From: an uncultured Alphaproteobacteria bacterium
GTDB lineage: Bacteria > Pseudomonadota > Alphaproteobacteria > RF32 > CAG-239
Length of the DNA stretch: 64,000 nucleotides
Assembly (NCBI GenBank): GCA_944393175.1
Contig: CALXZH010000012.1
Coordinates: forward strand, 62,001-126,000
Reading direction: 5' to 3'
This document shows positions 1 through 64,000 of this stretch, in pieces. Numbering within the stretch: the first letter of the stretch is position 1; each line of letters opens with the position of its first letter. The translations under genes and the position numbers were made by a program. The notes under the pieces were generated by a model, which was not told the DNA's origin, made no database searches, and was given only the letters and a program-made list of their open reading frames with translations.

Positions 1-1
1 T

Positions 2-808
<807 letters not shown>

Positions 809-825
809 TCTCATTAACTTTAATA

Positions 826-882
826 AAGGGGGTCGGCTTTTGGTTATATTCTTTCCAGCTTGCCCCCTTAAAGTGTTTTTTT
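826..882 (+). terminator. Hairpin with T-run between mreB and mreC
   Basis: AAGGGGG (826-832) pairs with CCCCCTT (863-869), followed a few bases later by a run of T (875-882). The loop is long (30 nt), so this is a weak or partial terminator. It may lower transcription of mreC onwards relative to mreB, a common arrangement in mre operons. Inferred from sequence only. Confidence 0.4.
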
Positions 883-906
883 AGTGTTGTTTCTACGGAT
901 TGATTT

Positions 907-1788
907 ATGAAAAGACGGAAGGTTCTATTTATTCATTTAAGCAATATCAGACTACTGGTAAAGAAGTTTGCTATTGTTATACTTTTCCTTTCGGCTTTTG
1001 TGATGATGCTAATCAATAAAACTGATACAGTGATTATTGAAAAAACTTCTTCCGTGGCTACAGACGTTGTTAGCCCTTTAATTGATGTATTGGTTATTCC
1101 GGCAAGAATGTTGGCCGGTGTGTATGATTATTTTCATGAGTTGAAAACAATTCGTCAGGATAATGTTAAATTGCGCGACGAAAATAAACAACTTGTTATG
1201 ATGTCTAATAAAGCAAGAGCTTTGGAAATTGAAAACAGGTTGCTGGCAAACCTTTTGAACTATACACCCCCTCCGGAGGCAACTTATGTGACGGCTAGAG
1301 TTATTGCCGAGGAAGGAAACGCTTTCTCACATTCATTGATTGCATACACGGCCGGAAATCCCAATGTGAAAAAAGGTCAAGTGGTGTTAAGTGAAAACGG
1401 CGTTATCGGTCGTATTGAACAAGTCGGGCAAATGTATTCAAAAATTATTTTAATTACTGATATTAACTCTAAAATTCCGGTTGTGGTCGAAAGAACAAGA
1501 GTAAGGGGAATTTTGTCGGGTGATAATACCTCTATTCCAAAATTGGTGTTTGTGCCTTTGGATGCAAAAATTTTTATAGGTGACAGAGTTATTACCTCAG
1601 GCGTCGCAGGGGTATTTCCTCCGGGGCTTCCTATCGGAAAGGTTATTTCCGTTGATAAAAACGAAATCAAAGTCAAAACTTTGGGTGATTTAGACCGTAT
1701 AGAATTTGTCAGAATCGTTGACTACAACCTGGTTGATGAAAGTAATTCTCAAGATTTAAGTAATTCGGGAGAAAAGGTAAATGAGTGA
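907..1788 (+). CDS. mreC: Rod-shape-determining protein MreC
   Basis: 293 residues, within the normal MreC range. One N-terminal membrane segment (about residues 18-37) is followed by a coiled-coil stretch (about 70-112, ending RALEIENRLLANLL) and a periplasmic beta domain containing GNPNVKKGQVVLSENGVIGR and GVFPPGLPIGKV, both typical of the family. MreC bridges MreB to the periplasmic synthases PBP2/RodA. The last 8 bases overlap mreD, suggesting translational coupling. The start region has only a weak purine-rich RBS. Confidence 0.95.
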   Translation: MKRRKVLFIHLSNIRLLVKKFAIVILFLSAFVMMLINKTDTVIIEKTSSVATDVVSPLIDVLVIPARMLAGVYDYFHELKTIRQDNVKLRDENKQLVMMSNKARALEIENRLLANLLNYTPPPEATYVTARVIAEEGNAFSHSLIAYTAGNPNVKKGQVVLSENGVIGRIEQVGQMYSKIILITDINSKIPVVVERTRVRGILSGDNTSIPKLVFVPLDAKIFIGDRVITSGVAGVFPPGLPIGKVISVDKNEIKVKTLGDLDRIEFVRIVDYNLVDESNSQDLSNSGEKVNE

Positions 1789-2299
1789 TGAATTACGGGA
1801 AAACCTTGCGGCTTATTTTCAAAGGTTTTTGCCTTTTCTGACTTCCGTTGCTTGGATTTTGGTGTCTTATGTGCCGTTGGATTTTGCTTCGGCCAATAAT
1901 TTACGTCCGGATGTCGGATTGATGTGTGTGTTTTTTTGGACATTACACAGACCAGATATTTTTAATTTGTTTTCGGTATATTTTTTAGGACTCGTGGCGG
2001 ATATTATTACCTCGGCTCCTTTGGGGTCAAATATCTTTTCTTTCCTAATTATGTATTTGTTAGTGAGTAATTTGGCCGCTTATTTTAACGCAAAACCATT
2101 TGTGGTTACTTGGTATGGGTTTGCATTGTTTTGCTTATTTACAATGTTGAGCAGATGGCTCTTGGTGTCGGTTTATTACAGCCAATTCTTGCCTTTGTCA
2201 CTTTTGATGTTTTCTTTGCTGTTCACAATTGCAACTTATCCCGTGCTCGGATTGGTTAATGCTTGCGTGCAAAATGTTTTGATGAAAGATGAGGCTTAG
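1781..2299 (+). CDS. mreD: Rod-shape-determining protein MreD
   Basis: 172-residue hydrophobic protein with about five predicted membrane spans, matching MreD in size, hydropathy and genomic position. The segment RPDVGLMCVFFWTLHRPDIF resembles the family signature in which an early loop carries P-L/D-G and a W-x-x-HRP motif. MreD works with MreC and RodA/PBP2 in lateral-wall synthesis. Its start overlaps the end of mreC, and mrdA begins 2 bases after its stop, so the three genes are almost certainly co-translated. Confidence 0.9.
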   Translation: MSDELRENLAAYFQRFLPFLTSVAWILVSYVPLDFASANNLRPDVGLMCVFFWTLHRPDIFNLFSVYFLGLVADIITSAPLGSNIFSFLIMYLLVSNLAAYFNAKPFVVTWYGFALFCLFTMLSRWLLVSVYYSQFLPLSLLMFSLLFTIATYPVLGLVNACVQNVLMKDEA

Positions 2300-2301
2300 C
2301 C

Positions 2302-4128
2302 ATGAATCGTGATAATGATAAAGGCAAAGTGCTTATCTATCGTTCCCTTATCATGGCTTTGGGAAAGTTTCTTTTATTGTTGGTTATTGTGGGGCGCTTA
2401 TATTATTTGCAAGTTTATCAAGCAGACAGGTATAAAACTTTGGCTGATGAAAACCGTATTTCTACCCGTTTGCTTATTCCGCCGCGTGGTGTAATTTATG
2501 ACCGTAATGGGGTCGAAATTGCAACAAATCAGCAAAATTTTCAGGCTTTGATTGTGGCCGAACAAACGCCAAATGTGCAAGAAACACTTGATGCTTTTAA
2601 AAAAATTATGCCTTTGTCAGATGTCGAAGAAGAAAAAATTAAAAAAGATTTGAAGCGTAACAGAAGTTTCGTGCCAATTAAAATTAAAGAAAATTTGACT
2701 TGGGAAGAAGTGGCTAAAATTCAGCTCCATGCAGCTGATTTGCCGGGAATTTATATTGATGAAGGCTTAACCAGAGATTATCCTTTCGGGGAAAGTATGG
2801 CACATATTTTGGGATATGTGGCCGCTGTTAATGAGACAGAAGCCAAAAAAGACGATGACCCGCTGTTGCAAGTGCCGGGATTTAAAATCGGAAAATCCGG
2901 TATTGAAAAAAAATTTGAAAAAGATTTGCGCGGAAAAGGCGGAAGCTTGAAGTTGGAAGTGAACGCTTATGGTCGTATTATGAAGGAAATTGAGAAAACC
3001 GACGGGGTTAGCGGAAAGGCCTTGACTTTAACCATTGATTCCAGACTGCAACAGAAAGCCTTTGAACTCTTTGGAGAAGAAAGCGGTGCGGCTGTCTTAT
3101 TGGATGTTAATACCGGTGAAATTTTAGCCTTTGTTTCTGCGCCCTCTTTTGATCCGAATTTAATGACTAAAGGTGTCAGTTCGAAAGATTGGCAAGCTTG
3201 GCTCAATGATGAAAAACATCCTTTGACCGATAAAGCTATTTCAGGGCAATATTCTCCAGGGTCAACATTTAAGGTTATTGTTGCTTTGGCTGCTTTGGAA
3301 TCCGGTGTCATCAGGCCAGAAACGCAAGTCTATTGTAACGGACAAATGACGCTCGGTAATCATATCTTTCACGATTGGAAAAGAGGCGGACACGGAAACC
3401 TTAATGTGGTTGAGGCCTTGGCTCATTCCTGCGATATTTTTTTCTATGAAATGGGGCTGAAATTAGGTATTGATAAAATTGCCGATATGGCTAGGCGTTT
3501 TGGCTTGGGTAGTAAAATAGACGTTGGGCTCGAAAATGAAAAGTCAGGTCTTATCCCTGATAAAAAATGGAAATTAAATCGTTTTGGCGAGCCTTGGCAG
3601 CAAGGTGAAAGCGTTATCTCGGGAATCGGGCAAGGATATATTTTGACAACTCCTTTGCAGTTGGCAACCATGGTGGCAAGAATTGCAAACGGTGGATATG
3701 AAGTTAAGCCGACATTTACCAAAGTGACGGATAAAAATGCAATTCGCAAAATAGATGTTTCGGATAAAAATTTACAGCTGATTAAGGACGGAATGTTTGC
3801 GGTGGTTAATATTCCGGGAAGCACGGCTTATCGTTCTCATTTTAATTATAACGGACAAATGATGAGCGGAAAAACAGGGTCTACTCAAGTCAGACGTATT
3901 ACCATGAAAGAACGTCAAACCAGAGTGTTAAAACAAAATGAGTTACCGTGGAAATACCGTGATCACGGCTTGTTTATTGCTTATGCCCCTCAAGATAACC
4001 CTCGTTATGCGGTTGCTGTCGTGGTGGAGCATGGGGGCGGCGGTTCTTCTGCGGCAGCGCCTATTGCAAGCAAACTTTTGTTAGAAACATTGATGCTTGA
4101 TCCGGTTAATGAAAAAGTGGGACAGTAA
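2302..4128 (+). CDS. mrdA: Penicillin-binding protein 2 (peptidoglycan transpeptidase)
   Basis: 608 residues: N-terminal membrane anchor (about 13-32), PBP dimerisation domain, then the transpeptidase domain. Catalytic motifs are visible: SxxK at S321-TFK (in SPGSTFK), SxD/N at S376-CD, and KTG at 524-526. PBP2 cross-links nascent glycan strands made by RodA during rod elongation and is a beta-lactam target. The following rodA begins 4 bases after the stop, the conserved mrdA-mrdB pairing. Confidence 0.97.
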   Translation: MNRDNDKGKVLIYRSLIMALGKFLLLLVIVGRLYYLQVYQADRYKTLADENRISTRLLIPPRGVIYDRNGVEIATNQQNFQALIVAEQTPNVQETLDAFKKIMPLSDVEEEKIKKDLKRNRSFVPIKIKENLTWEEVAKIQLHAADLPGIYIDEGLTRDYPFGESMAHILGYVAAVNETEAKKDDDPLLQVPGFKIGKSGIEKKFEKDLRGKGGSLKLEVNAYGRIMKEIEKTDGVSGKALTLTIDSRLQQKAFELFGEESGAAVLLDVNTGEILAFVSAPSFDPNLMTKGVSSKDWQAWLNDEKHPLTDKAISGQYSPGSTFKVIVALAALESGVIRPETQVYCNGQMTLGNHIFHDWKRGGHGNLNVVEALAHSCDIFFYEMGLKLGIDKIADMARRFGLGSKIDVGLENEKSGLIPDKKWKLNRFGEPWQQGESVISGIGQGYILTTPLQLATMVARIANGGYEVKPTFTKVTDKNAIRKIDVSDKNLQLIKDGMFAVVNIPGSTAYRSHFNYNGQMMSGKTGSTQVRRITMKERQTRVLKQNELPWKYRDHGLFIAYAPQDNPRYAVAVVVEHGGGGSSAAAPIASKLLLETLMLDPVNEKVGQ

Positions 4129-4132
4129 GAAA

Positions 4133-5272
4133 ATGTATAAGCCTTATGAAACAACATTTCGAAACCAGAGTTTAACGATTAGAGAAAAATTAGCCAGCTT
4201 GAGTTTTTCTTATTTGCTGTTAATTACCATGTTGGCAGGCATTGGTGTGTTAATGCTTTATTCTGCCGCGAACGGTCATTGGCAACCTTGGGCAATTAAC
4301 CATTTAATTCGTTTTGCAATGGGCTTTGGATTAATGATTTTTTTGGCACTGATAGATATTCGCTGGCTTATGCGTTATGCCTATTTGTTTTATGCCGGAA
4401 CGTTGCTATTGTTGATTGCGGTTGATATTACCGGACATATCGGTATGGGTGCTCAACGCTGGATAAACTTTGGATTTTTCAAGTTACAGCCCTCGGAATT
4501 GATGAAAATTGCAATGGTGTTGGTGTTAGCCAGATATTTTCACACATCTTCATTACAAACAATTGAAAGCACAAAAGGAATTATCCCTCCTTTGTTAATG
4601 GCTTTGTTTCCGGCGGCATTGATAATTTTGCAACCGGATTTGGGTACGGCCTTGATGCTTTTATTTACAACCGGGGCGATATTTTTTGCCGTTGGCGTAC
4701 AGTTATGGAAATTTGGTGCCGTGTTTATTGCGGGATTGGTTAGCATGCCGGTTGCTTGGCATTTTTTACACGATTATCAAAAAAATCGTGTTTTGACCTT
4801 TTTGGACCCTGAAAGAGATCCGTTGGGTGCCGGATACCATATTATTCAATCCAAAATAGCTCTTGGCTCGGGTGGCGTTTTCGGTAAAGGCTTTTTGAAA
4901 GGAACGCAAAGCCACTTGAACTTTTTGCCCGAAAAACATACAGACTTTATTTTTACGATGCTGTCGGAAGAATTCGGAATGATGGGTGCTGTTTTGGTTA
5001 TTGTTTTGAATTTTTTGATTCTGGCTTATAGCTATTCTTTTGCTCTTAAAAGTACCAGTTATTTTGGAAAATTGGTCGCTATCGGTTTGGCTACAAACTA
5101 TTTTATGTATGTGTTTATTAACACGGCTATGGTTTTGGGGCTTATTCCGGTGGTTGGTATTCCTTTGCCTTTGATTTCTTATGGCGGAACAGTGATGTTG
5201 TCGGTTATGGCATCTTTCGGCATTATTATGTCGGTGCATATAAACCGGAATGTGCAAATCGGTAAAGATTAA
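4133..5272 (+). CDS. rodA: Peptidoglycan glycosyltransferase RodA
   Basis: 379 residues from the ATG at 4133, chosen over an upstream in-frame ATG at 4097 that would overlap mrdA by 32 bases. SEDS-family polytopic protein with about ten membrane spans; signatures include LQPDLGTALML, PEKHTDFIFTMLSEEFGMMGA and the C-terminal GIPLPLISYGGT. RodA polymerises lipid II into glycan strands as partner of PBP2. It ends the mre-mrd operon; a strong terminator follows 1 base after the stop codon. Confidence 0.97.
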   Translation: MYKPYETTFRNQSLTIREKLASLSFSYLLLITMLAGIGVLMLYSAANGHWQPWAINHLIRFAMGFGLMIFLALIDIRWLMRYAYLFYAGTLLLLIAVDITGHIGMGAQRWINFGFFKLQPSELMKIAMVLVLARYFHTSSLQTIESTKGIIPPLLMALFPAALIILQPDLGTALMLLFTTGAIFFAVGVQLWKFGAVFIAGLVSMPVAWHFLHDYQKNRVLTFLDPERDPLGAGYHIIQSKIALGSGGVFGKGFLKGTQSHLNFLPEKHTDFIFTMLSEEFGMMGAVLVIVLNFLILAYSYSFALKSTSYFGKLVAIGLATNYFMYVFINTAMVLGLIPVVGIPLPLISYGGTVMLSVMASFGIIMSVHINRNVQIGKD

Positions 5273-5273
5273 T

Positions 5274-5302
5274 AAAAAAGTCCGCGCTTTGCGGACTTTT
5301 TT
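5274..5302. terminator. Terminator after rodA, usable in both directions
   Basis: AGTCCGC and GCGGACT form a stem with a short loop (GCTTT), flanked by A-run and T-run. It closes the rightward mre operon and can also terminate the leftward gene ending at 5312. Confidence 0.9.
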
Positions 5303-5311
5303 ATGCTTATT

Positions 5312-6715
5312 TTAGCGAGAATTTCTTTGGCGAGGGATGTATCTCTTTTTTTGCTTGTTGTTGTTTTGGCTTTTAACATAATTTTCCGGATGTTGGTCAT
5401 AGTCAGCATCAGAGGGAGAATTTAGTCTTTTTTCCATTTCTTCACGCGCTTTTATGGCCTTTCTGGCTTTTTCCATCTCCATTTTGGATTCTATCCAGAC
5501 TTTTTCGGCGTGCGTTCTTTCTTCGGCCTTGGGGCCGGTTCCGAATTTTGTACCTTTTTCGGGGGTGATTTGCTTGCCCATTTCTTGAAGTGCTTTTTTG
5601 GCTCTTTCATTGTGCAGCTCCAAATAATGGCGGCATCCGGGAGGAATGCTTTGAATATGTGTCGCATCAAGATTGATAACTCCGGGGGGATTTTTGAGCT
5701 TCATCTTAAATTGGAGCGCCGCGGCTAAAAGTTTGTCTCTAAATTCGGGGGTTTTAATGTTGTTGAACTCAATAGTGTCTGCCCCACTGTCGTGAGCGGC
5801 TTTGACTAATGCGTAAAAATAATCGTAATTTAGAGGCTTTCCAGGCTCTGCACTGCCCAAAGTTATATCAACGTGGTCTTTTTGAGGACTTTTCTTTATT
5901 TTATAAATGGCTCCTTTATCTCCTCTCTTTGTATCTTTTGGATTGAGAGGGGTTACTTCTATTTGTGTTTCTTCCTCTGAGTTTGTTTTGATGCTTTGAG
6001 CCGATTTTATTTTTCTTTTGGCTTGCTTGGTTTCTTTATTGATGTTTTTTTGACACCATTGCGTAAGTGATTGCGTGTATTTTTTGGCAAAGTTCTTAGC
6101 TTTAATTTCTTGCAAAATTTCTTTGTTTGTCGGCTCTGTCGTCGGTTTATTTTCAGCTTCTTTTTTTACTTCTTCTTCTTTTACTTCTTCTTTTACCTCT
6201 TCTTTTGAGGTTGAGGAAGTATCTTGTGAAGGTTGCCGAGGTTTTGGGTTTGATTGGTCATCAGCTTTCTTTTCTTCTTGTTTTTGTTTTATTTGTTGAA
6301 TGCGATTAAGTGTCTCTTCTTTTTTGTCTTCTTTCTCATCTTTTTCTTCTTTGGTTGGAGCTTGCTCGTTTTGGGAAGTTTCTGTTTGCGGAATATCTGC
6401 TTCACTGATGCTAAAGACGACCGGAGCTTTGGGCTTGGATTTGTCAAGCTCTTGTTCATTAAGTGTGATTACACCCTTTTCGGATAGAATGCTTAATTTA
6501 TCCAATTGAAGAGAGGTGTCTTTGCCGATTATTTCTTCCAAGGCTTGTTCATCAAGAATTTGGTAGCCCATTTCGGCTAATTTCTTTTTTATACCTTGCA
6601 GAGAATCATTTTTTTTATTTTGCGTGACGGGCGGATTCTTTGCTTGCCGAGTTGCTTCTTGAGCTTGCTTGTTGAACTGTGCCATTCTCTCCGCATGAGA
6701 TAAAATTCGTTTCAT
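5312..6715 (-). CDS. Large charged low-complexity protein, function unknown
   Basis: 467 residues. The first 100 are mixed; residues about 100-250 are dominated by K, E, Q, T and S and look disordered or coiled; a folded-looking C-terminal part (about 290-390) contains YDYFYALVKAAHDSGADTIE and FRDKLLAAALQFKM. That segment superficially resembles the small LPD7-type module of relaxase-associated polyvalent proteins (residue pattern aalvaAakaqGa..IeF.GtpefR), but I cannot confirm this. The tail is very basic (KKRYIPRQRNSR). No signal peptide or membrane span. Stands alone between rodA (convergent) and gloB. Confidence 0.7.
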   Translation of the reverse strand: MKRILSHAERMAQFNKQAQEATRQAKNPPVTQNKKNDSLQGIKKKLAEMGYQILDEQALEEIIGKDTSLQLDKLSILSEKGVITLNEQELDKSKPKAPVVFSISEADIPQTETSQNEQAPTKEEKDEKEDKKEETLNRIQQIKQKQEEKKADDQSNPKPRQPSQDTSSTSKEEVKEEVKEEEVKKEAENKPTTEPTNKEILQEIKAKNFAKKYTQSLTQWCQKNINKETKQAKRKIKSAQSIKTNSEEETQIEVTPLNPKDTKRGDKGAIYKIKKSPQKDHVDITLGSAEPGKPLNYDYFYALVKAAHDSGADTIEFNNIKTPEFRDKLLAAALQFKMKLKNPPGVINLDATHIQSIPPGCRHYLELHNERAKKALQEMGKQITPEKGTKFGTGPKAEERTHAEKVWIESKMEMEKARKAIKAREEMEKRLNSPSDADYDQHPENYVKSQNNNKQKKRYIPRQRNSR

Positions 6716-6784
6716 TGCTTTTGCCCTAGTTGTTTCTTCATAATTTATATTTTAGCATAAAATATAAATTTTGTCTAATTTTTT

Positions 6785-7507
6785 CTACATATTACAAAGT
6801 TTTTGCAAAGCCAGAGGTGTTACGGCTTGCAGGTATGGGTTGCACTGCTTTTCAATGCCTAAAGTTATCGGGGCAACCGGTTGGTGGTTACGGAGTTTTT
6901 GCATTGCCGTTTCTATGTATTGCTTTAGAACTTGGCTATTAGGGTTGAAGTATTGCGCAAAATCTATTGCATGGATGGTATATTCATGTCCGGGATAGAA
7001 ATTTACATCATCGGGGAGCTTTTTTATTTTTTCGAGTGATTGAAACATCTGCTCCGCCGTTCCTTCAAAAAGTCCGCCAATACACAGATTAAAGAGTGTA
7101 TCGCCCGTAAATAAGGCTTTGTCTGCCGGAAAATACCATAAAATGTGGCCGATTGTGTGCCCGTCTGCGCGAATAATTTGTGCTTGAGAATCGCCAAGGT
7201 TAAAGGTGTCGCCTTCGTCTAAGCCGACATCAATTCCGGGAATGCGATTTATGTCATGTGCGCCGCCGATGATTTTGGCTTCGTAGAGGCTCTTTATTTC
7301 TTCGTTAGCATCCGTATGGTCATAGTGGTGGTGCGTATTGAATATATATTGCGGGCGAAGGTTTTTTGCTTGGCAGGTTTTGATTATTGGTGCGGCTTCA
7401 GATGGATCTATTATGGCACTTTGTTGGCTTTTGGTATCCGTGATTAGCCAGCTGTAATTATCCATTGTGCCGGCACGGCAAAGTATTGGTTCAATTGTGA
7501 GGCTCAT
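6785..7507 (-). CDS. gloB: Hydroxyacylglutathione hydrolase (glyoxalase II)
   Basis: 240 residues, metallo-beta-lactamase fold. The metal motif THHHYDHTD lies at residues 58-66, with later ligands in ADGHTIGH, FTGDTLF and PGHEYT, in the order expected for GloB. The enzyme hydrolyses S-D-lactoylglutathione to D-lactate and glutathione in methylglyoxal detoxification. The usual W in the motif is Y here. Only 15 bases separate it from the HD-GYP gene upstream on the same strand, so the two may be co-transcribed. Confidence 0.93.
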   Translation of the reverse strand: MSLTIEPILCRAGTMDNYSWLITDTKSQQSAIIDPSEAAPIIKTCQAKNLRPQYIFNTHHHYDHTDANEEIKSLYEAKIIGGAHDINRIPGIDVGLDEGDTFNLGDSQAQIIRADGHTIGHILWYFPADKALFTGDTLFNLCIGGLFEGTAEQMFQSLEKIKKLPDDVNFYPGHEYTIHAIDFAQYFNPNSQVLKQYIETAMQKLRNHQPVAPITLGIEKQCNPYLQAVTPLALQKLCNM

Positions 7508-7522
7508 GACATTTCCTTTCTT

Positions 7523-9205
7523 TTAGAGGTAGTCATCGGGGTTTATTTCATCTATTTGTTCCGGTGAGATATATTGCTCAGCATAATCCATATAGACTTG
7601 GCTGGTGATAAATACTTTATATAAATCAGGGTCAATGTGTCCGCTGTTTTTCATGCCTTGCATTATTTTTAAAACTTCGGAGAGCTTCTTGGGCTCTTTA
7701 TATGGTCGGTCATTGGCCGTCAAAGCTTCAAAAATATCGGCTATCGCCATAATTTTGGCAGGAATTGACATTTGATCACCTTTGAGACCGTTGGGATAAC
7801 CTTTGCCGTCAACCCTTTCGTGGTGCGCTCCCGCATATTCAACCACTTTGGAGAGCTCTTTCGGGAAAGGTAGTGCTTTGAGCATGTCTATCGTTACAAC
7901 AATATGTTCGTTTATTTTTTCTCGCTCTTCCTTATTGATTGTTCCGCGCTTGACTTCCAAATTATATAATTCGCCTCGATTGTATTTATCGAACAGGTGG
8001 TCAGCGCGATTTTGTAAAAGATTTTCAAGATTTGGTTTGTCATTGGCTTCTACATCTTTGATGTGATCTCTTTCTGCCCAAGAAAGTCCTTTCATACGGC
8101 TGAAATAACGCATAAATGTGATACGGGAAATCCTTTCTAATTCGGTAATGTCTTCCTGGGTTAATTCGTTATCGCCGATGTTACAGCGGGCAACAAAATC
8201 ATAATCTTTTTCCAATTCTTTTACTTTGTGTACAAATTCTGCTTGAAGATGCTCTTGCGTGTCAATGTTCTTTAAGCGCTTTTTCAAATAATCAATGTGA
8301 GCATCGCGGCGCAAAATTTCAAATCGGTTCCGGATTTCGTGTATGCGGTTATATATTGTTTCCAGCTTGGTTGCTTTATCGACAATGTATTCGGGGGTGG
8401 TAACTTTGCCGCAATCATGCAACCATGAGGCAATGTGGAGCGCATACCAGTCATCAGGACTCATCTCAAAGTCTTTAAGCGGACCACTGTCGGCTTGAAC
8501 AGCCGCTGTGGCTAAAAGCCGAGCTATGACCGGGACTCTTTGGCAATGCGCTCCCGTATAGGGGGATTTTGCATCTATGGCTCTGGCTAAAACTTCAATA
8601 AATGATTCCAGCAATTGGCCGTAGGCTTCGGTGAGATTTTTGTTTTCCAGCAATATACCGATTAAATTGCAGACGGATATGGTGCCGGCTTGGACATCTT
8701 GGGTAAAGGTTAAGGTGCGACCGCTTTCATCGCGCGGGTTTACGAATTGTGCAATTCCGACAATGTATCCCTTGCGGGTCATTATCGGAAAACTTAAAAT
8801 TGAAACGGTTGCATAGTCATTGCTTTCATCAAACTCGGCAAAAAAGCTGTTGTCATATTGGGTGTTGGCATAAATGTTGCTGAGGTTAATTATTTCTTTG
8901 GTGAAAAAGCAATTTTCAGCTATAGAACGTTGTTCCTTATTCTTGCATTCCGGTAAAAATATTGTCGGAGCATAGACAAGATTTTCGGAGCCTTTGCGGC
9001 ATATTCTTAAACTTTTGTTGACGCAATAACTTAGTGTTAAAAATTTTTCATCATTAACATTATAAAAAAAATAGCCGTCGGCATCACACATATTTGCTGC
9101 CGTATCCATTATTTTTTCTACCACAATTGAATGATCTTCTTCACTTAATAGTAAATCATTTAATTCTAGTATGGCACTTAGATTTCGACTGTTGTTTAAT
9201 GGCAA
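7523..9205 (-). CDS. GAF plus HD-GYP domain protein (putative cyclic-di-GMP phosphodiesterase)
   Basis: 560 residues. The N-terminal ~190 residues look like a GAF sensor domain. The HD half carries HDCGK at 263-267 and HHERVDGKGYP at 461-471, the HD-GYP signature for cyclic-di-GMP hydrolysis. Nearly 200 residues separate the two motifs against about 65 in canonical HD-GYP domains; the extra ~130 residues are charged and helical (LETIYNRIHEIRNRFEILRR). Substrate and activity are therefore inferred. Soluble, no membrane segment. Confidence 0.88.
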   Translation of the reverse strand: MPLNNSRNLSAILELNDLLLSEEDHSIVVEKIMDTAANMCDADGYFFYNVNDEKFLTLSYCVNKSLRICRKGSENLVYAPTIFLPECKNKEQRSIAENCFFTKEIINLSNIYANTQYDNSFFAEFDESNDYATVSILSFPIMTRKGYIVGIAQFVNPRDESGRTLTFTQDVQAGTISVCNLIGILLENKNLTEAYGQLLESFIEVLARAIDAKSPYTGAHCQRVPVIARLLATAAVQADSGPLKDFEMSPDDWYALHIASWLHDCGKVTTPEYIVDKATKLETIYNRIHEIRNRFEILRRDAHIDYLKKRLKNIDTQEHLQAEFVHKVKELEKDYDFVARCNIGDNELTQEDITELERISRITFMRYFSRMKGLSWAERDHIKDVEANDKPNLENLLQNRADHLFDKYNRGELYNLEVKRGTINKEEREKINEHIVVTIDMLKALPFPKELSKVVEYAGAHHERVDGKGYPNGLKGDQMSIPAKIMAIADIFEALTANDRPYKEPKKLSEVLKIMQGMKNSGHIDPDLYKVFITSQVYMDYAEQYISPEQIDEINPDDYL

Positions 9206-9264
9206 AAATTTCTCCTTCTTATGTTTATGTTATCATAAGATAGGATTAGTTAAAAAATAATCAA

Positions 9265-10371
9265 TTAACTGATTTTTGAAATAAGATAATTTACGTCATC
9301 TTCGCTTAATTCATCGGAGGTAGAGCTTACGGATAATATTCTTTCAATAACTTTGTGAATGAAAGAGGCTCTATCACTCTTTTGGCAACCAAACCGAATG
9401 TCTTTTATGACATTTAGGGCACTGAAAACTGCCGGAAACATACTCTTAGGTATAAATGCTTTGCGCAATAAATTACGTATCATAAAGTCTACTTGCAAGT
9501 TGAAAAGTATTTTTCTTACTTCAAGCAGAGGTGTGTTAGATAAGTAAACCAGTGCATATTCAAAAAACTTCAAATCACCCATACATATCGCGCGTACAAC
9601 CAGTGACGGAGTTAGGTGGTTGGAGGTATATAGCTGATGTACCAAGTCTTCAATTTGTTTATCGCTACTGTATTCTTCTGAAATGCGGAGCGTTGTTTTT
9701 TCTTTTACTTGTTCAACTATGTCGGTTGCAATATCATTGGGCAGATTATGCGTAATGATGAGGTGTCTTTGCAAATCTTCCGATAAAGAATTTACAATTT
9801 TCTCTATTACCGAAGTTGGTAAGTCAGAACGGTATACCAGATGTTTTTTGATGTCTTCACTGCCGGAGTATTTGCTGATGATTGTATCAAAAGCCGGTTC
9901 TTGTATGTCAGCACCTTCATTAGAAATGAGAACACCTACAACTTCTTCCGGACATTTGTCGACAATGTATTGTGAAACGTTTGCGGATAGGCTTTTTCTT
10001 AAGGCTACCGCTTTTTGTTTATTTAAATTTTGTGCTTCAATAATACTGATTAAATCTTCGTCTGTCAGATTGTCATAGTATTTTATGAAAGGGACGGCTA
10101 CGCTGTCTTTGTCGTTGATGAGTTTTAGGACAATGTCTCTCGGAATTGATTTGCAATTTTTAAGGCTTTCGGATAAAACTTCGCGGACTTTGATTTGGAC
10201 GTCTTCTACCATTATGCGGAAAATGTCTTCCGCAAGCTTACGGCCTTTTGCGCTGATGTCTTTCCCGTTGTAGTAGGCTGATACCTTTTGTGCAGTCAAA
10301 GCCTTATTCTCAACCGATAAATCGTGAGAAAGATTTTCAATATCTTGTTGTGACAGCTCGAGTTTGTTCAT
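9265..10371 (-). CDS. DUF2336-family protein
   Basis: 368 residues, helical throughout, with HEAT-like repeats in which short segments of the type LPTSVIEKIVNSLSEDLQ recur about every 35-40 residues (residues about 100-250). This is the pattern of DUF2336, a family found mainly in alphaproteobacteria and often next to signalling or regulatory genes. No catalytic motif or membrane span. It sits between the HD-GYP gene and bax on the same strand. The molecular role is unknown. Confidence 0.75.
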   Translation of the reverse strand: MNKLELSQQDIENLSHDLSVENKALTAQKVSAYYNGKDISAKGRKLAEDIFRIMVEDVQIKVREVLSESLKNCKSIPRDIVLKLINDKDSVAVPFIKYYDNLTDEDLISIIEAQNLNKQKAVALRKSLSANVSQYIVDKCPEEVVGVLISNEGADIQEPAFDTIISKYSGSEDIKKHLVYRSDLPTSVIEKIVNSLSEDLQRHLIITHNLPNDIATDIVEQVKEKTTLRISEEYSSDKQIEDLVHQLYTSNHLTPSLVVRAICMGDLKFFEYALVYLSNTPLLEVRKILFNLQVDFMIRNLLRKAFIPKSMFPAVFSALNVIKDIRFGCQKSDRASFIHKVIERILSVSSTSDELSEDDVNYLISKIS

Positions 10372-10466
10372 TTTCCCAAATCCGTCTTGTTTGCTTCTTA
10401 TTGTATTATCATATAATAATTTATTTGAAAAGGATAATTAATCTTTTGTTACAAAATTTTGTCGAT

Positions 10467-11405
10467 TTATTTGGTCGGCGTTGTTTTGCTGAGCAGCCAA
10501 TCTATATCTCCAAGGCTTGCTTCATCAAAATTACTGAGCTCATAAAAAGTCATTGTGTAGTCCAGAAGTCCGGCAAAGTTGGGCAAATTAGAATCGAATA
10601 TCATGGCGTGTGCCAATGTGCGACCAAATACAGGTTTGTTGCGGCTTTCGATTTCTTTGCGTAAAAATCTTATTTGATGGTAATTTACACCGGTATTTAT
10701 TTTGTGGCTGTAAGAGCGCATCGAATCTATTAGAGAGGGAAATATTTTGTATTTGTAATTTTTGTCTTCGGTTTCATCTTTTGGGGTAAGGCCCGGTTCA
10801 TCGGAATACCACAATAGTTCTCGATATAAGGAATTGGCTTCATTTGCGGGACGGTTTGTTCCCCAGTTGCTTTCTATGGCGGCTACGCCCATCAGCATTG
10901 ACGGTGGCACAAAATTTACTCTTAAAACCAGCTCTTTTAGGATATATGCATATCGGCGTTCACCTTTGAGACGCGTGAAAATGTCATATTTTTTTGCTTG
11001 TTCTTCCAGAAATTGCTCTTGCTCAGGGCTTAGGTTGTGTTTGTTTTTGAACTGAAGTTCCAGCAAACGTATGTTTATGCTGTCTTCATATAGCTCTTGT
11101 TTTACCTTTAGAGCCAACGGACCCAATATTTGCAGAAATAATTTATTGCGTTTTTGCGGGTCTTTTATTTCTCTGAAGTCTGAAGGGAGTTTCTTTAAGA
11201 ATATCGGCGGATATATCCAGTCTCGCATATAGATATAGTCCTTGTAGCCGTATATTTGGTATATCTCCTCGAGTTCGTCGGTGGTGATTTCATCAATATA
11301 TATTCCATCGGCTTTGAAGTCATAAACTGCCTTTTTTTCTGCCGCTTGGACAATGGTGGCAGAGATTAAAATCATCAAAAATATGTATAAATAATGCTTA
11401 ATCAT
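10467..11405 (-). CDS. bax: Bax-like periplasmic glucosaminidase
   Basis: 312 residues with an N-terminal signal peptide (residues 1-21, ending IVQA). The C-terminal half matches the FlgJ/Bax glucosaminidase fold: FVPPSMLMGVAAIESNWGTN with the catalytic glutamate at E178, followed by FGRTLAHAMI. Such enzymes hydrolyse N-acetylglucosaminyl linkages in peptidoglycan. Its start overlaps the end of the nifU-like gene by 4 bases (ATGA), so the two are translationally coupled. Bax substrate specificity is inferred from family. Confidence 0.85.
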   Translation of the reverse strand: MIKHYLYIFLMILISATIVQAAEKKAVYDFKADGIYIDEITTDELEEIYQIYGYKDYIYMRDWIYPPIFLKKLPSDFREIKDPQKRNKLFLQILGPLALKVKQELYEDSINIRLLELQFKNKHNLSPEQEQFLEEQAKKYDIFTRLKGERRYAYILKELVLRVNFVPPSMLMGVAAIESNWGTNRPANEANSLYRELLWYSDEPGLTPKDETEDKNYKYKIFPSLIDSMRSYSHKINTGVNYHQIRFLRKEIESRNKPVFGRTLAHAMIFDSNLPNFAGLLDYTMTFYELSNFDEASLGDIDWLLSKTTPTK

Positions 11406-11950
11406 GCTTTGGAAGTTTCATAATTTTTAACTTCTTTTACTTCGGGAATGTATGTTTTGAGAATTTTCTCAACCCCTTCTTTGAGCGTGACCATGGCGTA
11501 TGGACAGCCGGCGCAGTTGCCTCGCATTTCAACGTAGACAATTCCTTGTTCAAAACTTTTGAAAACAATGTCTCCTCCGTCTTGTTTGACGGCCGGACGA
11601 ATGCGGGCGTTGATTAAGCCGATGATGCGGTTGGTAACATCGCCTGAATCTTGCTTTTCATCAGCGGAAATGACTGCTTCTTCGCCTAATGAAACGTAAT
11701 CCATTATTTCTGCCAAAATTTCGGGTTTGAGCGTGTCCCATGAGGCTTGCTCTTCTTTGGTAACTGAGAGCATTTCCGATGTCATAAATATGGATTTGAT
11801 TCCGCCAAGGTCAAAAATATGTTCCGCCAAAGGGGATTTGCGCAGAGATTTGGCATCAATAAATTCTGCAGTGCCGCTTTTTAAGAGTTGAACCGGCGGA
11901 AAAAAATTGAGAACGTTGGCATCGGGGGTTTCTTGAGTTTCAATCAACAT
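11402..11950 (-). CDS. NifU/NfuA-like iron-sulfur scaffold protein
   Basis: 182 residues: an N-terminal NfuA scaffold-type domain (about 1-90; FFPPVQLL, FDLGGIKSIF) followed by the NifU C-terminal domain (about 110-180) with RPAVKQDGGDIVF and the cluster-binding CAGC motif. The alphaproteobacterial form without a degenerate A-type domain delivers 4Fe-4S clusters to target proteins. The window contains several Fe-S clients (RlmN, ferredoxins). Co-transcribed with bax and probably with the two genes upstream. Confidence 0.92.
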   Translation of the reverse strand: MLIETQETPDANVLNFFPPVQLLKSGTAEFIDAKSLRKSPLAEHIFDLGGIKSIFMTSEMLSVTKEEQASWDTLKPEILAEIMDYVSLGEEAVISADEKQDSGDVTNRIIGLINARIRPAVKQDGGDIVFKSFEQGIVYVEMRGNCAGCPYAMVTLKEGVEKILKTYIPEVKEVKNYETSKA

Positions 11951-11959
11951 AGCTATATC

Positions 11960-13000
11960 CTATTGTTTTTTATTATTTAAGTTGGAAACAATTTGTGAGA
12001 TGAGATTTTGGGCTTTGTTTATATATAAGTCTAAATAGCTCAGGTGATTTGGTGCCGTGAGGCTGTTTAATTCACCATTGCGAATTATTAAGGGATGAAT
12101 TGCAGAGGCATCTTCCAAGGCCTTGATTATGCTAATCCATTTTTGGTATTGATTGGTTGAAACTATGATGTCTTTGTAGTCGTTGCCTAAGGCCTTAAAT
12201 ATCAGATAATACGCATAGGCTTTGCCTTGGTTGTAATAAAATATGTTATCGGCTTTGGTATCTATCCAAGACGAACTTTCTTCTCTGATTTGGGCGTCAA
12301 GCGCGGCCGTGCTCTTGGCTAAATTAATGCGGGATTTGTTTAAGAGATAGGCGAGGTCGGCCGGTGTTTTGTAAAAAGTTTCCGTGCCGAGACTTAGGTT
12401 TTGATTGTAGTGAATCAGGTGGCGGCGGGCTTTACGGTATTGATTGTTGGCTGAGGGAGCCAGAAGTAATTTGTTTTCGGCCGAAAACATCCAAACAGTT
12501 CCGGGATAGCGCAAGAGTTCAGCCGCGGCTTGAAGGTCGGATTGTTCTCCTTCGGAAACAATTTTTTTATCTATTCTTTTGGCAAAGGAGGAGGAAAACT
12601 TGCTCAAAGCATCAAACATTCCAAGTTGAAAACTCGGCATATTATCCAGAAAATAAGACGGATAGAAAAACGGGAGATTGGGCGTCCAGATTTTTTCGTT
12701 GACTTCGCGGTTGATTAAAAACGAAATCATCTCAACCGTGCTGGATTGCTCGGGGTGCGATTCATCTATCTCATAAGTGGTGGTGCGGTCAATGTTGCTG
12801 ACTAAAAGTCCACCCAGAGGGTAATACAAAAAAATGATGAGTGCTAAACCAATGGTTAGAATATGCCACCAGGAGGCCAAAAAGTTTAAAACTTTGTTGG
12901 TGAACACGTCAAAGCTAAAACTCAAGTGCTTGATGTTGATTGATGATTTGATTTTTTTGAGAAGTGTTACCAGCCAGTCTTTAAGCTTGGTTTTGAGCAT
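11960..13000 (-). CDS. DUF2333-family membrane protein
   Basis: 346 residues with one N-terminal membrane span (about residues 44-64) and a large periplasmic part. The segments YYPLGGLLVSNID and FYPSYFLDNMPSFQLGMFDAL agree with DUF2333, an uncharacterised proteobacterial family. The start overlaps the end of murJ by 20 bases, and nifU follows after 9 bases, indicating one transcript. Location next to the lipid II flippase hints at an envelope role, which is inference only. Confidence 0.8.
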   Translation of the reverse strand: MLKTKLKDWLVTLLKKIKSSINIKHLSFSFDVFTNKVLNFLASWWHILTIGLALIIFLYYPLGGLLVSNIDRTTTYEIDESHPEQSSTVEMISFLINREVNEKIWTPNLPFFYPSYFLDNMPSFQLGMFDALSKFSSSFAKRIDKKIVSEGEQSDLQAAAELLRYPGTVWMFSAENKLLLAPSANNQYRKARRHLIHYNQNLSLGTETFYKTPADLAYLLNKSRINLAKSTAALDAQIREESSSWIDTKADNIFYYNQGKAYAYYLIFKALGNDYKDIIVSTNQYQKWISIIKALEDASAIHPLIIRNGELNSLTAPNHLSYLDLYINKAQNLISQIVSNLNNKKQ

Positions 13001-14576
13001 TTTTCTTTCCTTTTGATTTTAGTAATTTCAAAATTTCTGCAATATCTAATGTCTTGGTTAGTTTAGCCAATATCAGGAAACTTGCAACACCCAAAACGCA
13101 TAATCCGCCCAAAAGAGGTATTTTTATGGTATAGGAGGTTTGTAACCAGTTATTGAAAATTAGGTCGCAACCATATTCGGCGAGGTAGAGAATCGCCCCC
13201 ATGACAAGAGAACAGAAAGTGATTTTGAATATTTTGATGTTGAGCGCCTTGGAATAAGACCAATAACCTCTTTTTTTGAGACCTCTTAAGTATTGATACA
13301 GCGAGACAAAAGAGGCTAATGATGTGGCCGTGGCAACGCCGACATGGCCGAAAGGAATCATTAAAGCGATGCTTAAGGCGAGGTTTGCCAGCATAACAAT
13401 TATGCTGTATTTGACCGGTGTTTTGGTATCGCCGCGGGCAAAAAAGTTTGGGGCTAAGGCCTTTACCATTACATAAGACGGCAGACCGATGGAGTAGGCA
13501 ATAACAGCTTGGGCGGTCATTATCGAATCTTCTTGCGTGAAGCGGCCGTGGTGAAAGAGAATATCAATAATGGGAAAGGCCAGTACAATTAAGGCTACCA
13601 TGGCCGGAATTGACATCAGTGCGCCATATTCAACGGCTTTGTCTTGCATATGGTTGGCTTGTTCTTGCTCTCCGGCTTTGAGATGGTGTGAGAGAATCGG
13701 CAGCAAGGCAACGCTGATGGCCGCACCAACCACGCCTAAGGGCAGTTGTTGAATGCGGTTGGCATAGTAGAGCCAAGAGATTGCTCCCGTTCCTACTAAG
13801 GACACGATAATTGTATCAACCACCATGTTAATTTGGTAAACTCCGGCGCCTAAAACGCCCGGTGCAATGCGTTTAAACAGCGTGATGATTTCAGAATTTT
13901 TGAGCAGCTGAAGGATGTTGGTTTGGGGTTTTACCTTGACATCTATGCCACGCAAAAACCAAGAAAGCCAAAAGATTTCGATTAATCCGGCGATGGTAAC
14001 GCTCCATGAAATGCCGTGAGCCGGTGTTTCGCCGAAAGGAACAAAAATAAAAACCGAAATTATCATCATCAGGTTTAAGATTACCGGTGCGGCAGCCGGA
14101 CCCGCAAATTTGCCAAACGAGTTCAAAATCCCTGATTGAAAAGAAACAATTGAAATAAACAGCAAAAACGGAAAAGTAATGCGCGATAATTCAATGGATA
14201 ATGACATTTTTTCAGGATCAGAGCTAAAGCCCGGGGCCATTATCTCAACTACCCAAGGCATGCAAAACTCCATGATAATTACAAAAACGGTTAAAAATAC
14301 CGCTAACACCGAAATGGCTTGCGAGGCAAAGGTGACGGCTTGTTCTTTGCCGTCGGTCACAAGTTTGTGCGAGAGCATGGGAACAAATGCTGTGGTAAAG
14401 GCGCCTTCGGCAAACAAACTCCTAAATAAGTTGGGCAATTTAAATGCGACAAAAAAAGCATCGGATATGGCGCCCGCTCCTAAAAAGTTGGCCAAAACCA
14501 TGTCGCGCAAGAATCCGGTAATGCGACTGATGAGCGTGAAGCCGCCAAAGGTGGCGATAGACTTTAGTAAAGACAT
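12981..14576 (-). CDS. murJ: Lipid II flippase MurJ
   Basis: 531 residues, about 14 membrane spans, MOP-superfamily. Characteristic motifs: RITGFLRDMVLANFLGAG near the N-terminus, LFRSLFAEGAFTTAFVP, and RIQQLPLGVVGAAISVALLP in the middle. MurJ flips lipid II across the inner membrane for peptidoglycan synthesis. It heads a minus-strand run murJ-DUF2333-nifU-bax with overlaps or tiny gaps. Confidence 0.97.
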   Translation of the reverse strand: MSLLKSIATFGGFTLISRITGFLRDMVLANFLGAGAISDAFFVAFKLPNLFRSLFAEGAFTTAFVPMLSHKLVTDGKEQAVTFASQAISVLAVFLTVFVIIMEFCMPWVVEIMAPGFSSDPEKMSLSIELSRITFPFLLFISIVSFQSGILNSFGKFAGPAAAPVILNLMMIISVFIFVPFGETPAHGISWSVTIAGLIEIFWLSWFLRGIDVKVKPQTNILQLLKNSEIITLFKRIAPGVLGAGVYQINMVVDTIIVSLVGTGAISWLYYANRIQQLPLGVVGAAISVALLPILSHHLKAGEQEQANHMQDKAVEYGALMSIPAMVALIVLAFPIIDILFHHGRFTQEDSIMTAQAVIAYSIGLPSYVMVKALAPNFFARGDTKTPVKYSIIVMLANLALSIALMIPFGHVGVATATSLASFVSLYQYLRGLKKRGYWSYSKALNIKIFKITFCSLVMGAILYLAEYGCDLIFNNWLQTSYTIKIPLLGGLCVLGVASFLILAKLTKTLDIAEILKLLKSKGKKNAQNQA

Positions 14577-14709
14577 TTTGTTCCCTTAAATTGTTATTTG
14601 TTAAGGATATTTTATTGATTTTGAGATAGTATATTGTATAAAGATTAAAAATACGAATAGAAAAAGCGTTTTATTGTCTTATTTTTAACAAAAAAATCAG
14701 CTTTAAGTG

Positions 14710-14738
14710 TTGACAAAATATTATTTTATTGCGATAAT
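14710..14738 (+). promoter_or_regulatory. Near-consensus sigma-70 promoter
   Basis: TTGACA at 14710-14715 and GATAAT at 14733-14738 with an exact 17-base spacer. This is the best-matching housekeeping promoter seen in the window. It drives only the 114-residue protein starting at 14786. Confidence 0.8.
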
Positions 14739-14785
14739 AGACAAAAGAGATAAGAATAATAAAAATAATATCTAGGAGAAGTTTT

Positions 14786-15130
14786 ATGGTTAATATGAGT
14801 AAATTGCCGGAAGGCACACAATTTGCAGCGAAAGGCGGGGTTGGCAGTATAGCTAGAAATTCTACGCATACGTCAAATGCGGCTTATTCTTTAGCTGCAC
14901 AAATTTTAATTTCGAGAGGTATTAACGCATTGGCTTTTGGTGCAGAACATCAAGCAAATGCAGAAAAATCGCCGTTGTATAATGCTGTTTTGGCTCATAA
15001 TGGAGCAGATTTAGGAGATGGAAAAACTCAAATGCATTCTCCAGAAAAAACTTATGCTGCTGTTAAAGAAGCTGAGATGATGAAAAATATTACCATGAAA
15101 TCTTTTATAACGAAAGGTTTGGGCGATTAA
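14786..15130 (+). CDS. Small soluble protein of unknown function, strong promoter
   Basis: 114 residues, rich in A, G, N and K, without a signal peptide or membrane span. It contains alanine-rich helices (AAYSLAAQILISRGINALAFGA; EKTYAAVKEAEMMKN). An AGGAG ribosome-binding site lies 8 bases before the ATG. The gene is a single-cistron unit: near-consensus promoter in front, terminator behind. That layout suggests an abundant protein. I do not recognise the family. Codon use is plain AT-rich, like its neighbours. Confidence 0.75.
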   Translation: MVNMSKLPEGTQFAAKGGVGSIARNSTHTSNAAYSLAAQILISRGINALAFGAEHQANAEKSPLYNAVLAHNGADLGDGKTQMHSPEKTYAAVKEAEMMKNITMKSFITKGLGD

Positions 15131-15170
15131 TCTTATTTGAATAAATAAGACTTCTCTCTACGAAATTATG

Positions 15171-15204
15171 AAAAACCTCCTTAAACTCTTCAGGAGGCTT
15201 TTTG
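15171..15204 (+). terminator. Terminator of the 114-residue gene
   Basis: AACCTCC pairs with GGAGGCT across a 12-base loop, followed by TTTTT. It lies 40 bases after the stop codon at 15130. Confidence 0.75.
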
Positions 15205-15215
15205 TTATTTAAAAT

Positions 15216-15248
15216 AAAAAACCGGACTTTTCGTCCGGCTTTTTTTTG
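15216..15248. terminator. Terminator shared with typA (bidirectional)
   Basis: CCGGAC/GTCCGG stem with a short TTTTC loop, flanked by A-run and T-run. On the minus strand it follows the typA stop directly; on the plus strand it is a second stop for the small gene. Confidence 0.85.
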
Positions 15249-15250
15249 CT

Positions 15251-17071
15251 TTAGGCCATAACTTCCGGTTTGGCGCGCTTTCTGGCTATCGGGTCCAAAA
15301 TTCTTTTACGCAGGCGTAAGGTTTTTGGTGTAACTTCCAGAAGCTCATCTTCCTGAATATAAGATAAGGCTTGTTCAAGTGAGAGTTTGCGCGGCGGAAT
15401 AAGGTCAATCGCCTCATCTTTACCGGCGGCACGAATATTGGTTAATTGTTTTGCCTTGGTCGGGTTAACTTCCAAGTCATTAGACTTGGTGTGTTCACCA
15501 ATAATCATTCCGACATAAACCGGTACGTTGGCATCAATAAACATCGGGCCACGGTCTTGTAATTTCCATAAAGAATATGCAACGGCTGTTCCGTTTTCCG
15601 AGGATACCAAAACACCATTGCGGCGGCTGTCAATTTCGCCTTTGTAGGGTTCATAATCCTTAAAACTGCGGTTCATGATACCGGTACCTCGGGTGTCGGT
15701 TAAAAATTCGGAGTGGTACCCAATAAGACCGCGAGAGGGGGCGTTGAAAATAAGTCTGACTTTGTTGCCGATTTGTGATGGAATCATCTCAACCAATTCG
15801 GCTTTGCGTTGACCGAGTTTTTCAACCACGTTACCCGAAAATTCTTCATCAACGTCAATGACAACTTCTTCAAAAGGTTCAAGCAGTTGACCGTTCTCAT
15901 CTCTCTTCATCAAAACACGCGGACGAGAAATTGAAAGCTCGAAACCTTCACGGCGCATGGTTTCAATCAAAACACCCAATTGCAATTCACCACGGCCGGC
16001 AACTTCAAACGAATCTGAAGAATCGGTGCGGGAAATCTTGAGCGCAATGTTGCCTTCGGCTTCTTTGCATAGTCTATCCCAAATCATACGAGAGGTAACT
16101 TTGTCGCCTTCGCGTCCGGCTAAAGGCGAATCGTTGATTGAGAAAGTCATGGCCAGTGTCGGCGGGTCTATCGGTTGAGCCTTAATGGCTTGGTTGACAT
16201 CTAATGCACAAATGGTGTCGGCAACCGTGCCTTTAACAATTCCGGCAACGGCAACAATGTCTCCGGCGTGAGCTTCTTCCAAAGCAACACGGTCCAGTCC
16301 GCGATAAGCCAAAATTTTGCTGATGCGAACACGCTCCAATTCTTTGTTTTGGCCGTCCAAAACTTTAACTGTATCGTTAACGTGAAGCGTTCCGGTTTGG
16401 ATTTTTCCGGTGAGCAGACGACCGATAAATTTATTGGCTTCCAATGTGGTCGCAAGCATTGAAAATGGGGCATTCAAATCACAAGCCGGTTCCGGAACAT
16501 AGTCCAAAATGAGTTGGAAAAGAGGTGTTAAGTCTTTCTTTTCATCGGACATATCTTTAACTGCCCAGCCATTGCGTCCGGAGGCATATAATACAGGGAA
16601 GTCTAATTGCTTGTCGTTGGCATTGAGGCTTACGAATAAGTCAAAAACTTCATCCAATACTTCATCAACACGGGCGTCGGCCTTATCGGCTTTGTTGATA
16701 ACAACAATCGGGCAGAGGCCTAATTTGAGCGCCTTACCTAATACAAATTTGGTTTGCGGCATTGGGCCTTCCGATGCATCAACCAACAAAACAACACCGT
16801 CAACCATTGATAAAATACGTTCTACTTCACCACCAAAGTCAGCGTGGCCCGGTGTATCTACAATGTTGATGTGGGTGCCGTGCCAGTTTACGGATGTGCA
16901 TTTTGATAAAATGGTGATGCCTCTTTCTCTTTCGAGGTCGTTGCTGTCCATAACGCATTCGGCAACTTTTTGATTGTCACGGAAAGTTCCGCTTTGTTTT
17001 AATAAGCCATCTACCAATGTGGTTTTGCCATGGTCAACGTGGGCAATGATGGCAATGTTTCTCATATTCAT
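15251..17071 (-). CDS. typA: Ribosome-associated GTPase TypA/BipA
   Basis: 606 residues, full length. N-terminal translational GTPase domain with [15 protein letters not shown] (P-loop), RGITILSK (switch I), [12 protein letters not shown] and [12 protein letters not shown]-like domains III and V and the TypA-specific C-terminus follow. It binds the ribosome under stress and low temperature and aids subunit assembly. The start is the ATG that gives [16 protein letters not shown]. The 160-base leader before it contains a hairpin (see 17114). Confidence 0.97.
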
Positions 17072-17113
17072 GTTAGAATCCCTTGTATTTTGGCATAATT
17101 AATATGCACAATA

Positions 17114-17142
17114 TTCCCCGTGAAATAAGCCCTCACAGGGAA
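17114..17142 (-). promoter_or_regulatory. Hairpin in the typA leader
   Basis: TTCCC-C-GTGA and TCAC-A-GGGAA form a 9-bp stem with one internal C/A mismatch and a 9-base loop, 43 bases before the typA start codon. No T-run follows, so it is not a terminator. It may affect typA mRNA stability or translation; the role is inference. Confidence 0.35.
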
Positions 17143-17231
17143 ATTTGCCTTAAACTCTTGTTTTGTAATTCGCTTTACAATAGCAAGTTTAATTTATTTT
17201 TCAAGAAAATCCTGAAAAAAATGGTGTTTTT

Positions 17232-18254
17232 TTATGAAAAAGATTTACCGTAGGTCCTTAATTTGTTACGGACAAATCCACGGAGCGATACTTCGGCTCT
17301 GGCACCGTAATGCCCGATGATTTCGGCGGCGGCAATGCCCCCAATCATGGCGCAAGTGCCAAGACTGCGTCCTTGCGTATAGCCATATAAGAATCCGGCG
17401 GCGTATAAATCTCCGGCTCCGGTCGTATCAACGACTTCTTCAACTTTTTCGGCATCAATGAAAATTTTAATGCGTTTGTTGACGACAACCGATCCTTGAG
17501 CATTACGCGTGATGGCGGCAATCTCTACTTTGTCTTTTACCATGTCTAAGCACTTATTTAAGTCGTCTTGCTTGTATAGAGATTTGATTTCTTCTTCATT
17601 ACCGAATAAAATATCAACCTCATTGTCAATAAATTGGCAGAATTCGTCGCGGTGGCGCTCAATGCAGCTTTTATCCGATAAGCTGAAAGCAATCATGCGG
17701 TCATATTTGTGTGCTAATTCGCAAGCCTTAAACATGGCTTCACGCGCGGAGGCGCTATCCCAAAGATAAGCCTCAAGATAGATAATACGGGAACATTTGA
17801 TGACATTTTCATCTATATCATCAGCTGAAAGTCTTTGTGCGGCACCAAGGTAGGTGAACATTGAACGCTCGGCATCAGGCGTGACCAATACAATGCTTCG
17901 TCCGGTGGAAGGGCCTTGATATAGAGGTGTGGTGAAAAAGTCAACACCGGCCGCACCGATGGAACGTTGAAACTCCTGACCTAATTCATCATCGTGGACT
18001 TTACCGATAAAAGCAGGCGTGCCGCCTAGTGAGGCAATGGCTGCAACCGTGTTGGCAGAAGATCCGCCCGAGACTTCTCTTTCGGGAACAAGGTCGGCAT
18101 AAATGGCGCCGGCAGTCGGGGCATCAAGCAAAGTCATAGCCCCTTTTTCTAATTTGCGTTCAGTTAAAAAACCTTCGCCGACTTTGGCCAAAACATCAAC
18201 TATGGCATTGCCGATACCGGTTACGTCATATATTACATCACTCTTATTGCTCAT
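17232..18254 (-). CDS. PfkB-family sugar/nucleoside kinase, probably adenosine kinase
   Basis: 340 residues, ribokinase fold. N-terminal GIGNAIVDVLAKV, the substrate-lid GGSSANTVAAIASLGG, and the C-terminal anion-hole signature DTTGAGDLYAAGFLYG with the catalytic base D282. The overall sequence follows the alphaproteobacterial PfkB group usually annotated adenosine kinase, which phosphorylates adenosine to AMP. Ribokinase-type alternatives cannot be excluded by eye. Stands alone, transcribed leftward after the ferredoxin. Confidence 0.85.
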   Translation of the reverse strand: MSNKSDVIYDVTGIGNAIVDVLAKVGEGFLTERKLEKGAMTLLDAPTAGAIYADLVPEREVSGGSSANTVAAIASLGGTPAFIGKVHDDELGQEFQRSIGAAGVDFFTTPLYQGPSTGRSIVLVTPDAERSMFTYLGAAQRLSADDIDENVIKCSRIIYLEAYLWDSASAREAMFKACELAHKYDRMIAFSLSDKSCIERHRDEFCQFIDNEVDILFGNEEEIKSLYKQDDLNKCLDMVKDKVEIAAITRNAQGSVVVNKRIKIFIDAEKVEEVVDTTGAGDLYAAGFLYGYTQGRSLGTCAMIGGIAAAEIIGHYGARAEVSLRGFVRNKLRTYGKSFS

Positions 18255-18331
18255 TATTTTCTCTTAAAGTTAAAAGTTAAACTTGATTCTTTTGTAGCTT
18301 GCTTTGATTTTTTCTGCAAGTCTTATTTCAT

Positions 18332-18364
18332 AAAAAAAGCCTTTACTTGCGCAAAGGCTTTCTT
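18332..18364 (-). terminator. Terminator of the ferredoxin gene
   Basis: AAGCCTTT/AAAGGCTT stem with an 8-base loop; on the minus strand it ends in a long T-run, 20 bases after the ferredoxin stop. Confidence 0.85.
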
Positions 18365-18383
18365 AAAGGTCAAAAGCTTGGAT

Positions 18384-18623
18384 TTAAGCTTCTGCTTGCG
18401 GCCATTCAGCGGCTTTTTCAGCGTTGAATTCAACCCATTTCGGGTCAGCATCGGCATCATTGCAGATTGCTTCATGCGGGCATTCAGAAATGCATACGCC
18501 GCAGTCAATGCAAGTGTCAGGATCAACAACCATTTGGGTCGGGCCTTCATGGAAAGCTGAAACCGGGCATACTTCTACGCAAGATTTGCATTTGACGCAA
18601 GAGTCATTTACAACAGAAACCAT
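18384..18623 (-). CDS. FdxA-type ferredoxin with two Cys4 motifs
   Basis: 79 residues. Two cluster motifs: C9-C12-C15-C19-P and C38-C41-C44-C48-P. The C-terminal segment (KWVEFNAEKAAEWP) and FHEGP-type linker place it in the FdxA (Azotobacter ferredoxin I) family. FdxA usually has an insertion in the first motif and binds a 3Fe-4S plus a 4Fe-4S cluster; this protein has the compact CxxCxxCxxxCP form, which should hold two 4Fe-4S clusters. Partner enzymes are not identified. Single gene, divergent from htpG. Confidence 0.9.
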   Translation of the reverse strand: MVSVVNDSCVKCKSCVEVCPVSAFHEGPTQMVVDPDTCIDCGVCISECPHEAICNDADADPKWVEFNAEKAAEWPQAEA

Positions 18624-18727
18624 TAATTTAACTCCTAATTGTTGTTCAATAGTTCAAGGCTTAATCTAGCCCGATTTCTCATAAAATCAAGCAAAAAAAC
18701 TTTTGTGTGCCGATTTATGCCCTTACC

Positions 18728-18756
18728 CTTGCGTTTTGCTTCATGAGTTCCCATAT
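18728..18756 (+). promoter_or_regulatory. Putative RpoH (heat-shock) promoter of htpG
   Basis: CTTG at 18728-18731 and CCCATAT at 18750-18756, 18 bases apart. This fits the alphaproteobacterial RpoH pattern CTTG-N17/18-CYTATNT with one mismatch. The same layout precedes groES. Confidence 0.6.
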
Positions 18757-18791
18757 ATTTGGTAACGGTTTTTTTATAAAGGACAAAAATT

Positions 18792-20630
18792 ATGAGCGAT
18801 AAGATGAACTTTCAGGCCGAAGTCGGCAAATTGTTGGATATTGTGGTCAACTCTTTGTATTCGGAAAGACAAATTTTTTTAAGAGAGTTGATTTCTAATG
18901 CAAGTGATGCTTGCGATAAGCTCAAATATTTGGCTTTGACACATCCTGATATTGCCAAAGATTCCGGACAGATGAAAATTAAGATTATTCCGGATGCTAA
19001 GAATCGGACCTTGGTGATTGAGGATAACGGTATCGGTATGAACCGAGATGACCTTATCAATCATTTGGGGACGATTGCAAAATCCGGTACGGCCGAATTT
19101 GTGAAAAATGTGAAAGATAACGGTTCGGCGGTTGATTTAATCGGGCAATTCGGTGTGGGCTTTTATTCGGCCTTTATGGTTGCCGAAAAAGTTGAAATAA
19201 CTACGCGTAAGGCCGGTGAGGATAAGGCTTGGGTTTGGATTTCGGACGGCGTCGGCGGGTTTGAAATCAGCGAAGGCAAAAAAGACACCAACGGTACGTC
19301 TATCAAATTGTTCTTAAAAGAGGATGCTAAAGAATTTACCGATACGATTTATTTGCGTCAGATTATCAGAACTTATTCCGACCATATTGATTATCCGATT
19401 GTGTTGGAATTAGGCGAGGCAGGAGAAGAAACAGTTAACTCCGGTTCAGCTTTGTGGGCAAAGCACAAGTCCGAAATTACTCAAGAGCAATATAAGGAAT
19501 TTTATCATCATATTTCCAAGAACTTTGATGATCCTTGGATGACGTTGCATTTTAAGGCAGAGGGAAATATTGAATATACCGGTTTGCTTTATATTCCTTC
19601 AACCGCGCCTTATGACTTGTTCCAACCCGATAGAAAGACCGGTTTGAAGCTCTATGTCAACAAGGTGTTTATTTCCGATAAGGTTGAGGAATTGATGCCG
19701 GCTTATTTGCGCTTCGTGAGAGGCGTGATTGACTCGGCTGATTTGCCGTTGAATATTTCACGTGAGATGTTGCAACAATCGCCTTTGATTGCCAAAATCA
19801 AATCCGGTACGGTAAATCGTTTGCTCAAAGAATTAAAGAATCGCAGCCAGAATTATGATGATTATAAAAAATTCTGGGATGCGTTCGGTATCGCCTTTAA
19901 AGAAGGTATTTATGAAGATTTTGCAAATCGAACCGAGATTGCCGAATTGTCTCGTTTCTATTCAACGCATGATATTAACAAACTTACCTCTTTGGATGAA
20001 TATATCAGCCGAGCTCAGCCGGAGCAAAAAGCCATTTATTATATCACGGGTGATGATGTTAATACGTTGGTTAATAACCCACAGTTGGAAGCCTTTAAGG
20101 CAAAAGGAATCGAAGTCTTGCTCCTTGTGGACCCGATTGATGAATTTTGGACACAGACTTTGCTCAATTATAAAGATTTTGCCATTAAGCATATTTCGCA
20201 AGCCGATATTGATTTGGGGCTGAAAAGAGATGAGGCTAAGGCTGATGAGGGTTCTCTTAAAAAATTGACCGATTTGATGAGCGAAATGTTTAAGTCCGAA
20301 GTGGCAAAAGTTACCACAACCGATAAGTTGACCAAATCTCCGGTCAGCCTGACGGTGGAAGACGGTCAGATGAGTATTCATTTGGAAAGATTAATGCGTA
20401 ATCATCAACAACAAACGGCTTTTGCAAGCTCAAGAATCTTGCAGCTTAACCCGTATCATCGGTTGATTATTAAGCTCTCAGAAGCGGTTAATGATGAGGC
20501 TATGCGGCCAAAAGTCGAAGAAGTGGCTAAAATTTTGCTCGACCAAGCCAAAATTGCCGAAGGGGAGGCTATTCAAGATTCCTCTTTCTATAGCGAAAAA
20601 GTCAGCGAGTATATCTTAAAGGCATTTTAA
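18792..20630 (+). CDS. htpG: Chaperone HtpG (Hsp90)
   Basis: 612 residues. The N-terminal GHKL ATPase shows LISNASDACDKLKYLAL, DNGIGMNRDDLI, GTIAKSGT and GQFGVGFYSAFMV; the middle domain has PLNISREMLQQS; the C-terminal dimerisation domain is complete. HtpG is the cytosolic Hsp90 homologue. The RBS is AAAGGA 10 bases before the ATG, and a heat-shock-type promoter lies just upstream. A terminator follows 20 bases after the stop. Confidence 0.97.
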   Translation: MSDKMNFQAEVGKLLDIVVNSLYSERQIFLRELISNASDACDKLKYLALTHPDIAKDSGQMKIKIIPDAKNRTLVIEDNGIGMNRDDLINHLGTIAKSGTAEFVKNVKDNGSAVDLIGQFGVGFYSAFMVAEKVEITTRKAGEDKAWVWISDGVGGFEISEGKKDTNGTSIKLFLKEDAKEFTDTIYLRQIIRTYSDHIDYPIVLELGEAGEETVNSGSALWAKHKSEITQEQYKEFYHHISKNFDDPWMTLHFKAEGNIEYTGLLYIPSTAPYDLFQPDRKTGLKLYVNKVFISDKVEELMPAYLRFVRGVIDSADLPLNISREMLQQSPLIAKIKSGTVNRLLKELKNRSQNYDDYKKFWDAFGIAFKEGIYEDFANRTEIAELSRFYSTHDINKLTSLDEYISRAQPEQKAIYYITGDDVNTLVNNPQLEAFKAKGIEVLLLVDPIDEFWTQTLLNYKDFAIKHISQADIDLGLKRDEAKADEGSLKKLTDLMSEMFKSEVAKVTTTDKLTKSPVSLTVEDGQMSIHLERLMRNHQQQTAFASSRILQLNPYHRLIIKLSEAVNDEAMRPKVEEVAKILLDQAKIAEGEAIQDSSFYSEKVSEYILKAF

Positions 20631-20650
20631 GTTACTTGATTGATGTGAAA

Positions 20651-20685
20651 GAACCTTGAGTTATAAAATTCAAGGTTCTTTTTTA
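20651..20685 (+). terminator. Terminator after htpG
   Basis: GAACCTTGA and TCAAGGTTC form a 9-bp stem around an AT-rich loop, followed by TTTTTT. Confidence 0.9.
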
Positions 20686-20740
20686 ATCAAATTTTATGCT
20701 TTTATACGTAGAATGGCGGAAATTGTTAGGGAGAATCGAT

Positions 20741-21418
20741 ATGCTTTATCTGATATGCGGATTTTTATTCGGGATGCTTATTCCTTATATGGCGCGGCGT
20801 TTTGCCAAATTTATGCCGGCAACCGCAGCTTATGCTTTGGTGCGGTTGGTTTGGCCGGTTAAAACAGTGTCGGCGGAGAGAAAAAGAAACAATCCGCTCT
20901 ATCAAAAACTTATCAGTGACTATGTTATGCGCAGTCTTGGCTATGGTATTTTGGTGGCGGCGGTTTCTTATGGCGCATATTGGCGTTTTGGCGTTGACCA
21001 TCTGTGGTGGATACTTTCCTTTATTTGGATTTTGATGCTGTTGTTCGAGATTGACTATAAGACTTACTTTTTGCCAGATATTCTTACTTTCCCATTGCTG
21101 TTGGTTGGATTTTTATATGCGGTTTTGGTGGGTGGAATCGTAGGACCGGCGGAAAGCTCTATCGGAGCGGCTGTCGGATATGTGTTGCCGGTGCTCGCAA
21201 GCCTATGCTTGGTTTGGAAAAATAAAGATGTGTTCGGCGGCGGGGATATTAAACTTTTATCGGCCGTCGGGGCTTGGCTCGGCGTGGAGAATTTGCTTTA
21301 TGTGATTTTGCTTTCTTGCATGGTATTTGGTGTCTATGCTTTGTTAACTCGTAAGCGTTCAGGCGCTTTTGGACCGGCTATTGCAATATCTGCAATAATT
21401 GTTGCTTTTTACGCGTAA
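20741..21418 (+). CDS. Prepilin peptidase, A24 family, single-domain form
   Basis: 225 residues from the ATG at 20741, which has GGGAG 7 bases upstream; an earlier in-frame ATG at 20696 lacks an RBS and overlaps the htpG terminator region. The aspartic protease motifs are D105 in EIDYKTYFLPD and D169 in GGGDIKLLSAVGAWLG. About seven membrane spans. The N-terminal zinc-binding methyltransferase region of PilD (two CxxC pairs) is absent. It would cleave type IV pilin or Tad/type II secretion prepilins, but no pilin gene is in the window. Confidence 0.85.
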   Translation: MLYLICGFLFGMLIPYMARRFAKFMPATAAYALVRLVWPVKTVSAERKRNNPLYQKLISDYVMRSLGYGILVAAVSYGAYWRFGVDHLWWILSFIWILMLLFEIDYKTYFLPDILTFPLLLVGFLYAVLVGGIVGPAESSIGAAVGYVLPVLASLCLVWKNKDVFGGGDIKLLSAVGAWLGVENLLYVILLSCMVFGVYALLTRKRSGAFGPAIAISAIIVAFYA

Positions 21419-21468
21419 TGAGGTAAAATCTTAAAACAGTTAGATATTTCCAGTTGAGGGTAATGAAC

Positions 21469-22188
21469 ATGATGATGAAAAAAGCTTGGGAAAAAGATAA
21501 GCGTAAAGTAAAAAAATTGGTTGAAGGAACTAACTTTGACTTGTTTATTTTATCATTGATTTGTATTGATGCCGTGGCTCTCGGCTTTATGACTTCGGAA
21601 ATTACCAATGTCTTTTTTGACCATGTCTTATTTATTTTAGACAGGTTATGCATGGCTATCTTCATTATGGAAATGTTGATGAAGATTTATGCTTACGGTA
21701 AAGGATTTTTTAAAAACGGTTGGAATGTGTTTGATTTTGTGATTGTGGCTATTTCTTCCGTGCCGTTTGCAAGTTATTTCATCGTTTTAAGAACGTTTAG
21801 ATTATTCCGCTCGCTCAAATATGTGAATAAGTTTTCCAGACTGAAATTCATCATTAATACCTTTATTGCTTTGCTGCCGATTTTTGGAGCGATGCTGGCG
21901 GTATTTGCAATCTTCTTTTATGTCTTCTCCATTATTGCCGTTTGTTTGTTTGGTGATATTTTTGTGGAGTTTTCTTCTTTGGGAAATTCGGTATTCACTT
22001 TGTTGCAAGTCTTTTCTTTGGATGGATGGGCGGCAAGTATTGCTCGTCCGGTGATGTCGGTTTTCCCGCATGCTTGGATTTTCTTTGTGGCTTTCTTGTT
22101 TATCTCTTTCTTGATTGTTTTGAGTTTCTTGCTCAGCGCAATCGGCGAAGTGGTGCGCAGAGAATTTCAGGTTAAGTCCAGATTGTAA
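21469..22188 (+). CDS. Voltage-gated cation channel of the NavBac type
   Basis: 239 residues from the ATG at 21469, placed 8 bases after GAGGG; in-frame TTG and ATG codons lie slightly upstream. One six-helix ion-transport domain: S1-S3, an S4 voltage sensor with R108, R111 and R114 (VLRTFRLFRSLKYV), S5, pore loop and S6. The pore loop reads FSLDGW with D185 at the selectivity position, where classical bacterial sodium channels have TLESW. A short cytoplasmic tail follows S6. Ion selectivity cannot be read safely. Confidence 0.88.
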   Translation: MMMKKAWEKDKRKVKKLVEGTNFDLFILSLICIDAVALGFMTSEITNVFFDHVLFILDRLCMAIFIMEMLMKIYAYGKGFFKNGWNVFDFVIVAISSVPFASYFIVLRTFRLFRSLKYVNKFSRLKFIINTFIALLPIFGAMLAVFAIFFYVFSIIAVCLFGDIFVEFSSLGNSVFTLLQVFSLDGWAASIARPVMSVFPHAWIFFVAFLFISFLIVLSFLLSAIGEVVRREFQVKSRL

Positions 22189-22206
22189 TATCTATTGTAA
22201 AAAAAA

Positions 22207-22245
22207 CAAAACCCCGGAAGAATTGCTCTTCGGGGGTTTTTGTTT
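22207..22245. terminator. Bidirectional terminator between channel gene and 22261 gene
   Basis: ACCCCGGAAGA and TCTTCGGGGGT form a long stem with a 5-base loop, flanked by A-run and T-run. Confidence 0.9.
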
Positions 22246-22260
22246 AAGCGTTTATATCAA

Positions 22261-22854
22261 TCAAACGGCGCATTTAACGCTGAGTTTGAAGATGGTTTTG
22301 ACCGTGTCTTTGGCTTCCTCATAATTAAATTTGTTGGCCAGAAGAGAGTCATTGAAGCATATCATGGTGCGGAACACCATACAGATGGTCGGACAGTCGA
22401 CACCTTGAGAGGTTTGCCTGATACCGTTTTCATCATCAACTTGCGAGCCTAATATGGCTTTCAACATGTTATATTCGGCTTCGGATACTTGAAGCGGAAG
22501 GTTGAAACTTTTGCGCTCTTTGCCTATTTCTTCCATGTATTTCAGCGCAATTTGGTAGCCGGTGATGAACGGTGAGTTCGGGCTTTCTTTTATCCATCGC
22601 TTCAGCTTAGAAATGTCATATTGCAGCTGCATTTGTGCAAGGCGCTTAAATTCAGGATAAGCGATGTGCTGCGGGTTGCTGATGATTTCTTGCTGCTTGT
22701 GGGAATCGGAAACAAAAGCTTTCATCTCTTGTTCAATCTGCGACTTACTGCCAAAACGCGTGATGACCGTGTTGAAATACTGTTCGGTTACTTTCTGGCT
22801 GAATTTGAGTTTGAAGTTTAAAACCTCAAACATCATGAGTTGTAATTTTTCCAT
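22261..22854 (-). CDS. Unrecognised 197-residue cytosolic protein
   Basis: Mostly helical, 197 residues, without signal peptide, membrane span or evident motif. Segments such as KYMEEIGKERKSFNLPLQVSE and NEAKDTVKTIF-like stretches suggest a compact all-alpha fold. Two cysteine-containing stretches near the C-terminus (DCPTICMVF, MICFND) are notable. Single gene, leftward, divergent from groES with about 190 bases between. I do not recognise the family. Codon use resembles neighbouring genes, so it is probably real. Confidence 0.65.
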   Translation of the reverse strand: MEKLQLMMFEVLNFKLKFSQKVTEQYFNTVITRFGSKSQIEQEMKAFVSDSHKQQEIISNPQHIAYPEFKRLAQMQLQYDISKLKRWIKESPNSPFITGYQIALKYMEEIGKERKSFNLPLQVSEAEYNMLKAILGSQVDDENGIRQTSQGVDCPTICMVFRTMICFNDSLLANKFNYEEAKDTVKTIFKLSVKCAV

Positions 22855-22970
22855 CTCAAATAAATTTTAATAGTGAAACATAAGAATAGTTAATCGCTTT
22901 ATAAAATACGCTTTTCTGTCTTTTTGTCAAAACTTTTTTGCTCGTTTTTTTAAGAAATTTGCTCGCCCTG

Positions 22971-22999
22971 CTTGACAAGGCGGTTTTTGATACCTAACT
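22971..22999 (+). promoter_or_regulatory. Putative RpoH promoter of groESL
   Basis: CTTG at 22971-22974 and CCTAACT at 22993-22999, 18 bases apart, one mismatch from the alphaproteobacterial CTTG-N17/18-CYTATNT heat-shock pattern and identical in spacing to the htpG site. No CIRCE inverted repeat (TTAGCACTC-N9-GAGTGCTAA) is present, so HrcA control is unlikely. Confidence 0.6.
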
Positions 23000-23044
23000 A
23001 AATGTCAGATGAAAAAACTTTTGAATTAAACGGAGGAGTTATTT

Positions 23045-23332
23045 ATGAAAATTAGACCATTACATGACCGTGTCTTGATTAAACGGGTTGAAGAAGTTAC
23101 TAAAACTGCCGGTGGTATTATTATTCCGGATACTGCTAAAGAAAAACCAAGCGAAGGTATTGTTGAGGCTGTTGGAAACGGTTTTCGCGCAGAAGACGGA
23201 AAAATTATTCCGATGAGCGTGAAAGAAGGCGATAAGGTCTTGTTTGGTAAATGGTCAGGAACCGAAGTTAAAATCGATGGCGAAACAAGATTGATTATGA
23301 AAGAATCCGATATTCTCGGCGTGATTGAATAG
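23045..23332 (+). CDS. groES: Co-chaperonin GroES
   Basis: 95 residues, normal length. N-terminal [15 protein letters not shown], mobile loop [16 protein letters not shown], and the C-terminal ESDILGVIE are all family signatures. It caps the GroEL ring and enables folding of encapsulated clients. RBS GGAGG lies 10 bases before the ATG. groEL begins 31 bases downstream with its own RBS. Confidence 0.98.
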
Positions 23333-23348
23333 TTTTTTAATTTTTTAG

Positions 23349-25007
<1,659 letters not shown>

Positions 25008-25031
25008 TTTAGCTGTTTTCCTTTGCAGTGG

Positions 25032-25067
25032 AAAAACACCTCTGAAAACATCAGGGGTGTTTTTTTA
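25032..25067 (+). terminator. Terminator after groEL
   Basis: AACACCTCTGA pairs with TCAGGGGTGTT (one wobble), followed by TTTTTTT. Confidence 0.9.
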
Positions 25068-25118
25068 ATGCTTAATTTATTCTCTTTTGATATACTTTTT
25101 TATTGTGAGGATAATGTT

Positions 25119-25559
25119 ATGGCAGATTTTGATAATTTAGATGAACTGAAAGCTCTGAAAGCCAGAGGCGTGATTGATGATGCTCAGTATGACCAGATTA
25201 AAAGCAAAATTGCTCAGCGGATTATTCGCGGTCGGCGTGAGGGAGCTTATGCTAAAAGCGGTGTTATCTATATTTTATTGGCGTTCTTTTTGGGCACAAT
25301 CGGAATCCACAATCTGTATGCCGGTTATGCCAAACGAGGGTGGACACAGGCCATTTTGACAATTACTTCTCCTTTGTTTGCTTTTTTGCCTCTGCTTTTG
25401 ACGGCCGCTTGGGCTTGGGGGGAATTGTTTGTTGTTAATAAAAGTGCTGACGGCGTGTTTTTTAAAGGTTCAAAAGTGGTTATTTGTGGACTGCGAATCT
25501 TATCAATTATTGTGTTTGTGTGGATGTGGCAAAATGCCGATTTGGTAACCGAATCTTAA
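25119..25559 (+). CDS. SHOCT-like plus TM2 domain membrane protein
   Basis: 146 residues from the ATG at 25119 with GAGG 8 bases upstream; a longer frame from 25023 would cover the groEL terminator and is unlikely. The N-terminal segment NLDELKALKARGVIDDAQYDQIKSKI has the SHOCT-type pattern. The TM2 domain has two membrane spans joined by GTIGIHNLYAGYAKRGW, and a third span is near the C-terminus. TM2 proteins are widespread and mostly uncharacterised. Confidence 0.8.
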   Translation: MADFDNLDELKALKARGVIDDAQYDQIKSKIAQRIIRGRREGAYAKSGVIYILLAFFLGTIGIHNLYAGYAKRGWTQAILTITSPLFAFLPLLLTAAWAWGELFVVNKSADGVFFKGSKVVICGLRILSIIVFVWMWQNADLVTES

Positions 25560-25596
25560 GCCTCTGTGTGGCATAGTCTCGCTAAGAAGGTGCATA

Positions 25597-26217
25597 ATGA
25601 AAAAACATTTTTATATATTTCGACATGGACAAACAATTTGGAATGCTGAAGGTCGTCCGCAAGGGCAACACGAATATCCCGTGCCTTTGACCGTAGTGGG
25701 GCAAGAACAAGCGCAAAAATTGGCCGAAAAACTCAAAGACAAAAAAATTAAGCTCATCATCAGTTCGGATTTGTTGCGTGCTCAGCAAACCGGTGAAATT
25801 GTGGCTAAAACGCTTAAAACGCCGATTGTGTTTGATAAAAGATTACGTGAAGTTAATTACGGAATCCTCAATGGTCTCTATACTATTGAACGAGAAGAAG
25901 TTTATCCTGATTTCAAAAAATCTTATGAAAATCCAGAAATCCCTTTTCCCGAGGGCGAGAGTTTACGACAAGTGGCTTTGCGGATGATAGATGTGATTAA
26001 AGATGCTTGCGCTAAATATTCTTATCGGGCTATCGGTTTGTCTTCTCACGGGCATGCCATAACCTCGTTGATTGAGGAAGTCTTCGGTTATCCCGTTCAA
26101 AGAGTCGAAAATTGTGATTATGTGCATATCACTTATGATTTGGATAAGGATAAATTTGAAGGACTTGAACTCCCGCCGAAAAGAGAAATTTATAAACCGA
26201 TTATTCCAAACTATTAG
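25597..26217 (+). CDS. Histidine phosphatase family protein (phosphoglycerate-mutase-like)
   Basis: 206 residues. The catalytic RHG motif is in FYIFRHGQTIWNAEGRPQG (residues 7-10 region), the second conserved arginine in SSDLLRAQQTGEIV, the acid in REVNYGILNG, and the second histidine in GLSSHGHAI. This is the dPGM/cobalamin-phosphatase branch; substrate is not predictable from sequence. The C-terminal ~20 residues are extended and basic. It stands alone between the TM2 gene and tRNA-Gly. Confidence 0.88.
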   Translation: MKKHFYIFRHGQTIWNAEGRPQGQHEYPVPLTVVGQEQAQKLAEKLKDKKIKLIISSDLLRAQQTGEIVAKTLKTPIVFDKRLREVNYGILNGLYTIEREEVYPDFKKSYENPEIPFPEGESLRQVALRMIDVIKDACAKYSYRAIGLSSHGHAITSLIEEVFGYPVQRVENCDYVHITYDLDKDKFEGLELPPKREIYKPIIPNY

Positions 26218-26334
26218 TAAAAACAAATTGTTAGTTTGTAAATGCTTATGCCTATGCAAAAAAAATGAAAAAAAACAAAATTTATGCTTGCATTTTTTTT
26301 TGAATATGTTAATTAATATCTCGTTCTACTTAAT

Positions 26335-26409
26335 GCGGGCGTAGCTCAGGGGTAGAGCGCAACCTTGCCAAGGTTGATGTCGAGGGTTCGAATCCCTTCA
26401 CCCGCTCCA
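26335..26409 (+). tRNA. tRNA-Gly (anticodon GCC)
   Basis: 75 nt including encoded CCA. Cloverleaf checked by hand: D stem GCTC/GAGC, anticodon loop TTGCCAA (GCC), T loop TTCGAAT. The acceptor stem has one C6/A67 mismatch (26340 against 26400); the same A is present in the att copy at 32603. The 3' 17 bases (26393-26409) are the left attachment site of an integrated element that separates the gene from its original trailer. Confidence 0.97.
26393..26409 (+). repeat. attL: 17-bp direct repeat in tRNA-Gly 3' end
   Basis: TCCCTTCACCCGCTCCA, identical to 32596-32612. The bases flanking the repeat differ at the two sites. This is the expected product of tyrosine-recombinase insertion into a tRNA 3' end, which regenerates an intact tRNA. 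Confidence 0.92.
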
Positions 26410-26460
26410 ATATAAAAATATCACGTAAAATCAATATATTAAAAGACTTTTATTTCCCCC

Positions 26461-26483
26461 TGTGTAGTAGCGATGTGTAGTTG
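26461..26483. other. Left integrase arm-type sites
   Basis: Two copies of TGTGTAGTWG starting at 26461 and 26474, 13 bases apart, 52 bases inside attL. Matching copies lie at the right end of the element with the same 13-base spacing. Confidence 0.6.
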
Positions 26484-26569
26484 TTTTGTGGGGTAATTTA
26501 GTGTTTGATTTTCATTTTTTTGTAGTTGTCCCTCATTTTATAGAAATTTAAAATTGCGACTCGGCTATT

Positions 26570-27121
26570 TTACTTAATCAAATTATAAATAGTTTGTCTG
26601 GTGACATTATATTTTTTTGCGAGCTGTGAGATGTTGGTTGTTCTATCCATCACCACCGCTTTAATCTCATTGATTTGCTCTTTAGAAAGTTTCTTTTTAC
26701 CTCCTTTATATTTGCCCTTTTGTTTGGCGATTGCTATGCCTTCTCTTTGTCTTTCTAAGATAATCTCTCTTTCGAACTCAGAAACAGCTCCTAGCAAGGT
26801 TAACATAAGTTTTTGAAAAGCGTCTGTTTTCTTATTTGCTTCAAAAGTTAGCTTTTCCTTATGGAACTTTATGGTAGCATCTTTCTTCATTATAGTGTCT
26901 ATCAAAGATAAAAGGTCTTGAACATTGCGAGCCAGTCTATCCATTGAGTGGACATTTATAATATCTCCCTCTCTTAAGTTATCTAGCATAGCTTGAAGTT
27001 GTGGTCTGTTGGTATCTTTGCCGGATAGCTTATCTGTATACTCTCTGTTGCAAGAAACATTAAGTAATTGTCTGTCTGTATTTTGTAAGGCTGTACTAAC
27101 TCTGATATAGTTAAAAATCAT
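26570..27121 (-). CDS. Serine recombinase (resolvase/invertase family)
   Basis: 183 residues, standard small resolvase. The catalytic serine is S9 (YIRVST), arginines lie in MDRLARNVQD, and FEREIILERQREGIAIAK forms the long E helix. The C-terminal helix-turn-helix is ISQLAKKYNVTRQTIYNLI. It has its own RBS (AGGAG) and a well-formed res-like array immediately upstream (27153-27260). It probably resolves dimers or regulates element rearrangement. Confidence 0.93.
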   Translation of the reverse strand: MIFNYIRVSTALQNTDRQLLNVSCNREYTDKLSGKDTNRPQLQAMLDNLREGDIINVHSMDRLARNVQDLLSLIDTIMKKDATIKFHKEKLTFEANKKTDAFQKLMLTLLGAVSEFEREIILERQREGIAIAKQKGKYKGGKKKLSKEQINEIKAVVMDRTTNISQLAKKYNVTRQTIYNLIK

Positions 27122-27152
27122 ATTGTATCTCCTGTTAAGCGAATCTATATGT

Positions 27153-27260
27153 GTAAAGTATATTTAAGATTATACTTTACAGGTGTTAAAATGCAAGGAT
27201 ATTTCATTTAGTTTTGACAGTTTTAGGAGCGTCAAAATGGAGTGTAGTTGGTTTTGACAA
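27153..27260. other. Candidate resolution (res) site upstream of the resolvase gene
   Basis: A 28-bp perfect-armed palindrome, GTAAAGTATA (27153-27162) and TATACTTTAC (27171-27180), matches the size of a resolvase crossover site. About 30 bases further, GTTTTGAC (27211), its inverse GTCAAAAT (27231) and GTTTTGAC (27251) recur exactly every 20 bases, like accessory binding sites. Position next to the resolvase gene supports the call. Confidence 0.6.
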
Positions 27261-27264
27261 TGAA

Positions 27265-27287
27265 AAGCCGGAGATTAACTCCGGCTT
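27265..27287 (-). terminator. Terminator of the nuclease-ankyrin gene
   Basis: AAGCCGGAG and CTCCGGCTT form a 9-bp stem with a 5-base loop; on the minus strand a short TTTT follows. It lies 50 bases past the stop at 27337. Confidence 0.7.
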
Positions 27288-27336
27288 ATATTGATATTTA
27301 GTGAGTTATAAGATGAGTTTTGCTAATGTAAGAATT

Positions 27337-28980
27337 TCAATCTTTAGCCCCATTCTTGATAAGAGTCTCAATAATTGCCGGATTTGAGTTATTTACCTTT
27401 GCCATCATCAATGCAGTAAATCCTCTTTCTGTTTCAGCATTAACATCTGCTCCGTTCTTGATAAGTGTTTCTATTACAGCAGGATTGGAATTTTCAATAC
27501 TTGCTATCATCAATGCTGTATATCCACCTTTTGTTTTAGCGTTAACATTAGCACCTTTTTTAATAAGGTTTTCTATTACATCGGGATTAGAATTATTGGC
27601 AATTGCTGTTATCAGCGTAGCATATTTATCTTCTGCTTTAGCTTTAACATCCGCTTCATTCTTGATAAGTGCTTTTTCCTTAACAGAATTAATTGTGTTC
27701 TGGGGATTATCCGCTATTTTTAAATACTCTTCTAAATTGTCGAGCATTCTAACGTCTAACAAAATAACTCCGCATTTAGCTGCTAATTTGCGAGCAGACG
27801 GGGTAAAAGATGCATTACTAACAACGGCAGCATATTGTGCGTTGTAAAAGTTTTTGCCGGCAATAACTTCTTGTACGGCTTTATTCCCTACAGGTTTACT
27901 ATATTGTTTGCATTGAATTGCAATTTTTATATTATTTTTTTCGGCTAAGACGTCTACGCCTTGGTCTCCTGAGCCTTTTGTTGCTCTAGCATTAAAACCT
28001 TTTTTATTTAAGATTCTAGCACATTCCTTCTCAAACTCATAGGGTGAAATATCTGTCATCTCTATCTCTTGAGGAGCATTAATGTAAGATTTTAAAGCGT
28101 TATACATACTATAGACCATCTGTGTTAAAGCCTCTTTACTACATTGAATGTCATAAGAAACAAGATATACACTATTCGGGTATTCTGAGTTAGTATTATC
28201 ATCATTATATTGAGGATTATTACTAGTCAGATTCGTTATAGACGTCATTCTTTGTGACATTTCTTCAAGAGAAATTCCTTTACAATCCTTTTCTTCTAAA
28301 ATTTCTTTAGCTATATTTATTTTTTCCTTAGAAGTTTTTTTGTCGTTTAGAACATTGTTTTTCAATAGATATATTAAGTCAGCATAACCGTCTAAAATAA
28401 ATATAGACCTCTCCAAATATGCTTTATTAAAGGTAATGACATTATGTTGTTTATCTAAAAATTCTAAATCTATAAGTGTTTTATAATCTTTTAATTGTAC
28501 CCAATCAAATTGTTGTGGAAATAAAAATTTTGTACGATATGATGAACATAGCAAAGCATAGCTGTTTTGTTTATCTGTAATTTTTTTTGCTAATATTGGT
28601 GAAACAACTTTACTTACAAAATATTCTATTTCTTTCAACCAATCATGCTCCTCAAGACAACCATAGTCATCCTTATAGATACTTTGTTGATATTTTATAT
28701 CTAATATTTGTAAGTGTTCCAAAACTGCTTGTACTACAATTATATTAATTTGTTCTAATAATTTTTTTCCATTCCTGCAATGCTGTTCTATTTCCTCTGT
28801 TTCTCTTTGTTTGCGCTTTTTTTCCATTTCTTGCAATAAGTGGTTACCTTTTATCCAAACTATTATCGTCGTAATTATGATAATAAAAATTAGTGTAACA
28901 AAAGCTGGGGTTCCTAATGTTTCATATATGGAACTAATTATTGCCAAAAAAATAAATACTAAAATGAGACAACCACACAT
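27337..28980 (-). CDS. Membrane-anchored Mrr-type nuclease with C-terminal ankyrin repeats
   Basis: 547 residues from the ATG at 28980, which has GGAGA 7 bases upstream; an earlier in-frame start (29067) would run through the preceding terminator. Two N-terminal membrane spans are followed by a long helical region, then a PD-(D/E)xK Mrr domain (about 320-420) with GDQGVDVLA (D343) and IQCKQY (K358), and finally three ankyrin-type repeats with the core NPAVIETLIKNGADVNAETE. Cargo gene of the element; likely cleaves foreign DNA at the membrane. Function is inferred from architecture. Confidence 0.85.
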   Translation of the reverse strand: MCGCLILVFIFLAIISSIYETLGTPAFVTLIFIIIITTIIVWIKGNHLLQEMEKKRKQRETEEIEQHCRNGKKLLEQINIIVVQAVLEHLQILDIKYQQSIYKDDYGCLEEHDWLKEIEYFVSKVVSPILAKKITDKQNSYALLCSSYRTKFLFPQQFDWVQLKDYKTLIDLEFLDKQHNVITFNKAYLERSIFILDGYADLIYLLKNNVLNDKKTSKEKINIAKEILEEKDCKGISLEEMSQRMTSITNLTSNNPQYNDDNTNSEYPNSVYLVSYDIQCSKEALTQMVYSMYNALKSYINAPQEIEMTDISPYEFEKECARILNKKGFNARATKGSGDQGVDVLAEKNNIKIAIQCKQYSKPVGNKAVQEVIAGKNFYNAQYAAVVSNASFTPSARKLAAKCGVILLDVRMLDNLEEYLKIADNPQNTINSVKEKALIKNEADVKAKAEDKYATLITAIANNSNPDVIENLIKKGANVNAKTKGGYTALMIASIENSNPAVIETLIKNGADVNAETERGFTALMMAKVNNSNPAIIETLIKNGAKD

Positions 28981-28998
28981 ACTTATCTTCTCCGAAGT

Positions 28999-29030
28999 AA
29001 AAAAAAAGCAGACAGGGCAATTCGCCCTGT
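28999..29030 (-). terminator. Terminator of the TRL-like lipoprotein gene
   Basis: ACAGGGC and GCCCTGT form a 7-bp stem with a 5-base loop; on the minus strand a run of nine T follows, ending just before the RBS of the nuclease gene. Confidence 0.85.
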
Positions 29031-29042
29031 ATGTTTGTCGTA

Positions 29043-29339
29043 TTAGTAACCGTAAACTCGGACACAATAACGTTGTATCAGAACGTAATTTTTTGCGTTA
29101 AAATCGTAATTTGTCACTTTTGTAATATGTCCGTTTTTTATAGCATCCGTCAATTTAACGTCACCAAATGGGCCTATCAATCCTAACAACGATATAGAAC
29201 AACTTTCACCTTCTTTTATGTTGTCAATGTTTGAGTAGTCCATGTCTTTAAGTTCTATAGTCTGTATCACAGGGGTATGGGTAGCTGCACAAGCAGATAA
29301 GCTGAAAATCAGAGCTAAGGTTAAAAATATTTTTTTCAT
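29043..29339 (-). CDS. TRL-like small lipoprotein
   Basis: 98 residues with a lipoprotein signal (SLSAC, lipid-anchor C17). The mature part EGESCSISLLGLIGPFGDVKL followed by AIKNGHITKV and a C-terminal C..V.GY ending matches the TRL-like family (tRNA-associated-locus protein), envelope lipoproteins of unknown role. The RBS overlaps the sequence GGATGTTA, which can pair with the upstream structured leader. A gene with a closely related leader but a different product lies at 59237. Confidence 0.75.
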   Translation of the reverse strand: MKKIFLTLALIFSLSACAATHTPVIQTIELKDMDYSNIDNIKEGESCSISLLGLIGPFGDVKLTDAIKNGHITKVTNYDFNAKNYVLIQRYCVRVYGY

Positions 29340-29344
29340 ACGAT

Positions 29345-29550
29345 TAACATCCTTTAGTCATAGTTAAACAAAACCCGCTCTTTAGTAAAAGGCGGGCGGA
29401 TGTTAGAAAACCGTATTAGACCAAACGGCTCGGCTTATTCAGCACATAGCCTTATTAGGCCGACATCCGCCCCTAAGGACAGAAATCGGCATATATGAGT
29501 TTTAAGTCGCTATGCAGGCGACTAGTCTAATAAAAGGGTTTTCTAAGCCC
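29345..29550 (-). promoter_or_regulatory. Structured leader RNA of the TRL-like gene (riboswitch-like)
   Basis: On the minus strand the leader can form GGGCGGATGT:ACATCCGCCC (29394-29403 with 29463-29472) as a core stem. Long outer arms are 29403-29412 with 29537-29546 and 29414-29421 with 29525-29532. A terminator uses CCCGC (29374) and GCGGG (29392). An 8-bp duplex (29398-29405 with 29345-29352) covers the ribosome-binding site. These helices are mutually exclusive in part. The same layout precedes the lipoprotein gene at 59237, with covarying arms. Ligand or trigger unknown. Confidence 0.65.
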
Positions 29551-29559
29551 TAAGCTGTC

Positions 29560-29956
29560 TTCCTTTCTAAGGAATACAACCTAATCTAACATTAGCAGAG
29601 TTTATTTAGTAATCAAGTAAAATCTTTCTCCCTAAGTATAGGTAAAACACCCATTTAAACGCTATTTTAAAGCGCTAGAAAGGGATTTTGTGAGTTTTGT
29701 TATAAGATGTGCTTTATAGCAAGGAAACGCGCCTATGGCTTTAAAATAAGCTCAAAAACACATATAAAAAGGATAGCAAATATACTGTAAAATCAAAAGA
29801 TTGAGATTCTTATATTAAGAAAAGTTGATATTAAACTCTGATTAAAAAATAGCGGAGAACTAAAACCCACTGCTATTTTAAATAAGTAATTGATTTTAAA
29901 TAATGTTTTTACAAGGAAAAGTATTCGCTTGGTCTCTTTGTATAAGGATGTGAGAG
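29560..29956. other. AT-rich non-coding stretch inside the element
   Basis: About 400 bases between the leader RNA and the Rep-like gene. No credible open reading frame, and short AT-rich runs only. It must hold the promoter for the leader on the minus strand, but I could not fix one with confidence. A small inverted repeat around 29668-29680 (AGCGCT core) is the only other structure seen. Confidence 0.4.
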
Positions 29957-30472
29957 CTAAAAACAACCAAAGGAAGGACAAGCCCTTAAGTTAAAATAGA
30001 GTTTTTTATAGGACATCGTAAGTAAGAATTTAATTTGGTTGTAGTTCTTATCAAAGCTATAGGTCTTATACGACTTTTCTTTTAAGTCTTGAGATGTAAA
30101 TAGTCCTCTGTCTTCTTTTAATATATAGCCCCAAACCCTGTGTGAATCTGTTTCTGTTGGTCGTATAGTTTGATAATCAAAAGTCATTTGAGGATAGATT
30201 GAACATAAGGTTTGTTTAATGTGATTAGAAAAAGATGAAATATCACTTTCCGGTATATTTTGCACAATAACATGGATATGTGGCTCGGAATAGAAGTTTT
30301 TTGTCTTTTCAGGAGCAAGGGCGATAAGATATTGTTTGTCAGGATGCTTGTGATACCTATGTCCTAGTTTCTTTCTATAGTAGGTTTTTAGAGCGTAATT
30401 AAAGTCATCAATTATTCTCTCTATTGAATATTCTTTATAATGAGGGTTACATGTAATAAATATCTGTTTCAT
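29957..30472 (-). CDS. HUH-type replication initiator-like protein
   Basis: 171 residues. The HUH metal motif is EPHIHVIVQN (H65, H67), followed by the nicking tyrosine motif YILK at 116-119 (Y116, K119). This is the order and spacing of rolling-circle Rep endonucleases of the single-tyrosine type. No helicase domain is attached. In the element it could start replication or mobilisation after excision. The family is not named; the call rests on these motifs and the context. Confidence 0.62.
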   Translation of the reverse strand: MKQIFITCNPHYKEYSIERIIDDFNYALKTYYRKKLGHRYHKHPDKQYLIALAPEKTKNFYSEPHIHVIVQNIPESDISSFSNHIKQTLCSIYPQMTFDYQTIRPTETDSHRVWGYILKEDRGLFTSQDLKEKSYKTYSFDKNYNQIKFLLTMSYKKLYFNLRACPSFGCF

Positions 30473-30526
30473 TATATTATATTATCTTATCTTTCATTAT
30501 GTTTTATATATATAATATTATACTAT

Positions 30527-30550
30527 AGCACCAAACCTACGCTAGGTGCT
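30527..30550. repeat. Inverted repeat upstream of the Rep-like gene
   Basis: AGCACC (30527-30532) and GGTGCT (30545-30550) with a 12-base loop, 55 bases upstream of the HUH gene start. A possible nick site or operator; suggested only by position. Confidence 0.35.
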
Positions 30551-30700
30551 TATTGAGATAAATTAAAAGGGGAATCTCCGCGCTTTTAAGCCTAGTTTTT
30601 TTGTTCTGAACAGGCAAACAGCTTGTATTATGCGTTAATTATACCAAAAGTGCTCGACCGGATTCAACACCTTATTAAGTCAGATGTTATTTTTTTTAGC

Positions 30701-32440
30701 TTATAAGTTGTCGATTGTATCATAAGAAACCTTGTCGATTGCGCTTTTCCATTTTGCTATAGGAAAATTGTCAGTTCCTGTGCCGTAAAAATCTGTTTGT
30801 AATTGTGATATATGGCCTAGAATAAAAGGTATTTCATTTTTCAATACTCCACATCTTCGGGCTTGAGTTGCTAAAGTATGGCGCCATGAATGGAAATTGA
30901 GATACTCACGTTTAATATTAAGCTCTTTTAGTATTTTTGCGTATTTTCTTCCGAATGTTCCGGAAAATGTTATTGCTCCTCCTTTTTTTGTTACAGAAGG
31001 AACGTCAAATAATCTTGCTTTATGTTGTTTCTTTCTTTGTTCTACATAGTTAATGAAACCGTCTTTAATGAGTTGTTTATGAATAGGTATCATTCGTTTA
31101 GAATGTTCATTTTTTACTGATTTGTTATCGGTGTCATCATTAATATCAAAACACCATACCATTTGTTTTTTTGAACTGTCTTGAGCCGGGATGCGTATTA
31201 TATCATCTGTTAAAAGCTGGCAAATTTCTTTTTCTCTCATCCCTGAAAACTGAGCAATGCGAGGTATCCACCAATAGTCACTCTCTGTTGGAGAATTTTT
31301 GTATGTGTTTTCTAGGTGTGTCATTAAAGTTTTTATTTCTTCAGACTTGTATATAGTATTATGAGACTTAGTCTTTTCTAAAAACATCTTGCTAGCAGGA
31401 TTTGAATTAATCAATCCTTCTTCATCTATACACCAATTTAGGAATTTATGTACGGATGTAATATATTTGTTAATGGTTAGAGTATTTAATGTTTCATGTT
31501 TTAATGACTTGTTTTTGTTGATAATTTCTTTGAAGGATAGATTGTTAAATACTTTTTTCTGATTTGCTTGTTTAGGAAAGTAGGATAAGGCATTTCTCCA
31601 TTCTTTAATGTGTTGTTTTTTTATGTCAGTGATTAAAATGTTTTTTCCGATAAATTCGGCAAAATATATTAAATGTGTTTTGTTTTTATATATATCTAAG
31701 TCTTTACCAACTTTTTCGGAGCAATATTTTTCTATATAAAAGCTCAATCCGTTGTTTTCTTTTATTGCAAAAGGTTTTTTATTATGAAAATCAACGGCTT
31801 CTTGTACTCTTGGATATTTTATTTTGTATTCATCGGGTGTTACATTGTTATCAATGCTTGTTTGTTTATAATATCGTAGTCCTTCTAAAGTTGCTTCAAT
31901 TAAGCCGTTTCGTATTATTTCTTCTTGAGCTTCGCTTAAACATCTTTTTTGTGCAAATTTTTGAATCCCTTGTTCGATTTTAGAATTGAAATTTGTATCG
32001 GAAATTCCTGAGTTTAACTGTTGTTCTAAGTGTTGTATTAATAATAAAACTTTTTCATTTGCCTCTTTTGTGGCATAAATACCTTTTCCGGCAAGTATTT
32101 CTTGTTGAATCTGTTTCCTTCCTATTTCTTTACTCTTTATGAATTGGTTATAGATTGCTTCTTGTTTGTCCTTTTCAAATTCTTCTTCAGAAAAGATAGG
32201 AAATGGAGGTATATTTTTAAATGCTTTTACTCCACCTATTTTATGGCGTGCTTGTTGTATTACTGTTTGATACTCCGCCATTACTTGGTGATAGAGCTGT
32301 TTTGCTGTTTCTGGGTCTCTTGTTTGTAGAGATTTGTAAAATTCTGTCTTTCCTAAAATGGGTTTTAGCGCTTTAGGGATTCTGATTCTAATTTTAAATA
32401 TTCCGTTTTCTGTTGTTAAATAGGGTAATTTCAATTCCAT
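30701..32440 (-). CDS. Tyrosine recombinase (integrase) of the element
   Basis: 579 residues from the ATG at 32440 (MELKLPYLTTENG); an upstream frame to 32524 covers the arm-site repeats and is unlikely coding. The N-terminal half has a phage-integrase arm-binding and SAM-like domain. Catalytic residues are R402 (SGMREKEI), H517 and R520 (HSWRH), and Y552 (QTDFYGTG). It lies next to attR, as expected. It would integrate and excise the element at tRNA-Gly. Confidence 0.93.
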   Translation of the reverse strand: MELKLPYLTTENGIFKIRIRIPKALKPILGKTEFYKSLQTRDPETAKQLYHQVMAEYQTVIQQARHKIGGVKAFKNIPPFPIFSEEEFEKDKQEAIYNQFIKSKEIGRKQIQQEILAGKGIYATKEANEKVLLLIQHLEQQLNSGISDTNFNSKIEQGIQKFAQKRCLSEAQEEIIRNGLIEATLEGLRYYKQTSIDNNVTPDEYKIKYPRVQEAVDFHNKKPFAIKENNGLSFYIEKYCSEKVGKDLDIYKNKTHLIYFAEFIGKNILITDIKKQHIKEWRNALSYFPKQANQKKVFNNLSFKEIINKNKSLKHETLNTLTINKYITSVHKFLNWCIDEEGLINSNPASKMFLEKTKSHNTIYKSEEIKTLMTHLENTYKNSPTESDYWWIPRIAQFSGMREKEICQLLTDDIIRIPAQDSSKKQMVWCFDINDDTDNKSVKNEHSKRMIPIHKQLIKDGFINYVEQRKKQHKARLFDVPSVTKKGGAITFSGTFGRKYAKILKELNIKREYLNFHSWRHTLATQARRCGVLKNEIPFILGHISQLQTDFYGTGTDNFPIAKWKSAIDKVSYDTIDNL

Positions 32441-32486
32441 TTTATGCTCTTTATTAAGTGTTTTATTTAAGATATTGAATGCGGTT

Positions 32487-32519
32487 TGTGTAGTAGCATT
32501 GTGTAGTAGTAATGTGTAG
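32487..32519. other. Right integrase arm-type sites
   Basis: TGTGTAG starts at 32487, 32500 and 32513, exactly 13 bases apart, and again at 32580. They are the counterparts of the pair at 26461 and 26474. Confidence 0.6.
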
Positions 32520-32595
32520 CACAAAATGGCTTAAAATCAAGCTATTTAGCAGAATCAAAAAGATAGATATGCTAAAATATGTGTAGTGCTGTGCT

Positions 32596-32612
32596 TCCCT
32601 TCACCCGCTCCA
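32596..32612 (+). repeat. attR: 17-bp copy of the tRNA-Gly 3' end
   Basis: Identical to 26393-26409. It is followed directly by the original tRNA-Gly trailer with its terminator hairpin (32618-32640). Confidence 0.92.
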
Positions 32613-32861
32613 TTTTCAAACCTCCCTTTGTGGAGGTTTTGTTGTATCAGGGTGAAGGGATTGCATCCCTTTCTGGCTCGTAAGTTCAAGTCTAAAGACT
32701 TTCACTAACAGCGCTGCGGTCACTTGATTTGTAAACGCTTTTTCGGTGGCGCTGTCTCTTGCCTCAAAGCTAACAAATCTGCGCCTGTCGTCAAAATAAC
32801 CTCCACCGGAGGTTATTTTCTTCTCCAGCCCGCTCCATTTTCAAACCTCCCTTTGTGGAGG
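32604..32861 (+). repeat. Displaced tRNA-Gly trailer with 33-bp direct repeat and hairpins
   Basis: The first 33 bases (32604-32636: end of tRNA plus terminator AAACCTCC/GGAGGTTT) recur at 32829-32861. Between them lie GGGTGAAGGGATT (32650-32662), complementary to the 3' half of tRNA-Gly, and a 12-bp-armed hairpin AAAATAACCTCC/GGAGGTTATTTT (32793-32819). From 32862 to 32951 no further feature is seen. No protein-coding signal in this stretch. Confidence 0.6.
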
Positions 32862-32951
32862 GGAGTTGTAAACGCGGCGCGTTTAATCGCAAGACTTAGC
32901 GGTGCATTCGAGCTTAGAGATTGTAATGTTTTTCTTTAATTTTGGGATTTT

Positions 32952-33872
32952 TTATTTTTTATCAATTGCAATAAAAGGACCTTTTTTTTCAGACATTTCT
33001 AAAAATATTCCCGGATTATTAGATAATGTTCCGATAATTATGTCTGAATGTTTTAATATTTCTATTGAGGCCAAAAGTTTAATATGTTCTTGATAGATAA
33101 ATTCTTTATCTGCTTTGTAAAGCTTCGTAATGTCGTATCCTGTTTCATCAGTGTGGCAAGTTGTATAAAATTTGTATTGCGGATAGTTGTCCAATAAATA
33201 CTGAAAACATCTGTAGTCATCGGTTAATACAAAAATATCTTTACTGTGAGGATGCTTCTCAATTTCTTCCATATAAGTTTTGGGGTGATAAAGCGGTGCT
33301 TCTATTATTTTATCACCGCTGCGGACGTGGATTGAAGAATAGGTGGCAGGAAGGTTAAGTTGATTGATGAGATTTTCTATTCCCTGTTGTGTTTGAGGCG
33401 AAAATTTGTAAATTATTTTATTAAGTTCTAGGCCAAGTTGTTTGATGTTGCCTCTAATCCCTAATTCCGGAAAATTAAAGGTTTTGTTCTGAAATTCAGC
33501 TGATGTTATTTCATCCCAAATGTCTGATGTGTAATAATCAAAATTGTAGAGCTTTTTGTATAACCAAGCCTTAATTCGGCGGGATAATTTTCTCTTTTTC
33601 CATATTTGGCGAACGTTATAATGGGCATGAAACGGTTGGTTCTTTTCCGGGCAAAATGGCAAAAAGTAGTCTTGCCAGCCCTTTTCTTTGGTCAGAAAAC
33701 CAAATTTTGAACATAAGTTAAACTGAACTTTATGCTCCAGACACCATATCATGGCATATATCATATTGTTGTATTCTGAGAAAAAGCCATTGCCGCAATT
33801 AAATCTAAAAATCAGTTTTGGTTTGTAGCTTTGATTGAGAGTTTGGTATTGTTCCAGTGATAGTGTAGTCAT
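32952..33872 (-). CDS. GT23-like (FUT8/NodZ-type) fucosyltransferase
   Basis: 306 residues, soluble. IHVRSGDK at 181-188 followed by EAPLYHPKTYMEEIEKH closely resembles the GDP-fucose-binding motif of alpha-1,6-fucosyltransferases (HVRRTDKV...EAAFHPIEEYM in FUT8), and LSNNPGIFLEMS near the end fits the second conserved motif. It probably transfers fucose or a related sugar to a surface glycan or N-acetylglucosamine. It has no sugar-pathway neighbours here. AT-rich and adjacent to the element, so possibly acquired. Confidence 0.7.
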   Translation of the reverse strand: MTTLSLEQYQTLNQSYKPKLIFRFNCGNGFFSEYNNMIYAMIWCLEHKVQFNLCSKFGFLTKEKGWQDYFLPFCPEKNQPFHAHYNVRQIWKKRKLSRRIKAWLYKKLYNFDYYTSDIWDEITSAEFQNKTFNFPELGIRGNIKQLGLELNKIIYKFSPQTQQGIENLINQLNLPATYSSIHVRSGDKIIEAPLYHPKTYMEEIEKHPHSKDIFVLTDDYRCFQYLLDNYPQYKFYTTCHTDETGYDITKLYKADKEFIYQEHIKLLASIEILKHSDIIIGTLSNNPGIFLEMSEKKGPFIAIDKK

Positions 33873-33979
33873 GATATTATTCCCAGAATATTAGAATTAG
33901 ACAATCTATGCTCTAATATCATAGGTTATAATATATATTTATGGTTGTTTCAAATGTAATTTTGTTTTAACACAAGCTA

Positions 33980-34010
33980 AAAAAAATCCGCCGGCAATGG
34001 CAGCGGATTT
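33980..34010 (-). terminator. Terminator of the outer-membrane protein gene
   Basis: AAATCCGC and GCGGATTT form an 8-bp stem; the minus strand continues in a T-run. It lies 20 bases past the stop at 34031. Confidence 0.85.
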
Positions 34011-34030
34011 ATCTCTTTTGCGATTATGTT

Positions 34031-34591
34031 TTAGAAAATGATTCGGACACCGCCGGAGAATTCGCTGATGCCGTCGTAAAAGTCTGTTTCCCCGGAGTTG
34101 AGTGAGGTATAGTGAAATAATCCTCTTAACGCAATGTGCGGCAAAATCTCATATTGCAGGCCAATGCCAAATCTTGGGCCTGAGGCATCATCTTCATAAC
34201 TCCAACCACTGGGTTGTTTGATTTTGAAGTTATATTGCGCCATACCTAATGAGACAATTAGTGAGAAATTGTCAGTTAACGGGGCTTCTCCGACTAAATC
34301 TGCGCCATAGCCTGATAGTTTTGAGCTATATCCAAATTGATTGCTTGCTTCGTCGGCAAACAAATACCAAGCCTCAAGCCCTATCCCGTATGAGCTAAAC
34401 CCAATCACCGGAGCTATACCGTTGTAGCCATCGTCCATCTCATAGACGGTGTTGTTTTTGTATTTTATGTCGGAGTATACATAGTCCGCACCGATGTATA
34501 TTTTTGAGCGGTCACTGTATGCATAGGCTGTGGTTGTCGTGTAGGCAGTGATTAAAAGCGAAAGTATTAATGTTAAAAGATTTTTTTTCAT
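34031..34591 (-). CDS. Small outer-membrane beta-barrel protein
   Basis: 186 residues with a cleavable signal peptide (about residues 1-24, ending AYA). The mature protein has alternating amphipathic strands, rich in G and Y, and ends in GGVRIIF with the terminal phenylalanine expected for BAM-assembled barrels. About eight strands, OmpA/OmpW-like size. No pore or ligand specificity can be inferred. Divergent from the nitroreductase-like gene. Confidence 0.82.
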   Translation of the reverse strand: MKKNLLTLILSLLITAYTTTTAYAYSDRSKIYIGADYVYSDIKYKNNTVYEMDDGYNGIAPVIGFSSYGIGLEAWYLFADEASNQFGYSSKLSGYGADLVGEAPLTDNFSLIVSLGMAQYNFKIKQPSGWSYEDDASGPRFGIGLQYEILPHIALRGLFHYTSLNSGETDFYDGISEFSGGVRIIF

Positions 34592-34744
34592 TAGGCGTCT
34601 CTTATTCTTTTAATTTACTTTTTGTTTAATTTGTCTAGATTATAGACAAATTCAAGAAAAGGTCAAGAAATATTTTTGGGAAATTGTTGTTTTTTATGAC
34701 ATTAATGTATAGATTAATATCAAATTTTACGGAGGAGAATAGTA

Positions 34745-35344
34745 ATGGGTGACTGTTTTGATGAAGTTATTGAAAAAAGACGTTCAATTTATGATTTGGG
34801 TAAAAAAGAGATTATTTCCCCTGAGAATTTGGCTAATTTGGTCAAACATAAAGTTATGCATTGTCCGAGTGCTTTTAACTCGCAGTCGGCCAGAGCCGTT
34901 GTTTTGCTGGGAGAGGCTCATTTGAAATTGTGGGGGCTGGTTTATAATGCCTTGCGTGAAATTGTGCCGGCAAATAAATTTGCGCCAACGGAAGCAAAAA
35001 TTAAGAGTTTTGCCAATGGCTATGCTACTATTTTGTTTTTTGAGGATTCTGATGTGATTGAGGCGTTGGAGAAAAAATATCCTCCTTATGCGCAAAATTT
35101 TCCACTTTGGGCACAACAATCTAACGGAATGTTGCAATATATGGTTTGGACAGCAATAGAGGCAAAAGGTGCGGGAGCTAGCTTGCAGCATTATAATGAA
35201 TTGATTGAAGATAAAGTGAAGGAAGAGTGGGGCTTGCCGCAATCTTGGAAATTGATTGCACAAATGCCGGTGGGAAGTGTGGAAACATCGGCGGATGTTA
35301 AATCTTTTGAAAATATTGAAAAAAGAGTGAAAGTCTTTAAATAA
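34745..35344 (+). CDS. Nitroreductase-family oxidoreductase
   Basis: 199 residues. The N-terminal EVIEKRRSIYDLGKKEII is the FMN-binding start of the nitroreductase fold; SAFNSQSARAVVL and the C-terminal GAGASLQHYNELI also match the subgroup resembling yeast HBN1/FRM2-type proteins. It would use FMN and NAD(P)H to reduce nitro or quinone-type compounds. A strong RBS (GGAGGAG) precedes the ATG. Single gene followed by tRNA-Ser. Confidence 0.88.
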   Translation: MGDCFDEVIEKRRSIYDLGKKEIISPENLANLVKHKVMHCPSAFNSQSARAVVLLGEAHLKLWGLVYNALREIVPANKFAPTEAKIKSFANGYATILFFEDSDVIEALEKKYPPYAQNFPLWAQQSNGMLQYMVWTAIEAKGAGASLQHYNELIEDKVKEEWGLPQSWKLIAQMPVGSVETSADVKSFENIEKRVKVFK

Positions 35345-35386
35345 CACTTGCCAAATCTCAAACTTCATTTTACAAATAGCTCTCAT

Positions 35387-35477
35387 GGAGAGATGGCAGA
35401 GTGGTCGAATGCGGTTGACTCGAAATCAATTGTACTCTTTACGGGTACCGGGAGTTCGAATCTCCCTCTCTCCGCCA
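35387..35477 (+). tRNA. tRNA-Ser (anticodon CGA)
   Basis: 91 nt including encoded CCA, with the long variable arm of class II tRNAs. Acceptor GGAGAGA/TCTCTCC, discriminator G, anticodon loop CTCGAAA (CGA), T arm GGGAG/CTCCC. The trailer begins with a long hairpin (from CATACA to TGTATG, 35476-35515) and is duplicated downstream. Confidence 0.97.
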
Positions 35478-35757
35478 TACACCAAAGCCTCGCAAAAGCG
35501 GGGCTTTGATGTATGTTGAGGAGTGATGAGGTTCGAACTCCCGGATAAGGGAGTTTGACAAGGAGGAGCAGGCGAGACGGAGTATCGCCGCATTTGCGAC
35601 GACGCAGCGCGTTAAGAAAACTTGAAAAGTTTTTAGCAATCTCGCTGTCTCCGCCATACACAAAAGCCCTGCAAAATGCGGGGCTTTGATGTATGTTGAG
35701 GAGTGATGAGGTTCGAACTCCCGGATGAGGGAGTTTGACAAGGAGGAGCAGGCGAGA
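35470..35757 (+). repeat. Duplicated tRNA-Ser 3' end and trailer (about 108 bp, two copies)
   Basis: Copy 1 at 35470-35577 and copy 2 at 35649-35757, about 95% identical by eye. Each starts with the last 8 bases of tRNA-Ser, continues with a terminator-like hairpin (AAAGCC/GGCTTT), then TTCGAACTCCCGG, the complement of the tRNA T-arm, within a second hairpin (AACTCCC/GGGAGTT). The 71 bases between copies show no gene. Possibly a scar of integration at this tRNA. Confidence 0.75.
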
Positions 35758-35765
35758 TGGCTTTT

Positions 35766-36230
35766 TTATGAAAAGTGTGTCTTTGCCAGATTGATAATTA
35801 GTTTTTGCTTTTGTTGTGCTTGTCTGACGGCTTGATAGCTGCCTCCTGATTTACGGGTAATGTAACAAACAATAACATTGGCGTTTTCTGCTATATATTT
35901 ATTTCGTCGGCTGATGGCAAATTTTTGGGGGCCTTTGGTGGCTATTGGCGGATAGATAAGTTCGTATCTTTCTTCTAAAAATTGTTGTTTTATTGTTGAA
36001 TAGTGGTTGGGATTATATGCGCAGATATAACAGAGTGTTATGTTGGGATTTTCTTTTTTTAATCGTTGCATTGTGGTTCTTGCAAGCCAATCAAAGTTCC
36101 CTTGTTCACAACACCAAAATTCGTCGTATCCATTGGTAATCAATTCTTTGACAACTTGTTCAAGTTGATTTTCCAAGTGCGTTGTTATCAAAGTATCTCG
36201 ATGACCGAAAAAAGCAACTATACCGCTCAA
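35766..36230 (-). CDS. SLOG-superfamily (DUF1273/YpsA-like) protein
   Basis: 154 residues from a TTG start. FFGHRDT near the N-terminus and ISRRNKYIAENANVIVCYITRKSGGSYQAVRQAQ near the C-terminus are the nucleotide-binding signatures of the SLOG/DUF1273 Rossmann family, whose members sense or process nucleotide-derived ligands. The first 16 codons lie inside a tandemly repeated structured-RNA region, and the same 16 codons recur as a broken copy at 36507-36587. No ATG alternative is available. RBS is poor, suggesting controlled translation. Confidence 0.72.
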   Translation of the reverse strand: MSGIVAFFGHRDTLITTHLENQLEQVVKELITNGYDEFWCCEQGNFDWLARTTMQRLKKENPNITLCYICAYNPNHYSTIKQQFLEERYELIYPPIATKGPQKFAISRRNKYIAENANVIVCYITRKSGGSYQAVRQAQQKQKLIINLAKTHFS

Positions 36231-36453
36231 GTGAAGTCCAATCAGCCCAAGCTAATTGCCTGAAAAGGCGGTGGATGTTACAAACTACGGTCATTATGAG
36301 TGGTAGCCCACTTATTCGTGCGAGCCTTATTTCGTGGCATCCACCTTGCGGTAAATGCCCATATAGCAATAGTTCTCCTGTTTTAAACAGAAGTCCCTTT
36401 GCCCATAATGACCAGGGTTTGTAATCCCTTGTTAAGATTTGGGCTATCCCAAC
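36208..36453 (-). ncRNA. Structured RNA, copy 1 (promoter-proximal to SLOG gene)
   Basis: Minus-strand RNA of about 245 nt. Variable arm helices: TTACAAAC (36278) with GTTTGTAA (36417), and GGTCATTATG (36289) with CATAATGACC (36404), separated by an internal loop CTAC/AGG kept in both copies. The core holds hairpins CAGGAG/CTTCTG, a GCAA-capped 10-bp helix (GGCAT..ATGCC), and AGTGG/CCACT. An outer helix pairs AGCCCAA with TTGGGCT. The 3' end has a T-run at 36208-36213 and overlaps the SLOG start. Confidence 0.68.
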
Positions 36454-36459
36454 TCCTTT

Positions 36460-36488
36460 ACTATATATGCTGAAAAATAAAATTACAA
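36460..36488 (-). promoter_or_regulatory. Promoter for structured RNA copy 1
   Basis: Minus-strand TTGTAA (36483-36488) and TATAGT (36460-36465) with an exact 17-base spacer; transcription would start near 36453. Same in copy 2. Confidence 0.6.
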
Positions 36489-36506
36489 TTCCTAATATCT
36501 TTGAGC

Positions 36507-36587
36507 TTAAATTATTTTTGAACTTTGGGTAAAATTTTTTGTTATCAAAGTATCTCGATGACCGAAAAAAGCAACTATACCGCTCAA
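36507..36587 (-). pseudogene. Broken duplicate of the SLOG gene start
   Basis: Sixteen codons identical to the start of the SLOG gene (TTG at 36587, through FFGHRDTLIT), then ten unrelated codons and a stop at the repeat junction. It arose with the tandem duplication; alternatively it is simply part of the conserved RNA 3' region. Confidence 0.6.
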
Positions 36588-36811
36588 GTGAAGTCCAATC
36601 AGCCCAAGCCAATTGCCTGAAAAGGCGGTGGATGTCGTTAACTACAATCTCTATGAGTGGTAGCCCACTTATTCGTGCGAGCCTTATTTCGTGGCATCCA
36701 CCTTGCGGTAAATGCCCATATAGCAATAGTTCTCCTGTTTTAAACAGAAGTCCCTTTGCCCATAGAGATTAGGATTAACGATTCCTTGCTGAGATTTGGG
36801 CTATCCCAACG
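36565..36811 (-). ncRNA. Structured RNA, copy 2 (upstream copy)
   Basis: Same fold as copy 1 with different arm sequences: CGTTAA (36636) with TTAACG (36775), and AATCTCTATG (36646) with CATAGAGATT (36761), again separated by CTAC/AGG. Sixteen pairs were replaced with complementarity kept, while the 105-nt core is unchanged. T-run at 36565-36570. Confidence 0.68.
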
Positions 36812-36816
36812 CCGTT

Positions 36817-36845
36817 ACTATATATGCTGAGAAATAAAATTACAA
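36817..36845 (-). promoter_or_regulatory. Promoter for structured RNA copy 2
   Basis: Minus-strand TTGTAA (36840-36845) and TATAGT (36817-36822), 17-base spacer, identical to that of copy 1. Confidence 0.6.
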
Positions 36846-36988
36846 TTACTAATATCTTTGAGCTTAAATTTTTTTTGAACTTTTTTTGCGTTGCTCTCGT
36901 TTATAATTATGTGTCGGGTTAAATGCTTATTAAAGTTTTGGATTTACAATGATTGATTGCAATAAGGTTATTTAGTTGAGTATTAAAA

Positions 36989-38176
36989 ATGAAAACATTT
37001 GCCAGTCTTATAAGAAATAATAAAAAACTGTTTTTGCTGTTAATGGCATTGCTTGCCGGTGCGTTGTTTGTTTTGTCTCGCGGAACGGGAGATGAAGTGT
37101 CGTATATTACCGAACCCGTTAAGCGGCAAGATGTGCAAAAAGTGGTTAATGCAACCGGTGAAGTGCGTGCTATTGAGCTGGTTACCGTCGGTGCTCAAGT
37201 TTCCGGTAAAATTGAGCATTTGTATGTTACAATCGGGCAAAATGTGAAAAAAGGTGATTTAATTGCCGAAATCGATTCAACAACCCAACAAAACGAAGTT
37301 GATATTAACAAAACCAAATTGGAAAGCTATAAAGCACAATTAAAAGCAGCGGAAGTTTCTTTTGAAGTGGCTGAAAAGCAATATAAAAGAACGCAAACTT
37401 TGAAGAAGAGAAAAGCTGCCTCGGATGAAGATTTGGAAAATGCTCAAAATACTTATGAAACCGCAAAAGCTAAGGTTACGGAATTGCAATCTTCCGTTAA
37501 AGAAACCGAAATTTCTTTGAGTACGGCAGAAACTAATTTAGGATATACCAAAATTACCGCTCCTTTGGATGGAACTATCGTATCCGTTCCGGTTAAGGAA
37601 GGGCAAACCGTTAACGCCGCGATGGATACGCCGGCTATCGTTCAAATCGCCGACCTCTCTCAAATGGAGATTTTAATTGAAATATCGGAAGGCGATATTA
37701 GCAATATTAAGCCGGGGGTTAAAGTAACTTATTCGATTTTGGCGGATTTGAGCGATGTTGAGGAAACAACGCTTAAATCTATCGATCCGGGTTTGACCTT
37801 GTTGACAAATAATGAATATACCGAAGTGGTCGAATCAAGTGAAGCAATTTATTACTATGGCCGTTTGGTGGTACCTAATACAGAAGGCAAACTCAGAATC
37901 GGTATGACAACGCAAAATGTGATTTATGTGGAAAATGCGGAAAATGTTTTAACCGTGCCGGTTACGGCCCTCAAAACGGAAGGCACAAAAAAATATGTTG
38001 AAATCCTGACGCCTCAGGGAGTGCAAAAGCGCACCGTTATTACCGGTGTTTCCGATGGCTTGCATGTGGAAGTCAAAGAAGGTGTTAATGAAGGCGAAGA
38101 AGTTATTTTGGCTTATATGTCTTCGGCAGAAATCTCTTCTAAACTCTCTAATACAAGAAGGCCGAGAGGATTTTAG
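36989..38176 (+). CDS. macA: MacA-like periplasmic adaptor (membrane-fusion protein)
   Basis: 395 residues. One N-terminal membrane anchor (about 13-30), biotinyl-lipoyl halves (EVRAIELVTVGAQVSGKIEHL and GYTKITAPLDGTIVSVPVKEGQTV), a long coiled-coil hairpin (about 95-180), and beta-barrel and membrane-proximal domains. It links the MacB ABC transporter to a TolC-type channel. The next gene starts 2 bases after its stop. Substrates of MacAB systems include macrolides, peptides and lipids; specificity here is unknown. Confidence 0.92.
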   Translation: MKTFASLIRNNKKLFLLLMALLAGALFVLSRGTGDEVSYITEPVKRQDVQKVVNATGEVRAIELVTVGAQVSGKIEHLYVTIGQNVKKGDLIAEIDSTTQQNEVDINKTKLESYKAQLKAAEVSFEVAEKQYKRTQTLKKRKAASDEDLENAQNTYETAKAKVTELQSSVKETEISLSTAETNLGYTKITAPLDGTIVSVPVKEGQTVNAAMDTPAIVQIADLSQMEILIEISEGDISNIKPGVKVTYSILADLSDVEETTLKSIDPGLTLLTNNEYTEVVESSEAIYYYGRLVVPNTEGKLRIGMTTQNVIYVENAENVLTVPVTALKTEGTKKYVEILTPQGVQKRTVITGVSDGLHVEVKEGVNEGEEVILAYMSSAEISSKLSNTRRPRGF

Positions 38177-38178
38177 AA

Positions 38179-40119
38179 ATGAATATTATCGAACTCAAAA
38201 ATATTCATAAATACTTTGGTCCTAAGGATAATCGTGTTCATGTCCTGAAAGGGATTAACCTTGAGGTGGAAAAAGGTGATTTTGTGGCGATTATCGGGCA
38301 ATCGGGATCCGGAAAATCAACCTTGATGAATATTATCGGTTGTTTGGATGTGCCGACTTCGGGTTCGTATAAAATTAATAATGTTGAAGTTGGCAAAATG
38401 GCAAAAGACCAGCTGGCGGAATTGCGCTGTAAAACGTTCGGTTTTATTTTTCAACGTTACAATTTGCTCTCAAGCCTTAGTGCAACCGAAAATGCGGCGC
38501 TTCCGGCAATTTATTTGGGGCTCAATGCCGGGGAGAGAACTGCTCGCTCAATAGAACTGTTAAAAGAACTTGATTTGGGCAAAAAACTTGAGAATAAACC
38601 AAATGAATTGTCCGGTGGTCAGCAACAACGCGTGAGTATTGCACGTGCGTTGATGAACGGTGGCGAAATTATTTTGGCGGACGAACCGACCGGCGCATTG
38701 GATTCAAAAAGCGGTGAAATGGTGATGGAAATCATTAAAAAACTGCACAAACAAGGACACACCATTATTTTGGTTACGCACGACAGCCATATTGCCGCTC
38801 AAGCCAATCGAATTATTGAAATAAAAGACGGTGAAATTGTTGCCGATGAGCGCAAAACGACCGAATTGTATGAACTTCAAGACAAAATTAAAGATGTGAA
38901 ACGCAGTAAACTCGATGCCTTTAAGTATAGTTTTGCCGAATCTATGAAAATGTCGGTGCATGCTATTTTGGCGAATAAAATGCGCTCTTTGCTGACCATG
39001 CTCGGTATTATTATCGGTATTGCGTCGGTGGTGTCGGTTGTGGCTTTGGGAAATGCCTCTCAGGCCAAAATTTTGGAACGTATCAGCTCTATGGGAACAA
39101 ATACCATTGACATTATGCCCGGTACAGGTTTTGGGGATATGCGCTCGGGAAAAGTCAAAACTTTGAAAGTAAGTGATTCCGATTATTTGGGACGGCAAAG
39201 TTTTGTGGATAGCTCAACCCCAAGTGTTTCGGCCAGCGGAACTTTGGTCTATGAAAATTATTCTTTGACGGCACAGCTTAAGGGTGTGGGCGCCTCTTAT
39301 TTTGATGTTAAGGGAACTAAAATTGCGCAAGGACGTATCTTCACCAAAGAAGAAGTGGATAACATTGCATCCGTCGTCGTGATTGATGACAATACCTTAA
39401 ATGAGATGTTTGCCGATACACCGAATCCTATCGGGCAAATCATTATTTTTAACAAAAAACCGTTGAAAGTTATCGGGGTGACCGAAAAAGACAATAACCC
39501 CGGACCGATGTCTGATTCTATGAATATTTGGGTGCCTTATACAACCGCAATGTATAAAATTAACGGGAGTACGGATATTAACTCTATTACGGTGAAGGTG
39601 TCGGACAGAGTTAATTCGCAAGTGGCTGAGGCAAGTATTGAGCATATTTTGACGTCTTTGCACGGTAAAAAAGATTTCTTTATGCGCAACAGCGACAGTA
39701 TTAAACAAACAATAGAAAGTACAACCAATACCATGAAACTCTTAATTGCCAGTATTGCCGTGATTTCTTTGATTGTCGGTGGTATCGGGGTGATGAACAT
39801 TATGTTGGTGTCGGTGACCGAAAGAACAAAAGAAATCGGTATTCGTATGGCGATTGGGGCAAAGCAAGCGGATATTTTGCAGCAGTTTTTGATTGAGGCT
39901 ATTTTGATTTGCTTGGTCGGAGGTTTTTTGGGCGTGACCTTGTCAATGTTGATTGGCTTTGGTTTTAATACTTTTTCGGAGGATTTCGGTATGATTTTTT
40001 CTACCGCGTCGATTGTTTTGGCATTGGTTTGCTCAACGGCAATCGGTATTATTTTCGGTTATATGCCGGCAAAAAATGCTTCTAATCTTAACCCTATTGA
40101 TGCTTTGGCGAGTGAGTAA
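38179..40119 (+). CDS. macB: MacB-like ABC transporter (fused ATPase-permease)
   Basis: 646 residues. N-terminal ATPase with GQSGSGKST (Walker A), LSGGQQQRVSIARAL (signature) and ILADEPTGALD (Walker B); then the MacB-type permease with one span, a large periplasmic domain (about 310-520), and three C-terminal spans with ERTKEIGIRMAIGAK. It drives tripartite export together with the adaptor and outer-membrane channel in the same operon. Confidence 0.95.
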   Translation: MNIIELKNIHKYFGPKDNRVHVLKGINLEVEKGDFVAIIGQSGSGKSTLMNIIGCLDVPTSGSYKINNVEVGKMAKDQLAELRCKTFGFIFQRYNLLSSLSATENAALPAIYLGLNAGERTARSIELLKELDLGKKLENKPNELSGGQQQRVSIARALMNGGEIILADEPTGALDSKSGEMVMEIIKKLHKQGHTIILVTHDSHIAAQANRIIEIKDGEIVADERKTTELYELQDKIKDVKRSKLDAFKYSFAESMKMSVHAILANKMRSLLTMLGIIIGIASVVSVVALGNASQAKILERISSMGTNTIDIMPGTGFGDMRSGKVKTLKVSDSDYLGRQSFVDSSTPSVSASGTLVYENYSLTAQLKGVGASYFDVKGTKIAQGRIFTKEEVDNIASVVVIDDNTLNEMFADTPNPIGQIIIFNKKPLKVIGVTEKDNNPGPMSDSMNIWVPYTTAMYKINGSTDINSITVKVSDRVNSQVAEASIEHILTSLHGKKDFFMRNSDSIKQTIESTTNTMKLLIASIAVISLIVGGIGVMNIMLVSVTERTKEIGIRMAIGAKQADILQQFLIEAILICLVGGFLGVTLSMLIGFGFNTFSEDFGMIFSTASIVLALVCSTAIGIIFGYMPAKNASNLNPIDALASE

Positions 40120-40121
40120 CA

Positions 40122-41483
40122 ATGAAGGCAAAACTAACATATTTATCTTTGGTTTTAAGCGGGATGCTGTTTGCGGGATGTGCCTTGGTGCAACAGTATC
40201 CGACCTCCGTGTCTGAGGAGTTAAAATATAGCGCCGAGGTAAAGGAAAAATATAAGGCAAACGAAGAGTGGTGGAAGCAATATCAAAATGCTGAGCTCAA
40301 CCGTTTGGTGGATATGGCGTTGGCTAACAATCCCGATTATTTGAAAGCAGCCATTAATATTAACAAAGAACTCTATAACCTTAATTTGACCAAATATGAC
40401 CTCTTTCCGACGCTGTCAGGCGGGTTGAATGCCTCTTCACAAAGACAAATCAGCACTAGCGATAACTTTGCCAGCAATTTTTCGGGTGAAACCGGTTTGA
40501 GCTATGAGGCTGACTTATATGGCAAAATCAGAGATTTGTATTCGGCGCAAGAGTTTGAATATCAAGCTACGGTGATGGATAAAGAAAGTGCTCGCTTGAG
40601 CTTGATTAACAGCGTGGTCGATTTGTATTTTAACTTGGAATATTTGCAAAATACCATTGATGTTTCAAAGAAAAATGTTAAAGCCTATCAAAATATTCAA
40701 AATATTACCGCCGCAAAATATAAAAGCGGTAAAGTTGATAATTTGGAATTTTTGCAAGCCAAACAAAGTCTATTGTCAGAGCAAAATAAACTCCTAAACA
40801 GCCAAACACAATTTAGTGAGCTTGAAGCCAGTTTGAAAAATATTTTGAATATTCGCCAAGAAGACAGTCTGAATATTAAATACGGCGATATATTGGCTCA
40901 AAAAAATCTGGGTGTTAATTTGGAGGTGCCGCTTAGTGTCTTGGCTAATCGTCCGGATTTGCTGGCCAGTCAATATCGCTTAGAAAAAGCTTTTAAGAAT
41001 TTAGAAGCCGAAAACAAAACTTGGTATCCGAGCGTGTCTTTGCAAGGTTTGCTCGGCACAGGTTCCGATAAGGCCAGAACGACATTTGATTTTCCTTATG
41101 TGTTGGGAAGTGTGGCGGTGGATTTGCCCTTCTTGGATTGGAACAGAGTTAAAAATAACATCAAACTCTCTGAGGCAGATTATCAAATTACATTAATTGA
41201 TTTTCAAGATACGTTGAATCAAGCGGTTAATGAAGTGGTGTATTACTATTTTGCTTATGGTAATGCTAATCAGATTTTACAAAATACGCAAAAGAACTAT
41301 CAAAATTCAAGGTTGATTACCAAATATTATAAAAATCGCTATGATAACGGAAAAGCCGAATTTAAGGATTATTTGGAGGCAATCTATAGTGAAAATGCTT
41401 TGCGTAAAGATTTGATTCAACAAAAATATCAAACCATAAAATATGAAAACTATGTCTATAAGGCGATGGCCGGAAAATATTAA
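40122..41483 (+). CDS. TolC-like outer-membrane efflux lipoprotein
   Basis: 453 residues with a lipoprotein signal (LFAGC, C20). NodT/TolC-type: EEWWKQYQNAELNRLVDMALANNPDY at the start, and tandem coiled-coil halves with conserved ANRPDLLASQYRLEKAFKNL. It forms the outer-membrane duct of the tripartite pump. It begins 2 bases after macB and ends the operon; a terminator follows. Confidence 0.93.
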   Translation: MKAKLTYLSLVLSGMLFAGCALVQQYPTSVSEELKYSAEVKEKYKANEEWWKQYQNAELNRLVDMALANNPDYLKAAININKELYNLNLTKYDLFPTLSGGLNASSQRQISTSDNFASNFSGETGLSYEADLYGKIRDLYSAQEFEYQATVMDKESARLSLINSVVDLYFNLEYLQNTIDVSKKNVKAYQNIQNITAAKYKSGKVDNLEFLQAKQSLLSEQNKLLNSQTQFSELEASLKNILNIRQEDSLNIKYGDILAQKNLGVNLEVPLSVLANRPDLLASQYRLEKAFKNLEAENKTWYPSVSLQGLLGTGSDKARTTFDFPYVLGSVAVDLPFLDWNRVKNNIKLSEADYQITLIDFQDTLNQAVNEVVYYYFAYGNANQILQNTQKNYQNSRLITKYYKNRYDNGKAEFKDYLEAIYSENALRKDLIQQKYQTIKYENYVYKAMAGKY

Positions 41484-41486
41484 AAG

Positions 41487-41514
41487 AAAAGCCAGCATTT
41501 TGCTGGCTTTTTTG
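41487..41514. terminator. Terminator after the efflux operon
   Basis: AAAGCCAGCA/TGCTGGCTTT stem with a TTT loop, flanked by A-run and T-run; may serve the convergent flavodoxin gene as well. Confidence 0.92.
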
Positions 41515-41519
41515 TAAGA

Positions 41520-42074
41520 TTAAAGGTTGAGAGATTTTAGCCAATCATCTAGACCTTGAAGACTGGTTTGATAGCCGGACCAGCTTGGCTTTATTTGGCA
41601 ACCTTTGCACTGTGCGGTTAGGTCGGAAACGGTATTTTGCAGTCCGCCGCCGCCATGAGTGATGAACGGAATTACCGTTTTTCCGGACAAATTATATTGT
41701 TCTAAAAAGCTACTTACTTGCGGTGCGATGGTGCCCCACCAATTGGGTGAGCCGATAAAGACAATATCGTATTGCGCAATATCTTTAACCGAAGAGGTTA
41801 ACTTGGGGCGAAAGTTTTGGGCAATCTCTTCTTTGGCTTGTTGAACCATCTCGTGATAATCCTCGGGATAGGTATGGTCACTGGTGATGGCAAATAAGTC
41901 GCCTCCGATTTTTTGTTGAATTGCTTTGGCGGCTTGAGCGGTGTTGCCGCTGTATGAATAATAAGCAATTAAAATTTTGGGAGCGGCCGGTGGTGTTGTC
42001 TCTTGAGCTGGGCTCAATTTTGGGGAAATTGTCAACCCTAAGGCCAGTCCTAATAATGTTAAAAGTTTTTTCAT
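41520..42074 (-). CDS. Exported flavodoxin-like protein
   Basis: 184 residues with a Sec-type signal peptide (about 1-23, KKLLTLLGLALGLT). The mature part is a flavodoxin fold: ILIAYYSYSGNTAQAA is the FMN phosphate loop, and GSPNWWGTIAPQVSSFLEQ and PFITHGGGGL are flavin-contacting loops of the Flavodoxin_4 group. Flavodoxins are normally cytosolic, so export implies a periplasmic electron carrier or reductase. The Tat-signal aldo-keto reductase is 12 bases upstream on the same strand. Confidence 0.85.
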   Translation of the reverse strand: MKKLLTLLGLALGLTISPKLSPAQETTPPAAPKILIAYYSYSGNTAQAAKAIQQKIGGDLFAITSDHTYPEDYHEMVQQAKEEIAQNFRPKLTSSVKDIAQYDIVFIGSPNWWGTIAPQVSSFLEQYNLSGKTVIPFITHGGGGLQNTVSDLTAQCKGCQIKPSWSGYQTSLQGLDDWLKSLNL

Positions 42075-42086
42075 GGCTTATCTCCT

Positions 42087-43325
42087 CTAGGATTCAAAAG
42101 TTTTGGCGACCTCTTTCATCCATTTGCTGATTTCAATGTGTTGCGGACAATGTTGTTCGCAGAGTTTACAGCCAATGCAAGATGAGGCTTTGCCGTGTTT
42201 TTTGGTGAGGTTGGCATAGTACATCTTTTGGGCGGTAAAGGGTTTGTTGCTGATTTCTTGATTCTCGGCATTGTAGAGCGCAAAATAATCAGGAATAGCA
42301 ATTTTCATCGGGCAAAATTCGGTGCAATAGTGGCAAGAGGTGCAAGGAATTTTGATAAAGGCGTGCAGGGCTTTGATGGCTTGTTCTATCGTGGCTTGCT
42401 CTTGCTTATTCAAAGGTTTGAAGTTTTGCATATAAGAGGTATTGTCGTTGAGCTGTTCGGGAGTGGACATACCGCTTAAAACCATCATAACACCAGGGAG
42501 ACTGGCTGCATAACGTATCGCCCAAGAGGCTACCGACATATTGGGTTCGGCATCTTTGAAGATCTTTTCAACACTTGGCGGAACGGTTGCCAAAGTGCCG
42601 CCTTTAACCGGTTCCATAACAATCACCGGTTTGTTGTATTTTTGTGCAATTTCATAGCATTTGCGGGATTGAATGCTGGCGTTGTCCCAGTCAATGTAGT
42701 TGATTTGGAGTTGAACAAATTCCATTTCGGGATGTTTTTTTAAGATTTCTTCCAACATTTCGGGGCCATCGTGAAAAGAAAAGCCGATGTGTTTGACTTT
42801 GCCTTGTTTCTTTTTTTCAGTCACAAATTTGAAACTGTCAAATTTTTCGGCATTACCGATGGTGTTGGAATTTAAGTTATGGAGCAGGTAGTAGTCGAAA
42901 TATTCAAGTCCGGTTTTTTCTAATTGTTTGTTGAAAATTTCTTCTTGATCGGAGGCTTTTTTGAGGTAGCCGACGGGAAGTTTGCTTGCAACCGTATATT
43001 TATCTCTGGGGTGTCTTTTGACTAAAGATTCTTTGATGGCAATTTCACTCTCGTAGCCCATATACATCCATGCGGTATCAAAATAAGTGAAGCCTCTTGC
43101 CAAAAAGGTATCAACCATTTGGTTGAGGGTTTTGTAATCTATACTGGTGGGGTCATTTGGGGTTAGCGTGGGCAGGCGCATAAAGCCAAAACCTAACTTA
43201 TTGTTGGGGTTGATTTGTTTTTTGACCGAATCGGATACGGCGATGGTTTCGGCAATGGTGAGTTTGGGCAAAGCGCTTAATGCAAAAGCGGCTAAACTGC
43301 TGAGTAAAAATTCACGACGGTTCAT
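42087..43325 (-). CDS. Tat-exported aldo-keto reductase with C-terminal 4Fe-4S domain
   Basis: 412 residues. A Tat signal ([19 protein letters not shown]) is followed by an AKR barrel ([23 protein letters not shown]-type SHNLN region) and a ferredoxin-like C-terminus with [12 protein letters not shown] and [12 protein letters not shown]. This fusion is known among anaerobe AKRs of unknown substrate. Twin-arginine export agrees with the tatC and tatA genes directly upstream. Periplasmic location is inferred from the signal. Confidence 0.88.
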
Positions 43326-43384
43326 TTTTTTCTCCCTTGAAGAATCAGGTTGATTTGAGTGTAATTTTTAGAGTGTACTCTAAG

Positions 43385-44095
43385 TCAAGACTTTTTTTGA
43401 TGTTTTTTGCAGGCGATGTATAATCCTCCTTCAAACAATAGATAAGTCGGGGTGGCAAGCATGAGTTGGCTGACAACATCCGGCGGGGTTAATAGGGCGG
43501 CAATAATCAAAATCGCAACTATAACGTAAGGGCGCTTTTGTTTGATTTGTTCGCCGGAGATTATGCCGTGACTTATAAGTGCATATACTATGAGCGGAAA
43601 CTGAAACATGAGCCCGAAGACGGTTGAAAGCCACAAAGACAAGCTGATGATGTTGCTGATGCCAAGCGTTGCTTGAATATGAGCTGAGGTAAAACTCAGG
43701 CCAAAGTCAATTATCATCGGCAGGATAAAAAAAAGGCAAAACAGCGCGCCTAGGATAAACAAACTTCCCGAACTTATAACTATTGATTTGATAAAGCGGC
43801 GTTCATTATCATAAAGAGCGGGCAAGACAAACTGCCAAATTTTATAGCAAATAAAAGGAAAACAAATTAAAAAATCTAAAAAAACTGCGGTTTTTATTTG
43901 CAGGATAAAAACTTCCATCGGGCTGAAGTAGTTGAGGGTTACCTCGTGTGCAGAAAGCATTATTTGAATGAGCCAATCAATCACATAAGGTGCGCAAAAA
44001 AACATCGGTATCAGCCCTAAGGCTAAGGATAAGATACAGCTGATGAGGGTTTTGCGCAGGGCGTCAAGATGGCTGACAAGGCTTTCTTCTTCCAT
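43385..44095 (-). CDS. tatC: Sec-independent translocase subunit TatC
   Basis: 236 residues, six membrane spans. N-terminal SHLDALRKTLI (the conserved signal-peptide-binding region, usually SHLxELRxRL), FSPMEVFILQIKTAV and PLIVYALISHGIIS. It recognises twin-arginine signals and recruits TatA. Its ATG overlaps the tatA stop by one base (TAATG). No tatB is present here, so a two-component TatA-TatC system is possible unless tatB lies elsewhere. Confidence 0.95.
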   Translation of the reverse strand: MEEESLVSHLDALRKTLISCILSLALGLIPMFFCAPYVIDWLIQIMLSAHEVTLNYFSPMEVFILQIKTAVFLDFLICFPFICYKIWQFVLPALYDNERRFIKSIVISSGSLFILGALFCLFFILPMIIDFGLSFTSAHIQATLGISNIISLSLWLSTVFGLMFQFPLIVYALISHGIISGEQIKQKRPYVIVAILIIAALLTPPDVVSQLMLATPTYLLFEGGLYIACKKHQKKS

Positions 44096-44307
44096 TATTT
44101 TTTCTCGGATTTTTCATCTTCCTTTTGGGCGGCTTTTTCAACGCTGTCTTTGAAGTCTTTGGCCTCGGTTTCAAGCATTTCTTTGGCTTTTTTGTATTCA
44201 TATTGGGCTTTGCCTAAAGCCTTGGCCAGTTCAGGAATACGTTTGCCGCCAAATAAGACTAAGACCACAACCAAAATGAGGGCAATTTCTGTTAATCCTA
44301 ATGACAT
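44095..44307 (-). CDS. tatA: Sec-independent translocase subunit TatA
   Basis: 70 residues: N-terminal membrane span ([28 protein letters not shown]) with the [10 protein letters not shown] hinge, an amphipathic helix, and a charged tail. TatA forms the export pore with TatC. TatA and TatB are hard to separate by eye; the short length and the FGGKRIPEL motif favour TatA. Confidence 0.93.
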
Positions 44308-44316
44308 TTTTTTCTC

Positions 44317-45597
44317 CTATTTCTCTAAAACTATTTGGGTTGAAAGACCTTTAATGGTGATGGCTTTGACCGAACAAGTGTTTTGGCACAAGCCGCAGCC
44401 GATACATTTGTCGGTTAAAACCTGGGGAACGGTGTGTCCCTCTCGGGTGAGGGCTTCACGTGGGCATTTCATAATGCATAAACCACATCTGACACATTGG
44501 TCGGGATTGATTTGGGCAATGCCGATTTGGGTTCTTCTTTTGAGTTCCAAGGTCATTTTTTGTAAAGCGCCGGATGGGCAGATATCCGAGCATTTATGGC
44601 ACTTATAACTGCAGAAATTTTCAGAATAGTCCAGATGAACAAAAGGATGCTCGGAATCGGCCGGTTTGATAACTTGGTGCGGGCAGTTTTGAACACATAG
44701 ATTGCAGTTTAAGCAACTATTGGCAAAGTGGTCTAAGTTTTTGGCTCCGGCGGGAAGAATTGCCGCTTTAACGGATTGAAGGGCTTTTTCGCCGAATTTA
44801 ATACCACTTTTGGCGGCTAAAACAAATAGTGCCAAGGCCGAGCCCCCAATGAGGAGTTGGCGCCTTTGCGGGCTGAATTTGATTCCTTTTTTAGCTTTGT
44901 GTGTGTGATAGCTGAGTCCCTTGCGGGGGCAGGTGTTTAGACAATTAAAACATTTGATGCAGGTTTCATTATCAACGGTTTTGTCTTTAAAGAAAATACT
45001 GCCGGTCGGGCATTTGCGGCTGCAAGCTCCACAACTGACGCATTTGTCTTTATCTATTTGGACTTGAAAAAGAGCATGCTTGGAGATGAGACCCAGTAAG
45101 GCGCCAATCGGGCAGATGTTGGCACAGAAGACTCGTCCCCATAACCAGACTAAGGCGACAATGATTAAGAGTGCGGTAATGCCAAGTATATTGGCACCGA
45201 TAACTGAGCCAAAAATACTGTAAGGGTCAAGTTGGCGGAAAATAAGTGCGCTTCCGCCAAATAAGGTGCCAAAGGCAACGGCGGCAATCAGATATTTCCA
45301 GCAACGCGAGCGTTTAGGCGAAAGAGGACGTCTGAACACCAACATTAAGAGTTCTTGTAACAAGCCTAACGGGCAGAGGGTGGAACAATAAATTCTTCCC
45401 ATAAAAAAGGTGAGAATTATGAGGACAATCAGTAAGGCAGCTGAAGCCAGTGTCAGTTCCAGCCAATTTTTTTGAATTAAGGCGCCAAGCTGTATATCCA
45501 TAATGTGAATAGGATAGAATAGTCCGGCAAAGCAAAGAATCGTCAATAAACCTATGATGGCGACTAAAGTTATTCTTAAAATGTGAAGCTTTTTCAT
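44317..45597 (-). CDS. Membrane polyferredoxin (NapH/CcoG-like)
   Basis: 426 residues. The N-terminal ~230 residues have about five spans with two CxxxCP motifs (CSTLCPLG, CANICPIG), as in NapH/NosR. Six ferredoxin motifs follow: CVSCGACSRKCP, CIKCFNCLNTCP, CLNCNLCVQNCP, CHKCSDICP, CVRCGLCIMKCP and CIGCGLCQNTC, giving up to six 4Fe-4S clusters. It probably passes quinol electrons across the membrane to exported partners. Immediately upstream of tatA, 9 bases apart. Confidence 0.85.
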   Translation of the reverse strand: MKKLHILRITLVAIIGLLTILCFAGLFYPIHIMDIQLGALIQKNWLELTLASAALLIVLIILTFFMGRIYCSTLCPLGLLQELLMLVFRRPLSPKRSRCWKYLIAAVAFGTLFGGSALIFRQLDPYSIFGSVIGANILGITALLIIVALVWLWGRVFCANICPIGALLGLISKHALFQVQIDKDKCVSCGACSRKCPTGSIFFKDKTVDNETCIKCFNCLNTCPRKGLSYHTHKAKKGIKFSPQRRQLLIGGSALALFVLAAKSGIKFGEKALQSVKAAILPAGAKNLDHFANSCLNCNLCVQNCPHQVIKPADSEHPFVHLDYSENFCSYKCHKCSDICPSGALQKMTLELKRRTQIGIAQINPDQCVRCGLCIMKCPREALTREGHTVPQVLTDKCIGCGLCQNTCSVKAITIKGLSTQIVLEK

Positions 45598-45605
45598 TTT
45601 TCCTC

Positions 45606-46961
45606 TTATAGACTATTTAATATTTGGTTGGTGCGGGCAATGTCGGTCATAATTTCTTTTATTTTGTTTTCGTTTTGCGCATTTTCAAAAATATACAGGG
45701 CATCATGAAAGCATTCAAGCGCATCTTCAAGTGCCTCACGGTCATCATTTTGGCGGCCGAGACGGTAGTTGATTTCGCCGATGTTTTCTTGAATCAGCGC
45801 CCAATTTATCGGGTCTCTTCTTTCAGTGATAACGCGCTGTTGATTGCGATAACTGGTGATGGCTAGTTCGTTGATTTCATTGCTTTTGGTTAAATTTCCC
45901 AACAAAGCTAGTTTTTGTCCGAGCTCTCCTTGTATGGTTGCCCAAAAATTAGGGAATAGGGCATAGGTGTAAATCTTTTCGGCTTCACGCAAGTGAAATA
46001 CGGCATCTCTGAGGGCTTGGATGTCTTCCTTTTGACGCCAGTAGTTAAAATATAATTGTGACAGTTTATAGGAAATATAACCATAATCATAGGGATAGGT
46101 GTATTTGCCAAGATAGCGTTGGGCTTGGTGATAGTATTCAATCGCTCCTTTGAAATATGCCGCAGGGCGGTGTTCCATTTGGCGCGTGGCATTGTCATAT
46201 AATTGTCCAAGGTGGTAATAAATACAGCCTAGGTGAAGGGGAGAGTCAATTAAATCTTGGTGTTTGATGGCGGTTTCAAACAGGCTCTTGGTGATTTTGA
46301 AGTCTCTTTCCTCTTGGTGATCATGGGCGTAACTTAAATAAATGATTCCTAAAAAGTTCATTATATAGGGCATATATTCCACTGAAACTACTTTGGCGGA
46401 ATCGTCTTTTGAAAGCTTATCTATGATTTTTTTCAGTAAATATTTTTTTTGAATGCGGGCGGGAGCGTTGGCCGGTACGAGTGAACTGATGACCGCTCCG
46501 TAAATTAAATCTAAAATCGCCGGCGGAAATTGTGAGGGATGCTCAAAAAATGATGCCGGAAAATAAAAACTATCCAACAATGAAATATAAGAATCTTCTT
46601 GATGCTCATATTGTCTTTCTGTTTGAAAATTAAGGCGAATGCGATTGTTTTCTCGGTAGCCCCAAATGACAACGTCTGCCTTGGTTTGTTCAATGATACT
46701 TTGTCCTTTGTCAATTAAATCAAATAAGCTGCGGCTTTCCAAATTTAGAAAATTTTTAGGAAAAATATCATCAAAAAAGCCTACGTTTATCCCCTCTTTG
46801 CTGCTGAGTAAACGTGCCAAATTTTCGCCGCCGTTGCTTTCTATGTTATCTAAAAAGTCAATGACAACTACTCTGAATTTTATGGCACTGTAAGACGGCA
46901 AAACTTCAGATGGTTTTGTTGTGCGTGAGATGAAATGTTTTATGGCAGAGAGTATATCCAT
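45606..46961 (-). CDS. TPR-containing protein of unknown function
   Basis: 451 residues, soluble. The N-terminal ~150 residues form an alpha/beta domain (IKFRVVVIDFLDNIESNGGENLARLL; TKADVVIWGYRENN), possibly binding a small molecule. The rest contains several tetratricopeptide-like repeats (YFKGAIEYYHQAQRYLGK; WALIQENIGEINYRLGRQNDD; ALEDALECFHDALYIFENA). Such proteins usually mediate complex assembly. It is 8 bases downstream-adjacent to the polyferredoxin gene. Family not recognised. Confidence 0.7.
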   Translation of the reverse strand: MDILSAIKHFISRTTKPSEVLPSYSAIKFRVVVIDFLDNIESNGGENLARLLSSKEGINVGFFDDIFPKNFLNLESRSLFDLIDKGQSIIEQTKADVVIWGYRENNRIRLNFQTERQYEHQEDSYISLLDSFYFPASFFEHPSQFPPAILDLIYGAVISSLVPANAPARIQKKYLLKKIIDKLSKDDSAKVVSVEYMPYIMNFLGIIYLSYAHDHQEERDFKITKSLFETAIKHQDLIDSPLHLGCIYYHLGQLYDNATRQMEHRPAAYFKGAIEYYHQAQRYLGKYTYPYDYGYISYKLSQLYFNYWRQKEDIQALRDAVFHLREAEKIYTYALFPNFWATIQGELGQKLALLGNLTKSNEINELAITSYRNQQRVITERRDPINWALIQENIGEINYRLGRQNDDREALEDALECFHDALYIFENAQNENKIKEIMTDIARTNQILNSL

Positions 46962-46967
46962 TAGTTT

Positions 46968-48038
46968 TTACTCGTCTTTTGAGTTCTTCTTCCTTAGTTG
47001 TTTTACATTTTTTTTGATGTCACTGATGACTTCTTTGTTGATTTCGGAAAAACTTTGGGTCGGTGTTTGCCAGTCTAACAAATGTTGTAAAAACCATAAA
47101 CTTAGTAATGTTCCCAAAATCAGTAAAGAATATTGATTGGAAACGTAAACTTGAAAACAGCCAAATATGAGTAACATCGTGTTTAGTTTGGCTATGTTTT
47201 CACAAATGACGGAAGGGGCTAAGCCGGTAAGATTGGTTTGGTAGGTGATGGTGTTTACCTGAATGTCTTGATATTGCGGCTTGAGGGATAGTTTTTTGAG
47301 GAGCGCCCAGAGTGTATCGGTAATGTAGTAAAGAGAAAATATTACAATCGGAATCAGACATTCTTCTTGGGCGCAAAGGATAAATAAGCCGCTGAGCAGC
47401 AAGCCTAAGACTTGGCAATCGGAATTTTGAAGCTTGAGGCGTGCGGGGTACCAATTGTAGAAAGCAAAAGCCGTAATGCAAGCAAGAATTATGCCCCCTG
47501 AAGCGCCTATAAAATAAGGCAAGGCCCCCATGAAAGCAAGAATAATTATTCCGATTAATTGAAAAGAGCTTTGCGTGGTAATGATACCTTCTAAACCGTT
47601 TATGTATTTGTAGGCATAGACGAAGCCAAGCCATAAGGGTAACAGAAACAATCTATCCAACCAAAGGGGAAAATAGCCGGCAAAAAACATAAAATCGTTC
47701 GGCAGCATTAATATATTAGCCAAAACTGATAAGCTAAGTCCGGCCAAGCCATATTTGGGGGAAAGTCTAAAACCGCAAAAAGTTAATAAACATCCCCCGA
47801 TTACAGTGCCTAGTTGTAAAGGTGAAATGCTGAAAATTTGGTCGTATTGCGGTGGTAATATCCAATATAAAATGCCTATTCCCAATGCTGATAAAATTAA
47901 AATAGGCAATAGGGTGTTGGCCGTGGTTGAGGTGTTTTCAGTTTGTGAAAAATTGTTGTAAATTGCGGAATACCATGTATAGGAGCAGAAAAAACAGCAG
48001 AAAATAATGCCAAATGTGATTAAGAGTGTTTGATCCAT
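46968..48038 (-). CDS. WecA/MraY-like membrane protein lacking catalytic aspartates
   Basis: 356 residues, about ten spans. The layout follows polyprenyl-phosphate glycosyl-1-phosphate transferases: YAYKYINGLEGI corresponds to the N-F-x-DG-x-DG motif and FYNWYPARLKLQNSDCQVLG to N-x-PPA-x-x-F-x-GD-x-GS. Active-site aspartates are replaced (DG to NG, DG to EG, GD to QN). It may be an inactive relative with a structural or regulatory role, or use a different chemistry. The conclusion rests on by-eye alignment. Confidence 0.6.
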   Translation of the reverse strand: MDQTLLITFGIIFCCFFCSYTWYSAIYNNFSQTENTSTTANTLLPILILSALGIGILYWILPPQYDQIFSISPLQLGTVIGGCLLTFCGFRLSPKYGLAGLSLSVLANILMLPNDFMFFAGYFPLWLDRLFLLPLWLGFVYAYKYINGLEGIITTQSSFQLIGIIILAFMGALPYFIGASGGIILACITAFAFYNWYPARLKLQNSDCQVLGLLLSGLFILCAQEECLIPIVIFSLYYITDTLWALLKKLSLKPQYQDIQVNTITYQTNLTGLAPSVICENIAKLNTMLLIFGCFQVYVSNQYSLLILGTLLSLWFLQHLLDWQTPTQSFSEINKEVISDIKKNVKQLRKKNSKDE

Positions 48039-48123
48039 CGGTAATCCTTTCTTTGAAATACTTTCTTTATTTGTTTTATAATATGTTTCCTTTTTTTCTT
48101 CAACCTTGAAGTTCTATTGTTCC

Positions 48124-49116
48124 TCAAGAAGATTGTTTTTTTAGAATTTGCTCGTAGAGGTTTTTAAGGAGTTCGTTTGTAGCGGGAAGCAGACATTTCT
48201 TCTCAAAGGCGGCTTGCTGAATAACCGAACTGATAAAGTCTAAAGAGCCGGTTTTGCCTGATGTGATTTGTTCGGCCAGCGGAAAATCATAAGCAGAAGG
48301 AATATTGAAGATTTTTTTCAGGAGCTCATCAGGATTGTATGGCGGCAAGGTTTTGGGCGGCAGTAAAACGATTTCTTTCAAACAGGTTAGCAGCTTTTCT
48401 CTTAAGGATTTATTTTTGGTGATTTCAAAAATATTTTTTTGGGCGGATGCCGTGATGAGAGAACATGGTGCATATAAGCAAAAGAAATCCCAGAATGCTA
48501 AGTCATCAATGCTGTTGTTTTTTAAGGTTAAGTTTGCTTTGGGGGTGAGTGAGGCAAAAAGCTGATAAGTTTCGGATGTGTTGTTTGTGCACAAAGTTAT
48601 TTCGGGACTTTGGCCGTAAACTAAGATTTGTTGATTGGCTAATTTAAGCCAACCTTCATAATAAGCTTGGGTAACGGGGTGACCTAAAATGTCGGAGATG
48701 AAATTTTTGTCTTTGGTCAGGCTAAAACTTATAATGGGTGTGTTTTTTAATTTGTTTTTGCTCAGGCTTAACAGTCCCGCTTTTAGTTGGGACGAATCGC
48801 AGGCAATAATAACCGCAAGAGCTTCTTCTTTTTGCCAGAGCGAAGTTTCAAGTCGACAGTGCAGCTTTTGTAATTGATAGTCTTCTTTGATGGTGATGCC
48901 GTTGGTGTTAAGGCTGGTGTTTTCTTTCTCTCCGGCAAGTATAATGGTGCGTATGCCGCCTAGTTCAAATTTTGCAGCCAAAAAATAGGCCCAAGCCGTA
49001 TTACCGAGTATGTAAACAGGTTTGTCGGCAAGAGAGTAGAGCGGTCGGGGCGTAACCTTAATTTCAGCGTCTGCTTTGGCGGCCTTGGGAGATAAGTGTA
49101 CTTTGTGAAACAGCAT
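48124..49116 (-). CDS. Ketopantoate-reductase-like (PanE/ApbA fold) protein
   Basis: 330 residues. A Rossmann start is seen in VYILGNTAWAYFLAAKFELGG, and the C-terminal helical bundle has AEQITSGKTGSLDFISSVIQQAAFEK, close to the PanE signature that usually reads SMLQD-x-x-x-G-x-x-TEID. The glycine pattern of the dinucleotide loop is weak (GNTAWA), so activity as ketopantoate reductase is uncertain. Its ATG directly abuts the rsmB stop, so both are on one transcript. Confidence 0.6.
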   Translation of the reverse strand: MLFHKVHLSPKAAKADAEIKVTPRPLYSLADKPVYILGNTAWAYFLAAKFELGGIRTIILAGEKENTSLNTNGITIKEDYQLQKLHCRLETSLWQKEEALAVIIACDSSQLKAGLLSLSKNKLKNTPIISFSLTKDKNFISDILGHPVTQAYYEGWLKLANQQILVYGQSPEITLCTNNTSETYQLFASLTPKANLTLKNNSIDDLAFWDFFCLYAPCSLITASAQKNIFEITKNKSLREKLLTCLKEIVLLPPKTLPPYNPDELLKKIFNIPSAYDFPLAEQITSGKTGSLDFISSVIQQAAFEKKCLLPATNELLKNLYEQILKKQSS

Positions 49117-50382
49117 CTATTTTACCTTGGTTAAGCGGGCAATGAAAAAAGCATCGCAGCCGCCGTATGATTGAAGGTGGAAGGGAAGAGTTCTGATGAA
49201 ACCTTCGGACGTTATGATAGCAGGAAACTTTGCGGAAGTTAACGGCGAAATTTTGAACTCATCATGAGTTGTTAAAAAGTCGGATATTTGCTTTTCGCCT
49301 TCCTCTTTGGCAATGGAGCAGGTGCAATAAATGAGTGTTCCTTGCGGGGTGAGCGCTTTGGAGATATTGGCTAAAATTTGTTTTTGGAGTTCGGCTTGGC
49401 GCAAAACGTCAAACTTGGTTTTGAGGTGCAAAACTTCGGGATGACGGCGGAAAATTCCTGTGGCAGAGCAAGGAGCATCCAGCAAAATTGCGTCAAAAGG
49501 CGTGTCTGAAAAATCTTGCAAATAATTGAGCGCGTCGGCACAAATGATTTTGTGGGGCGAAAAATGCAGGCGCTCCATGTTTTGTCTTAGAGTATTTAGC
49601 CTTTGTTGCGAATTATCAAGCGAGGTAACAATAGCCCCTCGGTTGATGAGTTGGGCGGTCTTTCCGCCGGGGGCGGCGCAAAGGTCGAGCACTCTTTTGC
49701 CTTTTAAGTCGGGTAAGGCTGATACGGCCAGTGAGGCGGCAAAGTCTTGGACCCACCATTGGCCTTCGGTAAAGCCGGCAAGGGTTTTAATGCCTCCGGC
49801 ATTGGGCAAAGTGACGGAATTGCCATCTATCCATTGGCCGCCAAGTGTTTCTGCCCAGCTTTGCGGGTTCTCTTTGACGCTAATGGTCAGCGCAGGTTCT
49901 TGAAGGGCTAAAGCTTGCAGTTGGCTAATGGTTTCTTTTGAATAAGAATTGTTTAGTATCTCTAAAAAAGAATCGGGAAAAACTTCGCCGCGGTTATGTT
50001 TGAGCAAAATGTCTTTGTCGGCGGCAATGCGTCTTAAAACAGCGTTGGCTAAGCCGGCTACAAATTTGTCACAATGTTTCTTGATGAGGCCGACATAAGA
50101 GTTGATGACGGCATAATCGGGGGTATCCATAAACAAGAGTTCACAAGCGCCGGTCTCAATGGCAGAATCGGCAAAAGCGGCTTTGGCTGGGATTTTTTTC
50201 TTGATGAATTGGCGCATGACCTTGCGCAAAAAAACATGGCGGCGCAGAGTGGTTAGGGTCAGCATCTTAATAAAACCATGCTCCGTGCCTGAGGTTTGCT
50301 CTAAATCTTGGAGTTTTGAGGTGTCCTTTTGAGTGATGATTTGGCGCAAAATTTCGGTCGCAATTTCTCTTGGGTCTGCCAT
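49117..50382 (-). CDS. rsmB: 16S rRNA m5C967 methyltransferase
   Basis: 421 residues from the ATG at 50382 (MADPREIATEIL), which has AAGGA 11 bases upstream; longer in-frame starts exist to 50439. The N-terminal NusB-like RNA-binding domain is followed by a Rossmann methyltransferase: VLDLCAAPGGKTAQL (SAM motif I), LDAPCSATG (motif IV cysteine) and IYCTCSIAKEEGE (motif VI cysteine). It methylates C967 of 16S rRNA. Confidence 0.93.
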   Translation of the reverse strand: MADPREIATEILRQIITQKDTSKLQDLEQTSGTEHGFIKMLTLTTLRRHVFLRKVMRQFIKKKIPAKAAFADSAIETGACELLFMDTPDYAVINSYVGLIKKHCDKFVAGLANAVLRRIAADKDILLKHNRGEVFPDSFLEILNNSYSKETISQLQALALQEPALTISVKENPQSWAETLGGQWIDGNSVTLPNAGGIKTLAGFTEGQWWVQDFAASLAVSALPDLKGKRVLDLCAAPGGKTAQLINRGAIVTSLDNSQQRLNTLRQNMERLHFSPHKIICADALNYLQDFSDTPFDAILLDAPCSATGIFRRHPEVLHLKTKFDVLRQAELQKQILANISKALTPQGTLIYCTCSIAKEEGEKQISDFLTTHDEFKISPLTSAKFPAIITSEGFIRTLPFHLQSYGGCDAFFIARLTKVK

Positions 50383-50525
50383 ATTTGTCTGTCCTTTTGT
50401 TTGTGTCGCCATTTTAAGCAGATATTTGCCTAAATACAAGTGAGAAAATTATTTATGACTCTTGTCAAAACGAGAAAAATCATATACCTTTGTGCAAAAG
50501 TTAATTTTTTGCAGGGATACTGAAA

Positions 50526-50990
50526 ATGAAAAAACAAGTACTTTGTTTGTTGGGCTCGCTTTTGCTTGTGTCCGGGTGCTCTTGGTTCTCCGCACTCAAT
50601 CCTTGGAGCAATGATGAAAAACCTCAAGCCCAACCGCAAGAACAAAATATTGTTGCGCAAAAGATTGTTAATCGCTATTTGTGGCAGGCAAGTATGGAAA
50701 AAATGTCTAAAATGCCGTTGCAAAATACCGATTTGCAAAACGGAACAATTACCAGTGACTGGATGGTGGTTAACGGTGTTCCTAATGAAAAATTCAAAAT
50801 TATCACTAAAGTCTTGGGACCGGATTTGCGGGCCGACGGCCTGAAAGTTGAAGTTTTAAAAATGGATAGAGTGGACGGTGAATGGGTTGATGCTCAGCCT
50901 AACCCAAGACTTGCTTCCGAAATCGAAAAAATTATATTACAACAAGCTAGTATTTTATACCGCAGAGCAGTTGCGGCTGGAGAGGAATAA
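50526..50990 (+). CDS. DUF3576-family lipoprotein
   Basis: 154 residues with a lipoprotein signal (LLVSGC, C18). The segment QKIVNRYLWQASMEKMSKMPL and the C-terminal EIEKIILQQASILYRRA match DUF3576, an alphaproteobacterial family commonly found right upstream of leuS, as here (6 bases apart). Function unknown; its place in the leuS-lptE-holA operon suggests an envelope role. Confidence 0.85.
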   Translation: MKKQVLCLLGSLLLVSGCSWFSALNPWSNDEKPQAQPQEQNIVAQKIVNRYLWQASMEKMSKMPLQNTDLQNGTITSDWMVVNGVPNEKFKIITKVLGPDLRADGLKVEVLKMDRVDGEWVDAQPNPRLASEIEKIILQQASILYRRAVAAGEE

Positions 50991-50996
50991 ATAATA

Positions 50997-53483
50997 ATGA
51001 CAAAAAACGCTAGATATAACGGTAAAGAAACTTTTGATGAGTGGAAAAAAGAGTGGGCTTTGGAAGAACGCTATAATTTCCACACAATAGAAGAAAAATG
51101 GCAAAAAATTTGGGATGATGAAAAAGCCTATAAAGTAGAAATTGATAAAAGCAAACCTAAGTTTTATGCTTTGGTCGAATTTCCGTATCCGTCCGGTGCC
51201 GGATTGCACGTCGGACATCCGCGCTCTTATACCGCTTTGGATGTGATTGCCAGAAAAAAGAGAATGCAAGGCTTTAATGTGTTGTATCCGATGGGATTTG
51301 ATGCCTTTGGTTTGCCGGCTGAAAACTATGCCATTAAAACTGGTGTGCATCCGGCTGTCTCGACCGCAGCAAATATTAAAAACTTTACCAGACAGATGAA
51401 GTCTATCGGTTTTAGCTTTGATTGGGACAGATGCATTAATACTTCCGATCCAAGCTATTACAAATGGACGCAATGGATGTTTATTAAGCTCTTTGAACAT
51501 GGCTTGGCCTATAAATATAAAATGGCGATTAACTGGTGCCCGAGCTGCAAGGTCGGTTTGGCCAATGAAGAAGTTGTGAACGGGTGTTGCGAGCGTTGCG
51601 GTGCACAAGTCGTTCGTCGCAACAAAGAGCAATGGATGGTGGCTATTACCAAATATGCCGACAGATTGATTGATGATTTGAAAGATTTGGATTTTATTGA
51701 CCGTGTTAAATCGCAACAAATTAACTGGATCGGTCGTTCGGAAGGTGCTGAGCTCGATTTTGGTTTGGTAGATAACAACGAAAACGCACTGGAAGGCAAA
51801 AAATTAACCGTGTTTACCACCAGACCTGATACCGCCTTTGGCGTTACTTATATGGTTTTGGCACCGGAGCATCCGTATGTGGCCGAACTTATGGAACGTT
51901 TTGAAAACCAAGACGAAGTTAAGGCTTATGTGGCAAAGACTGCTACAAAGTCTGACCTGCAACGCTCAATGAATGAGTCTAAAACCGGTGTGGAATTAAA
52001 GGGTATTAAAGCTAAGAATCCGTATAACGGAAAACTTATTCCGGTCTTTATTTCCGACTATGTTTTGATGGGATATGGAACAGGTGCCATTATGGCAGTT
52101 CCGGCTCATGACCAAAGAGACTATGACTTTGCAAAGGCCTTTAATTTACCGATTATTCAAGTTTTGGCCGGTGGCGATATTTCAAAACAAGCATATGAGG
52201 AAGACGGTGAACATATTAACTCATCCTTCCTTGACGGGATGAACAAAGAAGACGGTATGAGAGCGGCAATTGACTATGCAGTGAAAAATGGATTTGGTCG
52301 CTCTAAAGTTAATTATAAACTCAGAGATTGGGTCTTCTCTCGTCAACGTTATTGGGGTGAGCCTATTCCGATGGTTTATTGTGAGCATTGCGGTTGGCAG
52401 CCAATTCCTGAATCGGAATTGCCGCTGACTTTGCCGCCGGTGCCTGATTATCATCCAAACGATGAAGGCGAATCTCCGCTTTCTAAGGCTGATGAAAGCT
52501 GGCTTTACACTAAATGTCCGAAATGCGGAGCAAGAGCTCGTAGAGAAACCGATACTATGCCAAACTGGGCCGGCTCTTCTTGGTATTTCTTACGCTATTG
52601 TGATCCGCACAATGATAAAGAATTTGCCTCGAAAGAAGCTCTTGATTACTGGATGAACGTAGATTGGTATAACGGCGGTATGGAACACACCACGTTGCAC
52701 TTGCTCTATTCGCGTTTTTGGCACAAGTTCTTGTATGATTTGGGCTTGGTTCCAACCAAAGAACCTTACAAACGCAGAACTTCTCATGGTATGATTTTGG
52801 CTGAAAACGGCGAAAAAATGTCAAAATCGCGCGGCAATGTGATTAATCCTGATGATATTATTGCAGCATACGGAGCAGACACGTTCCGTTTGTATGAAAT
52901 GTTTATCGGGCCGTTTGACCAAGTGGCTATGTGGTCGGATGAGAGTTTGATGGGCGTTTATCGTTTTGTTTGCAAAGTATATGCTTTGTTTGCAAAAGTT
53001 GATGAAAACCTTAAACCGAGTGCCGATGATTTGCGTGCTATGCATAAGTGCATTTTGGAAGTTACCGAACGTATTGATCAGATGAAGTTTAATACCGCGG
53101 TTTCGTCTTTGATGACTTATGTAAACTACTTAAGCTCAAAAGAGAAAATTGCTAAAGAGCTTTATGCTACTTTGATTAAACTCTTGTCACCGTTTACGCC
53201 GCACTTGGCCGAAGAAATGTGGGCGCGCTTGGGTAACACAACTTTGGTTGTTACGGAATCTTGGCCGAAAGGCGATGCCAAACTGGCTGAAGATACGGAA
53301 GTAACTTATGCCGTACAAATTTGCGGTAAAATGCGCGGAACCATACAGATGCCGAAAGATGCTTCCAAAGAAGAGGTTGAGGCTAAAGCTTTGACGCTCG
53401 ATAATGTTAAGAAACAACTGGAAGGCAAAGAAATCAAAAAGGTTATTGTGGTTCCTAACCGTTTGATTAATTTGGTGGCTTAG
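50997..53483 (+). CDS. leuS: Leucyl-tRNA synthetase
   Basis: 828 residues. Class I signatures: PYPSGAGLHVGHPRSYT (HIGH-type) near residue 55 and KMSKSRGN (KMSKS) near 605, plus an editing domain (about 220-420) with TTRPDTAFGVTYMVLAPEH and the zinc-like motif CPKCGARA. Charges tRNA-Leu. The N-terminus is slightly longer than typical. First large gene of leuS-lptE-holA. Confidence 0.97.
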   Translation: MTKNARYNGKETFDEWKKEWALEERYNFHTIEEKWQKIWDDEKAYKVEIDKSKPKFYALVEFPYPSGAGLHVGHPRSYTALDVIARKKRMQGFNVLYPMGFDAFGLPAENYAIKTGVHPAVSTAANIKNFTRQMKSIGFSFDWDRCINTSDPSYYKWTQWMFIKLFEHGLAYKYKMAINWCPSCKVGLANEEVVNGCCERCGAQVVRRNKEQWMVAITKYADRLIDDLKDLDFIDRVKSQQINWIGRSEGAELDFGLVDNNENALEGKKLTVFTTRPDTAFGVTYMVLAPEHPYVAELMERFENQDEVKAYVAKTATKSDLQRSMNESKTGVELKGIKAKNPYNGKLIPVFISDYVLMGYGTGAIMAVPAHDQRDYDFAKAFNLPIIQVLAGGDISKQAYEEDGEHINSSFLDGMNKEDGMRAAIDYAVKNGFGRSKVNYKLRDWVFSRQRYWGEPIPMVYCEHCGWQPIPESELPLTLPPVPDYHPNDEGESPLSKADESWLYTKCPKCGARARRETDTMPNWAGSSWYFLRYCDPHNDKEFASKEALDYWMNVDWYNGGMEHTTLHLLYSRFWHKFLYDLGLVPTKEPYKRRTSHGMILAENGEKMSKSRGNVINPDDIIAAYGADTFRLYEMFIGPFDQVAMWSDESLMGVYRFVCKVYALFAKVDENLKPSADDLRAMHKCILEVTERIDQMKFNTAVSSLMTYVNYLSSKEKIAKELYATLIKLLSPFTPHLAEEMWARLGNTTLVVTESWPKGDAKLAEDTEVTYAVQICGKMRGTIQMPKDASKEEVEAKALTLDNVKKQLEGKEIKKVIVVPNRLINLVA

Positions 53484-53552
53484 TTAATTTTGGGGGACGA
53501 ATCGAGATCGTCGGTTCGTCTCCTCAGAATTTTAGGTAAAAAAGGATATTTT

Positions 53553-54098
53553 ATGAAAAAGAAACTGATTGCTGTTATTGGTATTTGTTTGCTTACCGCT
53601 TGTGGGTTTGAGCCCTTGTATGTGCAGAAAAAAAGCGGTGGCTTCTTTAGCGGTGAATATGACCAATCAATCAGTTCCGAAATGGCTAAAGTAAAAATTG
53701 TGGCAACCGGAGAACGCTTTGGTCAGCTTATTCGTAACGATTTGTTGGATTTGATGACCCCTCTTGGTGTGCCGCATAATCCTAAATACCGTCTGGTTGT
53801 TGAGTTGCAAAACGAAAATGTTTATGACCAAGCTTTAAGAAATGATATTACGGCAACGCGTAAGAGAGTTGAATATACCGTTGGCTATACTATGTATGAA
53901 GACGGAAAAGAAATTGTTAAAGGTAACTCCGTTGCATATGGCAGCTATGATATTTTGGCAAATCCTTATTCAATGACAATTGCTCAGAAAAAAGTTATGA
54001 AAGATTCAGCGCAAATTATAGCTAATGATATTAGTTTACGAATTGCGGCATATTTTCACTCTCGTATAACCAAACGAGGCTCAACCAGTGATTTTTAA
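53553..54098 (+). CDS. lptE: LPS-assembly lipoprotein LptE
   Basis: 181 residues from the ATG at 53553 with AAAGGA upstream; an earlier frame start (53490) is less likely. Lipoprotein signal LLTACGFEPLY (C18) is the classical LptE opening, and RYNDITATRK-type GRNDITATRKRVEYTV pattern follows. LptE plugs the LptD barrel for LPS insertion in the outer membrane. It overlaps the start of holA by 11 bases, the usual lptE-holA coupling. Confidence 0.92.
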   Translation: MKKKLIAVIGICLLTACGFEPLYVQKKSGGFFSGEYDQSISSEMAKVKIVATGERFGQLIRNDLLDLMTPLGVPHNPKYRLVVELQNENVYDQALRNDITATRKRVEYTVGYTMYEDGKEIVKGNSVAYGSYDILANPYSMTIAQKKVMKDSAQIIANDISLRIAAYFHSRITKRGSTSDF

Positions 54099-55125
54099 GC
54101 AAGTTCAAATTGATAAATTTTTGAAAAAGCCAGATCCTTTAATTAAGGCTGTATTGATTTATGGCACTAACGAAGGTTTGGTGGCAGAATATGTTAAAAG
54201 TTTTGTAAAGTCGATTTGTGAAGATGTGAATGACCCTTTCAGAGTGGCTTATTTGAACGGGGCAGACGTTAATGCCGATTCAGGAATTTTGTTTGGGGAA
54301 TATGGCAGTCAATCCCTCATGGGCGGGCAACGTGTGGTCGTGGTCAGTGATGCCGATAATAACTTGACCAAAATTGTTAAGGCTTTGTTTGATACGACTA
54401 AATCTGATACATTACTCATTATCTCTTCAGCAAGTTTGAATAAAAAGTCATCTTTGGTGAAGTTGGGTGAAGACAGCGATAATATCGCCGTTATTCCTTG
54501 TTATGAAGACAGAGATGAAGATATTTTTACCGCGGCAAAAGCCAAATTTGTGGAAGGCGGTTATACGCTCGGTAATGATGCTTTGCAGGTTTTGTGCTCG
54601 CGTTTGTCAAACGACCGTAAAAGCTCAATGAGCGAAATTGACAAGTTGATGACTTATGTCGGAGACAGGAAAAACATTACGCTTGATGATGTGATGAAAG
54701 TTATCAGCGATAACTCAGCATCAAGCGGTGATGATGTTTGTTATTATGCAGCAAGCGGTCAAGTGGCTAAGGCGTTGGCTGCTTATACAAAATTGTTAAA
54801 TGAAGGTAATGAGCCGATTTCGATTATTCGCAGCGTTACCTATCATTTTAACAAACTCCTTACTTGCATGGGCTATATGGAGCAAGGAGAGCAGATTGAT
54901 AAGGCGATTATGAAACTAACTCCGCCGGTGATATTTTTTAGAAAAAATACATTTAAGTCTCAGGTTTCCTTGTGGCCGAAAGACAAGCTTTTTAGTGTGT
55001 TGGAGCTCTTATATAAATGCGAGAGAGATTGCAAAACAACCAATATGCCGGTGGAAGAAATTGCCAGCTACACCTTGATGCAGATTGCTTCGGCGGCGGC
55101 TAAACTTAATCGTCGCGGATATTAA
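54088..55125 (+). CDS. holA: DNA polymerase III subunit delta
   Basis: 345 residues from a GTG start at 54088 that overlaps the lptE end. Features of HolA: N-terminal FLKKPDPLIKAVLIYGTNEGLVAEY, DPFRVAYLNGADV, and a C-terminal helical bundle (NEPISIIRSVTYHFNKLL). Delta is the wrench subunit of the clamp loader that opens the beta clamp. It ends the operon; a terminator follows. Confidence 0.93.
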   Translation: MIFKQVQIDKFLKKPDPLIKAVLIYGTNEGLVAEYVKSFVKSICEDVNDPFRVAYLNGADVNADSGILFGEYGSQSLMGGQRVVVVSDADNNLTKIVKALFDTTKSDTLLIISSASLNKKSSLVKLGEDSDNIAVIPCYEDRDEDIFTAAKAKFVEGGYTLGNDALQVLCSRLSNDRKSSMSEIDKLMTYVGDRKNITLDDVMKVISDNSASSGDDVCYYAASGQVAKALAAYTKLLNEGNEPISIIRSVTYHFNKLLTCMGYMEQGEQIDKAIMKLTPPVIFFRKNTFKSQVSLWPKDKLFSVLELLYKCERDCKTTNMPVEEIASYTLMQIASAAAKLNRRGY

Positions 55126-55129
55126 AAAG

Positions 55130-55170
55130 AAAAGAGCTTTCCTTATGAAAAGAAAAGCTCTTTTTTTTTA
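55130..55170. terminator. Terminator after holA
   Basis: AAAGAGCTTT and AAAGCTCTTT form a 10-bp stem with a 12-15 base loop, then TTTTTTTT. The A-run side lets it serve the convergent DUF378 gene as well. Confidence 0.88.
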
Positions 55171-55173
55171 GGG

Positions 55174-55371
55174 TTATTCTTTTTTGCCGAATGGGTGGTC
55201 AAAAATAAGATAGATAGAAGAAAGTCCGACCAGACAATATACAATGCGGCTTAAAATGGTCATTGGGCCAAAGATAAGAGCAACAAGGTCTAAGTCCAAA
55301 ACGCCGACCAAACCCCAGTTAAGACCACCGATTAAAGTTAAAATCACAGCAATTTTTCTGACTAATTCCAT
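55174..55371 (-). CDS. DUF378-family small membrane protein
   Basis: 65 residues, two membrane spans. ILTLIGGLNWGLVGVLDLDLVA and the C-terminal IVYCLVGLSSIYLI are the DUF378 signature. Widespread, function unknown. RBS GGAGG lies 6 bases before the ATG. Divergent from the methyltransferase gene. Confidence 0.9.
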   Translation of the reverse strand: MELVRKIAVILTLIGGLNWGLVGVLDLDLVALIFGPMTILSRIVYCLVGLSSIYLIFDHPFGKKE

Positions 55372-55454
55372 AATTTCCTCCTAAAATTAATTTTCAAATT
55401 AATTCGAGTATGATATAGCTATCAAAAATTAACTTTCAATCGGTGGATGAAGAA

Positions 55455-56153
55455 ATGTATAGCGCAAAATTTCAAACCTTTATTGAAATGTGGCAAAAAG
55501 ATTTTGCCATTGAACGAACTATTGATGAAAAAATTTGTGTGGACAGAGACGGAAATCCAATCCCTTGGTACACCTATCCGGCAATCGAATATTTATCGCA
55601 ATTTGATTATGAAACTAAAAAAATTTTTGAGTTCGGGTGCGGTAATTCATCTTTATTTTGGGCGAACAGGGCGCAAAGCGTGACCAGCATTGAAGATAAT
55701 TTAAAATGGTTTGAGAAATGGCAGCAAGAATTTCATCATGAGAATTTGGATATTCGTTGGCGTGATGAAGGCGAGATTTATGAAAACGCTATTTTTGAAG
55801 ATGACACACTCTATGATGTGATTGTGGTAGATGGTAAGCGTCGGGCTGAATGTGCGGCCGAGGCGGTGAAAAAAATGGCTTTGAGCGGGATGATTATTTT
55901 AGATGACAGTGATAGAATCAACACCAGCCAAGAATATGTCAAAGCCGTGGAAAATTTGCGCAAGGCTGATTTGATTCAGGTGGATTTCTATGGCTTTTGC
56001 CCGATGAATTGCTATACCAAAACAACCTCGGTTTTCTTGTCGCGAAAGTTTGATTTTGCGTCAAAATATCCGGTACAGCCAATTAACGGAATCGGCAATC
56101 TGTGGTCAATGCAAAGAAAAGGCCGCAAAGAGTTCTTTAAGAAAAACGGCTAA
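55455..56153 (+). CDS. Class I SAM-dependent methyltransferase-like protein
   Basis: 232 residues from the ATG at 55455 with GGTGGA upstream; a GTG at 55443 is an alternative. Rossmann motif KKIFEFGCGNSSLFWA (motif I), SIEDNLKWFEKW (post-I acidic loop) and YDVIVVDGKRRAEC (motif II). This resembles the FkbM-like and glycan-associated methyltransferases; the substrate is unknown. It is followed within 2 bases by the convergent cca gene. Confidence 0.78.
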   Translation: MYSAKFQTFIEMWQKDFAIERTIDEKICVDRDGNPIPWYTYPAIEYLSQFDYETKKIFEFGCGNSSLFWANRAQSVTSIEDNLKWFEKWQQEFHHENLDIRWRDEGEIYENAIFEDDTLYDVIVVDGKRRAECAAEAVKKMALSGMIILDDSDRINTSQEYVKAVENLRKADLIQVDFYGFCPMNCYTKTTSVFLSRKFDFASKYPVQPINGIGNLWSMQRKGRKEFFKKNG

Positions 56154-56155
56154 TC

Positions 56156-57397
56156 TTAGGCAGATTCTTGGGTGATGAGTTCGGGTAACTTATCCAGCAG
56201 TTGTTGGTGGGTGAGCTGAAAGTCGCTTTCAATCCACAGATTTTCCAACTCGTCCAAAACATCACCGATTTTGCGGTTGTCTTTGATGCCGGCGGCAATA
56301 ACATCACGTCCTTTAACCGAAAATTGCGGCAATGAAATTTCTGCAATATGTTGCAGGCGGTCACGCAAATCGGGAAGCATGTGGTGCTCGAAGGCACAGG
56401 TCAAAATCAATTTATCTCTGGCAAAATCGTTGCCATGGCGGTAGATGATTTGACGGAGCTTTTTCTCGTCTAAAAAGTCGCTTAATTCGTAGTTGTATCT
56501 GGTCCAGCTTAAAAAGTTGTCTTTTTGTTTGTTGCTGAGCTTGAGGCGTGATGCCAAGTTTTGGGCTAGGGCCTCTCCCGGATTATAGAGCGTAAATAGA
56601 CGGCGTAACGGGGCATTGGGAATGTCCGGCGTGTGAATTGTATTGATTAAAAAGTCAAGCTCCGACATGTTTTGCGAGTTGGGCAAGACGTAGCTCATAA
56701 TCTCATTGTCACGCATAATGTTTATGGTTTCAATGACTTTGGGCGTCATAAACAATTTGAACAATTCATCACGGATACGCTCTAAAGAGAGTTGACGCAG
56801 GCCTTCTTTGTTATCGCGGCAGGCTTGGAGTGCTTTTTGGTCAATCGGAGCCTTTGAAAAAATGGAGTAAAAACGGAAAAAGCGCAAAATACGCAGATAG
56901 TCTTCTTTAATGCGTTGGTTGGCGTTGCCGATAAAGCGGACAATGCCTTTTTCCAAATCATCAACCCCGTTGTAGTAGTCAAATACATTGCCTTTTTCGT
57001 CGGCATAAACCGCATTAATCGTTAAGTCGCGGCGAGAGGCGTCTTCTTCCCAATCGGAGGTAAAGACCACTTCGGCATGGCGCCCGTCGGTTTTGATGTC
57101 TTTTCTTAGCGAAGTTACTTCCAAAACTTGGTTGTCAATCACCACACCAAGGGTTCCGAATTTGATGCCGATGGGAATCGTTTTGATACCGTTTTCTTCA
57201 CAAATTTCGGCCAATTCGTCAGGTGATAAATCGGTGGCAAGGTCAAGGTCAAATCCTTTAAGGCCGGCAATTGCGTCGCGCACGGCACCACCGACAAAGC
57301 GCAAAACGCCGCCGTGTGTTTCAACTATGTTAAATAAACGTAAGATGTTTTTGTTGGTTGTCAGATTTGAAATATCTATATACTTATCCTTAAACAT
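56156..57397 (-). CDS. cca: tRNA nucleotidyltransferase / poly(A) polymerase family
   Basis: 413 residues. RFVGGAVRDAIAGLKGFDLDLATD is the class II nucleotidyltransferase core with metal-binding D-x-D (DLDLATD), and RRDLTINAVYADEKGNVFDYYNG the second motif; RIKEDYLRILRFFRFYS is the neck region. It repairs or adds CCA ends; the two tRNA genes here already encode CCA. Divergent from the IalB-type gene. Confidence 0.92.
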   Translation of the reverse strand: MFKDKYIDISNLTTNKNILRLFNIVETHGGVLRFVGGAVRDAIAGLKGFDLDLATDLSPDELAEICEENGIKTIPIGIKFGTLGVVIDNQVLEVTSLRKDIKTDGRHAEVVFTSDWEEDASRRDLTINAVYADEKGNVFDYYNGVDDLEKGIVRFIGNANQRIKEDYLRILRFFRFYSIFSKAPIDQKALQACRDNKEGLRQLSLERIRDELFKLFMTPKVIETINIMRDNEIMSYVLPNSQNMSELDFLINTIHTPDIPNAPLRRLFTLYNPGEALAQNLASRLKLSNKQKDNFLSWTRYNYELSDFLDEKKLRQIIYRHGNDFARDKLILTCAFEHHMLPDLRDRLQHIAEISLPQFSVKGRDVIAAGIKDNRKIGDVLDELENLWIESDFQLTHQQLLDKLPELITQESA

Positions 57398-57499
57398 ATT
57401 CTTCAGACTCGTTGTTAGCTTTTGGGCTTATTGTTAACAGTTTTTATAACTTTTTCCAGTATATTATTTTCAAATTTATAACTTTGTGGGTAGATAGGT

Positions 57500-58009
57500 A
57501 TGAAAAATTTTGTTTTTGCACTTTTGGTAACTTTTTTAGGTAATGTTTCTTTGGCTCACGCCGCACCGCAACTCATCGGTGAATATGATGATTGGGCGGC
57601 CTATTACTATAAAGACTCTAAAGGAATGATTTGTTATATGGCCTCAACGCCGAAAAAAGATGAGGGCAAATATACCAAACGCGGTGACATTTATGTGGTT
57701 ATTACGCATCGTCCGGCTGAAAAGAGTTTTGACGTAGTTAATTTTGTGGCCGGATATACGTACAAAAACGGCTCAGATATTGAAGTTAAAATCGGCAAAG
57801 ACACTTTCGGACGTTTCTTTACCGACGGGGATAAGGCTTGGGCAATTGATGACAAAGCAGATAAAGAGTTGGTTGCGGCTATGAAACGCGGTAATCGCAT
57901 GATTGTTCACGGTACGTCAAACAAAGGCACCGCTACCAAAGATACTTATTCTCTGAAAGGTTTTACGGGAGCTTATAAGGCCATTAGTTCTAAGTGTAAG
58001 AAGAAATAG
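57500..58009 (+). CDS. IalB-family (invasion associated locus B) protein
   Basis: 169 residues with a signal peptide (about 1-21, ending AHAA). DDWAAYYYKDSKGMICYMAS and VVNFVAGYTYKNGSDIEVKIG match the IalB family, first described in Bartonella invasion but common in alphaproteobacteria as a periplasmic beta-sandwich. Two cysteines may form a disulfide. The next gene, rlmN, starts 2 bases after the stop, as is usual in alphaproteobacteria. Confidence 0.85.
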   Translation: MKNFVFALLVTFLGNVSLAHAAPQLIGEYDDWAAYYYKDSKGMICYMASTPKKDEGKYTKRGDIYVVITHRPAEKSFDVVNFVAGYTYKNGSDIEVKIGKDTFGRFFTDGDKAWAIDDKADKELVAAMKRGNRMIVHGTSNKGTATKDTYSLKGFTGAYKAISSKCKKK

Positions 58010-58011
58010 TC

Positions 58012-59076
58012 ATGAGTGAAAAAATTGAGTTAGTAGGCTTAAATCTGGAAGAAATAACTGCTCATTTGGCTGAAATCGGTGAGCCTAAATTTCGGGCTAA
58101 GCAAATTTATCAGTGGGTATATGTGCACGGGGCAACCGATTTTGCACAAATGACCAACTTATCTAAAGATTTGCGCGCACGTTTGGCCGAAAAATTCAGC
58201 CTGAGCAGACCAAAAATCGTTACCGAGCAAATCTCAAAAGACAAAACGCATAAGTGGCTTTTGGAATTTGCCGACGGGCAGAGAATCGAAACAGTTTATA
58301 TTCCGGAAGCCGATCGCGGCTCGGTTTGTATATCAACTCAAGTCGGTTGTGCGGTCGGCTGCACGTTTTGCCATACCGGCTCGCAAAAAATTACCCGCAA
58401 TTTAACTGCCGGCGAAATTGTCAGTCAATTTATGGTGGCGCGTGATGTCTATCAAGAATGGCCGAGCACCAGCCAAGAAAATCGCCTGATTTCCAATATC
58501 GTGGTGATGGGAATGGGCGAGCCTCTGCACAATGTGGATAATGTGATTGCGGCACTCAAACTCCTAACCGATGGCGATGGAATTGCCATCTCTAAACGCA
58601 AAGTCACTTTGTCAACTTCGGGAATCGTGCCGAATATGTTGCGGATTGCTAAAGAAACCGGTGTTAAATTGGCTGTGTCTTTGCACGCCCCGAATAACGA
58701 AAAACGCTCGCTGATTATGCCAATCAACAAGCGTTATCCAATCGAAGAAATTTTGCAGGCCTGCCAAGAATATCAAAAGATTGTCACCAGCCGTTATATC
58801 ACTTTTGAATATTTGATGTTAGACGGTATAAATGATTCACTTGATGATGCGCGCCAACTGATAGATTTGATGAAAAAATTTAAAATCGGAGCCAAATTTA
58901 ATTTGATTCCGTTTAATCCTTGGCCGGGCTGTCCCTATAAGCCATCGTCTAATAATCGTGTGCATGCTTTTGCCAAAGAGCTGGAAAAAGCCGGTTTTGC
59001 AGCCCCTATCCGTGTTGCCCGTGGGCAAGATATATTGGCGGCTTGTGGTCAGCTCAAAAGTAAAAAGCTCGTCTAG
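58012..59076 (+). CDS. rlmN: 23S rRNA/tRNA adenine-C2 methyltransferase RlmN
   Basis: 354 residues. Radical-SAM cluster motif CAVGCTFC (CxxxCxxC) within STQVGCAVGCTFCHTGSQ; GMGEPLHNVDNVIAAL, STSGIVPNMLRIA and VSLHAPNNEKRSLIMP are conserved, with the catalytic cysteine near the end (ILAACGQL). It methylates A2503 of 23S rRNA and A37 of some tRNAs. Fe-S supply may involve the NifU protein in this window. Confidence 0.96.
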   Translation: MSEKIELVGLNLEEITAHLAEIGEPKFRAKQIYQWVYVHGATDFAQMTNLSKDLRARLAEKFSLSRPKIVTEQISKDKTHKWLLEFADGQRIETVYIPEADRGSVCISTQVGCAVGCTFCHTGSQKITRNLTAGEIVSQFMVARDVYQEWPSTSQENRLISNIVVMGMGEPLHNVDNVIAALKLLTDGDGIAISKRKVTLSTSGIVPNMLRIAKETGVKLAVSLHAPNNEKRSLIMPINKRYPIEEILQACQEYQKIVTSRYITFEYLMLDGINDSLDDARQLIDLMKKFKIGAKFNLIPFNPWPGCPYKPSSNNRVHAFAKELEKAGFAAPIRVARGQDILAACGQLKSKKLV

Positions 59077-59106
59077 CTGATAATTAGAGCAATTTTACGC
59101 GGTCTC

Positions 59107-59145
59107 GAAAAATTCACGTACGTTTTATGTACGCTAAAATTTTTC
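59107..59145. repeat. Inverted repeat downstream of rlmN
   Basis: GAAAAATT-CA-CGTAC and GTACG-CTAA-AATTTTTC form a long hairpin with a 7-base loop. No T-run follows, so it is not a normal terminator. The rest of the 160 bases to the next gene shows nothing. Confidence 0.4.
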
Positions 59146-59236
59146 TCGCCACTAGAAATCACTCTATTTACGCACGCTATCCGAGTTTTTTTGTAAAAAG
59201 CTTGTCTGTGAGCTGCGGTACTTTCGCCTTTATTTC

Positions 59237-59689
59237 TTATTTTGGGGGGGTATTTTTATTTGCAACAGGTATCAATTTGCCTGAGGCGGAAATTTCAAAG
59301 CCCATTTGACGGAGTGTTTCTATTCCTTCTTCATCATAAATATAAAAATATACCAATTCTCTTTGATTAATTGTTTCGGCGTCGATAGCCGCTTCCGGAA
59401 TGCCCCAAAGAATCGATATTGGCCAAGTTACGAGATTGCCAAAACCATAAAGGTAATGACTACTATCTCCGCCGTTGCCAGATGCTAAATAAAAATTACC
59501 AATACCGGGGAGAAGATTTAGCATTGCTGCTCCTGCCGGATTGGCTGGTCTTTCCCAGTTGCCTTTGGGTTTATCTACGCTTATTCCTTTGGATTCCAGA
59601 CTGCGAAGCGTGGTTCTTTCGCTATAACTTAATGAGGTGCAAGCCGAAAGACAGAATATCAACAAGCTAAAAAGTACGATTTTTTTCAT
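59237..59689 (-). CDS. Lipoprotein of unknown family, with structured leader
   Basis: 150 residues from the ATG at 59689 (AGGA 8 bases upstream). Lipoprotein signal LSAC with C17; the mature part has NLLPGIGNFYLASGNGG, a short membrane-like hydrophobic stretch (LVTWPISILWGIPEAAI) and a polar C-terminus. This resembles small lipoproteins with a glycine-rich helical hairpin; family not recognised. Its leader and RBS are built like those of the TRL-like gene at 29043, though the proteins differ. Confidence 0.78.
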   Translation of the reverse strand: MKKIVLFSLLIFCLSACTSLSYSERTTLRSLESKGISVDKPKGNWERPANPAGAAMLNLLPGIGNFYLASGNGGDSSHYLYGFGNLVTWPISILWGIPEAAIDAETINQRELVYFYIYDEEGIETLRQMGFEISASGKLIPVANKNTPPK

Positions 59690-59691
59690 TA

Positions 59692-59895
59692 GAACATCCT
59701 TATTTGTGGTTAAAATAAAACCCGCGCTTTTTTTAGTAAAAGGCGGGCGGATGTTCAGAAACCGTATTCTGTTAAAACGGCTCGGCTTATTTGGCCAAAG
59801 CCTTATTCGCCGACATCCGTCCGAAAACAGACTAAACGTCGGCACAATCTTTTAAGTCGTGTGCACACGACTAACAGAATTAAGGGTTTCTGACG
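59692..59895 (-). promoter_or_regulatory. Structured leader RNA of the 59237 lipoprotein gene
   Basis: Same layout as the leader at 29345-29550. Core stem 59745-59754 with 59813-59822 (one G/T wobble); arms TCAGAAACC (59755) with GGTTTCTGA (59885) and ATTCTGTTA (59766) with TAACAGAAT (59872); terminator CCCGC (59721) with GCGGG (59743); RBS duplex GGATGTTC (59749) with GAACATCC (59692). Arms and the eighth RBS pair covary with the other copy. A tail hairpin AGATATG/CATATCT lies at the far end (about 59901-59922). Confidence 0.65.
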
Positions 59896-59980
59896 CCCTG
59901 AGATATGTTTTTTGACATATCTTGCTTGTAGCTTAGCGGTTTAATTGTAAAAAGTAAAGCAAAAATGCGGGAGGTATAAA

Positions 59981-60062
59981 AAGGCGGGCGGATGTTCAGA
60001 AACCGTATAACTGTAAACGGCTCGGCTTATTTGGCCAAAGCCTTATTCGCCGACATCCGTCC
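59981..60062 (-). promoter_or_regulatory. Truncated third copy of the leader RNA after engB
   Basis: Matches the core of the 59.7-kb leader (GGCGGGCGGATG...CGACATCCGTCC) nearly base for base but has different arm bases (TATAACTGT) and lacks the partner arms and terminator. It directly follows the engB stop on the minus strand. Probably a decayed or partial duplicate. Confidence 0.6.
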
Positions 60063-60076
60063 ATTTGTAAAAAAAA

Positions 60077-60718
60077 CTAAATGAGGGAGGCAATTTCGGC
60101 GCGGACCTCGTCCAGACCTTCACGTTTTTCCGAGCTGGTGGTGAGCGCCTTAACGTAGGCGGCCGGGTGTTTGGCAATTTTTTCTTGTGTGGCTTTTAAG
60201 ACCTTTTCTAGTTCTTTGGCGCTGATTTTATCACTCTTGGTTAAGATAATTTGATAGGTAACGGCTGCTTTATCCAGCATCTCCATTATCTCTTCATCTA
60301 CTTTTTTAATGCCGTGGCGCGAATCGATTAAGACAAAAACACGTTTAAGATTTACTCTTCCTTGCAGGTAAGTAAAAATGAGTTTTTGCCATTGTTTGAC
60401 CAGTTTTTCAGGGGCTTGGGCATAGCCATAGCCGGGAAGGTCAACCAGATGTAATTTATCACCAAGATTAAAATAATTAAGCTGTTGAGTGCGCCCCGGG
60501 GTGTTTGAGGTTTTGGCTAAGCCTTTTTGTTGGGTAACGGCATTAATCAGGCTCGATTTGCCAACGTTGGAACGTCCGGCAAAAGCCACCTCCGGCATAT
60601 CGGTTAATGGCAATTGCGATAAGTTGGCAACGCCTAAGACAAATTGCGCCGGAGTGCTGAAAAGTTGTTTCCCAGCTTCAAGTTGTTCTTTTGAATATTC
60701 CTCCGGCGCAAAGTCCAT
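60077..60718 (-). CDS. engB: Ribosome-biogenesis GTPase EngB (YihA/YsxC)
   Basis: 213 residues. GTPase motifs: [14 protein letters not shown] (P-loop), [20 protein letters not shown] (G3), and LTKSDKIS (G4). Assists large-subunit assembly. Its ATG overlaps the yidC stop (TAATG), conserved in alphaproteobacteria. Confidence 0.95.
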
Positions 60719-62397
60719 TAGTTTACTCCATTTTTACGCATAATGGCTTTTTGTTGAATGATGGAGAGAATGTTGCTCAATGTCCAGTAAATGACCAAAC
60801 CTGAAGCAAAATGTCCCAACATAAAGGTGAAGATAATCGGCAGAAGAGCAAACATGCGTGCTTGGTCTTTGTTGGTCGGGGCGGGATTGAGTTTTTGTTG
60901 AATATACATGGTTAATCCCATAATTATCGGCCAAACACCAATATCTAACAAGCTTGGAACCGGGAAATGCAAAATGGTGGATAATACCAACGGGTCAGGA
61001 GCTGAAAGGTCTTTAATCCAGCCAATAAACGGAGCGTGGCGGATTTCAATTGAGATGTTCAAAACCTTGTACAAAGAGAAAAATACCGGAATTTGAATCA
61101 ACATCGGTAAGCAACCGGCCGCCGGATTGATTTTTTCGCGACGATACATCTCCATCGTTTCTTGTTGGAGTTTCATTTTGTCGTCTTGATAACGCTCTTG
61201 CAGCTCTTTTATTTTTGGCTGAATCTTTTTCATCTTAGACATGCTGTCGTAAGACTTGTTGGCAATCGGGAACATAACTAATCGGAGCAAGGCTGCAAAC
61301 AGTAAAATTGCCCAACCCATGTTGCCGATGAAGTTGTATAAAAAGTCTAAGATATAGAAGAACGGTTTGGTTAAGAAATAATACCAGCCAAAGTCAACCG
61401 CTAAGTCAAACTTAGGAATATTGAGCGAGGTGGTATATTTATCCAACAACTTAATTTCTTTAGCACCGGCAAAGAGCTTAACATCGGCATTGCCGACATC
61501 GCCCGCAGCGATTGTGATAGGAGAGCCGACATAATCGGTTTGAAAGGTGTTTTCTCCGGTGCTGGAGAATTTAATGGTGTTAGGGGTGGAATCGTTAACA
61601 ATTAAGGCACTAAACCAATAGCGATCCGAAAAACCGGCCCAGCCTTGTGCCGTTTTATATTCTTTGGCCTTGTCTTCAACCAAATCGTGATATTTGATTT
61701 CTTGAAGATTGTTGTCAACCACGCCGATAAGACCTTCGTGAACAACGCCGGATGCCGTATTTAAGTTTTCCAGCTTACGGTTGATTAAGCCATAAGGATA
61801 TAAAGTTATGGCTTGATTTGAGTTGTTGATGACGTTTTGTTGAATGGTGAACATATAGTTGTCATCGAGGCTGATTTTGCGAATGAATTTCAAACCTTGA
61901 CCGTTGTTCCATTCCATAACAATCGGGGTCTCGGGCGTGAGCTTTTGACCTTTAACGCTCCAGATGGTGTCTTTGTTTGGCAATTTAATTTGCGGGTTGT
62001 TGCTTAACCAGCCAAACTCCGCATAATAAGGGGCTTGGGTTTGGGCCGGAGCAAACAGTTCGACATCTGGGCTGTCTTCTTCCAGAGTTTGTTTGTATTT
62101 TTCAAGCATAAGGTTGTCTAAACGGCCGCCTTTGGTGCGGATGGAACCACTCAAGGCAGAGTTTGAAATTTGAATGCGAGAATCTTTGGCTATTACCTCT
62201 TGGGTTGTTTCCGGCTCGGCTTGCAACAGCTCTTTGACATCCGTATCGGTTACGGGAGTTGAGGGCAAATTGGCTTGCGGTGCAGAAACCTCTGGTGCTT
62301 GGCTCGGGGTTTGACTTGGAAAAAAGTAGTTGGTTATGAAAATGACGGCTATCGACAGGATAATTGCCAAAAACAAGCCTTTCATTTCGTCTCGCAT
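60718..62397 (-). CDS. yidC: Membrane protein insertase YidC
   Basis: 559 residues. N-terminal span, a large periplasmic beta domain (about 60-340), then the five-span insertase core with [47 protein letters not shown] and [20 protein letters not shown]. It inserts and folds inner-membrane proteins with or without SecYEG. Lies in the rpmH-rnpA-yidD-yidC-engB string. Confidence 0.97.
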
Positions 62398-62476
62398 TAT
62401 TAATATCTCCTATTTTTTATTCATTATGGCTTGGTTTTACATTATATTCTTATTTAACGCAAGGATTTATCTTGGG

Positions 62477-62725
62477 TTATTCTTTTGAGTTATCGGTTTT
62501 CTTCGGCGGCACGGGGTCAAAACCTTGCCCGCCCCAAGGGTGGCAGCGGAGCAATCTTTTGGTGCCAAGCCAGAGCCCTTTAACAATTCCGTGGATTTGA
62601 ATGGCCTCAATCATATATTGCGAACAAGTGGGGCGATAGCGGCAACAGCCCGGAAACAAAGGGGAAATGAACTTTTGATAAAACCTAATCAGTGCTATCA
62701 GAAGATGTTGGAACAGCTTGCTCAT
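62477..62725 (-). CDS. yidD: Membrane protein insertion efficiency factor YidD
   Basis: 82 residues from the ATG at 62725 (AAGG 7 bases upstream); a TTG five codons earlier is possible. [22 protein letters not shown] and [17 protein letters not shown] are the family hallmarks, with conserved cysteines. It overlaps the 3' end of rnpA by 41 bases. It aids YidC-dependent insertion. Confidence 0.93.
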
Positions 62726-63080
62726 CAGATTTGCCTTCAAACTGTTTGTTGAGTTTTTTTAAGCTCCATTTCAAATCTTCACAGAGCTTGGAATATGGGC
62801 AGTCTGCCGTTGTGTAGCGCCCGATTAAAATATATTCATAGCCGGGCAAAAGGCGGTCATAACACTCCCTTAGGGCGGCGCGCAATCTGCGGCGGGCGCG
62901 ATTGCGAATATGGGCTTTGCCAAGCTTTTTGGTGGTGGTAAAACCAATTTTTGCAATTTGCTCAGAGCCGCATAAACTTTGAGCCGCCTGCAGGATAAGT
63001 GTTGATGTAACCATCTTCAATCCCTGCTTGGCGACTCTTAAAAAATCTTTGCGTTTTTTGATTGTTAAAACGGCAGTCAT
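62685..63080 (-). CDS. rnpA: Ribonuclease P protein component
   Basis: 131 residues. The RNR motif region is seen in [21 protein letters not shown], with upstream [12 protein letters not shown]; typical for RnpA. It binds the RNase P RNA for 5' tRNA maturation. The C-terminus is extended and polar (~15 residues) where it overlaps yidD. Confidence 0.92.
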
Positions 63081-63086
63081 TTTTTA

Positions 63087-63221
63087 TTATGCGGAAAGTT
63101 TAGCACGACCATGTTTACGACGAGCGGCTAATACTTTGCGTCCGCCGGCGGTGGCCATGCGTGTGCGGAAACCATGACGGCGTGTGCGGACCAATTTACT
63201 TGGTTGATATGTGCGTTTCAT
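63087..63221 (-). CDS. rpmH: Ribosomal protein bL34
   Basis: 44 residues translated by hand: begins [19 protein letters not shown] and ends HGRAKLSA. Full-length, highly basic large-subunit protein. It heads the minus-strand string rpmH-rnpA-yidD-yidC-engB, which often lies near the origin in bacteria, although no dnaA is in this window. Confidence 0.97.
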
Positions 63222-63342
63222 TTTATTTCTCCGGTTAAAAAAGCAAGTCAGACTTGCTCGAATTATTATTGATTATTTAAGCCTTTTAACTACAAAAGGC
63301 CTCGGACAATTCGTCTTATAGTCAAATATTTGTTATCTGTCA

Positions 63343-63378
63343 ATAAAAAAACCTCTCACTTGAGGCAAGAGGTTTTTC
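63343..63378 (-). terminator. Terminator of the BI-1 gene
   Basis: ACCTCT and AGAGGT form a stem with an 11-base loop between an A-run and TTTTT; on the minus strand it follows the BI-1 stop by about 16 bases. Confidence 0.8.
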
Positions 63379-63393
63379 TAGTTCTTTATATAA

Positions 63394-64000
63394 TTAGCGG
63401 CGATCGCCAAATAATCTTAACAAAGCCAAGAACAGGTTGATGAAGTCCATATACAAGGCTAAGGCACCGGAGATGGCTTTGCGTGAGGACAAATCGCTCG
63501 TGTCGCTTTCGGCATAAATTTCACGTATCTTTTGTGTATCATAAGCGGTGAGACCCGTGAAAACGATAACACTCAAAATTGACAAGGCAAAATCCAGACC
63601 GCTGCTTTTCAAAAAGATGTTTACCAAGCTGGCGATGATAATGCCCCACAAGCCCATAATCATAAATGAGCCCATTGAGGTTAGGTCTTTACGAGTGGTG
63701 TAGCCGTAAATGCTCATGCCGCCAAAAGTGGCCGCAGTTACCAAAAAGATGCGGGTAACACTGGCACCGGTATAAGCCAACAAAACCGGGGTTAAGGCAA
63801 CGCCCATTAATGCGGCATAGCCCCAATATACGCCTTGAACTTGTGCCAGTGAGCCACGATTTAGAACCCAACCAAAGGCAAATACCATAATAAATGGTGC
63901 CAAAATAGCCAACCAGCCTAAACCGGATAAGCCGACGGCACCGTTGGCACTAATTGTGAAAAACAATTTTAAAAGAGCCGGGGTGTTCATGATGATATAT
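63394..64000 (-). CDS. Bax inhibitor-1/YccA family membrane protein (5' end outside window)
   Basis: At least 201 residues visible; the frame is open to the right edge, and family members have about 40 further N-terminal residues, so the internal ATG at 63990 is probably not the start. Six or seven spans; TRIFLVTAATFGGMSIYGYTTRKDL and VFTGLTAYDTQKIREIYAE are BI-1 signatures with the C-terminal aspartates linked to proton/calcium leak. Membrane protein quality or ion homeostasis role inferred from family. Confidence 0.9.
   Translation of the reverse strand, partial: YIIMNTPALLKLFFTISANGAVGLSGLGWLAILAPFIMVFAFGWVLNRGSLAQVQGVYWGYAALMGVALTPVLLAYTGASVTRIFLVTAATFGGMSIYGYTTRKDLTSMGSFMIMGLWGIIIASLVNIFLKSSGLDFALSILSVIVFTGLTAYDTQKIREIYAESDTSDLSSRKAISGALALYMDFINLFLALLRLFGDRR

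What the first reader, a model, noticed from the sequence alone, without database searches (positions are those of the whole stretch)
36184..36883. Tandem structured RNAs with identical cores but rewritten, still complementary arms
Seen directly: two 343-bp copies share a 105-nt core without a single difference and about 94 flanking bases with one. Yet the two arms enclosing the core differ nearly everywhere. Copy 1 arms: TTACAAAC/GTTTGTAA and GGTCATTATG/CATAATGACC. Copy 2 arms: CGTTAA/TTAACG and AATCTCTATG/CATAGAGATT. The internal loop CTAC/AGG between the two helices is kept in both. Random drift after duplication would not change only the arms while preserving pairing, so either selection on structure or an active arm-rewriting process is implied. 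Each copy has its own TTGTAA-N17-TATAGT promoter. I do not recognise it as 6S, tmRNA, RNase P, SRP, a retron or a known riboswitch. Possibilities: a paired regulatory RNA for the SLOG gene, or guide-like arms.
Basis: partly seen in the sequence, partly recalled or inferred. Interest (0 to 1): 0.87.

Follow-up and report, generated by a model that had tools for sequence, protein, structure and literature searches.

The report
C4-like antisense RNA leaders, tandem pair
The two repeated RNAs are a diverged, bacterial version of the C4 antisense RNA with which phage P1 controls its immunity, and their differing but self-complementary arms are the address parts of that system, kept distinct while the rest of the two copies was made identical.

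Summary
On the minus strand two 216-nt RNAs (36238-36453, 36595-36810) differ at 21 positions, 18 of them in the paired arms (P = 5e-11). They belong to a conserved, covarying RNA family of this bacterial order. The layout matches phage P1 c4: a 5' hairpin, a small hairpin carrying a1 in its loop, strand b1, a spacer hairpin, then a 76-nt module whose b' (hairpin loop) and a' (strand after it) pair with b1 and a1. The 'arms' are a1/a' and b1/b', the specificity part of C4. Rfam's C4 model does not detect the family. Rfam sRNA-Xcc1, not described as C4-like in the papers read, shows the complete a1b1 / a'b' / ribosome-site architecture (z = 10-17) and links the two. Some genomes of the order carry up to 14 paralogous leaders with nearly private arms, mostly before surface-protein genes. 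Active arm rewriting is not supported: copy 1's arms equal those of genome G068 and copy 2's those of G076, so the arm types are old and the cores were homogenised. The SLOG-type leaders lack the downstream C4 target, so how they control SLOG remains open. A new variant of a known kind.

The parts
36238..36453 (-). copy 1: complete C4-like leader RNA, directly upstream of the SLOG gene
   Evidence: covariance model R1, 212 bits (it is also a member of the model alignment); blastn hits in 32 genomes
36595..36810 (-). copy 2: complete C4-like leader RNA
   Evidence: covariance model R1, 213.5 bits (member of the model alignment)
36417..36424 (-). copy 1 a1 (TTACAAAC) in the loop of hairpin P2 (36414-36429)
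36404..36413 (-). copy 1 b1 (GGTCATTATG)
36289..36298 (-). copy 1 b' (CATAATGACC) in the loop of hairpin P9
   Evidence: 99% of b1/b' cells paired, 9 of 10 pairs with double changes
36278..36285 (-). copy 1 a' (GTTTGTAA)
   Evidence: 88% paired, 5 of 7 pairs with double changes
36270..36345 (-). copy 1 C4-like module (76 nt; outer stem P7, hairpins P6 and P9); starts GGT, like RNase P-processed C4
   Evidence: topology as P1 C4; processing is inferred, not shown
36244..36250 (-). copy 1 TTGGGCT next to the SLOG ribosome site, complementary to the P1 loop AGCCCAA (36439-36445)
   Evidence: run of 6 or more complementary bases in 71% of 45 loci against 27% in shuffles; mostly invariant pairs, so weak covariation
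36460..36488 (-). copy 1 promoter-like TTGTAA-N17-TATAGT
   Evidence: promoter-like site just upstream in 40 of 45 family loci, 2.6% in control windows
36817..36845 (-). copy 2 promoter-like TTGTAA-N17-TATAGT
36775..36780 (-). copy 2 a1 (CGTTAA), pairs with a' at 36637-36642
36761..36770 (-). copy 2 b1 (AATCTCTATG), pairs with b' at 36646-36655
36627..36702 (-). copy 2 C4-like module (76 nt)
   Evidence: plus topology
36507..36587 (-). 26-codon truncated SLOG start behind copy 2
35766..36230 (-). SLOG-family gene (YpsA-like, 154 aa, TTG start)
   Evidence: PF06908, E 3e-4, below Pfam's own cut-off
59713..59921 (-). third C4-like leader (second subfamily) with terminator-like hairpin, upstream of a lipoprotein gene; ribosome site GGATGTTC complementary to GAACATCC of the RNA
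59978..60062 (-). partial copy (3' half), same core as the previous, different b' loop
   Evidence: RF02221 38.5 bits, below cut-off; sequence
29386..29472 (-). C4-like module of a further leader upstream of a small lipoprotein gene
   Evidence: RF02221 39 bits, below cut-off

Best explanation
Each copy is a C4-type antisense-RNA leader. One promoter transcribes a1b1, then the C4-like module, then (copy 1) the SLOG gene. In canonical relatives the same a'b' also covers the ribosome site of the downstream gene and so would repress it. In the SLOG-type that second target is gone; a complementary pair between the 5' hairpin loop (AGCCCAA) and TTGGGCT beside the SLOG ribosome site is the likely replacement contact. 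Arms are addresses that must be kept distinct between copies in one cell, while gene conversion homogenised the rest of the tandem. Shown: the pairings, covariation, topology, promoter-like sites, arm orthogonality and the old age of the arm types. Inferred: transcription, processing, repression, trans action and gene conversion.
For: Covariation of a1/a', b1/b', P2, P6, P7, P9: 94.6% of cells paired, 25 of 36 pairs with double changes, 0 of 500 shuffles. Same layout as phage P1, whose record annotates a1, b1, C4 (77 nt), a2, b2 and which hits RF03163 and RF01695. Matched against mismatched loci: a'b' versus a1b1 z = 25.6 in 46 SLOG-type loci, 12.5 in the second subfamily, 13.3 and 17.1 in the sRNA-Xcc1 family. 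a'b' versus ribosome-site region z = 10.3 and 13.3 in sRNA-Xcc1 loci; longest complement 6.9 nt against 4.8 in shuffles in the second subfamily. A same-genus genome carries an above-cut-off RF02221 RNA with full a1b1/a'b'/a2b2 (L208). Fourteen paralogs in G067 have 11 distinct b1 arms, eight in G110 have eight; cross-complements are rare. Arm types are shared with G068 and G076. Literature: C4 a'/b' set specificity, a 4-nt change separates P1 from P7, and C4 is cut from its precursor by RNase P at the outer stem (PMC5320573, citing Citron and Schuster 1990 and Hartmann 1995).
Against: Rfam C4 does not hit the window, and no genome of 134 in the order exceeds its cut-off. SLOG-type loci show no a2b2 target (z = -0.1). 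No second exact a1b1 site for copy 1 exists in its genome. The P1-loop contact is mostly invariant, so covariation support is weak. No transcript data exist for this organism.
Confidence: 0.72

Rival explanations
1. A purely cis-acting leader (riboswitch or attenuator) that folds through the a1/a' and b1/b' pseudoknots and switches P5 against P7 near the ribosome site; no antisense action.
For: Leader sits between promoter and start codon. P5 (93% paired) and P7 (100%) are mutually exclusive and both conserved. Many relatives have a terminator-like hairpin before the gene. SLOG-type lacks a2b2.
Against: Topology and target logic match C4 RNAs. Arms are private to each paralog, unlike a ligand sensor. 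Downstream genes are unrelated. Copy 2 has no complete gene yet an intact RNA.
Confidence: 0.2
2. An active process rewrites the arms after duplication while keeping pairing.
For: Near-identical copies with different self-complementary arms occur repeatedly.
Against: Between genomes, loci with at least 94% identical cores always share arms; the two arm types of the tandem exist in G068 and G076.
Confidence: 0.03
3. Assembly or binning artefact: two strain alleles placed in tandem.
For: 36-contig, 95% complete genome; no reads available.
Against: A second, separate instance lies on the same contig and many independent loci exist in other genomes.
Confidence: 0.05

Closest known systems
C4 antisense RNA and c4-a1b1 of phages P1/P7 (RF01695, RF03163)
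   Same: 5' hairpin, a1 in a small hairpin loop, b1 strand, spacer hairpin, then a ~77-nt module with outer stem, two hairpins, b' in the second loop and a' after it; specificity in a'/b'; placed on one transcript with a downstream gene
   Different: No significant match to the Rfam models; no a2b2 at the SLOG ribosome site; added P1-loop/TTGGGCT complement; SLOG, nuclease and surface genes instead of icd/ant; chromosomal, multi-copy
sRNA-Xcc1 (RF02221), integron- and prophage-borne sRNA
   Same: Same module; shown here to have upstream a1b1 and a downstream ribosome-site target; sub-threshold matches in most of the 84 of 134 genomes of the order with a match
   Different: Window copies 1 and 2 do not match the model; in the family found here a2b2 is reduced or lost
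Group 1 C4-like sRNAs of Acinetobacter baumannii (PMC5320573)
   Same: Many chromosomal C4-like paralogs with variable specificity loops
   Different: Gammaproteobacterial; recognised by Rfam's C4 motif; described as sRNAs, while here the RNA is a leader joined to each gene

Membership tests
C4 antisense RNA (RF01695 + RF03163) | a1 and b1 upstream, complementary to a' and b' of the module | tested here: met
   z = 25.6; covariation
C4 antisense RNA (RF01695 + RF03163) | three-helix module: outer stem, two hairpins, b' in the loop of the second, a' before the closing strand | tested here: met
   searches compared
C4 antisense RNA (RF01695 + RF03163) | a2/b2 target at the ribosome site of the downstream gene | tested here: not met
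   SLOG-type z = -0.1; met in RF02221 relatives and in reduced form in the second subfamily
C4 antisense RNA (RF01695 + RF03163) | score at or above Rfam gathering threshold | tested here: not met
   no hit in window up to E 5; none above cut-off in the order
C4 antisense RNA (RF01695 + RF03163) | module cut out of the leader by RNase P | not testable with these tools
   5' end would be GGT as in C4; no RNA data
C4 antisense RNA (RF01695 + RF03163) | downstream antirepressor/icd-ant gene in a phage | tested here: not met
   SLOG, SNase, surface genes
sRNA-Xcc1 (RF02221) | score at or above 53 bits | tested here: not met
   window copies 1 and 2: none; other window copies 37-39 bits; one same-genus RNA at 56 bits
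metabolite riboswitch | conserved ligand-binding core with ligand-linked gene set | tested here: inconclusive
   conserved core but unrelated downstream genes; no Rfam riboswitch match

The most novel reading that the evidence does not exclude
These bacteria have domesticated a phage-immunity RNA into a genome-wide set of addressable leaders for surface and SLOG genes. Private arm pairs insulate each copy, the shared ribosome-site-binding strand lets copies cross-repress (for example mutually exclusive expression of 14 surface genes), and gene-less extra copies such as copy 2 act as stacked immunity against incoming elements of another address.
Probability: 0.2. Interest if true: 0.82.

Novelty: new variant of a known kind. 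Interest (0 to 1): 0.62.

Why it matters
It explains an odd pattern (same core, new but complementary arms) with a known logic, antisense specificity. It unites sRNA-Xcc1, so far treated mainly as a trans-acting or virulence sRNA, with C4, and predicts its target: the gene right behind it. It shows that C4-like RNA has become a common leader of surface-protein genes in one bacterial order, with natural sets of orthogonal RNA addresses that can be tested.

Tried and rejected
Rfam at gathering and permissive thresholds for the window: only tRNAs or chance. Phage and plasmid records: no blastn match. SLOG relatives in viral contigs: none. 6S, tmRNA, RNase P, SRP and retron were considered and dropped for lack of matches. 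Type III toxin-antitoxin: no short tandem repeat array, so dropped on anatomy. A second copy-1 target in the genome: none exact. A search for more tandem arrays in sRNA-Xcc1 loci (mostly Pasteurellaceae) found only one locus with two copies, about 1.8 kb apart. PADLOC hits for the SLOG protein are marginal (ShosA E 9e-4 over 58 aa), so no defence role is claimed. Covariance-model E-values are rough; hits below about 50 bits were accepted as relatives only where their sequences were read.

Full report
Observation. The repeat is real. Two copies, 357 nt apart, lie on the minus strand between the SLOG gene and a MacA-like gene. Over the 216-nt RNA they differ at 21 positions; 18 lie within the 47 arm positions (P = 5e-11), and the arm pairings are intact in both copies. 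The repeated unit also holds the promoter and the first 45 nt of SLOG; behind copy 2 there is only a 26-codon remnant.

A family. Blastn finds relatives in 32 of 153 genomes of the order; a covariance model finds 126 of 153, with few outside the order. Rfam does not know the window copies. On 26 aligned members b1/b' is paired in 99% of cells with double changes in 9 of 10 pairs, a1/a' in 88% with 5 of 7, P7 and the P9 hairpin in 100%. Slid or shuffled controls fall far below. A promoter-like site lies just upstream of 40 of 45 members, against 2.6% of control windows.

What it is. Weaker relatives in the same genomes gave repeated sub-threshold matches to Rfam sRNA-Xcc1. Reading upstream of true sRNA-Xcc1 loci revealed the same small hairpin with a loop matching the 3' part, followed by a strand matching the loop of the last hairpin. 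This is the a1b1 / a'b' plan of phage P1 c4. The P1 record annotates a1, b1, a 77-nt C4, a2, b2 and icd in that order, and Rfam's C4 and c4-a1b1 models hit it. Element by element the window RNA matches: 5' hairpin, a1 in a hairpin loop, b1, spacer hairpin, module with outer stem (P7), hairpin (P6), hairpin with b' loop (P9), a', closing strand. (The P1 record labels the loop-borne strand b and the other a; I follow that.) The module is 76 nt and starts with GGT. C4 is cut by RNase P at that place, and processed Acinetobacter C4-like RNAs start GGW (PMC5320573); for this RNA processing is inference.

Targets. I scored complementarity for matched against mismatched loci. In 30 and 51 sRNA-Xcc1 loci, a'b' matches both the upstream a1b1 (z 13.3, 17.1) and the region at the downstream start codon (z 10.3, 13.3). 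So sRNA-Xcc1 most probably acts on the gene behind it, which fits its reported place upstream of symE (PMC12444791). A same-genus genome has such a full system (L208, 56 bits). In the second subfamily the ribosome site is complementary to a' plus the P7 closing strand (AACATCC with GGATGTT; in subgroups AACTTCC with GGAAGTT and AACTCC with GGAGTT); the mean longest run is 6.9 nt against 4.8 in shuffles. In SLOG-type loci there is no such match (z -0.1). There the loop of the first hairpin is complementary to TTGGGCT beside the ribosome site (71% of loci with six or more bases, 27% in shuffles), but that pair hardly varies and is weaker evidence.

The arms. In P1 and P7 the a'/b' sequences set specificity; a 4-nt difference is enough to stop cross-reaction (PMC5320573, citing Citron and Schuster 1990; the heteroimmunity role is also in PMC12197685). 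The same reading fits here. Genome G067 has 14 paralogous leaders with 11 distinct b1 arms, and eight parsed leaders of G110 have eight; b1 and b' match within a copy and rarely between copies. Two other near-identical copies in the window's own genome differ mainly in the b arm (L188, L189), and a partial neighbour of the leader at 59713 has the same core and another b' loop.

How the tandem arose. Loci in different genomes with at least 94% identical cores always have identical arms. The tandem pair is the exception: 98% identical cores, different arms. In the whole set, identical b1 with near-identical a1 at core identity under 80% occurs only twice: copy 1 with G068 and copy 2 with G076. 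So the two arm types are old, and the cores in this genome were made alike afterwards, most simply by gene conversion. A tract covering one arm strand would break pairing; one covering both would merge the two addresses. That copy 2 keeps a perfect RNA without a gene suggests the RNA itself is useful, or that the homogenisation is recent. This is inference.

Context. SLOG-type leaders precede two SLOG (YpsA-like) gene types, secreted staphylococcal-type nucleases and a few other genes. In the window and in L074, L077, L080 and L098 the unit sits near tRNA-Ser(CGA), and the window holds repeats carrying the tRNA end, typical scars of integrating elements. The second subfamily precedes lipoproteins, prepilin-like and repeat-containing secreted proteins (recognised mostly by eye).

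Verdict. Real, conserved and well explained in kind: a C4-type antisense leader that fails the C4 family test on defining points (no a2b2 at SLOG, no model match) and is therefore filed as C4-like, not as C4. New here, as far as the papers read show: the link of sRNA-Xcc1 to C4, the expansion in this order, and the mode of the SLOG-type. No paper read describes sRNA-Xcc1 as C4-like; one reports both families side by side in Xylella without equating them in the passages read (PMC12189769). My literature search covers only open-licence papers.

Noticed in passing
window 59713-60062 (-): Another tandem of a complete C4-like leader and a partial one with the same core and a different b' loop, upstream of a lipoprotein gene.
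   Followed up: partly
window 35387-35760: tRNA-Ser(CGA) followed by ~180-bp repeats that carry the tRNA 3' end; probably scars of integrated elements next to the SLOG locus. SLOG-type leaders lie near tRNA-Ser(CGA) in L074, L077, L080 and L098 too.
   Followed up: partly
L188:77-239 and L189:404-567 (own genome, contigs C13 and C4): Two nearly identical short C4-like leaders that differ mainly by compensating changes in the b arm.
   Followed up: partly
L134-L163 and L214-L293: sRNA-Xcc1 loci precede Bro-N, KilA-N and Rha-like antirepressor genes, SymE-like and other small genes (recognised by eye from translations, not by a family search).
   Followed up: partly
L083 (G068) and L119 (G072): C4-like RNA just upstream of secE; 3' end degenerate, no SLOG gene.
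   Followed up: no
L105 (G128): Three leaders on a 3.6-kb contig, two with the same b arm in front of different small genes.
   Followed up: no
Xylella fastidiosa Temecula1 1,313,466-1,315,082 (PMC12189769): Five sRNA-Xcc1 copies about 381 nt apart, reported as sXF1-5; possibly a tandem array of the same kind.
   Followed up: no

Follow-up and report, generated by a model that had tools for sequence, protein, structure and literature searches.

Two unrelated lipoprotein genes in the window, the whole 64,000-nucleotide stretch of alphaproteobacterial DNA analysed here, are each preceded by a leader of the same architecture, raising the question of what one RNA might do ahead of such different genes. 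An earlier note, made from the letters alone, described the 59 kb leader as a repeat of the one at 29 kb and proposed a shared envelope signal. The analysis points to a different answer, held at a probability of roughly 0.7: by analogy with known systems, the leader would be a complete control module based on antisense RNA, of the same type as phage C4, P4-CI and sRNA-Xcc1. Its parts are collected in Table 1.

Table 1. Parts of the two leaders and adjoining features in the window
Feature	Position	Strand	Remarks
Candidate controlled gene: lipoprotein MKKIVLFSLLIFCLSACTSLSYSERT..., 150 aa, without Pfam match	59237..59689	-	orthologues follow the same leader in other genomes
59 kb leader, about 200 nt, ahead of the lipoprotein gene	59692-59898	-	
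RBS of the 59 kb leader, AAGGATGTTC (pairing stretch GGATGTTC)	59692..59701	-	complementary to GAACATCC of the core; b2/seqC-like
Terminator-like hairpin, CCCGC...GCGCGGG + TTTTATTTT	59712..59747	-	read from the sequence
C4/sRNA-Xcc1-like core: P1 (CGGATGT/ACATCCG), P2, P2b, P3; begins GGA	59737..59822	-	RF02221 match, fold, pair counts
b' GGTTTCTGA	59755..59763	-	partner of b1 TCAGAAACC
a' TAACAGAATAC in the P3 loop, hypervariable 'barcode'	59764..59774	-	partner of a1
Most conserved internal loop, GAATAAGG...AATAAGCCGAGCCG	59778..59808	-	alignment A1; partly demanded by the search pattern
Pc hairpin (59855-59872), its loop pairing with GTGC 59842-59845 (pseudoknot)	59838..59872	-	overlaps Pd
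a1 AATTCTGTTA	59872..59881	-	
P0 hairpin, GGGC-GTCAGAAA-CCC	59884..59898	-	loop presents b1 TCAGAAACC (59885-59893)
Upstream hairpin, AGATATGTC...ACATATCT	59901..59922	-	close to the leader start
Second, orphan copy of the 84-nt core	59978..60062	-	directly after engB; without upstream arms; loop differs
Gene below the 29 kb leader: TRL-like lipoprotein (PF13146)	29043..29339	-	
Sister leader (29 kb)	29345..29548	-	RBS 29345-29354, terminator 29366-29396, core 29386-29472, a1 29525-29534, b1 29537-29546

The lipoprotein gene at 59 kb likely starts at the ATG at 59689, rather than at the GTG that opens the longer, program-called ORF. In its leader, a1 AATTCTGTTA pairs with TAACAGAAT, which lies inside 59764-59774 on the minus strand, and the arm and RBS pairs of the 29 kb leader on that strand are TTAGAAAACC/GGTTTTCTAA, TATTAGAC/GTCTAATA and TAACATCC/GGATGTTA. 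Every arm quoted in the earlier note is found on the minus strand, and its account of a repeated architecture, in which both partners of each arm pair and of the RBS duplex have changed, stands: the arm duplexes of the two leaders reach -21.3 and -20.8 kcal/mol with their own partners and lose this pairing when exchanged (-6.0 and -7.9). Both leaders fold far more stably than their shuffles (z -7.06 at 59 kb, -5.34 at 29 kb), and both can adopt two mutually exclusive folds involving the terminator and the RBS. A consensus promoter scan and a strict terminator scan of the 59 kb leader found none; the terminator scan permits loops of 3-8 only, so that the hairpin at 59712-59747 escapes it. This hairpin, the P0 hairpin at 59884-59898, the hairpin-loop pseudoknot and the orphan core are features beyond those of the earlier note.

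Leaders of this kind are common in one group of gut bacteria. The core pattern recovers at least 96 stretches in public genomes, titled uncultured Alphaproteobacteria or proteobacteria and mostly from gut and rumen; it has no match in viral contigs, and an origin in present-day viruses was rejected on that ground. Because the DNA search missed divergent leaders, a covariance model (R1, built from 36 leaders) was used instead. In the window's gut alphaproteobacterial family, R1 has matches in 124 of 152 genomes; outside it, only 1 of 397 sampled Pseudomonadota genomes is matched. These genomes, about 1.5 Mb in size, carry 1 to 23, 31 and 55 leader copies each.

Pair counts in alignment A1 bear out the claim of one covarying RNA leader family ahead of unrelated genes. 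Cells of Pa, Pb, Pc and Pd are paired in 90.5% of cases, against 80.6% after shuffling and 21-45% after sliding; double changes number 133, compared with 48 for shuffled data, and the covariation is 0.372 against 0.204. For P0, P1, P2, P3, Pc and the pseudoknot, 97.6% of cells are paired against 95.1%, and 35 cells are double-changed against 7.4; P1 and P2 are near-invariant because the search pattern demanded them, and hence contribute little information. Compensatory changes occur in all four pseudoknot pairs and in four of the five Pc pairs. G-U pairs account for 144 of 2012 arm pairs (Pa/Pb) and are widespread in Pd, pointing to RNA rather than folded DNA.

A terminator-like hairpin with a T-run lies 3' of 87 of 94 cores, and the core begins with GGA in 71 of the 94 leaders and with GGT in one. 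Shine-Dalgarno sequences of the GGAYGTT/GGAGTT type occur in 52 of 87 leaders, complementarity to the RBS being common and not universal. Across these 52 leaders, the RBS base after GGAYGTT follows the b' type (4/6 vs 5/46, Fisher p 0.006). Own RBS pairings average -9.30 against -8.54 when swapped, a weak test because ACATCC is common to the leaders. Promoter hexamers show a modest enrichment, 43% of leaders matching at 9 or more of the 12 positions against 19%.

Private complementarity is observed directly in the arms. In 94 related leaders, the arms pair with their own core segment at -23.1 kcal/mol on average and with the segments of others at -13.4. The difference persists between leaders of a single genome, at -18.9 vs -10.3 in G102, -19.3 vs -9.8 in G135 and -19.3 vs -8.6 in G100, and 29 of the 30 parsed R1 leaders of G102 are self-complementary. 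A single secreted family in G102 comprises about 70 genes, whose products have an N-terminus in common (QCVATQDCETLGYTETSC...); many of these genes lie below leaders, and one of the proteins shows weak similarity to Lcl_C. A second, divergent leader subtype stands ahead of 12 of 20 sampled other members of the family, and its arms likewise prefer their own partner (-13.6 vs -4.8 swapped), which is the best one in 12 of 12 cases. Judged by sequence, the arms look like gene-private barcodes, that is, antisense specificity regions and not a common ligand sensor, and one self-matching barcode per copy suggests that each gene may have its own RNA switch.

From these parts we infer promoter use, a short RNA, its action in trans and the sign of regulation along the following lines. 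Transcription would begin just upstream of the leader. The 5' half of the transcript would bear the targets a1 and b1, with the RBS matching the P1/b' end, and the 3' half, the core of about 84 nt, would fold into P1-P2-P3 and carry the antisense segments a', in the P3 loop, and b'. Transcripts ending at the terminator past the core would release a short antisense RNA that may be trimmed at its GGA 5' end. This RNA, or the core in cis, may then pair with a1 and b1 on leaders still being transcribed, which would make the terminator form and mask the RBS. The gene would stay low unless pairing is escaped; the sign could be C4-like repression or IsrK-like activation. Since a1/a' and b1/b' differ between copies, each RNA is proposed to act on its own gene only.

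How fast the arms change bears on this specificity. In 41 pairs of G102 leaders, which are not independent of one another, the bodies differ by 2.9% on average and the arms by 23% and 20%; in a wider set of distant copies, arm divergence is close to that of the post-core spacer. Selection for orthogonal arms is well supported, although the non-independent pairs and spacer-like divergence keep the case from being closed. The same figures also weigh on the idea of a purely cis-acting attenuator that reuses a C4-like fold, with a1 and b1 pairing with the core of their own molecule only and arm diversity reflecting neutral stem drift. Such an attenuator would suit the fact that a1/b1 and a'/b' always share one transcript, as well as the spacer-like arm divergence of distant copies, but arms 20-23% different at a body difference of 2.9% exceed the drift expected for stems that need paired changes, making this account unlikely.

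Under the antisense-module reading, a broader picture can be offered more tentatively. A phage-type antisense immunity module may have been turned into a barcode system in these gut Alphaproteobacteria, in which dozens of surface-protein genes per genome carry near-identical leaders with fast-diversifying, self-complementary arms, giving each a private, non-cross-reacting switch and allowing independent, perhaps variegated, expression of the surface repertoire. If true, this would amount to a naturally occurring collection of RNA regulators that do not interfere with one another, and to a testable way for common gut bacteria to achieve variegated expression of surface proteins.

The leaders are directly associated with genes. 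The earlier note had regarded copies mostly lacking a downstream gene as the mark of a repetitive element; a same-strand ORF of at least 50 aa lies below 87 of 94 leaders, with the start codon at a median of 60 nt past the core, and 5 of the 7 leaders without an ORF are no more than 230 nt from the end of the available sequence. By crude tests, which are approximate because length cut-offs differ between the sets, a lipobox is present in 34 of 87 genes below leaders and in 40 of 536 neighbouring ORFs; signal-peptide-like starts occur in 65 of 87 (75%) against 111 of 536 (21%). Pfam matches below leaders include autotransporters, PEGA lipoproteins and beta-barrels, together with EcoRI methylases (EcoRI-type restriction-modification), Mrr endonucleases, kinases and glycosyltransferases. 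In many-copy genomes, leaders stand ahead of families of secreted proteins; those of G135 head secreted proteins, with BspA-type LRRs in 2 of 2 tested.

The proposed link to the envelope holds. Envelope genes are enriched below leaders; a common function is not apparent, since restriction-modification enzymes, kinases and glycosyltransferases accompany the exported proteins, and a common signal is hard to reconcile with these mixed functions and with the private arms. A rival reading of this kind is a riboswitch-like or protein-binding leader that would sense a common envelope signal, in which the AATAAGG...AATAAGCC loop would bind an effector and the arms would be mere switch helices. The strong conservation of the internal loop, the two mutually exclusive folds and the excess of exported genes all fit such a leader. 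Switch helices need not be private, yet the near-identical leaders of one genome all differ in their arms. Rfam searches of the leaders returned no riboswitch, leaving sRNA-Xcc1 as the sole credible match and removing any known riboswitch as a candidate, and the nearest structural relatives (sRNA-Xcc1, C4, P4 CI, IsrK) are antisense RNAs. With arms private to each copy, even among paralogues with near-identical bodies, a shared envelope signal is improbable.

Several further copies and repeats deserve separate mention. The orphan core matches RF02221 at 38.5 bits (E 2.5e-5), and no target matching its loop was found in the window's genome; its b' could still pair with b1 of the 59 kb leader (-15.3 kcal/mol). 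Another repeat of about 150 bp, GAGCAATTTTACGCGGTCTCGAAAAATTCACGTACG..., lies at 59077-59220 and in the rlmN-engB interval of L220 and L222, in one to several copies, and a pair of 300-nt direct repeats of 92% identity, spaced 357 nt, occupies 36182-36838. Two contig ends, L003 and L004 (C14, C21), carry leader halves with a 19-nt stretch in common (TACGGTTTTCGAACATCCG); an insertion element may have split a single leader here. The window's genome also contains three divergent leaders (L024, L026 and L027) with GGAG/CTCC stems, self-matching arms and RBS complementarity, and L024 and L026 stand before small HTH genes. At L045, the P3 loop no longer matches the upstream arm, and the gene below is a frameshifted lipoprotein.

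Gene content between rlmN and engB varies among sister species: one has the window's lipoprotein without a leader, and two others share leader and signal peptide with different lipoproteins behind them. These exchanges, the orphan core at 59978-60062 and the copy number of up to 55 per genome could suggest a DNA-level element, either a folded, attC-like recombination or cassette-exchange site or a dispersed repeat, with genes swapped behind a constant leader, but the fixed spacing of about 60 nt from copies to start codons, the terminators, the RBS complementarity and the tolerated G-U pairs all speak against it, and ordinary homologous recombination can explain the swaps, so that this is a very doubtful reading. 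An integron attC site was rejected because the copies stand before scattered, single genes and because their G-U pairs and constant distance to the start codon argue for RNA; a type III toxin-antitoxin system, with repeats, terminator and gene, was rejected because the genes encode lipoproteins and adhesins and the copies are mostly single.

The antisense-module reading draws on comparison with known RNAs. C4 and P4-CI RNAs are phage immunity devices, and chromosomal C4-like sRNAs with unknown targets occur in Acinetobacter; here a device of this kind would precede an entire class of surface genes in bacteria, each genome having 1 to 55 copies. The features of the C4 type found in the leaders are P1-P2-P3, a' in the P3 loop, an adjoining b' and matching upstream a1/b1. 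Complementarity between b' and the RBS is seen in both window leaders and in many others, though not in all. The C4 RNA of phages P1 and P7 (RF01695; c4-a1b1 of Weinberg 2010, PMC2864571) likewise has three stems, a variable a' specificity loop, b' directed toward the RBS, a 5' GG(W) and b1 in a GGG-loop-CCC hairpin. In C4, a' forms the specificity loop, b' acts at the RBS and RNase P cleaves at GGW (PMC5320573). True C4 loci present the same order of parts: first the GGG-loop-CCC hairpin and a1, next a core whose P3 loop holds a', with b' adjacent, and lastly, ahead of the gene, a complementary sequence. Their upstream arms match their own core, which ranks first in 8 of 16. Unlike C4, the leaders do not adjoin antirepressor genes. 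The C4 model reaches 26.5 bits at best on the leaders (E 0.25, chance level), and genome G000 has no RF01695 match at E 1e-4.

P4 CI RNA pairs with seqA on its upstream side and seqC on its downstream side and thereby brings about termination; IsrK of Salmonella Gifsy-1 exists in short and read-through forms (PMC4825925). Both have complementary flanks around the antisense RNA and a terminator between the RNA and the gene, and the leaders resemble this seqA-antisense-seqC arrangement in layout: upstream arms are nearly universal, the terminator-like hairpin is present in 87/94 and the downstream match is partial. The Group 1 C4-like sRNAs of Acinetobacter baumannii (PMC5320573) resemble the leaders in their many chromosomal copies and variable a' loops. 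They are processed sRNAs with an unknown target, whereas the leaders are joined to their own upstream arms and a gene.

Among the closest structural relatives, sRNA-Xcc1 (RF02221) is borne on Xanthomonas integron cassettes and also occurs in other Proteobacteria. Its P1-P2(P2b)-P3 fold is near-identical to that of the leader core by dot-bracket comparison, and the two have motifs in common (AATA...GAATAA, and P3 followed by TTTTGA). The 59 kb core matches model positions 1-87 at 37.0 bits (E 5.6e-5, 451 bases searched) and the 29 kb copy at E 1.5e-5; further leaders of the family reach 33-37 bits. Every matched leader spans positions 1-87 with the same stems, and matched leaders of the main subtype score 32.9-39.1 bits, below the curated cut-off of 53. 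The leaders differ from sRNA-Xcc1 in standing ahead of envelope genes in gut Alphaproteobacteria and in having an additional conserved Pc/pseudoknot domain.

Among 398 Pseudomonadota genomes, 39 contain RF02221 matches above the cut-off. True members, like the leaders, carry upstream a1/b1 arms and precede a gene, and at 26 loci tested their own arms pair at -37.3 against -28.1 when swapped, with the own partner ranking first in 15. Genes below these loci include the antirepressor-type BRO-N, Rha, KilA-N and P22_AR, as well as SymE, and sRNA-Xcc1 has been described upstream of symE (PMC12444791). In the literature searched, a single paper names both C4 antisense RNA and sRNA-Xcc1, giving them as separate sRNAs. 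The true sRNA-Xcc1 loci (L189-L218) are themselves tripartite leaders, and the description of the family as a free, trans-acting sRNA looks incomplete. The literature consulted treats sRNA-Xcc1 as a virulence-linked free sRNA and not as part of a tripartite leader; the present comparison suggests that it forms the antisense portion of a leader like those described here.
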